A stretch of DNA of 44,438 bases from positions 1 to 44,438 of the forward strand of contig NZ_JAGQEG010000046.1 in NCBI RefSeq assembly GCF_018305005.1, read 5' to 3'. This stretch comes from Collimonas silvisoli. Lineage in GTDB: Bacteria > Pseudomonadota > Gammaproteobacteria > Burkholderiales > Burkholderiaceae_D. A model generated the notes under the pieces. That model saw only the letters and a list, made by a program, of their open reading frames with translations, ran no database searches and was not told where the DNA came from. The translations under genes were made by a program, and so were the position numbers. Below, piece after piece: positions 1 through 44,438 of this stretch. Positions within the stretch are counted from its first letter, which is position 1. Each line of letters begins with the position of its first letter.

Positions 1-221
1 TTTAACATCACATGCACCCGGCGATAACCATAGTGCACACGTGTTGCAGCGATCTCCTTGATGCGCATCGTCAGCGCTGCGGCGTCGCGTCCTCTGGATT
101 TGTATCTGTAGACCGAGAGTGACATGCGAAACAGGGCGCACGCCTTACGCAGACTGGCGCGATAACGATCACGCAAATCGTCTACCAAGGATCGCTTGCG
201 TGAAGGCTTTAGAGCTTTTTT
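1..221 (-). CDS. IS3-family transposase OrfB, N-terminal fragment (made by -1 frameshift)
   Basis: On the minus strand, the -1 frame relative to orfA is open from the slippery site to the window edge. It encodes a basic segment with RSLVDDLRDRY, then CALFRMSLSVYRY, then THVHYGYRR-like residues (here TRVHYGYRRVH). This is the start of an IS3-family OrfB: the HTH_21 region just before the DDE integrase core. The DDE residues are beyond the edge. OrfB is normally made as an OrfAB fusion through programmed frameshifting, and no independent start codon is obvious. The gene is partial because the window ends, not because of a visible mutation. Confidence 0.75.
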
Positions 222-475
222 GATAGCACATCCTGCAACATCACCTTGTCCAGGCTGAGATCTGCGACCAACTTCTTGAGCTTGGCATTCTCTTCCTCAA
301 GCTGTCGCAGTCTGCGCAGTTCTGATGGCCCCAAGCCGGCGAATTTCTTCTTCCAGTTGTAGAAGGTAGCTTCACTGATCCCCATCTTTCTGCAGACCTC
401 TTCAACCGATGTGCCTAGCTCGTTCTGTTTCAGCGCAAATGCGATTTGTTGCTCGGTAAATTTGCTTTTCTTCAC
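209..475 (-). CDS. IS3-family transposase OrfA (HTH protein)
   Basis: An 88-residue protein typical of IS3 OrfA. It has an N-terminal helix-turn-helix of the HTH_Tnp_1 type (KFTEQQIAFALKQNE, then VEEVCRKMGISEATFYNWKKKF), followed by a leucine-rich coiled coil (about residues 52-85, LRQLEEENAKLKKLVADL) used for dimerisation. It should bind the element's terminal repeats and, as the OrfAB fusion, act in transposition. The frame closes at 209-211, just past the slippery heptamer. The length is normal and there is no internal stop, so this part looks intact. Confidence 0.9.
   Translation of the reverse strand: MKKSKFTEQQIAFALKQNELGTSVEEVCRKMGISEATFYNWKKKFAGLGPSELRRLRQLEEENAKLKKLVADLSLDKVMLQDVLSKKL
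215..221 (-). other. Programmed -1 ribosomal frameshift site (A AAA AAG)
   Basis: The minus strand reads TC A AAA AAG CTC TAA in the orfA frame, so AAA and AAG occupy the P and A sites exactly as required for tandem -1 slippage. After slippage the frame continues into the OrfB sequence. The orfA stop follows one codon after the heptamer. A stimulatory structure downstream was not worked out. Confidence 0.75.
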
Positions 476-544
476 GACATGACTCCTGTTTCATCTAATG
501 AAAAATCACGTCGGAAATTCTACTTTTAAATGCGACTGTTTATT

Positions 545-556
545 GGGGTACGGTCA
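545..556 (-). repeat. Terminal end of the IS3-family element
   Basis: The minus strand starts TGACCGTACCCC at 556, the TG...CCCC pattern of IS3-family termini. The partner repeat is outside the window, so this is assigned by pattern and by its position about 80 bp upstream of orfA. Confidence 0.6.
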
Positions 557-587
557 CCACCAACAGGCACGAGAAAGTAAAACATTC

Positions 588-615
588 TTGACTTAAGTAT
601 CCAGTCGGATACAAT
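588..615 (+). promoter_or_regulatory. Toxin-antitoxin promoter with palindromic operator
   Basis: A -35 box TTGACT (588-593) and a -10 box TACAAT (610-615) are 16 bp apart. Between them, overlapping the -10, is the perfect inverted repeat GTATCC-agtc-GGATAC (597-612), well placed for repression by the HTH antitoxin. The predicted start of transcription falls at or next to the toxin ATG at 622, and no Shine-Dalgarno is visible, so the transcript may be leaderless. This assignment is from sequence pattern only. Confidence 0.6.
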
Positions 616-621
616 TCAAAC

Positions 622-918
622 ATGTCTGAGATTTCACTCTCGAACGTCTTTAAAGACTGGCTTCAGGATTTACGTGATGTTCAAGGGAAAGCTAAAATCC
701 TGACCCGCATCAGATCAATCAGTCTCGGTAATCTTGGAGACGTTAAAGCAGTCGGCGAAGGCGTTAGCGAACTACGCATTCATTGCGGTCCGGGTTACCG
801 CATTTATTTCACCCGGCGTGGCAAAGCGTTGATATTACTGCTGGTAGGCGGCGACAAATCCTCGCAGAGGAAGGACATCAAGCTTGCCAAACAGATGGCG
901 AAAGCACTAAAGGAGTGA
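622..918 (+). CDS. higB: HigB/RelE-type toxin (Gp49-like addiction module killer protein)
   Basis: A 98-residue basic protein of the RelE/ParE superfamily, Gp49-like/HigB branch. Diagnostic stretches are the N-terminal FKDWLQDLRD, the central helix ending KAKILTRIRSISLGNLGD, then GVSELRIHCGPGYRIYF and the closing LLVGGDKSSQRKDIKLAK. Family members are ribosome-dependent mRNA endonucleases or gyrase inhibitors; the branch seen here is usually an mRNA interferase, but that is inference. It is followed 3 bp later by the antitoxin gene, in the toxin-first order typical of higBA. The ATG at 622 is the only good start and has no clear ribosome binding site. The length is normal. Confidence 0.85.
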   Translation: MSEISLSNVFKDWLQDLRDVQGKAKILTRIRSISLGNLGDVKAVGEGVSELRIHCGPGYRIYFTRRGKALILLLVGGDKSSQRKDIKLAKQMAKALKE

Positions 919-921
919 AAC

Positions 922-1233
922 ATGAAGCAAACATTTTCGCCATTCGACGCTGCGGAGTTTCTCGATAGCGATGAAATCATCGCAGCCTATCTGACCGAAG
1001 CGCTGGCAGACGACAATCCTGATGTATTTATTGCGGCGCTGGGCGACGTCGCGAAAGCGCGCGGGATGTCGCAAATTGCCAAGGACGCCAAGCTTGGCCG
1101 CGAGAGTTTGTACAAGGCGCTCGCCCCCGGCGCCAAACCGCGCTTTGAAACGATCGCCAAACTGATCAAGTCGCTCGGTGTCAGAATCGCAATCCTGCCC
1201 ACCGCTCACTCAGAAGCAACCACACAGTCATAA
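922..1233 (+). CDS. higA: HigA-type antitoxin (addiction module antidote protein, XRE-like HTH)
   Basis: A 103-residue protein of the addiction module antidote family that partners Gp49-like toxins. The N-terminal half (FDAAEFLDSDEIIAAYLTEA) is the usual family start. The second half holds a helix-turn-helix: GMSQIAKDAKLGRESLYKAL followed by PRFETIAKLIKSLGVR. It should neutralise the toxin by direct binding and repress the operon through the palindrome at 597-612. It starts 3 bp after the toxin stop, with AAGGAG overlapping the toxin end as a ribosome binding site, so the two are probably translationally coupled. A strong terminator follows. Confidence 0.87.
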   Translation: MKQTFSPFDAAEFLDSDEIIAAYLTEALADDNPDVFIAALGDVAKARGMSQIAKDAKLGRESLYKALAPGAKPRFETIAKLIKSLGVRIAILPTAHSEATTQS

Positions 1234-1263
1234 AGCAGCAAGCTCATTGCACCGTATAAATAA

Positions 1264-1301
1264 AAAATCCTCCCCGCTTGAATACAAGCGGGGAGGATTT
1301 T
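1264..1301. terminator. Bidirectional intrinsic terminator between higA and ppsA
   Basis: A perfect 17-bp stem (arms 1264-1280 and 1285-1301) with an AATA loop and a GC-rich core (TCCTCCCCGC). It has A/T runs at both feet, so it can stop transcription from either direction. It sits between two convergent genes, 31 bp after higA and 19 bp after the ppsA stop. Confidence 0.9.
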
Positions 1302-1319
1302 CGCGTGTCGACTTAAGGC

Positions 1320-3746
1320 TTATTGCGCGGCAGCCAGCTTCTGCCAGGTATCGATCACCGAATCCGGATTCAGCGAAATCGATTCGATACCCTGCTTCAT
1401 CAGCCATTCTGCAAAATCAGGATGGTCCGATGGCCCCTGACCGCAAATGCCGACATACTTGCCCTTGGCGATACAGGTCGCGATGACCTTCTCCAGCAGA
1501 GCCAGGATAGCCGGATCGCGCTCGTCGAAATCGGCAGCCAGCAACTCCATGCCGGAATCGCGATCCAGGCCCAAGGTCAGTTGGGTCAGATCGTTGGAGC
1601 CGATCGAGAAGCCGTCGAAATATTCCAGGAACTGCTCTGCCAGAATCGCGTTCGACGGCACTTCGCACATCATGATCACGCGCAAATCGTTTTCGCCGCG
1701 CACCAGGCCGTTCTTGCCGAGCAGGCCGATGACTTTTTCCGCCTGACCCAGGGTCCGCACGAAAGGCACCATGATCTCGACATTGGTCAAGCCCATGTCG
1801 TTGCGCACCCGCTTCATCGCCTGGCATTCCATTTCGAATGCTTCGGCAAAGTCGCTCGCCAGATAACGGGCAGCGCCACGGAAACCGAGCATTGGATTTT
1901 CTTCATCCGGTTCGTAACGCGAACCGCCGATCAGCTTCTTGTACTCGTTCGACTTGAAGTCGGACAAGCGCACGATCACTTTTTTCGGCCAGAATGCGGC
2001 GGCGATGGTGGCAATCCCTTCGGCCAGCTTGTCGACGTAGAAAGCCTTCGGCGATGCATGGCCGCGAGCCACCGATTCCACCGCCTTCTTCAGGTCGGCA
2101 TCGATGTTCGGATATTCCAGGATCGCACGCGGATGCACGCCGATATTGTTGTTGATGATGAATTCCAGACGCGCCAGGCCGACGCCGCCGTTTGGAATCG
2201 ATTGGAAATCGAAAGCCAGTTGCGGATTGCCGACATTCATCATGATCTTCAACGGCAACTTAGGCAGTTCGCCACGCGCCACTTCGGTGACTTCGGTTTC
2301 CAGCAGGCCGTCATAAATCTTGCCTTCATCGCCTTCGGCGCAGGAGACGGTCACCAGCGTGCCGTCTTTCAGCACATCGGTAGCATCGCCACAACCGACT
2401 ACCGCCGGCACGCCCAGCTCGCGCGCAATAATCGCGGCGTGGCAGGTACGGCCGCCACGGTTGGTGACGATCGCCGAAGCACGCTTCATCACCGGTTCCC
2501 AGTTGGGGTCGGTCATGTCGGCCACCAGCACATCGCCAGGCTGCACTCTTTCCATTTCGGAAGCGTCATGGATCACGCGCACCGGACCGGCGCCGATTTT
2601 CTGGCCGATGGCGCGGCCGTGGGTCAGCACATTGCCGATGCCCTTGAGTTTGAAACGCTGTTGGGCGTCGGTCGATTTTTCTTGCGACTTCACGGTTTCC
2701 GGGCGCGCTTGCAAGATGTACAACTTGCCGTCGCGGCCGTCCTTGCCCCATTCGATATCCATCGGGCGCTCATAATGTTTCTCGATGATGGCGGCGTATC
2801 TGGCCAGCTCGACGATCTCGGTATCGTTCAGCGAATAGCGGTTACGCAGCTCGATAGGGACATCGACCGTCTTGACCGAACGGCCGGCCTTGGCTTCGCC
2901 GGTGAATTCCATCTTGATCAGCTTGGAGCCGATGTTGCGGCGGATGATAGGCAGCTTGCCCTGCTCCAGCATCGGTTTGTGGACGTAGAACTCGTCGGGA
3001 TTCACTGCGCCCTGCACCACCGTCTCGCCCAGGCCGTAGCTGGAGGTGATGAACACCACATCCTTGAAGCCGGATTCGGTATCCAAGGTGAACATGACAC
3101 CGGCGGCGCCGACATCGGAACGGACCATGCGCTGGACGCCGGCCGACAACGCTACTTCGGCATGGGTAAAGCCCTTGTGCACGCGATAAGAGATAGCGCG
3201 ATCGTTGTACAGCGACGCGAATACATGCTTCATGGCTTCCAGCACGTTGTCGATGCCGACCACGTTGAGGAAAGTTTCCTGCTGGCCGGCGAATGACGCA
3301 TCCGGCAAATCTTCAGCCGTGGCCGAAGAACGTACGGCAAACGACATCTCGCTGGAAGAATCCTCGACCAGGCGTTTGTAAAAGGCGTGAATCTCCTGTT
3401 CCAGGCGCGGCTGGAACGGCGTTTCCACTATCCATTGACGGATCTCGGCGCCGGCTTGCGCCAATGCCCGCACGTCGTCAATGTTCAGGGTTTCCAGGCG
3501 CTCGGCAATCCGGTCGGCCAGCGGCGCGCCGCCATTGGCGCTGTGCGACAGGAAATCGCGGAATGCCTGCGCAGTGGTAGCAAAGCCGCCCGGCACCCGC
3601 ACTCCGGCGCCGGCCAGCTGGCTGATCATTTCACCCAGTGACGCGTTTTTGCCGCCGACGGAATCGACATCCGTCATCCGCAGGTTTTCAAAGGAGATGA
3701 CGTAAGCCGCCCCCTGGGTAGCACCCATCTGTATTGCATTGGACAT
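1320..3746 (-). CDS. ppsA: Phosphoenolpyruvate synthase
   Basis: Pyruvate, water dikinase (808 aa, normal length). It makes PEP, AMP and phosphate from pyruvate and ATP for gluconeogenesis in the cytoplasm. Domains in order: N-terminal nucleotide-binding domain ([11 protein letters not shown] near residue 32; [13 protein letters not shown] near 137), the swivelling phosphohistidine domain with [12 protein letters not shown] containing the catalytic His436, and a C-terminal PEP/pyruvate-binding TIM barrel with [11 protein letters not shown] and a GQGPSDHP cysteine-loop region. The ATG is preceded by AGAGG at good distance. It is divergent from ppsR, whose product switches this enzyme on and off by phosphorylating a threonine next to the catalytic His, here in the RTCH motif. 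Confidence 0.97.
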
Positions 3747-4014
3747 AACAACCTCTAGTTTGATGATAAGAAATCTTCACAATTGCCTTCGCCGCCCTTG
3801 GCTTTTTGTTATTCTTCGTCAGGTAGCTTCAAATATTCAGTTGGCTGCCATTTTATGCCAATTTGGCTTCCAAAGGCGTACAAGGCAGCAGCACCTTTAG
3901 CTAGAGTCCGCGCTCCGTTAAAAGTTTCTGCGCCTCTATGAGCGCTAGCGCGCTTCTTGAGCGCTGCCTGGTTTGTGTGCTTTTTTATTTCATCATTTTA
4001 TTTTTGACAACATT
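3747..4014. other. Divergent intergenic region ppsA/ppsR
   Basis: This 268-bp region should hold the promoters of both genes. It contains a perfect 10-bp palindrome GCGCTAGCGC (3942-3951) inside a cluster of AGCGCT hexamers (3941-3946 and 3960-3965). No convincing -35/-10 pair was found for either gene. A TTGACA at 4004-4009 lies too close to the ppsR start to be its promoter. Confidence 0.35.
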
Positions 4015-4863
4015 ATGCTAGATGCTGCTCCTGCCCCGCTGGTTCCTGCCAATCGCACCGTATTTTTTGTCTCCGACGGCACCGGCATTACCGCCGAAAC
4101 TTTCGGCCATTCCGTGCTGACCCAGTTTGATCTGCGTTTCAAGCAGGTGCGCCTGCCTTTCATCGATACCCTGGACAAGGCATACGACGCAATCCGCAAG
4201 ATCAACGAAGCTTGCGTGGCGGACGGCAAATTGCCCATCGTGTTTTCGACGCTGGTCAAAGCCGACCTGTCAAAAGTCATCCAGCAAGCCAAGGCGATGC
4301 ATATGGACCTGTTCCAGACTTTCGTCGAACCGCTGGAAAAAGAACTGGAAGTCAAATCCACCCACACCATCGGCCGCAGTCATAACACCGCCAACACCGA
4401 CGAATACAAGAACCGGATCGAAGCCATCAATTTTTCGCTGGCGCATGATGATGGCCAGTCGCACAAGAACCTGGCCGACGCCGATGTCATCCTGGTCGGC
4501 GTATCGCGCTCTGGGAAAACCCCGACCAGTCTTTATCTGGCCATGCAGTTCGGCGTCAAGGCCGCAAATTATCCTTTGATTCCGGAGGATTTCGAACGCG
4601 ACAAATTGCCAAGCGGCCTGATGCCGTTCAAGCAAAAGATTTTCGGCCTGACCATCGCTCCCGACCGCTTGTCGGAAATCCGCAACGAACGCCGTCCGGG
4701 CAGCAAATATGCCGCGCTGACAAATTGCCGTTATGAAGTGAATGAAGCGGAAAAAATCATGCGGCGCGAAGGGATACGCTGGATGTCGTCGACCACCAAA
4801 TCGATTGAAGAAATCGCGGCAACGATTTTGCAGGATATCAAGCCGGATCTCCGGACGTTCTAA
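4015..4863 (+). CDS. ppsR: PEP synthase regulatory protein (bifunctional kinase/pyrophosphorylase, DUF299)
   Basis: 282 aa, usual length for the family. It uses ADP to phosphorylate and inactivate PEP synthase, and phosphate to reactivate it. The N-terminus shows the family start [20 protein letters not shown]. The nucleotide-binding P-loop [15 protein letters not shown] lies near residue 161, followed by [14 protein letters not shown] and the C-terminal [15 protein letters not shown]. The reading frame is open upstream to a TTG at 3973, but the ATG at 4015 is chosen because the conserved part begins a few residues after it and the upstream residues look non-coding. Divergence from ppsA supports the regulatory pairing. 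Confidence 0.95.
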
Positions 4864-4892
4864 GCATAGACACAGGCAGCTGGCTTGCTTAG

Positions 4893-5678
4893 TTAGTCCA
4901 GCGACTGCCGCAGTTGCTCAAAAAAACATACCGCCGCTGCGGCGGCAACATTCAACGACTCCATCTGGCCACGATGCGGAATCACGACTTGCTGACTGGC
5001 CAGCTGCAGCAAATCTTCGGCAACCCCCTGCCCCTCATGGCCAAACAGCCACGCTAACGATCCACTCAGGTCGACCTGATAAATACTTTGCGTGGCATAC
5101 GAACTGGTGGCAAGCACCGGTATCTGCGCCGCCGCCATCAACGCCGCCAGATCGACGCCCTCAAAAATATCCAGTATGAAATGAGCGCCCATCCCTGCTC
5201 GCAGAACTTTGGGCGACCAGGCAGATGCGCTGCCTTCGGAACAATAGATCTGCCTGATGCCGGCAGCCGCGGCGCTACGCAAGATGGAGCCGAGATTTCC
5301 CGGATCCTGCAAATTGTCGAGCAACACGGCGGACTGCGTCAATCCTGCCGGCGCGGCTGCCTTCGGTGTTTCAATTACAAACAGCAAACCGACGCCATGC
5401 TCAACCTGGCTCAACGCCTGATACAGGCCATCCGGCAGCACCACGCATTGCACTGTGGCGGCCTGGCATTGGCGGATCACCGCGGCTGCCTCGGCATGCG
5501 TCAGCGCAGAAGCGCTGGCGACACACAATATGGGCTTGGCGCCATGCTGCAAATACGCTTCGGTTAAATGAATCCCGTCCAGCAAAGTCCGGCCGGCCTT
5601 ACGCCGCTCGTGGGTGCTGGTCGCCAGCTGCTTTAATTCTTTGTACAAGGGATTGGCAGACGAGGTAATGCTTTTCAT
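4893..5678 (-). CDS. TrmH/SpoU-family RNA methyltransferase
   Basis: 261 aa. An N-terminal substrate-binding domain ([13 protein letters not shown], then [10 protein letters not shown]) precedes the SpoU knot fold. The three SAM-binding motifs are visible: [22 protein letters not shown] near residue 140, [10 protein letters not shown], and the trefoil-knot end [18 protein letters not shown]. It methylates the 2'-O of ribose in an RNA, probably rRNA (RlmB or TsnR-like), but the exact target cannot be read from sequence. It overlaps rnhB by 4 bp (ATGA), so it is the last gene of the lpx operon. It converges with ppsR across 29 bp with no clear terminator. Confidence 0.88.
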
Positions 5679-6304
5679 GCCGCCGCCCCATCGGGATGCG
5701 CTGCCAGCAAAGCCCGCACCGGCGCATAAGACTTGCGATGCACCGGCGACACGCCGTGCAGCCGCAGCCGCTCCATATGCAATGCGGTCGGATAGCCTTT
5801 ATGCTGATCGAAAGCGTAATGCGGATATTGTTCGTGCAGCACCTGCAGCGCGGCGTCGCGCGCTGTCTTGGCCAGAATCGACGCGGCGGAAATAGCTTGC
5901 ACCTTGTCGTCGCCCTTGATGATGGCCTCGGAGCGGATGCTGAGTTGCGGACAACGATTGCCGTCAATCAGCGCCAGCGTCGGCAACATGGCCAATCCCT
6001 CCACCGCGCGCCGCATCGCCAGCATGGTTGCCTGCAATATGTTGAGGCTATCGATTTCCGCTTCGGAGCATTCGGCAATCGCCCAGGCCAGCGCATTGGC
6101 CTTGATTTGCTCAGCCAGCGCTTCGCGCCGTTCGGCAGTCAGTTTCTTGGAGTCGCGCAGGCCGCTAATCGGCCGCGCCGGATCGAGTATCACAGCGGCA
6201 GCAAACACCGGTCCGGCCAGGGGGCCGCGGCCGGCCTCGTCGACGCCGCAAATGATTTCGCCGTCGTAGGTAAAGAGAGAGAGATTTGGATCAGATGGGG
6301 TCAC
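5675..6304 (-). CDS. rnhB: Ribonuclease HII
   Basis: 209 aa, normal length. It cleaves the RNA strand of RNA/DNA hybrids and starts removal of misincorporated ribonucleotides. The catalytic motif [15 protein letters not shown] (Asp22, Glu23) is followed by [14 protein letters not shown], the third catalytic Asp in [10 protein letters not shown] and the fourth region [11 protein letters not shown]. The start is a GTG at 6304, since no in-frame ATG precedes the conserved N-terminus. It sits between lpxB and the SpoU methyltransferase gene, overlapping the latter by 4 bp. The lpxB-rnhB-methyltransferase order is common in Burkholderiales. Confidence 0.95.
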
Positions 6305-6353
6305 GGCATTCCATAAAATAGGTGCGCCAGATCAGGCCGGCGGAAAACCAGAA

Positions 6354-7532
6354 TCAGCGTCGATGCTGCTTATTATTTTGCTCAATCACCTGCAGCACGG
6401 CTTGCGCACTTTCATTGGCGGTGTCGCGCAGCAAGGCGTGATGCATCTCGGTAAAGCGTTGCCGCAGCATCGCCTGGTGCGCAGGGTTTTCCAATTGCAT
6501 CCAGAGCGCATCTGCCAACGCTTGCGGTGTTGCATTGTGCTGTAAAAGCTCCGGCACCAGGAATTCACGGGCCAGGATATTCGGCAAGCCGATCCACGGC
6601 TGGTAACTCATATGCCGCAGGATTTCCCAAGTGGCGCGCATCATTTTGTAGGCGATCACCATGGGTTTCTTGTACAGGGCAACTTCCAGCGAGGCCGTGC
6701 CAGAGGCCACCAGCACCGCATCTGCGGCTGCCATCGCCGTGTGCGACTGGCCATCCAGCAACTGGATAGGCAGGTCCTGCAAACCGGCCTGGCTGACCAG
6801 CTCGCTAAAGAATTTGCGTTGTTTCTCGCCCGCCATGGGTGCGATGAAACGCATGCCGGGATCGCGCTGCGCTAATATTTTTGCAGCTTGCACAAAGGCG
6901 ATCGTATTGTGTTTCAGCTCGCCCATGCGGCTGCCGGGCATGATCGCCACCACGCGGCCAGCGGCTGGCAAGCCAAGCGCGCTGCGCGCCGCGGCAACAT
7001 CCGGCACCATCGGAATCACTTGCGCCAGCGGATGGCCGACATAGGTTACCGGGATCCCGGCTTTGCGATAGATCTCTGCTTCAAATGGAAAGATGACCAG
7101 CATGTGCGACGCCGCACGCGCGATCTTCTTAATACGGCCACCACGCCAGGCCCAGATCGAAGGACCGATGAAATGCACCGTTGGGATACCTGCCTGACGC
7201 AACTGCGCTTCCAGGCCGAAGTTGAAATCCGGCGCATCAACCCCGATAAACACACTCGGCTTTTCCGCCAGCAGGCGATCGCGCAGGGCGATCTGGATGC
7301 CCTTGATTTCGCGGTAGTGAGCAAGCACTTCGAACAAGCCGTTGACCGACAGTTTTTCCATCGGCCAGTCGCTGACAAAACCATATTCAGCCATCTTGGC
7401 GCCGCCGATGCCGTACATGGGCGCATCCGGCAAATGCGGACGCAAACCGGATAACAGGCGGCTGGCCAGCAAATCGCCGGAGGTTTCTCCGGCGACCATG
7501 GCGATTGCTACATTGGAGTCAGTGCCCGCCAT
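6354..7532 (-). CDS. lpxB: Lipid-A-disaccharide synthase
   Basis: 392 aa, GT19 family. It condenses UDP-2,3-diacylglucosamine with lipid X to form the lipid A disaccharide at the inner face of the cytoplasmic membrane. Typical motifs are VAIAMVAGETSGDLLASRL at the start, YGIGGAKMAEYGF, HFIGPSIWAWRGGRIKKI in the middle, VAIMPGSRMGELKHN and the donor-site ALVASGTASLEVAL-like segment. The frame is open to 7565, but the ATG at 7532 is chosen: it gives the family N-terminus and lies 1 bp after the lpxA stop (TGATATG), whereas the longer form would overlap lpxA. Confidence 0.93.
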   Translation of the reverse strand: MAGTDSNVAIAMVAGETSGDLLASRLLSGLRPHLPDAPMYGIGGAKMAEYGFVSDWPMEKLSVNGLFEVLAHYREIKGIQIALRDRLLAEKPSVFIGVDAPDFNFGLEAQLRQAGIPTVHFIGPSIWAWRGGRIKKIARAASHMLVIFPFEAEIYRKAGIPVTYVGHPLAQVIPMVPDVAAARSALGLPAAGRVVAIMPGSRMGELKHNTIAFVQAAKILAQRDPGMRFIAPMAGEKQRKFFSELVSQAGLQDLPIQLLDGQSHTAMAAADAVLVASGTASLEVALYKKPMVIAYKMMRATWEILRHMSYQPWIGLPNILAREFLVPELLQHNATPQALADALWMQLENPAHQAMLRQRFTEMHHALLRDTANESAQAVLQVIEQNNKQHRR

Positions 7533-7533
7533 A

Positions 7534-8322
7534 TCAGCGGATGATGCCACGCGTGGAGGCAGCAATGAAATCGCGCATCAGCCTCAGATGCGCAGCGGAC
7601 TCAGGTGTTTTCAGTTCTTCCTGTGCCAACACGGCCATGGCGTCTTCCAGCGCCAGGCCGGATCGATAAATGGTCCGGTAAGCACGCTTGATCGCCATGA
7701 TCTGCTCACTGCTGAAACCACGGCGCCGGAGGCCTTCGCTATTGATCCCCGCCGGTTCGGCACGGTTGCCTGCAGCCGTCACGAATGGCGGAATATCCTG
7801 GCTGACGGCAGCGGTGAACGCCGTCATCGCATGCGCGCCGATGCGGCAAAACTGGTGCACAGTGGTAAAACCGCCGAGCAGCACCCAGTCGCCTATATAC
7901 ACATGTCCGGCCAGCGTTGCGTTATTGGCGATCGTGGTATTGCTGCCGATCTGGCAATCATGCGCCACGTGAACATAGGCCATGACCCAGTTGTCGTCGC
8001 CGATACGGGTGACGCCGCCGTCCTGCACGGTGCCCAGATTCAGGGTGACAAATTCGCGGATGGTGTTGCGGTCGCCAATCTCCAGACGGGTTGGCTCGCC
8101 GGCGTATTTCTTGTCTTGCGGCACAGCGCCAATCGATGCGAACTGGAAAATCGAATTGTCGCGTCCGATCGTGGTATGCCCTTCGATCACGGCGTGCGGG
8201 CCGATCTTGCTGCCGGCGCCGATGGCGACATGCGGGCCGATCACGGCATAAGCGCCGACTTCCACGGAACTGTCGAGGGCCGCCTTGGGATCGACGATGG
8301 CGGTAGGGTGAATGCGCGTCAT
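7534..8322 (-). CDS. lpxA: UDP-N-acetylglucosamine acyltransferase
   Basis: 262 aa, usual length. It catalyses the first step of lipid A synthesis, transfer of a 3-hydroxyacyl chain from ACP to UDP-GlcNAc. It starts [20 protein letters not shown] and runs through left-handed parallel beta-helix hexapeptide repeats ([20 protein letters not shown]). The catalytic His lies in [13 protein letters not shown]. The C-terminal helical domain begins near [12 protein letters not shown]. It is 4 bp downstream of fabZ and 1 bp upstream of lpxB in the lpxD-fabZ-lpxA-lpxB order. Confidence 0.97.
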
Positions 8323-8326
8323 CGGA

Positions 8327-8830
8327 TCACTCTGACGGACTGGCTTCCACCACAGTCGCAGCTACGCCGGGGCTGACAGCGGTGCGCATGGTGCACATGA
8401 ATTCGGCTTCTACCGCCATTTCGCCGTCGACGCTGGCGACCGCCTTGTATTTCCAGATGCCGCGCACTACGCGCACGATCTCGACCTGCAGCTTGATCTG
8501 GTCGCCAGGCTCTACCGGGCGGCGGAAACGTGCTTTGTCGATGCCAAGAAAATACACTACGGTATTTTCATCCGGCTTGCGGCCTTCGCTCAGGAACGAC
8601 AGCAAAGCGGCGGTTTGCGCCAATGCCTCGATGGTCAAGACGCCAGGCATCACCGGTTTGTTGGGGAAATGGCCGTTGAAAAATTCTTCGTTGATAGTGA
8701 CATTCTTGATCGCAGTAATCGACTTGCCACTTTCCCAATTCAATACGCGATCAACCAGCAACAGCGGATAACGATGCGGCAGGTAAGTTTTGATCTGATT
8801 GATATCTAGCGTTTGGCTTGGACTATTCAT
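8327..8830 (-). CDS. fabZ: (3R)-hydroxyacyl-ACP dehydratase FabZ
   Basis: 167 aa hot-dog fold enzyme that dehydrates 3-hydroxyacyl-ACP in fatty-acid elongation. It competes with LpxA and LpxD for the same acyl-ACP pool. The start [21 protein letters not shown] is typical. The catalytic pair is His54 in [14 protein letters not shown] and Glu68 in TIEALAQTA. It carries about 15 extra residues at the C-terminus ([15 protein letters not shown]) compared with the E. coli enzyme. It overlaps lpxD by 8 bp. Confidence 0.96.
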
Positions 8831-9890
8831 TATCTTTTTCGGTAAGCTGTTGCGGGAACTGTTTCATGGATTTTTCCAGAGACCGGATTTTCTCACGCAT
8901 TGCATTCAGATTGCGTACCAAAGCAGCAGATTTTTCCCAATCGCCGTGTTTCGCAATCGGATAAAAACCGGTGTATTGGCCCGGCTCGGTAATCGAGCGC
9001 AATGCCAGCGTACCCGCTGACACATGCACATGATCGACGATGGTAATGTGGCCATGGATCATCGCCGCCCCGCCTATCGAGCAATATTTACCGATTTTGG
9101 CGCTGCCGGCGATGCCGGCGCAAGCTGCAATCGCAGTATGGGCGCCGATATGGCAGTTATGGGCGATCTGGATTTGATTATCCAGCTTGACCCCTTCTTC
9201 AATCACGGTATCGGCCAATGCGCCACGGTCGATGGTGGTGTTGGCGCCGATTTCGACGTCGTCGCCGATCAGGACCCGGCCGGTTTGAGGAATCTTGATC
9301 CAGACCCCGCCGTCATTGGCAAAACCGAAACCATCGGCGCCGATCACCACACCGGAATGGATAATGGCGCGCCGGCCGATCTGGCAGGCGTCATAGATCG
9401 TGACATTGGGATACAGGCAACTTCCTGCGCCGACGCCGACGTCCCGGCCAATCACACAGCCTGCCTCGATCCGGACATTTTCGCCAATCGCAGCGCCGGC
9501 GCCGACCACCACGTTGGCGCCAATGTAAGCAGTCGGTGCGACATGGGCGGCAGGATCGACATGCGCTGCCGGATGAATTCCGGGAGCGACAGGAATAGCC
9601 TTTTTTGCAGAAAAGAGCTGCGCCGCCCTTGCAAAATAGGCATAGGGATTAGCAGCGACAATACGTGCGCCGTGATAATCGGCGCCGACCACAGCATCAT
9701 CTGCCGCAGACAAAATGATAGCCGCCGCCTGCGTTTGCGATACCTGGGAACGGAACTTGGGATTGGACAGAAAGGTGATCTGTGATGCGCTGGCGTCGCT
9801 CAGTGGCGCGATGCCGGATACCTGGATATCCGCATCACCGATCAATTGGCCACCCAAGCTTTCGACCAATTCTTTTAGCCGAATGCTCAT
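8823..9890 (-). CDS. lpxD: UDP-3-O-(3-hydroxyacyl)glucosamine N-acyltransferase
   Basis: 355 aa, normal length. It is the third enzyme of lipid A synthesis, N-acylating UDP-3-O-acyl-GlcN. The N-terminal uridine-binding domain (about 1-100) includes [16 protein letters not shown]. The left-handed beta-helix follows ([20 protein letters not shown] onward) with the catalytic His in [12 protein letters not shown]. The C-terminal helix contains [20 protein letters not shown], the trimer coiled coil. The gene follows skp/ompH by 22 bp and overlaps fabZ. Confidence 0.97.
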
Positions 9891-9912
9891 ACTGTGGCCT
9901 TAACAGAATTTG

Positions 9913-10440
9913 TTATTTATTAAGAATCTTCAACACTTTGTCAGTGATATCGATACGCGGGCTGACATACACCCCGCCTTCCTGGAACACCATATCGTAT
10001 TTTTCCGCCTCGGCAATCTGCTTGATCGCCTTGGTCGAACGTTCCAGCACAATCGCCAGTTCTTCGTTGCGACGCTGGTTCAGATCTTCGCGGAACTCAC
10101 GTTGTTTGCGTTGAAAATCCTTGTCCAGATCGCTCAACTCGCGTTGGCGCTTGATCCGCTCGGATTCCGAAATCACCGCCGAATCCTTGTCCAGCTTGTC
10201 TGCCATGCCTTTCAAGCGGGCAGCCAGATCTTGCAGATCTTTGTCACGCTTGGAAAACTCGGCTTCGATTTTGGTTTGTGCGGTCTTGGCCGGCGTCGCT
10301 TCGCGCAAAATGCGCTCGCTGCTGACGAAGGCGATTTTCGACCCTTCTTCAGCATGCACCGCTGCGGCCGACAATAAGCACATTGCCAGCAAACCAGCCG
10401 ATGGCAATGATGTAAAAGTTTTAATTAGAGATTTCAACAC
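9913..10440 (-). CDS. skp: Periplasmic OmpH/Skp family chaperone
   Basis: About 175 aa. It is a periplasmic trimeric chaperone that carries unfolded outer-membrane proteins to BamA, encoded next door. The N-terminus LKSLIKTFTSLPSAGLLAM leads to an AAAVHAEE signal-peptidase site. The mature part begins SKIAFVSSERILREA and continues as a long charged helical hairpin (about 45-150). The frame is open to 10512, but the GTG at 10440 (or the TTG three bases on) is preferred: GGAG lies just upstream and the signal peptide then starts correctly. It lies 81 bp after bamA. Confidence 0.9.
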   Translation of the reverse strand: MLKSLIKTFTSLPSAGLLAMCLLSAAAVHAEEGSKIAFVSSERILREATPAKTAQTKIEAEFSKRDKDLQDLAARLKGMADKLDKDSAVISESERIKRQRELSDLDKDFQRKQREFREDLNQRRNEELAIVLERSTKAIKQIAEAEKYDMVFQEGGVYVSPRIDITDKVLKILNK

Positions 10441-10521
10441 TATTCTCCGCAATTCAAATGATGCAACTTGTGCATTATGCCATTCTTGCCAGGATCTGCA
10501 ATCATGCAGCATCCCGACGAT

Positions 10522-12900
10522 TTAGAAACCGGTGCCGAGCTGGAACTGGAACGACTGCTGCTTGTCGGTCGGCTTTGCGTTCAAAGGCTTGCCGTAACTG
10601 ATTTTCAACGGACCGATAGGCGATACCCAGCTCAAACCGATACCGGTAGAGTAACGCAACTCGCTCAACTGCATCGGCGACTTGTCGGCATACACCTGGC
10701 CGCCATCGAGGAAGGTGAACCAGCGCAAGGTGCGATCGTTGCCGGAACCAGGGAACGGGAATTGCGCTTCCAGATTACCGAACAAGCGTGACGCGCCACC
10801 CATCGAATCGCCGTACTGGTCGCGGTTGGTGCCAACACCCAGGGTCGAGCCTTCAAAACCGCGCACGGTGCCGATACCGCCGGCATAGTAGTTCTTGAAC
10901 ACTGGGAACGGCTTGCCGCCGATGCCGCGGCCATAGTCGATTTCACCGTTCGCGGCCAGAGTCACAGCATTGCTGAACAAGGGCTGGAAGTACTGGTGCT
11001 GATAGCTTGCGCGGTAATAGCGCAAGGTACCGACCGCGGAAACTTCAAGTGTGGCGCGCTGGTAACGTCCTTTGGTCGGCACCAGTGCGCTGTCGCGGCT
11101 ATCGCGCTGCCAGGCTGCCGTCAGCGGGAAACTGTTGGTAGTTGCATTCGACGGGCTGGAGAGCACCTTGTAACCCAGGCCGCTGTCGACCAGTTGGCCG
11201 TTACCGAAGTCGCTGACATATTGCTGATAAAGCAGCGGGCTGGAGGCGTCGGCTTTCACGTTGGTGTTTTCCACACCGACGCCGAAGAACACCGTGTCCA
11301 GTTCCGAGAACGGCACGCCGAACTTGATATCGCTACCGATGGTCCGCACCTTGTAGTCGCCGGTGGTGTACTGCGATGGACGCACGGTACGGTAGTAGAC
11401 GTCGTAGGTACGGCTGATGCCGTCATCGGTAAAGTAGGGATTGGTTTGCGACAGCGCAACCACCCGCGAGTAGCTGCTGGTATTGACATCCAGGCCGATG
11501 GTATTACCGCTGCCGAAAGCATTCTGCTGCTGGATCGAACCGGACAAACTCAATTTATCTGTCTGCGAAAAACCGGCGCCAACCTGGATATTACCGGTCG
11601 GCTTCTCGGTGACCGCCATGTTGATATCCACCTGATCGGAAGTGTTCGGCACTTCCGGCGTTTCGATGGCGACGTCCTTGAAATAGCCAAGGCGGTCAAC
11701 CCGGTCGCGCGAAAGCTTGATCTTCGAACCGTCGTACCAGGAATCTTCAAACTGACGGAATTCGCGGCGCACCACTTCATCGCGCGTCTTGGTATTGCCG
11801 GCAACGTTGATATGGCGCACGTACACGCGCTTGCCAGGATCGACCAGAATGGTAAACGCTACTTCTTTGGTTTCGCGATTCAAATCCGGATTGGCGTTGA
11901 CGTTCGCAAACGCATAGCCGAAATTACCCAGCCGCTCCGACATCTTCTTGGTGCTGTTGTTGAGCTTTTCGCCGTTGAAGACGTCGCCCTTTTTCAGCTC
12001 CATCAGCGCGCTGAGTTCGCTCTCACGGCCAAACATCTCGCCTTCCATCTTGATGTCGGAAACCTTGTACTTCTCACCTTCATTGATATTGACGGTGATG
12101 TAGATATCTTTCTTGTCCGGGGTGATCGAAACCTGAGTCGACTCCACTTGCATTTCGATATAGCCGCGATTCAGGTAATACGAACGCAAGGTTTCGATAT
12201 CGCCCGACAATTTCTCTTTCGCATACTGGTCCGCCTTGGTGTACCAGGTAAACCAGCCCGGCGAACGCAGTTTTATCTGATCGCGCAGAGTGCTGTCGGA
12301 AAATGCCTTGTTGCCGACGAAACGGATTTCCTTGATGCGCGATACTTCGCCTTCGTCCACCGCAAACGTCACGTTGACCCGGTTACGTTCGATAGGCGTG
12401 ACGGTAGTAGTCACTTTCATGCCGTACAGGCCGCGTGACAGATATTGTTTCTTCAATTCCTGCTCGGCGCGATCGACCTGGGCTTTATCGAAAATGCGCG
12501 ATTCGCCAACGCCGATTTCCTTCAATGCCTTGGTCAACTGGTCTTTATCGAATTCCTTGATGCCCGAAAAATCGACGCCGGCAATTGACGGCCGTTCTTC
12601 CACCATGACCACCAGCACGTCGCCTTCGGACTCGACCCGGACATCCTTGAAGAAGCCGGTTGCATACAGAGCTTTAATCGCTGCAGTCCCTTTCTCATCG
12701 GTGAAGGTCTCACCGACACGCACCGGCAGGTAACTGAAAACGGTACCCGCCTCGGTACGTTGAATCCCCTCGATGCGGATATCCTTGACCACAAACGGCT
12801 GTACCGCCAGCGCTTGGCCCGAACACAGGGCAAAGGCAGCAGCAGCAATCAAACGACGGGGAAGAATCGACAAAGGGAAGTGCTCAGAATGTAATTTCAT
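10522..12900 (-). CDS. bamA: Outer membrane protein assembly factor BamA
   Basis: 792 aa Omp85-family protein, the core of the complex that folds beta-barrels into the outer membrane. There is a signal peptide (LPRRLIAAAAFALCSGQALA) and then five POTRA domains beginning PFVVKDIRIEGIQRTEAGTV (to about residue 440). The C-terminal 16-strand barrel contains the conserved VRGF motif (GTVRGFEGSTLG) and ends LGTGF, with the aromatic terminal residue of barrel proteins. The ATG at 12900 is preferred to the upstream GTG at 12936 because it directly gives the signal peptide. It lies between rseP and skp, the usual order. Confidence 0.96.
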   Translation of the reverse strand: MKLHSEHFPLSILPRRLIAAAAFALCSGQALAVQPFVVKDIRIEGIQRTEAGTVFSYLPVRVGETFTDEKGTAAIKALYATGFFKDVRVESEGDVLVVMVEERPSIAGVDFSGIKEFDKDQLTKALKEIGVGESRIFDKAQVDRAEQELKKQYLSRGLYGMKVTTTVTPIERNRVNVTFAVDEGEVSRIKEIRFVGNKAFSDSTLRDQIKLRSPGWFTWYTKADQYAKEKLSGDIETLRSYYLNRGYIEMQVESTQVSITPDKKDIYITVNINEGEKYKVSDIKMEGEMFGRESELSALMELKKGDVFNGEKLNNSTKKMSERLGNFGYAFANVNANPDLNRETKEVAFTILVDPGKRVYVRHINVAGNTKTRDEVVRREFRQFEDSWYDGSKIKLSRDRVDRLGYFKDVAIETPEVPNTSDQVDINMAVTEKPTGNIQVGAGFSQTDKLSLSGSIQQQNAFGSGNTIGLDVNTSSYSRVVALSQTNPYFTDDGISRTYDVYYRTVRPSQYTTGDYKVRTIGSDIKFGVPFSELDTVFFGVGVENTNVKADASSPLLYQQYVSDFGNGQLVDSGLGYKVLSSPSNATTNSFPLTAAWQRDSRDSALVPTKGRYQRATLEVSAVGTLRYYRASYQHQYFQPLFSNAVTLAANGEIDYGRGIGGKPFPVFKNYYAGGIGTVRGFEGSTLGVGTNRDQYGDSMGGASRLFGNLEAQFPFPGSGNDRTLRWFTFLDGGQVYADKSPMQLSELRYSTGIGLSWVSPIGPLKISYGKPLNAKPTDKQQSFQFQLGTGF

Positions 12901-12960
12901 TAGCGATCGTTTTTTATCAATGTCCTTGCCTGCCACGATTGTCAGACAAGAGAGCAGAAC

Positions 12961-14328
12961 TTAAAATATGAGCCGAACGATGTCGTTAAACATGGCGACC
13001 ATCATCAACATCATCAGAATACCGATACCCGCGCGCTGTGCAATTGCACCAACCCGCTCAGGAATGGGGCGTCCAGTCAAAACTTCCAGCGAATAATACA
13101 GCAAATGGCCACCATCTAGAACCGGAATGGGCAGCAAATTCATGACGCCCAGACTGATGCTGATGAAGGCAATAAAGCTCAAATAGCTGAATGCGCCGAT
13201 ACGCGCAGTCTGGCCTGCGTAGTCGGCAATGGTGATAGGACCGGTGATATTTTTCCAGGAAACCTCGCCAATCACCATTTTACCCAACATCTTGAGGGTC
13301 AAGATACTGCCGTCCCAGGTCCGCTGGGCGCCCTTGGCCAGCGCTTGCAGCGGCGGGCTGCTGATCAGGATCATTTCCGGCGCCATAGGCATTTCGACTT
13401 TAATCAGGCCGATTTGCCCATTTTTGCCGGCTTGCGCTTGCGGCGTCACGCTCAAAGTGAAGCTATTGCCGTTTCGCAGACCAGCAATACTCAGCGGCTT
13501 GCCCGGCGATGCATTGACCTTATCGACGAAAGCGACGCCGTCGGCAACCGGCTCACCGTTGACGCTGGTGATCAGATCGCCTTCGCGCAAGCCGGCCTGC
13601 ATGGCAGGGCCGCCCGGCAGAATTTTGCCCAGCACAGCCTTGGCGCGCGCCAGCTTGATGCCTAATTTGCCAAGATAATCGCCTTCAAGATCCTTAGCGG
13701 TCAAGCCGCCTATCGGCAAATTGACCGTATCAAGCAAATTGCCGCCCGAAGGGCCGGGATTTGGCTTGCGGATATCGAGCTTGATCGGCGTCTTGTCGAT
13801 AACTCCCTGCATCACTTTCCAGCGCAACTCGGACCAGGCCTGGATCGCTTCGCCGTTCACCGCTGTAATTAATTCGTCGCCGCGCAAACCTGCCTGATAG
13901 GCTGCAGTCTGTTCGGCGACGGCGCGCACTCTTGGCGTCGGCTCCATTTCGCCATAACTGTACAAGCCGGCAAATAATAAAATGGCAAGAACGAAATTGG
14001 CGAGCGGACCAGCGGCCACGATCGCCATGCGCCGCCATACCGACTGGTTGGTAAATTCGCGCTTCAGTTCTTGCGGCGACAAACCGCTCACGTCTTGCTC
14101 GCGAGCATCGAGCATCTTGACGTAGCCGCCCAAAGGCAGAATCGAAATAGCCCATTCGGTCTGATCGGGACCAAACCTGCGCGAGAAAATGATCTTTCCC
14201 ATCCCCACCGAAAAGCGCAGCACCTTGACGCCGCACAAACGCGCGACCCAATAATGGCCAAGCTCGTGGATGATGACCAGCGAGCCGAGTGCGACAACAA
14301 ATGCGAGGAGTGTTTGCAGGAAGGCCAT
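12961..14328 (-). CDS. rseP: RIP metalloprotease RseP (site-2 protease)
   Basis: 455 aa inner-membrane zinc protease that cleaves anti-sigma factor within the membrane during the envelope stress response and removes signal-peptide remnants. The first membrane helix holds the zinc site HELGH (His21, Glu22, His25). Two periplasmic PDZ domains follow (PTPRVRAVAEQTAAYQAGL and GKILPGGPAMQAGLREGD). The C-terminal helices contain NLLPIPVLDGGHLLYY, which supplies the third zinc ligand. It is 6 bp downstream of dxr and 60 bp upstream of bamA, fitting its role in outer-membrane protein stress. Confidence 0.96.
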   Translation of the reverse strand: MAFLQTLLAFVVALGSLVIIHELGHYWVARLCGVKVLRFSVGMGKIIFSRRFGPDQTEWAISILPLGGYVKMLDAREQDVSGLSPQELKREFTNQSVWRRMAIVAAGPLANFVLAILLFAGLYSYGEMEPTPRVRAVAEQTAAYQAGLRGDELITAVNGEAIQAWSELRWKVMQGVIDKTPIKLDIRKPNPGPSGGNLLDTVNLPIGGLTAKDLEGDYLGKLGIKLARAKAVLGKILPGGPAMQAGLREGDLITSVNGEPVADGVAFVDKVNASPGKPLSIAGLRNGNSFTLSVTPQAQAGKNGQIGLIKVEMPMAPEMILISSPPLQALAKGAQRTWDGSILTLKMLGKMVIGEVSWKNITGPITIADYAGQTARIGAFSYLSFIAFISISLGVMNLLPIPVLDGGHLLYYSLEVLTGRPIPERVGAIAQRAGIGILMMLMMVAMFNDIVRLIF

Positions 14329-14334
14329 TACGTA

Positions 14335-15507
14335 CTATGCGATCAGGAAAGAGTGAAGCGTTTGACGCGCGAGAAGATCCTGCTCAAGCAAGGAATCGAT
14401 ATCGCTTACCGCGCACAGCGGCAATTTATCCATGGTGCGCGCTATCAATTGATCGATCATGCGAAACCCGATTTTTCCCTCTAGAAAAGCTTGGACAGCG
14501 ATTTCATTCGCGGCGTTCAATATTGTTGCAGCCGAACCACCGGCTCGCAATGCATCATACGCGAGTTTCAAACAAGGAAAGCGCTGCAGGTCGGGCCGGC
14601 TGAATTGTAACTGCCCGACCACGGTCAGATCGAGCGGATTGACGCCGGACGCCATCCGCTCCGGATAAGCAAGCGCGTAGGCGATCGGGGTACGCATATC
14701 GGGGTTGCCCAATTGCGCCAGGACCGAACCGTCAACATAAGAAACCATCGAGTGAATCACGCTTTGCGGATGAATCACCACCTCGATCTGTTCAGCCGAG
14801 GCGCCGAACAGCCAATGCGCCTCGATTACTTCCAGGCCCTTATTCATCATGGTCGCGGAATCGACCGAAATCTTGCGCCCCATGACCCAGTTCGGATGGG
14901 CAATCGCTTCTTCTGGCGTGACGGAACCCAGCGTCTCCACCGCCCGGTTCAAAAACGGGCCGCCGGATGCGGTCAGCAAGATCTTCTCGACCCCAAGCGC
15001 GGCTGGCTGGCGCTGATAATCATGCGGCAGGCACTGGAAAATCGCGTTGTGCTCGCTGTCGATAGGCAACAGCAAGGCGCCGCTTTGCTTCACCGCATCG
15101 ATAAACAACTGGCCCGACATGACCAAGGCTTCCTTGTTCGCCAGCAGGATTTTTTTGCCGGCCTTGGCGGCTGCCAAAGTCGGCGCCAGACCTGCAGCCC
15201 CGACGATAGCCGCCATCACCGTATGACAGGCTTCGGCACTGGCCACCTGGCATAGCGCCGCATCGCCGTACAGCACTTCAATCGCAGGCGCTTTGTCCCG
15301 CAGCAAGGCGCTCAACTGCTGCGCCGCGGCAGCGCTGCCGACCACCGCCAGCTGCGGCTTGAAGCGCAGGCATTGCTCCGCCAGTTGTTCGACCCGGCTG
15401 TGCGCGGTCAGGGCATATACCGAATAGCGTTCAGGATGACGCGCCAGCACATCCAGCGTCGACATGCCGATCGAACCGGTGGAGCCGAGAATAGTAATAT
15501 TTTGCAT
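14335..15507 (-). CDS. dxr: 1-deoxy-D-xylulose 5-phosphate reductoisomerase
   Basis: 390 aa, normal length. It converts DXP to MEP, the committed step of the non-mevalonate isoprenoid pathway, and so supplies the C5 units used by UppS nearby. The NADPH-binding start is [17 protein letters not shown]. The metal and substrate sites appear as [25 protein letters not shown] and the catalytic-loop region [21 protein letters not shown]. The ATG at 15507 is preferred to an upstream TTG at 15522, which would overlap cdsA. It is 5 bp after cdsA. Confidence 0.96.
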
Positions 15508-15512
15508 ACGAC

Positions 15513-16337
15513 CTAAAACCAAAAACTTAATAAGGCGGCCACGGGCAATACCGGGATCAGCGCATCGACGCGGTCCAGCACACCGCCGTGACCAGGCAGC
15601 AGATTACTGCTGTCCTTGACGCCGGCCCGGCGTTTCAGCAGCGATTCGAACAAATCGCCGGCGACACTGGCGGCTACCAGCACTGTGGTTGCCGCCAGCA
15701 ATCCAGCCCAACCCCAGCTAGCCAGCAAACGCATCGGGAAAGTCTCGGCCAGCGCTGGCGCCAGGCTAAACCCGAATACCATGATCAGCACTAGAATCCA
15801 GCCGCCGAGCGCCCCTTCCCAGGATTTGCCAGGAGAAATCGAAGGCGCCAGCTTGTGCCGGCCGAATGCCTTGCCGGAAAAATAGGCGCCGATATCGGCT
15901 ACCCAGACGATCACCAGGACCGACAACAGATACAGCGGCGACTGATGAAACAGCACCACAATCGCCAGGAAGCAGCCAAAAATCGCGAGGGCGTAACTGC
16001 CGGCAACCAGCCGATTGCCAAGGCTGGTCAAGGGCGGCAGACCCAGGCCCAACGCCGGCACAAAGCGCAAACACCAAATTGCCACGCAGAGTACAAACAG
16101 TAAACGAATATTGGGGCCGCTGCCGGTGTACATGATGGCGGCAAACAAGGCCAGGGCAGCCAGCCCCCAGGCCAGAGCGGCTTTGGCGGAAGCGCCGAAG
16201 ATCCTGGCGCTTTCCCAAATGGCTGCGGCAAAAAAGAGTGTCGAGACGACGACGAATGCGGGGAAATAATTGAAGTACAAAATCGGCAGCAAGACTGCCA
16301 ATAACAACAGAGCCGTGATGACACGCGTTCTTAACAT
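15513..16337 (-). CDS. cdsA: Phosphatidate cytidylyltransferase
   Basis: 274 aa integral membrane enzyme that makes CDP-diacylglycerol from phosphatidate and CTP for phospholipid synthesis. Multiple hydrophobic helices start at the N-terminus ([14 protein letters not shown]). The family signature lies near the C-terminus: [20 protein letters not shown], preceded by [19 protein letters not shown]. It overlaps uppS by one base (TGATG), so it is translationally coupled, and precedes dxr by 5 bp. Confidence 0.95.
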
Positions 16338-17101
16338 CAGGAAGCCTGTTCCAGCAATTGCGCGCTGGTGCGTCCAAAACGGCGCTCTCGTTGCTGATAG
16401 GAGGCAATCGCCTTGTCCAGCTCTTCGGCGCCGAAATCCGGCCAGTAGGTGTCGGTAAAGTAGAGTTCGCTATACGCCAGCTGCCAAAGCAGGAAATTGG
16501 AAATGCGTTGCTCGCCGCCGGTACGAATAAACAGATCCGGCTCAGGCGCATAGGCCATGGCCAGGTGCTGCGCCAGTTCCTCTTCGGAAAACGCGGCAGC
16601 ATCTTGGCCTGCCGCTCCGCGTGCAGCCAGCATTTTTTGCACTGCCTGCATCACATCCCAGCGGCCGCCGTAGTTGGCGCAGACGGTGACAGTCATGGCC
16701 GTGTTGCCGGCTGTCTTACGCTCAGCGTTATCGATCATTTGCTGCAGCTTGTCATCGAAGCGGCTTAAATCGCCGACCACTTTCAGACGAATGCCGTTGG
16801 CGTGCATCTTACCCACTTCACGCTCCAGCGCCACCATGAACAAACGCATCAGCAACGACACTTCGTCGGCCGGCCGGCGCCAGTTTTCCGAGCTGAAGGC
16901 GAACAGCGTCAGATATTCGACACCGCGCACAGCGCAGGCTTCGACCACCGCGCGCACTGCTTCAACGCCCTTGCCGTGGCCGGCGACACGCGGCAAAAAG
17001 CGGCCGGTCGCCCAGCGGCCGTTGCCGTCCATGATAATGGCAACGTGCCGTGGCACGGTTGAGCTTGCCGGCAGCGATTGCGTGGAACTTGTATGGGCCA
17101 T
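16337..17101 (-). CDS. uppS: Undecaprenyl diphosphate synthase (cis-prenyltransferase)
   Basis: 254 aa. It condenses isopentenyl diphosphate units onto farnesyl diphosphate to give the C55 carrier for peptidoglycan and O-antigen. The signature [13 protein letters not shown] contains catalytic Asp25, followed by [10 protein letters not shown] and [14 protein letters not shown]. The C-terminal signature [20 protein letters not shown] is also present. It lies 43 bp after frr and overlaps cdsA by one base, the classical frr-uppS-cdsA-dxr order. Confidence 0.97.
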
Positions 17102-17144
17102 AGATAATGAAATAAGAAAATGGAGAGCGGCAGATCGGCAGCAC

Positions 17145-17705
17145 TTACACCGTCAGGATCTCTTTTTCTTTATCGATCACTTGCTTGTCGATTTCAGCCA
17201 CGAACTTGTCGGTCAGTTTCTGGATCTCATCCTGAGCACGACGTTCGTCGTCTTCCGAGCATTCCTTGTCCTTGACCAGCTTCTTCAAGCCTTCGTTAGC
17301 GTCGCGCCGGATATTGCGAACTGCAATTTTCGCATCCTCGGCCTCACCCTTGACCAGCTTCACCATTTCCTTGCGGCGCTCTTCCGTCAGCGGCGGCGTC
17401 GGCACCCGGATCATTTCGCCTTGGGTGGATGGATTAAGGCCCAGATCGGATTCGCGGATGGCCTTCTCGACCACTGCAATCATTTTCTTTTCCCAAGGCT
17501 GTACGCCGATAGTACGCGCATCGATCAAAGTCACGTTGGCAACCTGGCTCAGATTGGTTGCGCTACCGTAGTAATCCACCATGATGTGATCGAGAATCCC
17601 GGTGTGGGCGCGGCCGGTACGTACTTTCGCCAGATCGGCGCGCAGAGTCTCAAGCGACTTTTGCATTCTTAGATCGGTATTCTTTTTAACGTCAGCAATG
17701 CTCAT
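17145..17705 (-). CDS. frr: Ribosome recycling factor
   Basis: 186 aa, usual length. With EF-G it splits the post-termination ribosome. The protein shows the RRF three-helix bundle pattern: [20 protein letters not shown] at the start, then [40 protein letters not shown] and the C-terminal helix [21 protein letters not shown] good AGGAGAG ribosome binding site precedes the ATG. pyrH ends 113 bp upstream; the spacer is AT-rich and may hold a promoter, but none was firmly identified. Confidence 0.97.
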
Positions 17706-17818
17706 GCTGCTCTCCTCTTCGAAAACGAGTGATTTTTAAATTGAGTAATACTTAACTTATTCAATACAGGCAATCTGCACAAGCTATTTGCGCAATTATT
17801 GCAAATTACATAAATAAT

Positions 17819-18535
17819 TTAAACGTGCACCAATGTTCCTTCATCCTCGCCCAAAATGACACGCCTCAACGCGCCCGGCTTGATGATGGAAAACACCTTG
17901 ATCGGCAGTTTCTGGTCGCGGCACAGAGCAAACGCTGTGGCATCCATGACTTGCAGATGCTTGGTGATTGCCTCATCGAAAGTGATGTGCGAATAACGCG
18001 TTGCCGTTGGATCTTTATTTGGATCCGCGCTATAGACGCCGTCAACCTTGGTCGCCTTCAAAACGATTTCCGCGCCGATTTCCGAACCGCGCAATGCCGC
18101 TGCAGTGTCGGTGGTAAAAAACGGATTACCGGTACCCGCTGCAAAAATGACAATTTTATCTTCTTCCAGATATTGCAGCGCTTTAGGCCGCACATAAGGC
18201 TCTACTACCTGTTCGATGCTGATTGCCGACATCACACGGGCAGTGATGCCAACCTGGCGCATGGCGTCTGCCAACGCCAGCGAATTCATCACCGTCGCCA
18301 GCATCCCCATATAGTCGGCGGTGGCGCGATCCATGCCCTGTGCACCTGGCGCCACGCCGCGGAAAATATTGCCGCCGCCGATCACGATCGCCAGTTCAAC
18401 GCCTAATTTGGCCACTTCGGCAACATCCGCAACCATACGCTCAATCGTTGCACGATTGATGCCATAGGCGTCGTCGCCCATCAGAGCCTCACCGGAGAGT
18501 TTCAGGAGAACACGCTTATAAGCTGGTTTTGTCAT
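17819..18535 (-). CDS. pyrH: UMP kinase
   Basis: 238 aa amino-acid-kinase-fold enzyme, hexameric in the family. It phosphorylates UMP to UDP with ATP and is feedback-regulated by UTP and GTP in relatives. Motifs: [16 protein letters not shown] at the N-terminus, [32 protein letters not shown], and the ATP site region [18 protein letters not shown] followed by [13 protein letters not shown]. The frame is open to 18631, but the ATG at 18535 gives the family N-terminus; the extra 32 residues look untranslated. It sits between tsf (with an intrinsic terminator between) and frr. Confidence 0.95.
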
Positions 18536-18760
18536 GGTCTGGGCCCCTTGTGGCTTTCCGATTGATATATGTGTATTAGTCAATGCCTGGCTGAAGGACT
18601 GCAGCGCCATTGTCAGGCCAAACTGCAGCAAAATCCACTATCAGCGCGATTTACAATGCTCAGCGCCGACTCCTGCGACTTTCCACTGCCCGGGTTACGG
18701 AGCAGCGATTCAGCAAGGCATTCCTTAGTCCTTGGCTCGCGAAGAAAATTCCTCAGAGCC

Positions 18761-18784
18761 AAAAAAACGGGCCTTTCGGCCCGT
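18761..18784 (-). terminator. Intrinsic terminator after tsf
   Basis: On the minus strand, 9 bp past the tsf stop, the stem ACGGGCC and GGCCCGT closes a GAAA tetraloop and is followed by seven T. This is a textbook rho-independent terminator. It should separate rpsB-tsf transcription from the pyrH-frr operon, at least in part. Confidence 0.88.
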
Positions 18785-18792
18785 ATTCTTGC

Positions 18793-19674
18793 TTACGCCT
18801 GCTTGGCCGCAGCAACCGTCGCTGCAACTTCTGCAGCGAAGTCATCTTGTTTCTTCTCGATGCCTTCACCGACCACAAACATGGTGAACGACTTAACGCT
18901 GGTATTCGTTGCTTTCAGCATTTGTTCAACAGTTTGCTTGTCGTTCTTGACGAAAGTCTGATTCAGCAAGGAAACTTCCTTCAGGAATTTCTGCACCGAA
19001 CCTTCGATCATCTTGGCCGCGATATCCGCAGGCTTGCCGGATTCAGCCGCCTTCAGAGTGGCTACCGAACGCTCTTTCTCGATCAGTTCGGCAGGCACCT
19101 GGTCCGACGACAGGGAAACCGGCTTCATCGCCGCAATGTGCATGGCCACGTCTTTACCGACTTGTTCGTCAGCGCCGTCGTAGTCAACCATCACGCCGAT
19201 ACGTGTGCCGTGCAGGTAAGAAACCAGCTTGGCGGCAGTATCGAAACGTGTGAAACGGCGAATCGACATGTTCTCGCCGATACGGCCGATCAAGGCGGCA
19301 CGAACCGTCTCAACGGTGCTACCGTCGAGCGGCAGAGCCGACAAGGCAGCGACGTCGGCCGGATTGTTTTCTGCAACCAGCTTGGCGCAAGCATTTGCCA
19401 AAGCCAGGAAATCGTCGTTCTTGGTCACGAAGTCGGTTTCGCAGTTGACTTCCACCAGGGCGCCAACGCCGCCGGCGATATACGCTGCAACCACGCCTTC
19501 GGCGGTCACGCGGGAAGCGGCCTTGGAAGCCTTGCCGCCCAGTTTCACGCGCAGAATTTCTTCTGCTTTGTCCATGTCGCCGGCCGCTTCGGTCAACGCT
19601 TTTTTGCATTCCATCATAGGCGCATCAGTCTTTGCGCGCAGTTCGCCTACCAGTGCTGCTGTAATTGCCGCCAT
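18793..19674 (-). CDS. tsf: Elongation factor Ts
   Basis: 293 aa nucleotide-exchange factor for EF-Tu. The N-terminal UBA-like domain ([20 protein letters not shown], then [19 protein letters not shown]) is followed by the EF-Tu-contact motif [15 protein letters not shown] near residue 79. Two dimerisation subdomains follow, with the Mg-related DVAMHIAA segment and [12 protein letters not shown] in the second. TAGGAG precedes the ATG. It lies downstream of rpsB, from which an intrinsic terminator separates it. Confidence 0.97.
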
Positions 19675-19819
19675 ACTATTCTCCTAACAGTTGGCGCTGT
19701 GCCGGTGATCCGCGGCTGCCGTGCAGTGCAAGGGCAGTCCATTCGACAACCGGCTTTCCAGCGCCATCATTCAAAATATATTCAGGTATAAATTCGGGTA
19801 AAACACAAGCAAGTGATAC

Positions 19820-19848
19820 AAAAAAAGGGGCAACCACGCCCCCTTTTT
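19820..19848 (-). terminator. Intrinsic terminator/attenuator between rpsB and tsf
   Basis: On the minus strand, AAAAAGGGGGC and GCCCCTTTTT pair around a short GTGGTT loop and end in a T run. It lies about 30 bp past the rpsB stop and 145 bp before tsf. The A run on the other side makes it potentially bidirectional. In the rpsB-tsf operons of other bacteria a partial terminator at this place lowers tsf relative to rpsB; the same role here is inference. Confidence 0.8.
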
Positions 19849-19879
19849 ATTCTGAAGTATGAGACCTCAGATTGAAGGC

Positions 19880-20632
19880 TTAAGCCTGGTCGTTAACTTC
19901 AACGAACTCATCGCCGGCGCCGCCCTTGATAGCTTCGACCACGTCGTTGACTGCATTGGCACGGCCTTCCAGGATCGCATCGGCAACGCCGCGAGCGTAC
20001 AGGGCGATTGCCTTGGACGAGTCGTCGTTACCAGGGATAACGTAAGTCACGCCGTCTGGCGAGTGGTTGGTATCGACCACGCCGATAACCGGGATGCCCA
20101 GTTTAGCGGCTTCAGTGATTGCGCCCTTGTGGTAGCCGACGTCGATCACGAAAATTGCGTCAGGAATGCCGCCCATGTCCTTGATGCCGCCGATAGCTTT
20201 TTGCAGCTTGACCAGCTCACGCTGGAACATCAGGGCTTCTTTTTTGCTCAGCTTCTCAACCGAACCGTCTTCGATCGAAGCTTCCATTTCCTTCAGGCGC
20301 TTGATCGATGTCTTGATGGTCTTGAAGTTGGTCAGCATGCCGCCCAACCAGCGCTGGTCAACGAAAGGCGAACCCGAACGTGCTGCTTCAGCAGCAACGA
20401 TTTCGCGTGCTTGACGCTTGGTGCCGACAAACAGGATGTTGCCGCGGTTGGATGACAATTGGCGGATGTACTTCATCGCCTCTTGGTACATGCCAAGGGT
20501 CTTTTCCAGGTTGACGATATGAATCTTGTTGCGGTGACCGAAGATGAACGGCGCCATCTTTGGGTTCCAGAAACGGGTTTGGTGACCGAAGTGGACACCG
20601 GCTTCCAGCATTTCACGCATTGTTACTGACAT
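19880..20632 (-). CDS. rpsB: 30S ribosomal protein S2
   Basis: 250-residue class S2 protein (about 250 aa here). It begins [20 protein letters not shown] and contains the signatures [20 protein letters not shown] and [19 protein letters not shown], and [17 protein letters not shown] near the end. It binds the 30S head-body junction with S1. The frame is open to 20686, but the ATG at 20632 is chosen because CTGGAGAAAATT places a good ribosome binding site before it and the conserved start follows. A leader of about 170 nt is predicted from the promoter at 20808-20837. S2 represses its own mRNA in other bacteria, which is a possible role for that leader. Confidence 0.97.
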
Positions 20633-20807
20633 AATTTTCTCCAGGGTTAGGTCTGGAACCCGCTCAGTCACCGCAGTTGCCAGCATTGCAGCCGGACAAA
20701 AACAGCACCCTTTTCGAGCGGATTCGCGCTTTTAAAACCGATTTTCAAACATAAAATAGACAACTCAAACATCGAGATAGCCGAATAGCGATTCGAGCTA
20801 ACCTAAG

Positions 20808-20837
20808 ATTGTACCCCAAAACCCCAGACTTCTTCAA
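20808..20837 (-). promoter_or_regulatory. Candidate rpsB promoter
   Basis: On the minus strand, -35 TTGAAG (20837-20832) and -10 TACAAT (20813-20808) are 18 bp apart. Transcription would start near 20800, giving a leader of about 170 nt before rpsB. The rest of the 331-bp divergent rpsB/map region shows no gene. Confidence 0.5.
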
Positions 20838-20880
20838 GCGCCGCGAGGCATATCTTTAAGCGCATCTCCTTAGCCTCGTT

Positions 20881-20886
20881 TATAAT
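20881..20886 (+). promoter_or_regulatory. Candidate map promoter -10 box
   Basis: A perfect TATAAT lies 78 bp before the map start on the plus strand. No good -35 is seen at 16-18 bp; the nearest candidate, TTTAAG (20855-20860), is 20 bp away. An activator or a weak -35 is therefore likely. Confidence 0.4.
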
Positions 20887-20963
20887 CGTCTCTTGACTGA
20901 ATCCAGGCGTTTTTTGCCTCTTTTTCTAAAGAATTCACCGAATTTTCTCGAATTTCCCATCTT

Positions 20964-21785
20964 ATGACCTCTATCTCCATTAAAACCGCCGAAGATATTG
21001 CCGGCATGCGCATCGCCGGCAGGCTTGCCTCGGAAGTGCTCGATTACATCACGCCGTTCGTCAAAGTCGGCGTTACCACCGGCGAGCTGGATCGCCTGTG
21101 CCACGAGTACATGACAAATGTGCAAGACACCATCCCTGCCCCGCTGAATTATTGCCCACCCGGCTATACGCCCTATCCGAAGGCCATCTGCACCTCGGTT
21201 AATGACGTTATCTGCCACGGCATTCCAGGCGACAAGGTATTGAAAAGCGGCGATGTCGTGAATCTCGACATCACCGTCATCAAGAATGGCTACCACGGCG
21301 ACACCAGCCGCATGTTTTATGTCGGCGAGCCCTCTATCATGGCCAAGCGCCTGGGCGACATCACCTATGAATGCATGTGGCTTGGGATCGCCAAGATCAA
21401 ACCCGGCGCACATCTGGGCGATATCGGCTATGTGATTCAACAGCACGCTGAAAAAGCCGGCTACAGCGTAGTCCGCGAATTCTGCGGCCACGGCATCGGC
21501 AAGGTATTCCACGAAGAGCCGCAGGTATTGCATTACGGCCGCCCCGGCACGCTGGAACGGCTGGAAGCCGGCATGATTTTCACGGTCGAGCCGATGATCA
21601 ACGCCGGCCGCCGCGATATCCGCGAAATGGGCGACGGCTGGACCATCAAGACCAAGGATCGCAGCCTCTCCGCACAATGGGAGCATACGGTGCTGGTCAC
21701 TGAAACCGGCTACGAAATCCTGACCCAATCCGCGGGCACGCCGCCACCGCCTGCCTTCATTCAACAAGCGACCGCTGCCGCGTAG
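20964..21785 (+). CDS. map: Methionine aminopeptidase type I
   Basis: 273 aa. It removes the initiator methionine from nascent proteins. The pita-bread fold shows all five metal ligands: Asp in VVNLDITVIKNGYHGDTSRMF (two), His in FCGHGIGKVFHEEP, Glu in FTVEPMINAG and Glu in QWEHTVLVT. The substrate His lies in DVICHGIP. It starts IKTAEDIAGMRIAGRLASEV and has a short proline/alanine-rich C-terminal tail. It is divergent from rpsB, the gene order found in many proteobacteria, and is followed by glnD 15 bp later. Confidence 0.97.
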   Translation: MTSISIKTAEDIAGMRIAGRLASEVLDYITPFVKVGVTTGELDRLCHEYMTNVQDTIPAPLNYCPPGYTPYPKAICTSVNDVICHGIPGDKVLKSGDVVNLDITVIKNGYHGDTSRMFYVGEPSIMAKRLGDITYECMWLGIAKIKPGAHLGDIGYVIQQHAEKAGYSVVREFCGHGIGKVFHEEPQVLHYGRPGTLERLEAGMIFTVEPMINAGRRDIREMGDGWTIKTKDRSLSAQWEHTVLVTETGYEILTQSAGTPPPPAFIQQATAAA

Positions 21786-21800
21786 TTGGCTCACATATAC

Positions 21801-24353
21801 ATGACGACCCTTGCCGCGACTCTCAAAAAACAGCTTAGAAGCGAACGGCAAACCATCATCTCTGCATTTCTGGCAGAGGGCAAACCCGGCGAACTGCTGA
21901 CGGCGCTGCGACGCAGCGTCGACATCGCCCTGACGCAAGCCTGGAAAATGCTGGAGCTGCCCTCCAGCGCGGCGCTGGTGGCGGTGGGCGGTTATGGCCG
22001 CGGCGAGTTGTTCCCGCATTCCGACGTCGATGTCCTGATCCTGCTGGCCGCCAGCCCGGACGCCGAATTGAAAGCCAAGCTGGAACAGCTGGTGCAGCTG
22101 TTTTGGGATATCGGCCTAGAAATCGGCCACAGCATCCGCACCATCGACGAATGCCTGAGCGAATCCGCCGCCGACATCACGGTCCAGACCAGCCTACTGG
22201 AAGCGCGGCTGGTGAGCGGCAATCAGCCGCTGTTCCATCAACTGCAAGAACGCTGCAACGCGGCCATGGACGCCTGCGCCTTTTTCCAGGGAAAAATCCT
22301 GGAAATGCACCAGCGCCACGTCAAGTATGAAGACACGCCCTACAGCCTGGAACCGAACTGCAAGGAAAGCCCGGGCGGTTTGCGCGATTTGCAAGTCATT
22401 CTGTGGGTGGCAAAAGCTGCCGGCCTCGGCGAATCCTGGCCCAAGCTGGCCAAGCATGGCCTGATCACGGCCGCCGAAGCGCGCCAGCTGTCGCGCCAGG
22501 AACGCGCCTTCAAGGATATCCGGATCCGCCTGCACATCTACACCAACCGCCGCGAAGACCGGCTGGTGTTCGACGTCCAGACGCCAATCGCCGAAGCACT
22601 CGGTTTCCAGACCACGGAAACCCGGCGCGCCAGCGAATACCTGATGCAGCGCTATTACTGGGCCGCCAAAGCGGTGACCCAGCTCAACACCATCCTGCTG
22701 CAGAACATCGAAGTGCAACTGTTTCCGCAGCCGATGGTGCCGCAGCGCATCAACGACCGTTTCAATCACCTTAACCGCCTGATCGATATCGCCCGCGACG
22801 ACCTGTTTAAAACCACGCCGTCGGCGATGCTGGAGCTGTTCCTGTTGCTGGCCCAGCACAGCGAACTGAAGGATATGACCGCGCGCACCCGGCGCGCCTT
22901 GTGGCACGCCCGCGTCAAGATCGACAACAGCTTCCGCCGCGATCCGGTGAATCGTTCGCTGTTTATCCAGATCATCCAGGCGCCGCAAGGGATTACCCAC
23001 GCGCTGCGCGGCATGAACCAAACCAGCATCCTGGGCCGTTACCTGCCCAATTTCCGGCGCATCGTCGGCCAGATGCAGCACGACCTGTTCCATGTCTACA
23101 CGGTCGACCAGCATATCCTGATGGTGGTGCGCAATGTGCGCCGCTTCACCATGAGCGAACACGCCCATGAATATCCGTTTTGCAGCCAGCTGATCGCCAA
23201 TTTCCCGCGCTCCTGGCTGTTGTATGTGGCGGCCTTGTTCCATGACATCGCCAAGGGCCGCGGCGGCGATCACTCAAAACTGGGCATGACCGACGCCCTG
23301 CACTTCTGCCAGCAGCACGGCTTGCCGGCGGCGGATACCGAACTGGTGGTGTTCCTGGTCGAGCACCACCTGACCATGTCGCAAGTGGCGCAAAAACAGG
23401 ATCTGTCGGACCCCGAGGTGATCCTCAACTTTGCCGCCACCGTCAAGGACGAGCGCCACCTGACCGCGCTCTACCTGCTGACCGTGGCCGACATCCGCGG
23501 CACCAGCCCCAAGGTGTGGAACGCCTGGAAAGGTAAATTGCTGGAAGACTTGTACCGCATGACGCTGCGGGTGCTCGGCGGCGAAACGCCATCGGCCGAT
23601 CGCGAACTGAAGAACCGCCAGGAAGAAGCCTTGAAAACCCTGCGCCTGTATGGCCTGGCGGCAGACGCCCATGAGCAGTTGTGGCAGCAACTCGATGTCG
23701 CCTATTTCTTGCGTCACGACGCTTCCGACATTGCCTGGCAAACCCGCTCCTTCTGCAACCAGATCGACAGCGTCAATCCGATCGTCAAGTGCCGTCTGGC
23801 GCCGATCGGCGAAGGTTTGCAGGTGGCGGTCTACACCAAGGACCGGAGCGACCTGTTCATCCGCATCTGCAGCTATTTCGACAGCAAGAATTTCAGCATC
23901 CTGGATGCAAAAATCCAGACCACGCGGCACGGTTATGCGCTCGATTCCTTCCTCATCAGCGCACCGCTGTTTGCCAAGCATTATCGCGATATCATCAACC
24001 TGATCGAGCATGAACTGACGGTTTTGCTGCAAACCGACAGCCCCCTGCCGGCGCCTTCCAAGGGCCGCCTGTCGCGGCTGTCGCGCACCTTCCCGGTAAC
24101 GCCCACGGTCGATCTGCGGCCCGACGACCGCGGCCAGTATTACCTGCTGTCGATTACCGCCAACGACCGTACCGGGCTGCTGTATTCCGTCGCCAGCGTC
24201 CTGGCCAAGCACAAGATCAATTTACACACCGCCAAGATCATGACGCTCGGCGAGCGGGTCGAAGACGTGTTCCTGGTCGACGGCAATGCGCTCAACCATG
24301 CGCGCCTGCAAATCCAGCTGGAAACCGATTTGCTGGATGCGCTGCGTATTTAA
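21801..24353 (+). CDS. glnD: [Protein-PII] uridylyltransferase/uridylyl-removing enzyme
   Basis: 850 aa, the main glutamine sensor that adds UMP to PII proteins when nitrogen is short and removes it when glutamine is plentiful. Domains in order: nucleotidyltransferase with GGYGRGELFPHSDVDVLILL (about 64-83), a helical GlnD/PII region (NCKESPGGLRDLQVILW), an HD hydrolase domain with FHDIAKGRGGDHSKLG (about 478) and two ACT domains at the end (about 660-850; the second starts YYLLSITANDRTGLLYSVAS). The frame is open to a TTG at 21786, but the ATG at 21801 is a better start. Its nitrogen-status role makes the nearby cyanophycin locus noteworthy, although the two are not in one operon. Confidence 0.96.
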   Translation: MTTLAATLKKQLRSERQTIISAFLAEGKPGELLTALRRSVDIALTQAWKMLELPSSAALVAVGGYGRGELFPHSDVDVLILLAASPDAELKAKLEQLVQLFWDIGLEIGHSIRTIDECLSESAADITVQTSLLEARLVSGNQPLFHQLQERCNAAMDACAFFQGKILEMHQRHVKYEDTPYSLEPNCKESPGGLRDLQVILWVAKAAGLGESWPKLAKHGLITAAEARQLSRQERAFKDIRIRLHIYTNRREDRLVFDVQTPIAEALGFQTTETRRASEYLMQRYYWAAKAVTQLNTILLQNIEVQLFPQPMVPQRINDRFNHLNRLIDIARDDLFKTTPSAMLELFLLLAQHSELKDMTARTRRALWHARVKIDNSFRRDPVNRSLFIQIIQAPQGITHALRGMNQTSILGRYLPNFRRIVGQMQHDLFHVYTVDQHILMVVRNVRRFTMSEHAHEYPFCSQLIANFPRSWLLYVAALFHDIAKGRGGDHSKLGMTDALHFCQQHGLPAADTELVVFLVEHHLTMSQVAQKQDLSDPEVILNFAATVKDERHLTALYLLTVADIRGTSPKVWNAWKGKLLEDLYRMTLRVLGGETPSADRELKNRQEEALKTLRLYGLAADAHEQLWQQLDVAYFLRHDASDIAWQTRSFCNQIDSVNPIVKCRLAPIGEGLQVAVYTKDRSDLFIRICSYFDSKNFSILDAKIQTTRHGYALDSFLISAPLFAKHYRDIINLIEHELTVLLQTDSPLPAPSKGRLSRLSRTFPVTPTVDLRPDDRGQYYLLSITANDRTGLLYSVASVLAKHKINLHTAKIMTLGERVEDVFLVDGNALNHARLQIQLETDLLDALRI

Positions 24354-24413
24354 ATTTGATTTAAGCTGCCCTGCAGTTTTTGTTTTTTATACTCTTCTTA
24401 TTTTTTGCATTCC

Positions 24414-25160
24414 ATGACCGAACCATTACGCCTTTCCAAACGCATGTCAGAACTCGGGCTATGCTCGCGCCGCGAAGCCGATGAATGGATCGCTCGCGGC
24501 TGGGTCCGGGTTGACGGCGTCGTCGTATCGGAACTCGGCAGCAAAGTGCTGCCGAGCCAGCGCATCAGCGTCGAACGCCAGGCCGCGGCCGAACAATCGA
24601 AACGCGTCACCATCCTGATCAACAAACCGGTCGGTTACGTCAGCGGCCAGGCCGAAGACGGTTATCAACCGGCAGTAGCGCTGATCAAGGAAGCCAATCG
24701 CTGGAGCGAAGACCGCTCGCCGACCTTGTTCCATCCAACCCAGCTGCGCAGCCTGGTGCCGGCCGGCCGCCTCGACATCGATTCGGTCGGCCTGCTGGTG
24801 CTGACTCAGGATGGCCGCATCGCCAAGCATCTGATCGGTGAAGAAACCAGCGTCGATAAAGAGTACCTGGTGCGGGTGCGCTACACCAAAGGCGACAAGC
24901 TGCCCGACGCCGAACTGCGCCGCCTCAATCACGGCCTGACCCTGGACGGCAAACGGCTCAAGCCGGCCATCGTCAAATGGCAAAACGAAGATCAGCTGAG
25001 TTTCACCTTGCGTGAAGGTAAAAAGCGCCAGATTCGCCGCATGTGCGATATGGTCGGCCTCAAGGTGCTGGGGTTGAAACGGGTGCGGATTGGCGGCGTG
25101 AAATTGGGGAATCTGCCGGAAGGGCAATGGCGCTACCTGGGCGCGGACGAACAATTTTAA
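24414..25160 (+). CDS. RsuA/RluF-family rRNA pseudouridine synthase
   Basis: About 248 aa. An N-terminal S4 RNA-binding domain (RLSKRMSELGLCSRREADEW to about residue 60) precedes the catalytic domain. The catalytic Asp lies in the family II motif AGRLDIDSVGLLVLTQDG. The C-terminal RNA-contact motif is REGKKRQIRRMCDMVGL. It resembles RluF (23S rRNA U2604) more than RsuA or RluB, but the exact uridine target is inference. The ATG at 24414 is chosen rather than the upstream TTG. It lies 60 bp after glnD and converges with the DUF1854 gene. Confidence 0.88.
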   Translation: MTEPLRLSKRMSELGLCSRREADEWIARGWVRVDGVVVSELGSKVLPSQRISVERQAAAEQSKRVTILINKPVGYVSGQAEDGYQPAVALIKEANRWSEDRSPTLFHPTQLRSLVPAGRLDIDSVGLLVLTQDGRIAKHLIGEETSVDKEYLVRVRYTKGDKLPDAELRRLNHGLTLDGKRLKPAIVKWQNEDQLSFTLREGKKRQIRRMCDMVGLKVLGLKRVRIGGVKLGNLPEGQWRYLGADEQF

Positions 25161-25231
25161 GATGCCGGGCCAGCCTCGGCGCTGACCGGCAGACCGCAAC
25201 AGACGGCCAGCGAGAGCCGCCCGCTGTTTTT

Positions 25232-25702
25232 TTACAAGAAGCGATCCAGAATCTTGCGGCTGGCCTTATCCAGTGCCTGAGTATCGCGTATCAGAAACTG
25301 CACGCCGTGGCTGTCGGCAATCAACAAACTGGTCGCCACGATGCGGCGAATATCTTCTTCACCCTTCAGAGTAAAAGCAGCATCGCCGCGATTGGTTTCC
25401 ACGTACCAGGTGCTGGGCGCCGTAAAACTGGACACCCGTTGAATACGCCGGATTTCCGGCATGAATTCACGGCTCGCCAGCTCTTTCTCAACCATGGCGC
25501 GAGTCGCATCCGGCAAATCGCCCAGGCGTGAAATCCAGGCCAGCTCCTGGCCGTCGCCGTTCACCAGCGAAATACCGTCGTCCGGCGCGCCGATAGGAAA
25601 GGCGCGCACCGGCACCGCGCCTTCATGCACCTCGCCGTTCGCGCCGGTGTATACCAGACGGCCAAAGGCATTGCGGCTTAGTTTGAAATCATGGATTGTC
25701 AT
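25232..25702 (-). CDS. DUF1854 protein associated with cyanophycin metabolism
   Basis: 156 aa, no signal peptide or membrane segment. The sequence matches the DUF1854 type: DFKLSRNAFGRLVYTGANGE, VRAFPIGAPDDGISLVNGDG, ELAWISRLGDLPD, and a C-terminal part IADSHGVQFLIRDTQALDKA. Its start overlaps the end of the ABC exporter gene by 4 bp (ATGA), so the two are co-translated. Genes of this family are repeatedly found with cyanophycin synthetases in proteobacteria, hence the name; the biochemical role is unknown. It could be a cytosolic partner of the exporter. Confidence 0.85.
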   Translation of the reverse strand: MTIHDFKLSRNAFGRLVYTGANGEVHEGAVPVRAFPIGAPDDGISLVNGDGQELAWISRLGDLPDATRAMVEKELASREFMPEIRRIQRVSSFTAPSTWYVETNRGDAAFTLKGEEDIRRIVATSLLIADSHGVQFLIRDTQALDKASRKILDRFL

Positions 25703-28023
25703 GCAGCGCTCTCTTCACTGTCTTGGCTATCTTCGTCGATTAATGTCGGCTCTGTATCGACATTGCGCAACTGCGCCTGATAGAGACGATAATAAGCGCC
25801 TTCGCGCAGCATCAATTCATCGTGGCTGCCGACTTCGACAATCTGGCCGCGATCCAGCACCACCAGCCGGTCAGCCTTGCGCAAGGTCGACAAACGGTGA
25901 GCAATCGCAATCGTAGTGCGCCCCTGCACCAGGTTGTCCAAAGCCTTCTGGATCTCTTTTTCTGTAGTGGTATCGACCGACGAAGTGGCTTCATCCATGA
26001 TCAGGATGCGCGGGTCGATCAGCAAGGCGCGGGCAATCGAAATACGCTGGCGTTCGCCGCCAGACAGCGCCTGGCCGCGTTCGCCCACCAGCGAATCGTA
26101 ACCCTGCGGCAAACGCAAAATGAATTCGTGGGCATGGGCGGCGCGCGCGGCGGCAACGATTTCTTCGCGTGTGGCCTCCGGTTTGCCGTAGCAGATATTC
26201 TCGGCAATCGTGCCGAAAAACAGGAACGGCTCTTGCAGCACCAGGCCGATATTGCGGCGGTATTCAGAGATCGGCATCGAGCGAATATCCACGCCGTCTA
26301 TCCGTATCGATCCTTCCGACACATCATAAAAGCGGCAGATCAGATTGACCAGGGTGCTCTTGCCGGAACCGCTATGCCCCACCAGGCCGATCATCTCGCC
26401 CGGAGCAATCGTCAGATTGACATCGCGCATCACTGCCCGGTTGCCGTAACGGAAACCGATATTGCGCAATTCGATGGCGCCTTTCACATGTTCCAGATGC
26501 ACCGGGTTGGCCGGCTCCGGCACACTGGATACATGATCCAGGATTTCGAAAATACGCTTGGCGCCGACCGCGGCTTTTTGCGTCACCGAAACGATCCGGC
26601 TCATCGAATCCAGACGGGTATAGAAGCGGCTGATGTAAGCCAGGAACGAGGCCAGCACACCGACCGTGATTTCATTTTTCGAGACTTGCCAGATACCGAA
26701 AACCCAGACCACCAGCAAACCCGCTTCAGTCAGCAAGGTGACCGTCGGCGAGAACAGGGACCAGATTTTATTGACCCTGTCGTTGACCAGCAGGTTGTGT
26801 TGGTTGGCGTCGCGGAAACGCGTGGCTTCGCGCTTTTCCTGGGCGAACGCCTTGACCACGCGGATCCCGGGAATCGTATCGGCCAGGACATTGGTCACCT
26901 CGGCCCAGATACGATCGATCTTTTCAAAACCATGCTTCAAGCGATCCCGGACCAGGTGGATCATCCAGGCAATGAACGGCAACGGCACCAGCGTCACCAG
27001 CGCCAGCCAGGGATTGATCGAGAACAGGATCACCGCGGTCATCACGATCATCAGCACATCGATCGCGAAATCCAGCAAATGCAAGGACAGGAACACGCAG
27101 ATACGATCGCTTTCGGAACCGATGCGGGCCATCAGATCGCCGGTGCGTTTGCCGCCGAAATACTCTTGCGACAGACGCAGCAAATGCTCGTAGGTAGTGG
27201 TGCGCAAATTGGCGCCGATGCGTTCGCTGACCAGGGCCAGGATATAAGTACGGGCCCAGCCCAGGCTCCAGGCAACCAATGCCGAAGCCAATAGACCGGA
27301 CAGATAAAGCTTGACCAGATCGTAGTTGATCGGCTTGCCGTTTTGATATGGAATCAGCACGTTGTCCATCAAGGGCCCCATCAGATAAGGCGGCACCAGG
27401 GTGGCGGCGGTAGAAATCAGCATCAAGATAAAACCCAGCAGCAGCATGCCCTTGTAGGGCGTGGCAAAACGCGCCAGCCGGAACAAGGCCCAGGTCGAGG
27501 AAGCTGCCTCTTTCTTTTCGGGGCAAATCAGGCACTCGTCGCTACCGGGCGGCAACGGCGCTTTGCACTGCGGACAAGTGGCTTGCTCCTGGCGCGCTGC
27601 CGAGCGCCCGGCCAGATGATCGTCGCGCTGCTGCTCAAAGAGCTTGATCAGGCGCAGCGCTTCCAGGTTAAGACCGAGCGTGTAACGCCAGCTGGCCAGC
27701 TGCTGTTGCTCATCAAACAATTCCAGGCTGCCGACGCCGGCATGATCGTGATGGCCCAGCTTCAGGCCCGGCCGGTAAGCCCATTCGCGCCAGCCGCTGT
27801 CTGCGGCCATCTTGGCCAGCACGCGCTGATTGGTGAGCAATACCAACCCCCGCGCAAAATGCAGCGAGGCGTTGAGATCGACTTCCAGGGACGCCAGAAT
27901 CTCTTCGGCGGGAGCCAGCTGAGTTGTCACTTCGGCACGCCAGGAGACGGGCAGCGCCGGTGACAAATCAGGCGATAAATAATTACTAGTGGTGAGCACA
28001 GGGGATAAAGGGTTGCTTTTCAT
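25699..28023 (-). CDS. Cyanophycin-associated ABC exporter with PH-like domain and zinc ribbon
   Basis: 774 aa half-transporter with membrane and ATPase domains in one chain. Residues about 30-135 are soluble and resemble a bacterial PH-like domain (ASLHFARGLVLLTNQRVLA). A zinc ribbon follows with Cys150, Cys153, Cys164 and Cys167 (CPQC, then CLIC). Six-helix type-1 exporter membrane domain from about 185 to 490 (GMLLLGFILMLISTAATLVP onward). The nucleotide-binding domain has Walker A GHSGSGKST, signature LSGGERQRISIARALL, Walker B ILIMDEATSSVD and a switch His in IAIAHRLSTL. It is divergent from cphA' and coupled to the DUF1854 gene. The substrate is unknown; cyanophycin-related dipeptide or precursor transport is inference from context. 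Confidence 0.9.
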   Translation of the reverse strand: MKSNPLSPVLTTSNYLSPDLSPALPVSWRAEVTTQLAPAEEILASLEVDLNASLHFARGLVLLTNQRVLAKMAADSGWREWAYRPGLKLGHHDHAGVGSLELFDEQQQLASWRYTLGLNLEALRLIKLFEQQRDDHLAGRSAARQEQATCPQCKAPLPPGSDECLICPEKKEAASSTWALFRLARFATPYKGMLLLGFILMLISTAATLVPPYLMGPLMDNVLIPYQNGKPINYDLVKLYLSGLLASALVAWSLGWARTYILALVSERIGANLRTTTYEHLLRLSQEYFGGKRTGDLMARIGSESDRICVFLSLHLLDFAIDVLMIVMTAVILFSINPWLALVTLVPLPFIAWMIHLVRDRLKHGFEKIDRIWAEVTNVLADTIPGIRVVKAFAQEKREATRFRDANQHNLLVNDRVNKIWSLFSPTVTLLTEAGLLVVWVFGIWQVSKNEITVGVLASFLAYISRFYTRLDSMSRIVSVTQKAAVGAKRIFEILDHVSSVPEPANPVHLEHVKGAIELRNIGFRYGNRAVMRDVNLTIAPGEMIGLVGHSGSGKSTLVNLICRFYDVSEGSIRIDGVDIRSMPISEYRRNIGLVLQEPFLFFGTIAENICYGKPEATREEIVAAARAAHAHEFILRLPQGYDSLVGERGQALSGGERQRISIARALLIDPRILIMDEATSSVDTTTEKEIQKALDNLVQGRTTIAIAHRLSTLRKADRLVVLDRGQIVEVGSHDELMLREGAYYRLYQAQLRNVDTEPTLIDEDSQDSEESAA

Positions 28024-28125
28024 CTAAACGGCATGGTGTGTCCGCATGCATCATAGAGACGAATACGGACCGGATGGAATTTTGTGTGAAATCGCCGCAA
28101 ATGGCGCACATCGTCTGCCGCAAGT

Positions 28126-28131
28126 ATTATA
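28126..28131 (-). promoter_or_regulatory. Candidate promoter -10 box of the ABC exporter operon
   Basis: A perfect TATAAT on the minus strand lies about 100 bp before the ABC gene within the 300-bp divergent region to cphA'. The -35 is poor (a TTTCCG about 15 bp away). For cphA' a GATAAT at 28236-28241 is the best -10 candidate, also with a weak -35. No palindromic operator was evident in this region. Confidence 0.4.
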
Positions 28132-28323
28132 TCCTATCGGGTTTTTCGGAAACGTTACTTTTCGTTACCAATTAATCCTATCTTTTTGTTATTTGGTGAG
28201 CCCTTGTAAACCAATTCACGCTTTAGTGCGTTACAGATAATTGCAGGGTGTTGAAACCGGCACATGCAAAAATTTCAGCATTCACGTAAGTATCGTCCTA
28301 TTGCATTGCCTCATTGCTCACTC

Positions 28324-30480
28324 ATGAAAAACATCGAAATTCTCCGCATCATGTCGCTACGCGGACCAAATATCTGGACGTATCGACCAACTCTTGAGGC
28401 GTGGATCGACATCGGCGAACTGGAAGATTTCCCCTCCAATACCCTGCCCGGCTTTAACCAGCGCCTGACCAGCTGGCTGCCTTCCCTGATCGAGCATCGC
28501 TGCAGCTACGGCGAACGCGGCGGTTTTGTGCAGCGGCTGCAAGACGGCACCTGGCCCGGCCATATTCTCGAACACGTCACGCTGGAATTGCAAAACCTGG
28601 CCGGCATGCCCGGCGGTTTCGGCAAGGCGCGCAGCACCTCGGTGCGCGGCGTCTACAAGGTTGCGGTCCGCGCGCGCCATGAACAAGTGACCCGCGCCGC
28701 CATGCACGCCGCCCGCGACCTGGTCATGGCGGCGATTGAGGACAAAAAATTCGACGTTCCTGCCACCATCGTTGAACTGCGCAGCATGGTGGATTCGCTC
28801 TGCCTGGGACCAAGCACGGCCTGTATCGTGGATGCGGCAAATGAGCGGCGCATCCCCTCTTTCCGCCTCACTGAAGGCAATCTGGTGCAGCTCGGCCACG
28901 GCATTCGCCAGCGCCGCATCTGGACCGCGGAAACCGATCAAACCAGCGCCATCGCCGAAAGCATCTCCAGCGACAAAGACTTGACCAAAAACTTGCTGCA
29001 AGCTTGCGGCGTGCCGGTGCCGGAAGGACAACTGGTGGAAAGCGCCGCAGAAGCCTGGGAAGCGGCCGAAGATATCGGCTTGCCGGTGGTCGTCAAGCCG
29101 TCCGATGCAAATCATGGCCGCGGCGTCTTCATCGACCTCAAGACCCGTACTGAAATCGAAACCGCTTACGAACTCGCATTGCAAGAAGGCAGCAGCGTCA
29201 TTGTCGAACGTTTCATTCGCGGCAATGAGCATCGGCTGTTGGTCGTCGGCGGCCGGCTGGCGGCAGCTGCGCGCGGCGAGCCGCTGTCAGTCACAGCCGA
29301 TGGCAGTTCGACCATCCGGCAACTGATAGACAGGCAGATCAATTCCGACCCGCGCCGCGGCGAACTCGAAGAATGTCCGCTAAGCCTGGTGTTGCTGGAT
29401 GAAGAACCGGTGGTGCGGGTGGAACTGGAGAGGCAAGGCTATACCGGCGAATCGATCCCCGCAGCAGGCCAGCAAATATTAATCCAACGTAACGGCAACG
29501 TCGCCATCGACGTCACCGATCTGGTACATCCCAGCGTCGCCGCCGCAGCGTCGCTGGCGGCACGCGTGGTCGGCCTGGATATTGCCGGCGTCGACCTGGT
29601 GGCCGAAGACATTTCCCGTCCGCTGGAAGAACAGCGCGGCGCGATCGTCGAAGTCAATGCCGGCCCCGGCTTGCTGATGCATCTGAAACCGGCTGAAGGC
29701 AGGCCGCGCCCGGTGGGCAGGGCCATCATCGAGCACCTGTTCGCCGCGGCCGACAATGGCCGCATCCCGATCGTCGGCGTCACCGGCACCCATGGCAAAA
29801 CCACCGTCTCGCGCCTGATCGCCTGGCAACTCCACTTGAGCGGCAACCATGTCGGCCTGGCTTGCGGCGACGGCCTCTATTTCGCGCAGCGGCAAGTCGA
29901 AAAAGGCGACCGCGCCAATTGGGAATCGGCGCAACGGGTGCTGATCAACCGCGCAGTCGAAGCCGCCGTGTTCGAGAACAGCCACGAGACCATCCTGTCG
30001 GAAGGCCTGGTCTACGACCGCTGCCAGGTCGGCGTCGTCACCAATATTGCCGCCGACGACAGCTCGCCGCAGTACTACATCGGCGACGCCGAGGAAATGG
30101 TGAAAGTGACCCGGACCCAGGTCGATGTCGTCTTGCCGGGCGGCGTCGCCGTGCTGAACGCCGCCGATCCGCTGGTAGCGGGCATGGCGCCGTTGTGCGA
30201 CGGCGAAGTGATTTTCTTTGGCCTCGACCCTGCCCTGCCGGTGATTGCAGAACAGCTTGAGCAAGGCAAGCGTGCGGTCTTTATCCGCAATGACCAGATC
30301 ATGCTGGCCATCGGCAAGAACGAAACGCTACTGGCCGACATCACCACCGTGCCGTTGATTGCCCGCAGCAAAGACCGCTTCCAGATTGAAAATGTATTGG
30401 CGGCAGTGGCTGCCGCATGGGCGCTGGACATCTCTCACGATTTGATGCGTGCAGGGATAGAGACTTTCGAGATGGTTTAA
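28324..30480 (+). CDS. cphA': Cyanophycin synthetase-like protein CphA' (short form)
   Basis: 718 aa. Domains in order: N-terminal domain (ILRIMSLRGPNIWTYRPTLE to about 160), ATP-grasp domain (SSDKDLTKNLLQACGVPVPE, VVVKPSDANHGRGVF, IVEVNAGPGLLMHL; about 220-475), and a Mur-ligase-like central domain with P-loop GVTGTHGKTTVSRL near residue 483. The chain stops at AVAAAWALDISHDLMRAGIE, where the full-length paralogue next door continues for about 145 residues with the Mur C-terminal domain. Mur motifs also differ from the neighbour (NSHETILSEGL instead of TARGGILREGL). The ATG at 28324 matches the family start; the frame is open to 28264. A terminator follows. The real reaction is uncertain. 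Confidence 0.9.
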   Translation: MKNIEILRIMSLRGPNIWTYRPTLEAWIDIGELEDFPSNTLPGFNQRLTSWLPSLIEHRCSYGERGGFVQRLQDGTWPGHILEHVTLELQNLAGMPGGFGKARSTSVRGVYKVAVRARHEQVTRAAMHAARDLVMAAIEDKKFDVPATIVELRSMVDSLCLGPSTACIVDAANERRIPSFRLTEGNLVQLGHGIRQRRIWTAETDQTSAIAESISSDKDLTKNLLQACGVPVPEGQLVESAAEAWEAAEDIGLPVVVKPSDANHGRGVFIDLKTRTEIETAYELALQEGSSVIVERFIRGNEHRLLVVGGRLAAAARGEPLSVTADGSSTIRQLIDRQINSDPRRGELEECPLSLVLLDEEPVVRVELERQGYTGESIPAAGQQILIQRNGNVAIDVTDLVHPSVAAAASLAARVVGLDIAGVDLVAEDISRPLEEQRGAIVEVNAGPGLLMHLKPAEGRPRPVGRAIIEHLFAAADNGRIPIVGVTGTHGKTTVSRLIAWQLHLSGNHVGLACGDGLYFAQRQVEKGDRANWESAQRVLINRAVEAAVFENSHETILSEGLVYDRCQVGVVTNIAADDSSPQYYIGDAEEMVKVTRTQVDVVLPGGVAVLNAADPLVAGMAPLCDGEVIFFGLDPALPVIAEQLEQGKRAVFIRNDQIMLAIGKNETLLADITTVPLIARSKDRFQIENVLAAVAAAWALDISHDLMRAGIETFEMV

Positions 30481-30486
30481 AAATTT

Positions 30487-30524
30487 AAGCAGGGTCGGCA
30501 CTTTTTGCCCACCCTGCTTTTTTT
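30487..30524 (+). terminator. Intrinsic terminator between cphA' and cphA
   Basis: The stem AGCAGGGT and ACCCTGCT, extended by GGC/GCC after one C-C mismatch, closes an A/T-rich loop and is followed by a run of T (519-524). It starts 7 bp after the cphA' stop, and cphA begins 28 bp beyond it. It should reduce or regulate readthrough between the two synthetase genes. Confidence 0.85.
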
Positions 30525-30551
30525 GATTAGTAACAATAGGAAAACTTGTTG

Positions 30552-33122
30552 ATGGACGTATCACGTATCCGAGTACTTCGCGGCCCCAATCTGTGGAGTC
30601 GACATACCGCTATCGAAGCCATCGTGTCTTGTACCGATGCCGAGCGCGCCATCGCAGGCATCGCGGGTTTCGAAGCCAGGCTACGTGAACGCTTCCCACA
30701 GATCGGCTTCCTGGAAGCAAGCGGCAAAAGCGAAGTGGTCTCGATGGCCCACGCATTGGAGATTGCCGCGCTCGGACTGCAATCGGAAGCCGGTTGCCCG
30801 GTCACTTTCAGCCGCACCGTGCCCACGCTGGAAGCCGGCGTCTATCAGGTAATCGTTGAATACACTGAAGAAGATGTCGGCAAGCTGGCTTTCCGACTGG
30901 CGCAGGAGCTGTGCCTGGCAGCGCTGGAAGACAAGCTTTTCGATCTCACCGGCGCCTTGGCCAACCTGCAGGAACTGGACGAAGACATCCGCCTCGGACC
31001 AAGCACCGGCTCCATCGTGCAAGCCGCCGTAGCGCGCGGCATTCCATTCCGCCGCCTGACCGGCGGCAGCATGGTGCAATTCGGCTGGGGCAGCCGCCAA
31101 CGCCGCATCCAGGCGGCCGAAACCAACCACACCAGCGCCATCGCCGAATCGATCGCCCAAGACAAAGACCTGACCAAAAAGCTGCTGAACGCTGCCGGCG
31201 TGCCGGTGCCTATGGGCCGGGTGGTCAGCAGCGCCGAAGAAGCCTGGGCTGCAGCCCAGGAAATCGCCGGCCCGGTGGTGCTCAAACCGCGCGACGGCAA
31301 TCAAGGCAAGGGCGTGGCGGTCAACATCACCGCCCGCGAACAAATCATGGCGGCCTTTGAAGTCGCTGCAAAAATCTGCTCGGAAGTCATCGTCGAGCGC
31401 TATCTGCCGGGCCACGATTTCCGTCTGCTGGTAGTCGGCAAGCAACTGATTGCCGCCGCCCGCCGCGATCCGCCGCAAGTCATCGGCGATGGCGTGCGCA
31501 GCATCAGCCAGTTGGTGGAGCAGGTCAATAGCGACCCGCTGCGCGGCGAAGGCCATGCCACTTCACTGACCAAAATCCGCTTCGATGCGATCGCCCTGGC
31601 CACCTTGGCCAAGCAGAATTACAGCGCCGATTCGATTCCGCAGCAAGGCGTGCGCGTGGTCTTGCGCAACAACGCCAACCTGAGCACCGGCGGCACCGCG
31701 ACCGATGTCACCGAAGATGTCCATCCGGAGCTGGCGGCACGTGCAGTGGCTGCGGCGCAAATGGTGGGCCTCGATATCTGCGGCGTCGATGTGGTCTGCA
31801 ACAATGTTCACCAACCGCTGGAAGAACAGGAAGGCGGCGTAGTCGAAGTCAACGCCGCACCCGGCTTGCGCATGCACATCAGCCCTTCCTACGGCAAGGG
31901 CCGCGCAGTCGGCGCCGCCATCATGTCGACCATGTTCAAAGACGGCGACAACGGCCGCATCCCGCTGGTAGCGGTGGCCGGCACCAACGGCAAAACCACT
32001 ACCGTGCGCCTGATCGCCCACCTGCTGGGCCGCAAAGGGCTGCGCGTCGGCATGACCAATTCCGACGGCGTCTACATCGAACAGCAACGCATCGACACCG
32101 GCGATTGCAGCGGTCCGCGCAGCGCCCGCAATGTCTTGATGCACCCGGACGTCGACGCCGCCGTGTTTGAAACCGCGCGTGGCGGCATCTTGCGTGAAGG
32201 CCTCGGCTTCGATCGCTGCGATGTCGCCGTGGTCACCAACATCGGCATGGGCGATCACCTCGGCCTGAGCTATATCAGCACGGTGGAAGACCTGAGCGTG
32301 GTCAAACGCGTGATCGTCGAAAACGTCGCCCCTGGCGGCCATGCCGTCTTGAACGCGGCCGATCCGATGGTCGCCAGCATGGCCAAATCCTGCTCCGGTT
32401 CCGTCACCTTTTTCGCCCACGATTTCCATCACCCGCTGATGACCACCCACCGCGCCCAAGGGCATCGGGTGGTGTACCAGGACGGCAACGCCATCGTCGC
32501 CGCCAAGGGCAAGCAAGAGCATCGGATAGCGCTGCAAGAAATCCCGCTGACCCGCAACGGCACGATCGGCTTCCAGATCGAAAACGCCATGGCGGCGATT
32601 GCCGCCGCCTGGGCCTTGAACCTGGATTGGGATGTGATCCACGCCGGCCTCGGCACCTTCATCAACGACGCCGCCACCGCACCAGGCCGCTTCAATGTAT
32701 TCGACTATCGCGGCGCCACCCTGATTGCCGATTACGGCCACAACCCGGATGCGATCCAGGCGCTGGTAAAGGCCATCGACAGCATGCCCGCCAAACGCCG
32801 CTCGGTAGTCATCAGCGGCGCCGGCGACCGGCGCGATATCGACATCCGCCATCAGACTGAAATCCTCGGCGACGCCTTCGATCAGGTAATCCTGTATCAA
32901 GACCAATGCCAGCGCGGCCGCGCCGACGGCGAAGTGCTCGGCCTGTTGCGCGAAGGCCTGCAAAATGCCCGCCGCACCACGTCGACCGAAGAAATCAACG
33001 GCGAATTTGTCGCCATCGATACCGCCTTGTCGCATCTGTCGCCGGGCGATCTTTGCCTGATCCTGGTCGACCAGGTGGAAGAAGCGTTGGCGCATATTGC
33101 CAAGCGTATCGCTGAAGTTTAG
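30552..33122 (+). CDS. cphA: Cyanophycin synthetase (full length)
   Basis: 856 aa, typical length. It polymerises aspartate and arginine into cyanophycin, an insoluble nitrogen store, using ATP. N-terminal domain (RIRVLRGPNLWSRHTAIEAI), ATP-grasp (QDKDLTKKLLNAAGVPVP, VVLKPRDGNQGKGVAV, VVEVNAAPGLRMHI) that adds Asp to the backbone, and Mur-ligase-like domain (VAVAGTNGKTTTVRLIAHLL at about 474, FETARGGILREGLGFDRCDV, NIGMGDHLGL) that adds Arg to the side chain. The C-terminal domain includes IADYGHNPDAIQALVKAI and VISGAGDRRD. The ATG at 30552 is chosen over two in-frame TTG codons just upstream. No cyanophycinase gene is present in the window. Confidence 0.96.
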   Translation: MDVSRIRVLRGPNLWSRHTAIEAIVSCTDAERAIAGIAGFEARLRERFPQIGFLEASGKSEVVSMAHALEIAALGLQSEAGCPVTFSRTVPTLEAGVYQVIVEYTEEDVGKLAFRLAQELCLAALEDKLFDLTGALANLQELDEDIRLGPSTGSIVQAAVARGIPFRRLTGGSMVQFGWGSRQRRIQAAETNHTSAIAESIAQDKDLTKKLLNAAGVPVPMGRVVSSAEEAWAAAQEIAGPVVLKPRDGNQGKGVAVNITAREQIMAAFEVAAKICSEVIVERYLPGHDFRLLVVGKQLIAAARRDPPQVIGDGVRSISQLVEQVNSDPLRGEGHATSLTKIRFDAIALATLAKQNYSADSIPQQGVRVVLRNNANLSTGGTATDVTEDVHPELAARAVAAAQMVGLDICGVDVVCNNVHQPLEEQEGGVVEVNAAPGLRMHISPSYGKGRAVGAAIMSTMFKDGDNGRIPLVAVAGTNGKTTTVRLIAHLLGRKGLRVGMTNSDGVYIEQQRIDTGDCSGPRSARNVLMHPDVDAAVFETARGGILREGLGFDRCDVAVVTNIGMGDHLGLSYISTVEDLSVVKRVIVENVAPGGHAVLNAADPMVASMAKSCSGSVTFFAHDFHHPLMTTHRAQGHRVVYQDGNAIVAAKGKQEHRIALQEIPLTRNGTIGFQIENAMAAIAAAWALNLDWDVIHAGLGTFINDAATAPGRFNVFDYRGATLIADYGHNPDAIQALVKAIDSMPAKRRSVVISGAGDRRDIDIRHQTEILGDAFDQVILYQDQCQRGRADGEVLGLLREGLQNARRTTSTEEINGEFVAIDTALSHLSPGDLCLILVDQVEEALAHIAKRIAEV

Positions 33123-33149
33123 CGCTGAAGCCTATATTTAGTCCGGCCG

Positions 33150-33173
33150 CCGCCGAGCCAAAAAGCTCGGCGG
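33150..33173. terminator. GC-rich hairpin between convergent cphA and HTH gene
   Basis: A perfect 9-bp stem CCGCCGAGC/GCTCGGCGG with a CAAAAA loop, 27 bp after the cphA stop and 9 bp from the end of the opposite gene. There is no clear T run on either side, so termination may be weak or need a factor. Confidence 0.6.
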
Positions 33174-33182
33174 TCGGCTTAC

Positions 33183-34862
33183 TCAGGCCTGACGTTTCAC
33201 AGGTCCCTTGGTGGCTGCGCGATGAGAACGAGTCAAGGCCGTTTGCAATCGGCCAAGCCCGGCCGACACATCCTTCCCGGTATCGAACAGCAACGCTTCA
33301 AGATGATCGCTCAGTATCTGTATCACTGCGTGATAGTGCGGCAGCGCCGGTGCAGGAAATGCCTGAATCTGTTGCGCCTCTGCCAGTTGCCCCATCACGC
33401 CGATGACGCGATTGCGCTGCAATACATAACGGTCCTCGGCTACCGAATAGCGCGCATTGCCGGCCGCGCCGTGCAGCACAAAGTATTTCATCAGTTCCGG
33501 CGAAGTCAGCGTCTCAATCGCCTTCCAGGCGCGCTGTGCAGCGCTGTCATGGCTGCTGGACGGAATCGCCAGCAGGGCGCCGCCTAGGGGTGAAATCGGC
33601 GTCATGCCGGGCGCAAACGTCGGATGCAACTGCAAACCGATACGGCCGCCTTTTTGCAATAGCGCATGACTGTCGAGCATGCCGTGACGGTTCGACCAGC
33701 CGTAGCACATCGCGGCTTGTCCGCGCCCGAATATCTGTGCGCTGCGTACCCAATGAGCACTACGCAGCTGGGCTTGCGAATAAGGAAGCAGCGCACGCAA
33801 ATATTCGCAGACCCGCCGGCCCGCCTCGGTATCGACCATCAGCACGCCGGCGTCGCCGGAAAGTGCGCCTTGCGCACCCAGAATCTGTAAGAACGTCTCG
33901 GCGATCGGCAGGCCCGGCGCGGCGCTCCACGTAATTCCGGCGCGCGCTCGACTGGGCCGGTGCAACACGCGAGCACATTCGATGACGTCTTCAAAGCAAC
34001 GTGGCGGCGACAATCCCTCTGCATCGAACAGATCCTGCCGATACCAGAGAAAATCCAGCGTCGGCTGGATCGGCATGCCATACAGACGCCCCTGGCACCA
34101 GCCGGCACGCCATACGGCATCGTAGAAATCGGCGCCGGATACCTGGCCGCCCGCTTCCAGCATTTGCAAATCGAGCAGCCGTCCGTCGCGACAAGACTCT
34201 GCCAGCCACGGAAACGGAATGGCTACCAGCACAGGCGCGGCCGGAGCCGGGGTAAGGCTCGACGACGGCGCCAGGGCGGCGTCGAGCATCGGCCGATAGG
34301 TATCTTGCGGGTAGGTCAGGATGCGCAGCCGCATGCCCAGGAAGCGTTCAACATCGGCGCGATTCTGTTTGATGATGTCGAACACCGGATCGGCATAGGC
34401 GACCAACGTCAATTCGACCGCCGCATCAAAGCCAGATGCGGCGGGACGCGGCCATGCGATATCGGCGGCGGGGTTCAGGGTTACTGCATTGAAGCGGTCG
34501 AACGATTGTGTGTCGACCGCATCCACCAGTAGCTTGATGGTGTGCCCGGTGATGCTGTCGAGGCGGTCCAGCAGCAAAGCCGAAGGCGTGACCTGAGCGC
34601 GATTGCTGTGCGCCGACATCGGCGGCAGCTGCAGCCATCCCTGCGCCTTCAATCCAAAGATGATGCGGCGCGCGCTGCTGCGCGGCAGGCCGGAGAGATC
34701 GGCGAGCGCGGTGATGGTCGTGTGACGGCCGCTCAGAAAATTTCGCAGCAGCGCACTGAGAATCGGCCACGCGCCCTGAGCCGCCTCGCCGAGTTCGGAA
34801 CGCAGTATGTCCAGCAGCTTGTCAACGATAGTGATCGCCGCATAGCGGTCGAGTCCGTGCAT
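33183..34862 (-). CDS. Winged-HTH protein fused to a family-1 sugar-binding-protein domain (putative sugar-responsive regulator)
   Basis: 559 aa without a signal peptide or membrane helix. Residues about 35-90 form an IclR/MarR-like winged helix (TTITALADLSGLPRSSARRI followed by LKAQGWLQL). From about 150 to 515 the chain looks like an ABC solute-binding protein of family 1: GRLYGMPIQPTLDFLWYRQD, LFDAEGLSPPRCFEDV, then GGALLAIPSSS and AWKAIETLTSPELMKYF. A good GAGGAG ribosome binding site precedes the ATG. It is divergent from a carbohydrate operon with a palindrome between. The likely reading is a cytoplasmic regulator that senses a sugar with a binding-protein domain; a secreted binding protein is unlikely because there is no export signal. 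Confidence 0.75.
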   Translation of the reverse strand: MHGLDRYAAITIVDKLLDILRSELGEAAQGAWPILSALLRNFLSGRHTTITALADLSGLPRSSARRIIFGLKAQGWLQLPPMSAHSNRAQVTPSALLLDRLDSITGHTIKLLVDAVDTQSFDRFNAVTLNPAADIAWPRPAASGFDAAVELTLVAYADPVFDIIKQNRADVERFLGMRLRILTYPQDTYRPMLDAALAPSSSLTPAPAAPVLVAIPFPWLAESCRDGRLLDLQMLEAGGQVSGADFYDAVWRAGWCQGRLYGMPIQPTLDFLWYRQDLFDAEGLSPPRCFEDVIECARVLHRPSRARAGITWSAAPGLPIAETFLQILGAQGALSGDAGVLMVDTEAGRRVCEYLRALLPYSQAQLRSAHWVRSAQIFGRGQAAMCYGWSNRHGMLDSHALLQKGGRIGLQLHPTFAPGMTPISPLGGALLAIPSSSHDSAAQRAWKAIETLTSPELMKYFVLHGAAGNARYSVAEDRYVLQRNRVIGVMGQLAEAQQIQAFPAPALPHYHAVIQILSDHLEALLFDTGKDVSAGLGRLQTALTRSHRAATKGPVKRQA

Positions 34863-34952
34863 GGTTGCGATCTCCTCTGGCGGATGGCTTCAACGTTTCG
34901 GATCTAACCGGTGCGCTACCCAACAAACTTCATAACTGATTGATTTTACTTG

Positions 34953-34973
34953 AAATAACCAGAATGGTTATTT
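34953..34973. promoter_or_regulatory. Candidate operator palindrome in the divergent region
   Basis: A perfect inverted repeat AAATAACC-agaat-GGTTATTT lies 91 bp upstream of the HTH-SBP gene and 89 bp before the sugar-binding-protein gene, almost at the midpoint. A minus-strand -10-like TAAAAT (34943-34948) is next to it, so binding could block one promoter and control the other. A second, looser repeat ATGACT/AGTCAT with a 12-bp spacer is at 35008-35031. Confidence 0.6.
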
Positions 34974-35061
34974 TCGAATGTCCGCCCGCGGATGCTGCGG
35001 CCGTAACATGACTACGCCACAGAGCAGTCATCAAACCAACCAAACCATCAGGAGACAAAGC

Positions 35062-36081
35062 ATGAGACGAGTAGCCATCCGGCTTGCGGCCTTCGCTATC
35101 CTTGCGTTCAGCGCGCATGCATTCGCCGCAGAGGCACGGTTCGTATTGATCACGCACGCGCCCGATTCGGATCCATTCTGGAACGTGGTCAAGAATGCGA
35201 TCAAAGACGCCGGGCAGGACTTCGGCGTCACGGTGCATTACCGCAATCCGCCGAACGGCGACCTGGCCGACATGACGCGCATCCTGGAGCAGGTCGCGGC
35301 GCACAACTACGACGGCGTCATCACCACCATTCCCGACTTCGACATCGTGCAAGCACCGATCCGCAGGATCGCCGCAAAACATATTCCGCTCATCACCTTC
35401 AATTCGGGCACCGATCGGCAGAGCGAAGCATTGGGCGCCTTGCTGCACATCGGACAGCGCGAATACGACGCCGGCAAAGCGGCCGGCGAACGGGCAAAAG
35501 CCGCCGGCGTCAAGTGCTTCCTGTGCGTCAACAACAATGTGACCAATCCCGAATCGTTCGAGCGTTGCCGCGGCTTCGGCGATGCGATCGGCGCGGACTT
35601 CAAGCAGTCGACGCTCGACTCAGGCAACGATCCCACCGAGGTCGAGAACCGCGTGTTCGGAACCTTGAGCAAACGCCCGGATATCCAAGCCATCCTTACA
35701 CTCGGCCCAACCTCCGCTGTGCCATCGCTGCGGGCGGTGCAAAAGCGCCGTCTGACCGGCAAGATCTATTTCGCCACCTTCGATATGACGCCTGAGATCA
35801 ACCAGGCCATTGCAGCGGGCACGGTAGCGTTCGCAGTCGACCAGCAACCCTATCTGCAAGGGTATATCCCGGTGGCCATGCTAGCCATCATGCGACGCGA
35901 CAAGATGCAGAATATCGATCAGGCACGCAAGACGCTGCTGGCGGACGCCAATTTCCAGCGGCGCCTCAAACTGTATGGGCTGATCCCGCATTTCGGCCCT
36001 CGCCACGTCGCCACCGGCCCCAGCTTCGTCACCCGCGACAACGTCGAGCTGGTCGAGAAATACGCGGGCCAGTATCGCTGA
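35062..36081 (+). CDS. Periplasmic sugar-binding protein of CUT2/RbsB type (orphan)
   Basis: 339 aa with a clear signal peptide (RRVAIRLAAFAILAFSAHAF then AAEA). The mature part is a type-I periplasmic binding fold (Peripla_BP_4): RFVLITHAPDSDPFWNVVKN, YDGVITTIPDFDIV, PLITFNSGTDR, FATFDMTPEINQAI and AVDQQPYLQGYIPV. Family members deliver ribose-like sugars, inositol or similar polyols to an ABC importer. The ATG at 35062 is preceded by AGGAG; the frame is open further up but the start there would lose the signal peptide. No permease or ATPase gene is beside it, so it must use a transporter encoded elsewhere or serve in sensing. Confidence 0.9.
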   Translation: MRRVAIRLAAFAILAFSAHAFAAEARFVLITHAPDSDPFWNVVKNAIKDAGQDFGVTVHYRNPPNGDLADMTRILEQVAAHNYDGVITTIPDFDIVQAPIRRIAAKHIPLITFNSGTDRQSEALGALLHIGQREYDAGKAAGERAKAAGVKCFLCVNNNVTNPESFERCRGFGDAIGADFKQSTLDSGNDPTEVENRVFGTLSKRPDIQAILTLGPTSAVPSLRAVQKRRLTGKIYFATFDMTPEINQAIAAGTVAFAVDQQPYLQGYIPVAMLAIMRRDKMQNIDQARKTLLADANFQRRLKLYGLIPHFGPRHVATGPSFVTRDNVELVEKYAGQYR

Positions 36082-36170
36082 TCTATACCTGCAATGACCG
36101 CCCATCGGCACTGCGCTGCGCCGCTGCAGTCATTCGACATCATTGCCGTGATTTAACTTGGAGATCTATC

Positions 36171-36968
36171 ATGTTTCAACTAGCGATATGCGCTGAAATG
36201 GTCTTTCAGGATTTGCCGTTTGTCGACCGAGTTCGAAAAATCCATGACTTGGGCTTTCAAGTCGAGATCTGGGACTGGACCCGGCACGACCTCAACGCGC
36301 TGGCGCGAACCGGCGCCCGCTTTTCGTCGATGACCGGTTATATCGAAGGCGATCTGATCACCGCTGCAGGCGCAGATGCCTTGCTGCGCACCGCCGAACA
36401 ATCCATCGAAGCCGCCGGCAGGCTCGGCTGCCCCCGCCTCAATTTGCACGGAACCGGCCTCGACGCTGCGGGACTGCCGGTCCAGCCGATAGCGGCGGCG
36501 TCCGGCCCCATGTGGCTGGCGGCGCAGCGCACGCTGACGCGCATCGCCGAGTTAGGGCAACGCGCGGGCCTGGTGTTCTGCCTCGAAAACCTGAACACCG
36601 AGGTGGATCACCCAGGAGTGCCGTTCGCCCGCGCAGCAGACACGCTGGCGCTGGTGAGCGCAGTCGACAGTCCGCATCTGCGGCTCAATCTCGATCTCTA
36701 TCACGCGCAGATCGGCGAGGGCAACCTGATCGAACTGGTGCGGCGCGCACTGCCGTATATCGGTGAGATTCAGGTGGCCGACGTGCCCGGACGATGCGAA
36801 CCCGGAACCGGCGAGATCAACTATCCAGCCATTGCCCGCGCACTGGCAAGCGCCGGTTATCGCGGCACTATCGGCCTCGAAGCGTGGGCCAGCGGCGGCA
36901 GCGAGCAGGCGTTGCGGCGCTTCCGGGACGCCTTCACCGTTTCGACGGAAGCAATCACGAATCGGTAA
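36171..36968 (+). CDS. TIM-barrel sugar isomerase/epimerase (hydroxypyruvate isomerase-like)
   Basis: 265 aa, AP-endonuclease-2-like TIM barrel, hydroxypyruvate isomerase branch. It starts FQLAICAEMVFQDLPFVDRV and shows barrel motifs FQVEIWDWTRHDL, GCPRLNLHGTG, LVFCLENLNTEVDHPG (metal-binding Glu), LRLNLDLYHAQIGEGNLIEL (Asp and His ligands), IGEIQVADVPGRCEPGTGEI and GTIGLEAW (last Glu). Members interconvert hydroxypyruvate and tartronate semialdehyde, or epimerise ketoses or inosose. The substrate cannot be fixed, but the neighbours (binding protein, Gfo/Idh/MocA dehydrogenase) suggest a sugar or polyol catabolic step. It is 89 bp after the binding-protein gene, with TTGGAG before the ATG. 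Confidence 0.85.
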   Translation: MFQLAICAEMVFQDLPFVDRVRKIHDLGFQVEIWDWTRHDLNALARTGARFSSMTGYIEGDLITAAGADALLRTAEQSIEAAGRLGCPRLNLHGTGLDAAGLPVQPIAAASGPMWLAAQRTLTRIAELGQRAGLVFCLENLNTEVDHPGVPFARAADTLALVSAVDSPHLRLNLDLYHAQIGEGNLIELVRRALPYIGEIQVADVPGRCEPGTGEINYPAIARALASAGYRGTIGLEAWASGGSEQALRRFRDAFTVSTEAITNR

Positions 36969-37026
36969 ACAGCAACGTTTGATTCTGCACCATGAATTTC
37001 AATCAACTTAACAACAGGAATCCAAA

Positions 37027-38046
37027 ATGAAACAGAATAAAACAGTCAAGGTCGGCCTGATTGGCGCCGGTGCGATCGGTTCGTTCCACGGCGAGAGTAT
37101 CGCGCGCCGGGTGCCTGGCGCGCAGCTCGCCGCGATCGCAGATCCGGCGGCTGAGGCAGCCCAACGCCTTGCAGACCGGCTGCATTGCGCCAGTGCGACT
37201 ACCGATGTCCAGCAGATCATTACCGATCCCGATATCGACGCGGTCATCATCGCCGCCCCGGCACGGTTTCACAGCGAACTCATCGTCATGGCGGCGGAGG
37301 CCGGTAAAGCAGTGTTCTGCGAAAAGCCGATGGCGCTGACGATCGAAGAAGCCGACCGGGCGATCGCCGCTGCGCGCGCAGCAAAAGTGCCGTTGCAAGT
37401 CGGCTTCAATCGCCGCTACGACAATGCCTGGGCCGAAGCGCAACGCAGCATCGTCGCCGGCGAGCTGGGAACGCCGCAATTGCTGCGCTCGCTGACGCGC
37501 GACCCGGAACTGGCCGATCCTGCGCGCGTTCCGCCATGGGCGATCTTTCTGGAAACGCTGATTCACGACTTCGATACGCTGCGCTTCTTCAACCCCGGCT
37601 CGGAGGTGATCGAAGTCTATGCCATCGCCGACGCACTGGTGCGGCCGGACTTCAAGTCGCGCGGCCTGCTCGATACCGCGCTGGTCAGCCTGCGCTTCGA
37701 CAACGGCGCGATGGCCTGCGCCGAAGCGAACTTCCAGGCGGCCTACGGCTACGATGTTCGCGGCGAAGTATTCGGTTCAAGGGGGATGGTGACGATGGGA
37801 GACGTGCGCCGCTCGAATGCGGCCTACTTCGGCGCAAACGGGATAAACAGCCCCACCACGCAGCTCAACATCGATCTGTTTCACGATGCCTATACGGCGC
37901 AATTGGTCGAATTCGTCGCAACGGTCCGCTCGGGTGAGGTGCAAGGGCCAAGCGGCGAAGCCGCGCGTGCCGCACTCGCCCTTGCGCTCGCGTGCATTCG
38001 CTCGGTCACTGAAGCGCGGCCGGTCCGGCTGGCGGAGGTATTGTAA
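37027..38046 (+). CDS. Gfo/Idh/MocA-family oxidoreductase (inositol 2-dehydrogenase-like)
   Basis: 339 aa NAD(P)-dependent sugar or polyol dehydrogenase. The Rossmann start KVGLIGAGAIGSFHGESIAR is followed by AVIIAAPARFHSELIVMAAE, the cofactor-binding EKPMALTIEEAD motif (Lys active site) and QVGFNRRYDNAWAEA. The C-terminal substrate domain has LIHDFDTLRFFN with the conserved Asp-His region, then GRGEVFGSRG-like residues (RGEVFGSRGMVTMGD). It looks like myo-inositol 2-dehydrogenase (IolG) rather than glucose-fructose oxidoreductase, but the substrate is inference. AACAGGAA precedes the ATG. It is the last gene of the operon and converges closely with the MFS gene. Confidence 0.88.
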   Translation: MKQNKTVKVGLIGAGAIGSFHGESIARRVPGAQLAAIADPAAEAAQRLADRLHCASATTDVQQIITDPDIDAVIIAAPARFHSELIVMAAEAGKAVFCEKPMALTIEEADRAIAAARAAKVPLQVGFNRRYDNAWAEAQRSIVAGELGTPQLLRSLTRDPELADPARVPPWAIFLETLIHDFDTLRFFNPGSEVIEVYAIADALVRPDFKSRGLLDTALVSLRFDNGAMACAEANFQAAYGYDVRGEVFGSRGMVTMGDVRRSNAAYFGANGINSPTTQLNIDLFHDAYTAQLVEFVATVRSGEVQGPSGEAARAALALALACIRSVTEARPVRLAEVL

Positions 38047-38052
38047 ACAACC

Positions 38053-39465
38053 CTAAGCCGGTTTATGCCCCGTCAATGCAGCGCCGGCATTCAAAGGCAG
38101 CCGCCGGGTCACAGGAATCGACGCCATCGAGAACAGGCCGATGACAATGAAGGCCGGCCAGAAATCTCCCGCCACGATGGTCGAGTGCCCCTGCAAGCGG
38201 CTCGACATATGCACCGCCAGGCCGCCGATAGTCACCCCCAGACCCAAAGAAATCTGCTGCACCACGCTGGCCAGGCTGGTAGCGCGGCTGACGTCGGCGC
38301 TATCGAGATCGGCGTAAGCCATGGTATTGAGGCAGGTGAATTGCATCGACGGGAAAAAGCCGCCCAGCAATACCACCGCCATCATCACCAGATAAGGCGT
38401 GGTCGGCGTGAACAAACCATACGAGGACAGCGCCAGCCCGGCCAGCACAGCATTCCACATCAGCACCGAACGGAAACCGTAACGACGCAGGATCGAGGTG
38501 CCGATGGCCTTCATGAAGATCGCGCCAAAGGCCGAGGCGCAAGTGATGGTGCCGGCGTGAAAGGCATTCATGCCAAAGCCGACCTGCAGCGTCAGCGGCA
38601 ACAGGAACGGCACCGCCCCCAGCCCGATGCGGAACAGCGAACCGCCGATCACGCTGGCACGGAAAGTCGGGATTCGCAGCAGACGCAGATCCAACAGCGG
38701 AAAGGGTTCGCGCCGCGCATGCAGCAGATACACGTACAAGGTCAGGCCGCCCAGCACGCACATGGCGAAGGCCCATTCCGACGACAGCAACTCACCGTCG
38801 ATCAGCGACAGTCCAAGCATCAGCAGCGTACTGCCAACCGCAGACAAGACAAAACCCTTCATATCCAACGGCTGCAAATCGTCGGAACGGTAATTCTCGA
38901 TATAGCGGCTGGCCAGGTACATGCCGAGAATACTGATAGGAACATTAATCAGGAAAATCCAGCGCCAATGGAAATAAGTCGTGATGAAGCCGCCCAGCGG
39001 CGGCCCGATCACCGGCCCCAGCTGTGAGGGAATGGTCAAATAGCTGATGGCCTTGACCAGTTCGGTACGCGGCACCGAACGGAAAATCACGATGCGCCCG
39101 ACCGGCACCATCATGGCGCCGCCTATGCCCTGCAAAAAGCGCGCAGCGACAAACGCCACCATCGAACTCGACGCTGCGCACATCAGCGAACCGGTCAGGA
39201 ACACCATGATCGCGGAACGGAACACGGTGCGCGCACCGAAACGATCGGCTACCCAGCCGCTGATCGGGATGAACACGCCGAGCCCGACCACATACGAGGT
39301 CAGCGCCAGTTTCAGGGTAAGGGGGTCTTGTCCGAGGTCGCGCGCAAGCACCGGCAGAGAGGTGGCAATCACCGTCGCATCCATGTTTTCCATGAACAGC
39401 GCGCAAGCAACAATAAGCGGAATAAGAAGAGTACGTGACACTGCTGATGACCGTAGGGTAAACAA
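38053..39465 (-). CDS. DHA2-type MFS multidrug exporter
   Basis: About 470 aa of alternating hydrophobic helices, EmrB/QacA type (14-helix family). Motifs are ENMDATVIATSLPVLARDLG in helix 1 (the DHA2 D-x-T signature), motif A GWVADRFGARTVF, and RFLQGIGGAMMVPVGRIVIF with motif C-like GPVIGPPLGGFI after it. Such proteins export drugs or metabolites by proton exchange. The longest frame starts with a TTG at 39465; a GTG at 39441 is a possible alternative, and neither has a strong ribosome binding site, so the start is uncertain. It ends 6 bp from the dehydrogenase gene on the other strand. A link with the sugar operon is not shown. Confidence 0.88.
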   Translation of the reverse strand: MFTLRSSAVSRTLLIPLIVACALFMENMDATVIATSLPVLARDLGQDPLTLKLALTSYVVGLGVFIPISGWVADRFGARTVFRSAIMVFLTGSLMCAASSSMVAFVAARFLQGIGGAMMVPVGRIVIFRSVPRTELVKAISYLTIPSQLGPVIGPPLGGFITTYFHWRWIFLINVPISILGMYLASRYIENYRSDDLQPLDMKGFVLSAVGSTLLMLGLSLIDGELLSSEWAFAMCVLGGLTLYVYLLHARREPFPLLDLRLLRIPTFRASVIGGSLFRIGLGAVPFLLPLTLQVGFGMNAFHAGTITCASAFGAIFMKAIGTSILRRYGFRSVLMWNAVLAGLALSSYGLFTPTTPYLVMMAVVLLGGFFPSMQFTCLNTMAYADLDSADVSRATSLASVVQQISLGLGVTIGGLAVHMSSRLQGHSTIVAGDFWPAFIVIGLFSMASIPVTRRLPLNAGAALTGHKPA

Positions 39466-39643
39466 AAAGACAGATGCAAGCAGTGTTGCATCTGTCTGGC
39501 CGGTAGTTTACACCTATTTCTGAAAGTTAGCGGCAGGTCATAGTAACTATGACTGAGGATCAAGCAATTTGGCGACCTCTTGATGTAATAAATTAATTTT
39601 CTGGGCTATCGACAATTCGACCATCTAGGAATTGCAAGCACGG

Positions 39644-39862
39644 TTAATGATCAAACTCTTCCAAACGCCCAATAGAAACAGCAAATCTTACTTTCGCGGC
39701 TTGCCACTCAGAGTATGTCCTTATCCATTGTTGTCGAGCATCTACAACGTCAGACTGACTCTTAAGTAACTCAAGGATTGATCCCTCACCTGTAGAGTAG
39801 CGAGTTTTTGCGGCCTCGAAAGCCTTTTGTGCATTCTTACCTGCAAAGATAAGCGCTCGGGC
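39644..39862 (-). pseudogene. TolC-family outer-membrane efflux protein, C-terminal remnant
   Basis: A 72-codon frame ending in TAA at 39644 encodes AFEAAKTRYSTGEGSILELL, then KSQSDVVDARQQWIRTYSEW and QAAKVRFAVSIGRL. This is the last helical repeat of type I secretion or efflux TolC-family proteins. The rest of the gene is missing: upstream the DNA switches to a glycosyltransferase coding frame near 39860. There is no start codon of its own. It is read as a deletion or recombination scar. The 178 bp between it and the MFS gene (39466-39643) show no gene. Confidence 0.7.
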
Positions 39863-40167
39863 AGCGATATATCGTCAGCGTCCATTCTGGCAATGTACTT
39901 CCCTTTTGCAATCTGTATCCCGACGTTGGTAGCGGCTGCTTCGCCGCGGTTTTCAGAGAAATGACAGACAACGATATTTTTGTGATTTTCGTACTGTTTC
40001 AGTAAAGCCGGCGTTTCATCGGTTGAGCCGTCATTGACAACAATGATTTCTGCATCCGTAAAGGATTGATTCAGCATGGACCGCAAACAATCGTCCAAGA
40101 ATTCGCATCCGTTGTATACGGGAACAATGACGGAAACCAAGGGTGGCGGCAAGAGCGGCTTATTCAT
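39742..40167 (-). pseudogene. Family-2 glycosyltransferase, truncated N-terminal part
   Basis: The frame starts at an ATG at 40167 and encodes a GT-A fold start: PLVSVIVPVYNGCEFLDDCL, LRSMLNQSFTDAEIIVVNDG, GSTDETPALL and the metal-binding DxD region YIARMDADDISLPERL. After residue about 105 the similarity stops; the last 35 codons read the TolC remnant in a wrong frame before a stop. Normal GT2 enzymes are 250 aa or longer, so this one cannot be active as a complete enzyme. The stretch is AT-richer than the surrounding DNA, a sign of acquired surface-polysaccharide DNA. Confidence 0.75.
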
Positions 40168-40219
40168 TCGTGCTTATTGCGTGCTTATATTATTGATTTT
40201 TTCCATTTTACCCAAGCCA

Positions 40220-40588
40220 TCAAACCAGCTTGCGCTGTCCCGGATCGTAGTAGAACTGTTCTTCGCTGATCTTGTCGCCGCGCCAAAGCTGGTAGGCGAT
40301 TTCGTCTTGCTGGAAACTGCGGCCATCGTGGGCGACCAGTTCGAACAGCCAATTGATCGCGACCCGATCGCCGTCGATCAAGAACGACTTGGCTGCCAGG
40401 GTGCGGATTTCCTTGAAAGCGGCCAGCGCCTTTTCCTCACCGGCCACCAGCACCTGCAACCCTTTGCGCGGCGGCTCCTGGTTTTCCTGCATGGATGCAT
40501 CGTAGGTATAAAACTCCTGGATCGCCTCTACGTACTTCCCCTGCACAACCAGCGCGATCAGACTTTCAACACGTTCTCTACTTGGCAT
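40220..40588 (-). CDS. NTF2-like (SnoaL-type) protein
   Basis: 122 aa cone-shaped alpha+beta barrel protein, no signal peptide. Helix 1 ERVESLIALVVQGKYVEAIQ is followed by EFYTYDASMQENQEPPRKGL, the usual NTF2-like phenotype with an NQEP segment, and the strands KSFLIDGDRVAINWLFELV and DEIAYQLWRGDKISEEQFYY. Members range from polyketide cyclases to binding or immunity proteins, so no function can be named. It stands alone, 111 bp downstream of kdpE on the same strand. The ATG is preceded by TAGGAG. Confidence 0.82.
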   Translation of the reverse strand: MPSRERVESLIALVVQGKYVEAIQEFYTYDASMQENQEPPRKGLQVLVAGEEKALAAFKEIRTLAAKSFLIDGDRVAINWLFELVAHDGRSFQQDEIAYQLWRGDKISEEQFYYDPGQRKLV

Positions 40589-40699
40589 GAAATGCTCCTA
40601 TAGCAATGTGGATCGGATTTGAACTATACCTGTCTTCAGAACGGTCCGTTGGACTGCCGCAATGTGTCCAGCAAACCGTCATCGTGGCCCAGCGGCTGC

Positions 40700-41401
40700 T
40701 TACTGAGACAGCAGAATCCGATAGCCAACCGCGGTTTCAGTCAGCAGATGCTTGGGCTGGGCCGGATCGTCTTCCAGTTTCTGCCGCAAGTGTCCCATAT
40801 AAATCCGCAGATAATGGCCGCTCTCCGAATGCGACGGCCCCCACACTTCTTTCAGCAGCTGCGGATTAGTCACTACCCGCCCGGCGTTGGCCACCAGCAC
40901 CGTCAGCAAACGGTATTCGGTCGGCGTCAGATGCACCTGCTGCTGCGCCTTGGTCACCAGCCGCGCCTGCAGATCCAGCGTGACGTCGCCGAAACGGATC
41001 AAGCCATCTTCGCCGGCCAGCGGCTGGTGTTGCCGCCGCAGCGTAGCCCGCACCCGCGCCAGCAATTCGCCGACGCCAAAGGGCTTGCTCAGGTAATCGT
41101 CGGCGCCGGCGTCGAGCGCCTTGATCTTGTCGGCTTCGTTGACCCGCGCCGACAGCACGATGATAGGCACGCGCGACCATTTCCGCACATCCAGGATGAA
41201 ATCGACACCGTCGCCGTCCGGCAGGCCGAGATCGAGAATCACCAGGTTCGGCTTGCGGGTGCCGCAATCGATCAAGCCGCGCTGCATGGTCGCCGCTTCA
41301 AAAATCTGCCAGCCCTCGCCCTCCAGGGCGGCCCGTACAAAACGCCGGATCTGTGGCTCGTCTTCGACCAGCAGTGCTATGGGTGTCGGTTGCATCGTCA
41401 T
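40700..41401 (-). CDS. kdpE: Response regulator KdpE (OmpR family)
   Basis: 233 aa. An N-terminal receiver domain contains the acidic pair in ALLVEDEPQIRRFVRAAL, phospho-acceptor Asp57 in NLVILDLGLPDGDG and Lys in DYLSKPFGVGELLARVRA. The C-terminal winged-helix DNA-binding domain runs from about 135 (DLQARLVTKAQQQVHLTPTE to RIYMGHLRQKLEDDP). It activates the kdp potassium-pump operon when phosphorylated by KdpD. It overlaps kdpD by 4 bp (ATGA), so the pair is co-translated. Confidence 0.96.
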   Translation of the reverse strand: MTMQPTPIALLVEDEPQIRRFVRAALEGEGWQIFEAATMQRGLIDCGTRKPNLVILDLGLPDGDGVDFILDVRKWSRVPIIVLSARVNEADKIKALDAGADDYLSKPFGVGELLARVRATLRRQHQPLAGEDGLIRFGDVTLDLQARLVTKAQQQVHLTPTEYRLLTVLVANAGRVVTNPQLLKEVWGPSHSESGHYLRIYMGHLRQKLEDDPAQPKHLLTETAVGYRILLSQ

Positions 41402-44226
41402 GCTTTCTCCGTATTTCCGCTATTTCGCTCGCCGGGATTTCTTTGGCCGCTAGCGCCATCTGCGCTGCCTGTGCCATCGGCGGCCGCTTCATGCTCTTCC
41501 AGATCCGGCATGCTGGGCGGCGCGCCGAGCGGAATGGTAAAGATGAATTCAGCGCCGCCAGCGCCGGTACTGCGATTATGGGCGCGGATAGTACCGTCGT
41601 GGGCTTCCACGATCGCACGGCAAATCGCCAGCCCCAGCCCGACCCCGGGCTTGGCCGATTCACGTTCGCCGCGCGTGAATTTTTCGAATATCGCATCCTC
41701 CATGCCGCTCGGCAGCCCCGGCCCGTCATCGGCCACGGTCACCGCCAGAAAGCGGCCGCTGACCACCGCCGCCAATATGATATGCGAACCGGCAGGCGTG
41801 TATTTGGCGGCGTTCTCCAGCAGATTGCACAGCACCCGCTCGATCAGCACCGCATCGAAACGGATCAGCGGCAGCTCATGCGCCACCCGGATCTCCACAT
41901 GATGCCCAAGCAGCGCCGAGCCGCTGGCGCGCAACGCGCTGCCGACCACTTCCTCAAACGGCTGCCACTGCAAATTCAGCTTGACCTCGCCGCTCTGGAT
42001 CCTGGCCATATCCAGCAGATTGGTCACCAGCGCGCTCATGCGCAGCATTTCGCTATGCAGCGCGGCGGCCAGCACTTGCTGCTGATCTTGCAACGGCGGC
42101 TTGGACAACACCAGCGATTCGGACAGGCCGACCAAGGCCGTCAATGGCGTGCGCAAATCATGCGACAAGGCCGACAACAGGGAATTGCGCAAACGTTCCG
42201 ACTCCATGCGCACCAAAGCATCTTGCGCGACCTCGACATAATGCACCCGCTCCAGCGCAATTGCGGTCAGGGTGGCGAAGGTGTACAACTGTTGCTGCTG
42301 CTCCGGAATCAAGATCCAGCGCCGGCTGTGCGGCAAGATCACCAGCACGCCGCGGGTCCGCATCGGCGCCACCAGGGGCAGATACAGGTAGCTACTGGCG
42401 GGCAGCGTATCGGTGCCGATACCGGCGCTGCTGGCATTGTCGAAAGCCCACTGGGCGATGCCCATGTCGAGTGCGTCGGCAACCTTCACCGCATCCTCCG
42501 GGATCACCGCCGGCATTTGCAAACGGCCGGCGTCGTCCGGTATCAGCAACAAGGTCTTGGCTTGGAAACTGCGTTGCAGGAACTGCCCGCTGGTTTCGAA
42601 TATCTGTTCGGTCTGCAACACGCCGGACAAGGCGCGGGCAAATTCGAACAAGGCGCGTGAACGCGCTTCACGGTCCGATGCAATCCGCGCCTGGTAGCGC
42701 AATCCGGCGGTTAAGTGGGTAATCGTCAGGCCCACCGCCAGCATCACGCCGAAGGTCAGCAAGTATTGGAAATCGCTGACGGCAAACGAAAAACGCGGCG
42801 GCACGAAAAAGAAATCGAAAGAAGCGATGCTCAGCAAAGCGACAAAAATTGCCGGGCCGCGGCCGTAGCGGATGGCGATCACGACTTCCGCCAACAGATA
42901 CAGCATGACGATGTTAGCCAGGTCGAAAAACGGCAAGATCGGCGTCGCCAGCAAGGTCACCAGCGCACATACGGCAAACGCCCAGCCATAACCCCGCCAC
43001 TCGATCCTGCTCTGCAGGGGTATATGACGCGGAGCGATTTTTCCCGCGGCGTCTTCCTGCTTTTCGGCAGCGCTGATGGTCGGCACACCGATTTCGATCA
43101 GATCGATGTCGCTGGCCAGGGCGGCGATGCGTGCGGAATGGTTGGCTTGCCAGGGAAAGCGGCGCTGGCTGCGGCCGATGATGATCTTTGAAAAATTATG
43201 GCTGCGGGCATAAGCGGCCATGACTGTGGCCACGTCATTGCCGGCCAGTACCGCAGTGGTCGCCCCCAGATCCTGCGCCAGCTTGAGCGTCTTCAGGATG
43301 CGCTCGCGCTTGGCCGACGGCAGACGCTGCAAGCGCGGCGTCTCGACATACACCGCATGCCATTCGGCATTGAGCTGGGTCGCCAGCCGGGCAGTGTTGC
43401 GGATCACATGTTCAGCGTTGAGCGAAGGGCCGACGCAGGCCAGCAAGGCGGCGTCGGTCTGCCACACCGTTCCTATCGATTTCTCGATCCGGTAAGCCTG
43501 GACATCGCCCTGCAAACGATCCGCGGTGCGGCGCAAAGCCAGCTCGCGCAACGCGATCAGGTTGCCTTTGCGGAAAAAATTGCGCGAGGCGCGCTCGGCT
43601 TGCGGCAGTTGATAAACCTTGCCGAACTTGAGCCGGTTCAGCAATTCATCGGCCGGCAAATCCACCAGCACTACCTCGTCGGCGGCGTCGAATACGGTAT
43701 CAGGCAGGGTTTCCGCAACCCGGATGCCGGTGATGCCGCCCACCACATCGTTCAAGCTTTCCAGATGCTGGACATTCAATGTGGTGAAAACGTCGATCCC
43801 GGCGTTCAACAATTCTTCCACGTCTTGCCAGCGCTTCGGATGGCGCGAGCCGGATGCATTCGAATGCGCCAGTTCGTCCACCAATATCAGCGAGGGCTTG
43901 CGCTGCAAGGCCGCATCCAGATCGAATTCCGGCAATTGCTTGTCGCGATAAGCGACTTGTTTCATGGGCAGCACTTCCAAGCCATGCAACAGCGCCGCGG
44001 TTTCAGAGCGGCCGTGGCTCTCGATCACGCCCGCCAGCACCTCGCGCCCCTCACTATGCAATTTATGCGCGGCGCTCAGCATGGCATAGGTTTTCCCAAC
44101 ACCGGCCGAGGCGCCGAAATAGATGCGCAACTTGCCCCGCGCAGCCTGGATCTCTTGTACCTGAAGCCGCGCCAGGAGCGCATCCGGGTCTGGGCGCAGA
44201 TCGTCGTTTGAGTAAGGTGAAGACAC
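41398..44226 (-). CDS. kdpD: Sensor histidine kinase KdpD
   Basis: 942 aa, slightly longer than the E. coli protein (894). N-terminal KdpD domain with Walker A GASAGVGKT (38-46) and LILVDELAHSNASGSRHPKR, a USP-like domain (about 255-385; IIIGRSQRRFPWQANHSAR), four membrane helices (about 410-515), a GAF region, then HisKA with the H box LSALSHDLRTPLTALVGLSE and an HATPase domain (LLENAAKYTPAGSHI, VADDGPGLP, GVGLGLAICRAIVEAHDG). It senses potassium limitation and turgor. The last 35 residues are a low-complexity tail rich in Gly, Ser, Asn and Glu. Directly upstream lies an outer-membrane protein gene, not kdpC. Confidence 0.96.
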   Translation of the reverse strand: MSSPYSNDDLRPDPDALLARLQVQEIQAARGKLRIYFGASAGVGKTYAMLSAAHKLHSEGREVLAGVIESHGRSETAALLHGLEVLPMKQVAYRDKQLPEFDLDAALQRKPSLILVDELAHSNASGSRHPKRWQDVEELLNAGIDVFTTLNVQHLESLNDVVGGITGIRVAETLPDTVFDAADEVVLVDLPADELLNRLKFGKVYQLPQAERASRNFFRKGNLIALRELALRRTADRLQGDVQAYRIEKSIGTVWQTDAALLACVGPSLNAEHVIRNTARLATQLNAEWHAVYVETPRLQRLPSAKRERILKTLKLAQDLGATTAVLAGNDVATVMAAYARSHNFSKIIIGRSQRRFPWQANHSARIAALASDIDLIEIGVPTISAAEKQEDAAGKIAPRHIPLQSRIEWRGYGWAFAVCALVTLLATPILPFFDLANIVMLYLLAEVVIAIRYGRGPAIFVALLSIASFDFFFVPPRFSFAVSDFQYLLTFGVMLAVGLTITHLTAGLRYQARIASDREARSRALFEFARALSGVLQTEQIFETSGQFLQRSFQAKTLLLIPDDAGRLQMPAVIPEDAVKVADALDMGIAQWAFDNASSAGIGTDTLPASSYLYLPLVAPMRTRGVLVILPHSRRWILIPEQQQQLYTFATLTAIALERVHYVEVAQDALVRMESERLRNSLLSALSHDLRTPLTALVGLSESLVLSKPPLQDQQQVLAAALHSEMLRMSALVTNLLDMARIQSGEVKLNLQWQPFEEVVGSALRASGSALLGHHVEIRVAHELPLIRFDAVLIERVLCNLLENAAKYTPAGSHIILAAVVSGRFLAVTVADDGPGLPSGMEDAIFEKFTRGERESAKPGVGLGLAICRAIVEAHDGTIRAHNRSTGAGGAEFIFTIPLGAPPSMPDLEEHEAAADGTGSADGASGQRNPGERNSGNTEKA

Positions 44227-44299
44227 TGATTACCTTGTAAAAGCCGTCGATAAGACGGTGACGCAAATTCGTAAGCCAATTGTAGATTGAAACGCAACA

Positions 44300-44326
44300 G
44301 GCCGGGAGCTCGCAGGCGTCCCGGCC
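44300..44326 (-). terminator. Hairpin after the outer-membrane protein gene
   Basis: An 8-bp perfect stem GGCCGGGA/TCCCGGCC with an 11-nt loop lies 31 bp past the stop of the gene at the right edge and 74 bp before kdpD. No clean T run follows, so it may be a weak terminator or a processing hairpin within a longer kdp transcript. Confidence 0.45.
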
Positions 44327-44356
44327 ATTACTATTCAAACGGCTTGTTAATAACTC

Positions 44357-44438
44357 TTAAAACGTTTTAGTCGCCGATACCACCAATGCAGTTTTACCCA
44401 GGTTCTTGCGATCCGGCGCCGGCCCGACATAATTTTTG
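44357..44438 (-). CDS. Outer-membrane protein, C-terminal 26 residues (partial, porin-like)
   Basis: On the minus strand the open frame from the window edge ends LGKTALVVSATKTF followed by TAA. An alternating hydrophobic/polar last strand with a terminal Phe is the signal of outer-membrane beta-barrels recognised by BamA. A TorF-like putative porin is a possible identity because such genes occur near kdp genes in related bacteria, but only 26 residues can be seen, so the family is uncertain. It is cut by the window edge. Confidence 0.55.
   Translation of the reverse strand, partial: KNYVGPAPDRKNLGKTALVVSATKTF

Follow-up and report, generated by a model that had tools for sequence, protein, structure and literature searches.

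Regulators of the LysR family join a winged helix-turn-helix (wHTH) domain to an effector domain with the two-lobe type-II periplasmic-binding fold, and the sensor domains of LacI have the type-I fold. MarR proteins dimerise via long helices before and after the wHTH, and MarR and IclR-type modules are repressors more often than activators. SgrR of E. coli and DsvR of Vibrio cholerae are described, in the accessible portion of the preprint PMC13060122, as an SgrR_N HTH combined with an SBP_bac_5 domain. That LacI/GalR regulators combine a DNA-binding head with a relative of the sugar-binding periplasmic proteins is stated in the accessible portion of Juarez et al. 2018 (PMC6079105), which deals with laboratory-made fusions in which a periplasmic binding protein is attached to a DNA-binding domain.

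Here, we have analysed a contig of 44,438 nucleotides from the soil bacterium Collimonas silvisoli (NZ_JAGQEG010000046.1, hereafter the window), in which an open reading frame on the minus strand (33183-34862, ATG start, 559 residues) encodes a MarR/IclR-like wHTH joined to a whole family-1 (SBP_bac_1/8, type II) sugar-binding protein; we call it HTH-SBP. A preliminary description of this DNA had recognised an IclR/MarR-like HTH at the N-terminus and the hallmarks of a family-1 solute-binding protein (SBP) behind it, and both readings agree with our results. In Pfam, three models exceed their curated cut-offs: HTH_IclR at residues 37-77 (E 1.1e-6), SBP_bac_8 at 207-475 (E 7e-15) and SBP_bac_1 at 228-456 (E 4.6e-12); the motifs quoted for the binding protein are present. 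A MarR_2 match is below its curated cut-off, and no NCBIfam model was found at or above its cut-off for this protein. Pfam, the alignment and the whole-protein model count residues without the initiator methionine, and 1 should be added to these numbers.

The solved protein nearest to HTH-SBP by sequence is the sugar SBP 5iai, matched over residues 148-527, and a profile of 53 family members matched 5iai with an E of 1.8e-56, spanning residues 29-421 of its 422. AlphaFold, given the family alignment as input, modelled the whole protein with a mean pLDDT of 89.6 as a helical wHTH module (2-114), a weak linker (119-130) and an SBP domain (about 145-550). Placed on the minus strand of the window, the module of residues 1-118 (34509-34862) is predicted by AlphaFold, Foldseek and Pfam HTH_IclR to consist of an N-terminal helix, the wHTH with a recognition helix at about 61-73, a wing and a long C-terminal helix. 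It is followed in the AlphaFold model by a linker of about residues 119-144 (34431-34508), of which 119-130 is a low-confidence stretch, and by a complete type-II family-1 SBP domain of about residues 145-551 (33210-34430), assigned from Foldseek and the profile match to 5iai. Sugar SBPs are among the best 50 of the 1715 Foldseek matches to the whole model, and 5iai comes first among these 50 (E 6e-24, TM 0.87 on the target); the SBP domain is about 20% identical to solved SBPs. An N-terminal part that does not fold as an HTH had been named beforehand as evidence that would speak against the proposal. Modelled alone, residues 1-121 (pLDDT 88.5) form an HTH, and the Foldseek matches to this model are mostly MarR-family regulators, at a modest best E of 5e-4 and TM-scores of about 0.4-0.65. 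Long helices are predicted to flank the wHTH on its N- and C-terminal sides in the manner of MarR.

HTH-SBP is similar to SgrR and DsvR in having an N-terminal HTH, a C-terminal type-II solute-binding domain and a link to sugar metabolism, as far as the accessible portion of PMC13060122 describes them, but the sensor of SgrR belongs to SBP family 5 and that of HTH-SBP to family 1/8. SBP_bac_5 was matched by Pfam in K-12 SgrR, which served as positive control, and in none of the 53 aligned members at E 0.01. SgrR_N is absent from the window protein and was found in one of the 53 members, at E 0.0099. Compared pairwise, HTH-SBP and SgrR are similar over some 45 residues of the HTH only (27% identity, E 0.017); the HTH alone was aligned in a profile comparison, with a probability of 7%. 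LysR-type regulators likewise have a wHTH and a type-II binding fold, but HTH-SBP, unlike them, has kept a whole importer SBP of about 400 residues, and neither HTH_1 nor LysR_substrate was present in any of the 53 members at E 0.01. The sensor of HTH-SBP is of type II, family 1, and that of LacI is of type I; at the same threshold the LacI HTH and the type-I sugar-binding domain are absent from all 53 members. The DNA-binding module matches HTH_IclR as in the IclR family, and the IclR C-terminal effector domain is again absent from all 53 at E 0.01. MarR proteins match the HTH module in predicted fold but are small and stand alone, whereas the MarR-like module of HTH-SBP precedes an SBP of about 400 residues. 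The preliminary description had held that such a fusion is not among the textbook regulator families. This was too strong a claim, since SgrR/DsvR and LysR already pair an HTH with a type-II fold; the part of it that stands is that the SBP family is a different one. A search of the literature on HTH and binding-protein fusions, judged by titles and abstract openings and lying mostly outside subscription journals, found no paper on the HTH-SBP family, and no experiments on any of its members were found. We judge HTH-SBP to be a one-component regulator with a binding-protein sensor, of a kind already known but distinct in the SBP family that it uses, and the HTH-SBP family looks like a little-known family of sugar sensors.

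Scanning a species-genome collection with the alignment gave 335 confirmed relatives, the best 80 of which were kept as loci. These 80 come from Burkholderiales, Rhodobacterales, Rhizobiales, Halomonas, Saccharospirillum and Vibrio penaeicida, and 78 of them have an open reading frame of 500-720 residues. Identity is 63-90% in Burkholderiales and about 27-31% in Rhodobacterales, Rhizobiales, Halomonas and Vibrio. On plasmids, tblastn matched 201 records, 33 of them with at least 80% of the protein covered; the best 40 of the 201 include Paraburkholderia at 60-62% identity and, at 24-29%, Shinella, Rhizobium, Phaeobacter, Skermanella, Agrobacterium, Aminobacter and others. Among 100 near genomes, a full-length match is found in the genome itself and in one genome of the same genus (G007; 90% identical), and the gene is patchy within the genus, with a full-length match in one of the 14 other same-genus genomes (G001-G014). 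Queried with the single protein at E 1e-15, 369 genomes of the class gave, besides the genome itself, only one match, a partial one to an SBP part. When 398 genomes were drawn from the phylum, matches reached E 1e-60 in six (the genome itself included), each time over nearly the full length, and the family is therefore widespread but sparse.

The alignment used for structure prediction and Pfam holds 52 of the 80 loci and the window protein (the 53 members), and the HTH alignment 29 loci and the window protein. Two loci, L063 and L083, have an HTH-SBP reading frame that is interrupted or partial in the matched frame and were left out of the protein alignments. SBP_bac_1 and SBP_bac_8 were matched in all 53 members, behind an alignable N-terminal module, and in this survey of homologues the fused wHTH and SBP architecture is kept. 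HTH_IclR was matched at E 0.01 in 15 of the 53 and MarR_2 in 13, so that the HTH assignment rests partly on predicted fold and alignment; in the alignment columns of the HTH, A63 and R65 are invariant, and T48 and G74 are at least 90% conserved. In a tree of the SBP domain only, for which 51 of the 90 available fused rows and 29 ordinary SBPs were taken, the 51 fused proteins group in a single clade with support 100/97, and the ordinary SBPs lie outside it. As several of the ordinary rows lie on long branches and were flagged by the tree program, we take the tree as giving no sign of repeated fusion among the SBPs sampled, and not as proof of a single event.

Divergent from the HTH-SBP gene, on the plus strand, are three genes that are its likely targets. 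They encode an exported type I sugar-binding protein (35062-36081; Peripla_BP_4, and rhizopine-SBP-like, below the cut-off of that model), a xylose-isomerase-like TIM barrel (36171-36968; similar to hydroxypyruvate and 2-oxo-tetronate isomerases, below those cut-offs) and a Gfo/Idh dehydrogenase (37027-38046; inositol 2-dehydrogenase-like, 325 bits vs a cut-off of 355). The start of the first gene was set at 35062 because an AGGAGA and a signal-peptide-like start are found there; the start at 34978 was dropped in its favour, very probably correctly. Within the window, no permease or ATPase lies beside this type I SBP. Its 59%-identical paralogue elsewhere in the genome (G000:C35:10130-11128, L138) adjoins a permease-like ORF, named by eye, and the orphan type I SBP may for that reason serve the transporter of the paralogue. 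In Paraburkholderia largidicola, the same set of type I SBP, TIM-barrel isomerase and inositol 2-dehydrogenase-like enzyme is found beside the HTH-SBP gene.

A survey of gene neighbourhoods had been proposed as a check on the role of the protein, and sugar-type transporter genes and catabolic genes do adjoin most homologues. To label the neighbours in the 80 loci, we compared them by BLAST with a reference set from the window and from annotated plasmid loci, a procedure that is rough for large superfamilies. By these labels, part of an Rbs-type transporter or a type I SBP is present in 75 of the 80 loci and a type I SBP in 48; in 24 loci, the first labelled gene upstream, at most 1500 nt away, is a type I SBP in divergent orientation. 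Many of the accompanying transporters thus have an exported SBP of another fold, as would be expected if the fused SBP is a sensor and not a part of transport. Maleylacetate reductase and intradiol dioxygenase are each found in 15 of the 80 loci, and a cluster with a TPP-dependent dehydrogenase is recurrent (E1 alpha in 19/80). The annotated plasmid loci agree in part with a sugar-transporter neighbourhood; some plasmid members instead lie next to genes for dehydrogenases and ring cleavage, and the annotation shows no sugar ABC transporter in their vicinity. As the gene sets differ between loci, the regulator appears to serve several pathways.

Two of these gene sets can be described more closely. 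A catabolic cluster that accompanies many members (L068, L075, L085, L093, L100, L122, L149, L152, L153) consists of an SDR, a Xaa-Pro peptidase-like protein, TPP E1 alpha and beta, in some cases a lipoyl E2, and a semialdehyde dehydrogenase. The Halomonas-type loci (L084, L086, L088, L094, L099, L104, L107, L118) have a sugar-type ABC transporter together with maleylacetate reductase, an amidohydrolase and an intradiol dioxygenase, and thus oddly combine sugar uptake with ring cleavage of the hydroxyquinol type; nothing useful on an inositol-to-hydroxyquinol route was found in the literature.

The divergent intergenic region contains an operator-like palindrome, AAATAACCA-GAA-TGGTTATTT, at 34953-34973, with all nine of its nine arm bases paired. 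It lies exactly where the preliminary description had placed it, and it recurs as an operator-like element in most of the loci tested. In the window it is the sole match at up to three mismatches, with none in 100 shuffles. The genome has this one perfect site and otherwise only sites with three mismatches (13 vs 10 for the control per strand), and because these are near the control rate the regulon looks local. A promoter scan found no sigma-70-like promoter near the palindrome, whose position is therefore no pointer to repression or activation. Upstream regions of Burkholderiales keep 12-18 of the 18 palindrome positions in 15 rows, the window included; these correspond to 14 distinct loci, L002 and L043 being apparently the same Collimonas genome (same contig coordinates). 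Shuffled versions of these regions average about 10 of 18, with maxima of 12-15, and the weak sites of L050, L042 and L052 (12, 14 and 13 of 18) compare with shuffle maxima of 12, 14 and 12, respectively.

An exact-consensus pattern had 17 matches in 35.8 kb of upstream sequence vs 16 in 1602 kb elsewhere and was found in 17 of 92 loci, eight of these 17 being the Burkholderiales used as its model. It was rejected as too strict for remote members, and a matrix built from 13 of the Burkholderiales sites only was used instead. The test set was 64 of the 69 non-Burkholderiales loci, five loci under 9 kb being left out. A site of at least 15 bits was found in 48 of the 64 loci (69 sites altogether) and no such site in the other 16, vs a mean of 1.2 loci and a maximum of 17 for 100 permuted palindromic motifs, and 28 control loci (100 kb) gave no site at this score; the test loci are not independent, as Halomonas and its close kin account for 15 of the 64. 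Sixty-four of the 69 sites are outside labelled coding spans and five inside, though these spans make up 57% of the bases and genes outside the labelled set were counted as non-coding. The consensus of the 64 is AaATATCCA-N3-TGGATATtT, and 61 of the 69 sites are both outside coding spans and at most 400 nt upstream of a labelled gene, namely a type I SBP (17), an SDR (15), an Rbs permease (12), the HTH-SBP regulator (12) or others (5). The mean best upstream matrix score is 4.7 vs a mean of -3.9 and a maximum of -1.0 for 60 permuted motifs. An earlier statistic counted loci with the best site at most 400 nt upstream of the regulator and gave 15 of 77 (controls: mean 5.4, maximum 11); it is the weaker one because in many loci the site precedes the neighbouring operon. 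Four further genomes, none of them among the 80 loci, all have their best site in the interval between HTH-SBP and a type I SBP, at 13.4 to 30 bits (3/4 at 15 bits or above); in each, another copy with a lower score (9.2-13.2 bits) is found at a distance of 21 nt. Tandem operator-like pairs exactly 21 nt apart, i.e. two helical turns, were observed in L068, L085, L101, L117, L149, L152, L153 and L155. Such a spacing suggests co-operative binding.

Support from the computation extends to the architecture, the predicted fold, the lack of an evident export signal, the single clade, the neighbourhood and the conserved palindrome, the last of which speaks indirectly for binding to a palindromic operator. 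From these we infer DNA binding, dimerisation, the nature of the ligand and repression over activation, and we consider it highly likely that HTH-SBP is a cytoplasmic, dimeric, ligand-responsive one-component regulator, probably a repressor, of a sugar/cyclitol operon with the palindrome as its operator. The MarR-like wHTH module would dimerise and bind the palindrome, AAATAACCA-N3-TGGTTATTT in one or two copies, between the HTH-SBP gene and the divergent sugar/cyclitol operon. As the sensor, a whole family-1 ABC-importer SBP would have been retained in the cytoplasm, where its lobes may close on a sugar, polyol, cyclitol or early breakdown product and thereby change the dimer. The changed dimer would most likely leave the operator, with induction of both the operon and the HTH-SBP gene itself. 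Members of the proteobacterial family share the architecture and, in most loci tested, the proposed CCA-N3-TGG operator core. An inositol-like compound as the ligand at the Collimonas locus is our guess, made solely from its neighbours, the rhizopine-like SBP and the inositol dehydrogenase-like enzyme. In evolutionary terms, it is likely that HTH-SBP stands for an unnamed and widespread proteobacterial one-component family, in which an importer SBP moved to the cytoplasm, probably once, was joined to a MarR-like module and spread over sugar, cyclitol and aromatic-ring operons while keeping the CCA-N3-TGG operator, a recruitment separate from those of LacI, LysR and SgrR.

Could HTH-SBP instead serve an ABC importer as a genuine periplasmic binding protein, one that carries an unusual N-terminal extension? 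ABC permeases do adjoin its homologues, which is one half of what the preliminary description had said would count against a regulator, and 10 of the 11 annotated plasmid records examined carry the label 'extracellular solute-binding protein'. The other half, an export signal in the homologues, was not evident, in keeping with the earlier claim that the protein has no signal peptide. Within the first 60 residues, 15-residue hydropathy peaks at 1.05 in HTH-SBP vs 2.13 in the divergent type I SBP, and a value of 1.8 or above is reached by one of 79 full-length fused proteins vs 30 of 59 SBP neighbours; the exception is L102, for which the start was probably placed further upstream than it should be. 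This measure, with N-termini read by eye, is a crude one whose SBP positive control passes only half the time, and we regard the result as supportive, not decisive. A stronger argument against export is the HTH modelled at the extreme N-terminus, since the extension is predicted to be a well-folded MarR-like module. With a separate type I SBP in the 48 loci noted above, we find an exported HTH-SBP extremely improbable.

Nor do we favour the suggestion that the palindrome belongs to another regulator and lies near the HTH-SBP gene by coincidence. GntR, ROK, LysR and response regulators do occur in at least some loci, but the loci were picked solely for the HTH-SBP gene, they represent several orders and catabolic sets, and most of them share the site; moreover, none of the four window neighbours scanned has an HTH domain, and such a coincidence would be very unlikely. 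Only slightly less unlikely is a regulator whose SBP has lost ligand binding and is kept for oligomerisation or protein interaction. Ligands can be lost in SBP-fold domains, and identity to solved SBPs is low here, as given above. On the other hand, the whole domain is kept, W218, R274, W370, G426 and G427 are invariant in the 53 members and Y386 nearly so, and the SBP domain and the wHTH are on average conserved to similar degrees (0.56 and 0.58, respectively). The direction of control is where the ligand-responsive regulator that we propose has its most serious competitor, namely an activator acting from an operator upstream of the divergent promoter. The palindrome is about 90 nt upstream of both start codons, and the tandem copies in other members suit activation as well as repression, but modules of the MarR and IclR type are more often repressors. 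An activator is therefore possible though doubtful, and we lean towards repression with induction by the ligand as the likelier direction.

Given the transport label on 10 of 11 annotated plasmid records, regulators are likely hidden under it. Recognising members of the HTH-SBP family would identify a regulator and an operator motif, and thereby predict a regulon, for a large number of so far unassigned operons of the sugar, cyclitol and hydroxyquinol type. They would also be natural counterparts of the sensors that synthetic biologists have built by hand from importer binding proteins and DNA-binding domains: as far as the accessible portion of PMC6079105 goes, the engineered fusions share the design idea of HTH-SBP, and HTH-SBP is natural and found in many species. 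Elsewhere in the window, at 28264-33122, there are two tandem cyanophycin-synthetase-like ORFs of 738 and 858 residues (named by eye), the first of which is apparently shorter at its C-terminus.

Follow-up and report, generated by a model that had tools for sequence, protein, structure and literature searches.

The window analyzed here is a stretch of 44,438 nucleotides from Collimonas silvisoli that carries, at 33183–34862 on the minus strand, an open reading frame with an ATG start and full-length homologues, encoding a protein of 559 amino acids. The original prediction held that this protein joins a winged helix-turn-helix (wHTH) to a family-1 solute-binding protein (SBP) of the type-II fold, and Pfam, phmmer searches of the PDB, structure models and Foldseek all bear this out. 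Pfam places HTH_IclR (PF09339) at residues 38–78 (E 1.1e-6, 28.7 bits against a cut-off of 22), SBP_bac_8 at residues 208–476 (E 7.3e-15, 55.9 bits, cut-off 27) and SBP_bac_1 at residues 229–457 (E 4.6e-12, 47 bits, cut-off 26); a match to MarR_2 falls under its cut-off. Among the four families reported by Pfam at E≤1 there was no LacI HTH, type-I Peripla_BP, HTH_1, LysR_substrate or IclR effector domain (which we take to be PF01614). In NCBIfam, no model scored above its curated cut-off in the window protein; four families were reported for 25 members of the family, and each falls short of spanning the fusion. The closest PDB sequences found by phmmer are family-1 SBPs, the best being 5iai (E 1.2e-15, residues 149–528); the sequence of 4rya, sorbitol-binding by name, is a weaker relative (E 0.079).

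Structure models, both of moderate confidence, display the same layout. The full-length AlphaFold2 model (pLDDT 70.5, built from 13 sequences) has helices at residues 28–43, 50–56 and 61–73 followed by short wing strands, a helix at 95–114, a low-confidence stretch at 111–135 and then the SBP part. From the Pfam match, these helices and strands, and residues T51, P60 and R66, which are invariant in 13 homologues, we assign the winged HTH to residues ~28–93 (34584–34781, minus strand). The 95–114 helix (34521–34580, minus strand), placed after the HTH by AlphaFold2 secondary structure and running into a linker of low pLDDT, is a possible dimer or connector helix. The family-1 solute-binding domain, MalE-type and of the type-II fold, occupies residues ~146–550 (33213–34427, minus strand) according to Pfam, phmmer and Foldseek. 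Modeled alone (pLDDT 67.6), it matched 5iai in Foldseek with an E-value of 5.7e-18 and TM scores of 0.71/0.75, while the whole-protein model reached only 0.32/0.43, probably because its SBP lobes are misplaced.

The protein appears, from its N-terminal sequence, to be cytoplasmic, with its sensor half staying inside the cell. Consistent with the lack of a signal peptide noted in the original prediction, a simple hydropathy test found no signal-like N-terminal segment in the window protein or its family. Over the first 60 residues, hydropathy averaged in 12-residue stretches peaks at 1.61 in the window protein and at 0.77–2.16 in 25 family members versus 1.89–2.97 in 16 unfused SBPs, ranges that overlap slightly and that include some unfused SBPs whose starts are guesses. 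This bears on the reading that the protein is a true periplasmic binding protein serving an ABC importer, its HTH match being coincidental or its start miscalled. In favor of it, proteins with SBP_bac domains are as a rule exported, ABC importer genes are found near many of the distant homologues, and 11 of 12 fetched homologues are named as solute-binding or periplasmic components (10 extracellular solute-binding proteins and 1 periplasmic sugar-transport component; the remaining one is hypothetical). However, the HTH_IclR match is above its cut-off, the first 100 residues show conservation across the family, T51, P60 and R66 included, and the gene mostly stands back to back with its neighbor across a gap with a shared motif, as described below. 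Furthermore, homologues did not turn up as exported partners of permeases: every importer operon wholly in view has an SBP gene of its own, apart from the fusion, so transport does not require the fusion as its receptor. (One importer operon, at locus L108, is cut by the locus edge and falls outside this statement.) We therefore consider a periplasmic binding protein very improbable.

Divergent from the regulator gene lie three genes on the plus strand. The first (35062–36081) encodes a type-I periplasmic sugar-binding protein (Peripla_BP_4, 6.6e-41) that resembles rhizopine-binding SBPs, its best NCBIfam match being the rhizopine-binding family NF052284 (2.2e-70), at 237 bits under a cut-off of 420. 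The second (36171–36968) encodes a TIM-barrel isomerase/epimerase that is hydroxypyruvate-isomerase-like (AP_endonuc_2, 4.8e-31; TIGR03234, 2.4e-33, under its cut-off), and the third (37027–38046) a Gfo/Idh dehydrogenase near the inositol 2-dehydrogenase IolG (TIGR04380, 3e-97, 325 bits against a cut-off of 355). No importer permease or ATPase gene adjoins this operon (35062–38046), and an operon without an importer of its own recalls the rhizopine moc genes. In the rhizopine system the inositol permease components IntBC and the binding protein MocB work together as a hybrid importer (PMC10107442). By analogy, the SBP encoded at 35062–36081 may borrow a transporter as MocB does. Matches to a CUT2 permease occur at 14 stretches of the organism's own genome, the best of them on two contigs: C205, where genes for xylulokinase and transaldolase accompany a ribose-type importer, and C33, where a ribose-type permease is accompanied by an L-fucose-dehydrogenase-type gene. 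Among the ten proteins scanned on C205 and C33 there was no inositol transporter or inositol gene that could go with the lone SBP.

A scan of a genome collection returned 12 loci with relatives over most of the protein's length, ten from betaproteobacteria (Collimonas, Caballeronia, Paraburkholderia and Burkholderia sp.; 58–90% identity) and two from alphaproteobacteria (28–30%). Among 60 relatives sampled, matches at E≤0.001 came from 15 genomes, at full length only in the own genome and in G007 and in the SBP part in the rest. Matches on plasmids come from 58 records, mostly alphaproteobacterial (Rhizobium 29, Phaeobacter 12) and several of them near-identical; 33 match 80% or more of the query at a single site and 25 match partly. 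In the order of one distant alphaproteobacterium (Phycocomes, Paracoccaceae; L011), 23 of 196 genomes matched a 25-member profile at E≤1e-60; among the matches listed, all span nearly the whole profile and two contain an internal TGA. In the order to which the window belongs the family is rare: at least 4 of 399 genomes match at E≤1e-30 and at least one of the 399, namely the own genome, does so at full length. Across the phylum at least 6 of 398 genomes match, the own genome included, in a search that shares some genomes with that of the Phycocomes order. Both the own-order and the phylum counts are lower bounds, up to three candidates per genome having been scored. Some genomes (G429, G430 and G449) hold three copies each.

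Sequence conservation extends over both halves of the protein. Among the 25 members, SBP_bac_1 and SBP_bac_8 match all 25, HTH_IclR matches 12 and MarR_2 matches 12 (E≤0.01). The protein of locus L107 had no HTH match at E≤0.01; the alignment spans the HTH region in all 25 members, with R66 invariant. Eight positions in the SBP half (P264, R275, D277, W371, Y387, P425, G427 and G428) are invariant over the 25 members, and the distant relatives are about 22–29% identical. In a tree of the SBP domain, 27 fused and 16 unfused rows fell on the two sides of a single branch with support 100/100, recovered in 100% of 200 bootstrap trees. Three of the 25 members (L002, L004 and L009) were left out as near relatives, and the unfused set includes L016, L048, L049, L050, L018 and L019 and excludes L023, L025, L027, L029 and L032. 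One fusion event at the family's origin is favored by this tree, not proven, because the 16 unfused sequences were picked by similarity and are not a sample of the SBP superfamily.

A survey of the neighborhoods of homologues, which the original prediction had proposed, found the regulator gene mostly back to back with an SBP or TIM-barrel gene and a shared motif in the gap. The loci are related by descent, and the counts of gene order and motif that follow are therefore not independent. In all 12 betaproteobacterial loci (the window, L001–L010 and L035) the regulator gene stands back to back with an operon, and the first gene across the gap encodes a type-I SBP in 10 and the TIM-barrel protein in 2 (L006 and L008). 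At these two loci the TIM-barrel gene directly adjoins the regulator with no type-I SBP in the gap position, and an IolG-like gene lies on the other side. Among 28 distant loci (L087–L106 and L109–L116), the regulator gene of 24 stands back to back with one for a type-I SBP, which has CUT2 importer genes behind it, and four (L100, L102, L103 and L105) are arranged differently; L107, whose genome belongs to the same class as the window, shares the type-I SBP arrangement. In 17 of these 29 loci (L087–L107 and L109–L116) the regulator is followed by genes for an SDR, an Xaa-Pro-peptidase-like protein, E1 alpha, E1 beta, E2 and a succinate-semialdehyde-dehydrogenase-like protein.

The surroundings are more varied at 11 alphaproteobacterial plasmid loci. 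At five (L036, L037, L038, L042 and L044) the regulator gene and a type-I SBP gene stand back to back; four others (L039, L041, L043 and L046) adjoin dehydrogenase clusters, with intradiol dioxygenase and maleylacetate reductase genes in view in three. At L040 the gene is part of a cluster whose genes all run in its direction, and at L045 its neighbor is a CUT1 importer. In a Paraburkholderia genome (G431), the second copy of the regulator gene, a paralogue (L108, 7980–9689), lies amid genes for intradiol dioxygenase and maleylacetate reductase, present in two sets, a setting that resembles three of the rhizobial plasmid clusters and that may represent a pathway of the polyol-to-hydroxyquinol type. 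Collectively, the family adjoins sugar or inositol-type breakdown genes, and its context is mostly small-molecule catabolism.

Between the divergent genes of the window lies a perfect palindrome, AAATAACCA-GAA-TGGTTATTT (34953–34973, no strand assigned), that is a candidate operator. The original prediction had pointed to this palindrome, and it is indeed there, with perfect 9-bp arms and a 3-bp spacer. Its core, CA-N3-TGG-N-TAT, occurs in the upstream region of all 12 betaproteobacterial loci. Over both strands of the 11 such loci besides the window, 15 core matches fall in 451,646 bases, and 11 of them are the upstream sites. The 15-base half pattern CCANNNTGGTTATTT is confined to the palindrome, once per direction, in the 5.66 Mb of the own genome; this uniqueness is weak evidence, since the pattern is also present in 4 of 11 other genomes, once each and apparently by chance.

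An alignment of distant upstream regions displays the same type of dyad, TATCCA-N3-TGGATA. CCA-N3-TGG is present in 18 of 40 distinct distant 300-base upstream segments versus an expectation of 4.8 based on the remainder of these loci, and is missing from the other 22; any other spacer from 0 to 12 between CCA and TGG occurs in at most 3. The CCA-N3-TGG core was taken from the window's palindrome and counted after the distant alignment had been viewed, and the figure of 18 of 40 omits L102 (the same gene as L011) and L107 (19 of 42 with both). A joint pattern, TAWCCANNNTGGWTA, has a site with two or fewer mismatches in 36 of 56 upstream regions (55 distinct), with about 0.9 regions expected from a background of 3.3e-5 per position, counts that lean toward the pattern because it was built from some of the same sequences. 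Such a site is absent from 19 of the 55 distinct regions, including two from betaproteobacteria (L006 and L008) and those of the dehydrogenase-cluster relatives L039, L041, L043, L045 and L046. Two loose sites exactly 21 bp apart, with up to four mismatches allowed in the second, occur in 23 of the 55 distinct regions, none of them betaproteobacterial; the next commonest distance occurs in 6. A separation of 21 bp corresponds to two helical turns, as two dimers bound on one face of the DNA would need. In the window itself, a half-similar dyad, TGTCC-N6-GGATG, is weakly apparent by eye at 34979–34994, its center ~23–24 bp from that of the main palindrome, and is possibly a decayed second site. 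A scan of 34800–35120 for sigma-70 promoters and terminators found none. The gene order and the candidate operator back the claim of the original prediction that the protein controls the divergent operon, which we consider very probable.

Several known regulators share part of this design. LysR-type regulators, of ~300 residues, also join a wHTH to an effector domain of the type-II periplasmic-binding fold, but HTH_1 and LysR_substrate were unmatched in the window protein at E≤1. The sugar regulators of the LacI/GalR type have, like the window protein, a sensor resembling a periplasmic binding protein, but theirs is of the type-I fold and is coupled to another HTH, neither of which was matched. 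The IclR family shares the HTH_IclR-type winged helix, whereas the sensor of the window protein is an SBP and no IclR effector domain was matched; a weak local match to PcaR/PcaU appeared in 8 of the 25 members. Family-1 SBPs such as 5iai (Arad_9887) resemble the sensor domain in fold and sequence but are transport proteins without an HTH.

The layout as a whole, a wHTH fused to an ABC-type solute-binding domain, is that of SgrR and DsvR. By Pfam, Escherichia coli SgrR (551 amino acids) consists of SgrR_N (PF12793) and a family-5 SBP (PF00496). Its homologue DsvR of Vibrio cholerae is described likewise as a wHTH-SBP regulator (PMC13060122), a small-molecule signal has been proposed for SgrR/DsvR (PMC7786190, PMC13060122), and sgrS and setA are given as SgrR targets (PMC4021124). 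Calling the window protein a new class of sugar sensor therefore goes too far: SgrR is already a wHTH joined to an SBP, and LysR-type regulators already use the type-II fold. Could the window protein be a diverged member of the SgrR family? Beyond the same layout and similar length (559 versus 551 amino acids), there is a weak alignment of the HTH regions (BLASTP E 0.017 over 45 residues; hhalign probability 23.6, E 0.00085), and SgrR_N matches 2 of the 25 members (best E 0.0099). However, the SBP of SgrR belongs to family 5 and that of the window protein to family 1/8, the HTH families and the targets differ, and neither PF12793 nor PF00496 is found in the window protein at E≤1. Moreover, the hhalign comparison, in which the family profile was set against one SgrR sequence, aligned only 74 columns around the HTH and nothing beyond. 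In the own genome PF12793 had no matches at E≤0.001, with 2 of 14 control genomes positive, including E. coli. Descent from within the SgrR family is thus extremely improbable. What is new, judging from the domain profiles, is a distinct, unnamed family with another SBP family and another HTH profile. Sharing the layout of SgrR and not its domain families, it would form a separate branch of binding-protein-based regulators. No description of a natural family combining an IclR-type HTH with SBP_bac_1 was found among the open-licence PMC papers listed, and one may exist elsewhere.

We propose, with a probability of roughly 0.8, that the window protein is a cytoplasmic one-component regulator whose MalE-type flytrap senses a polyol or cyclitol and which controls the divergent operon; binding of both DNA and ligand is predicted. 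The IclR-like winged HTH would read the CCA-N3-TGG-type dyad in the intergenic region as a dimer; binding in this mode, through IclR-type wings, is suggested by the dyad and by the family of the domain. The family-1 Venus-flytrap domain would bind the pathway substrate or its product in the cytoplasm. The likeliest ligand is a cyclic polyol, such as inositol or inosamine, or its keto form, since the operon is IolG-like and rhizopine-like, each match lying under its family cut-off, and the nearest solved SBP is 5iai, which presumably holds ribitol. The open-to-closed change would then act allosterically, moving the helix and linker at residues 95–140 and altering DNA binding, and this would switch the divergent operon for the rhizopine-like SBP, the TIM-barrel isomerase and the IolG-like dehydrogenase, and probably the regulator's own gene too.

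We also considered that the protein is a wHTH-SBP regulator whose sensor has lost small-molecule binding and instead docks a partner protein such as a transporter or kinase. The family is without a known ligand, as this would have it, but the invariant positions of the SBP half, from P264 to G428, and a context of mostly small-molecule catabolism speak against it, and we regard partner docking as unlikely. The reading as a polyol sensor extends to the family as a whole: probably, a single joining of an IclR-like wHTH to a maltose-binding-type flytrap gave rise to a distinct family of alpha- and betaproteobacterial regulators that read a CCA-N3-TGG dyad and sense cyclitols or related polyols inside the cell. 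If so, the architecture that imports such compounds also reports on them, and binding proteins became regulators by a route separate from those of LacI, LysR and SgrR. In soil and marine bacteria, the regulators of operons for polyols, inositol-type compounds and ring cleavage would have been overlooked because they are filed mostly as transport proteins (11 of 12 above). With a predicted operator for the family, its regulons can be drawn by computer. Engineers of biosensors build regulators of this design by hand, making a sensor by fusion of a soluble periplasmic binding protein with a DNA-binding domain (PMC6079105); those chimeras are man-made, whereas the present family would be a natural case of an ABC-importer flytrap joined to a DNA-binding domain.

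Two adjacent plus-strand genes, at 28264–30480 and 30546–33122, encode proteins with cyanophycin-synthase-like N-terminal, ATP-grasp and Mur-ligase domains, which look to us like a cyanophycin synthetase pair; the second reading frame has a TTG start as listed and ends 60 bases short of the end of the regulator gene. On the far side of the divergent operon and convergent with it, a minus-strand gene at 38053–39465 encodes a DHA2-type MFS transporter (MdtD/EmrB-like, under the curated cut-offs).
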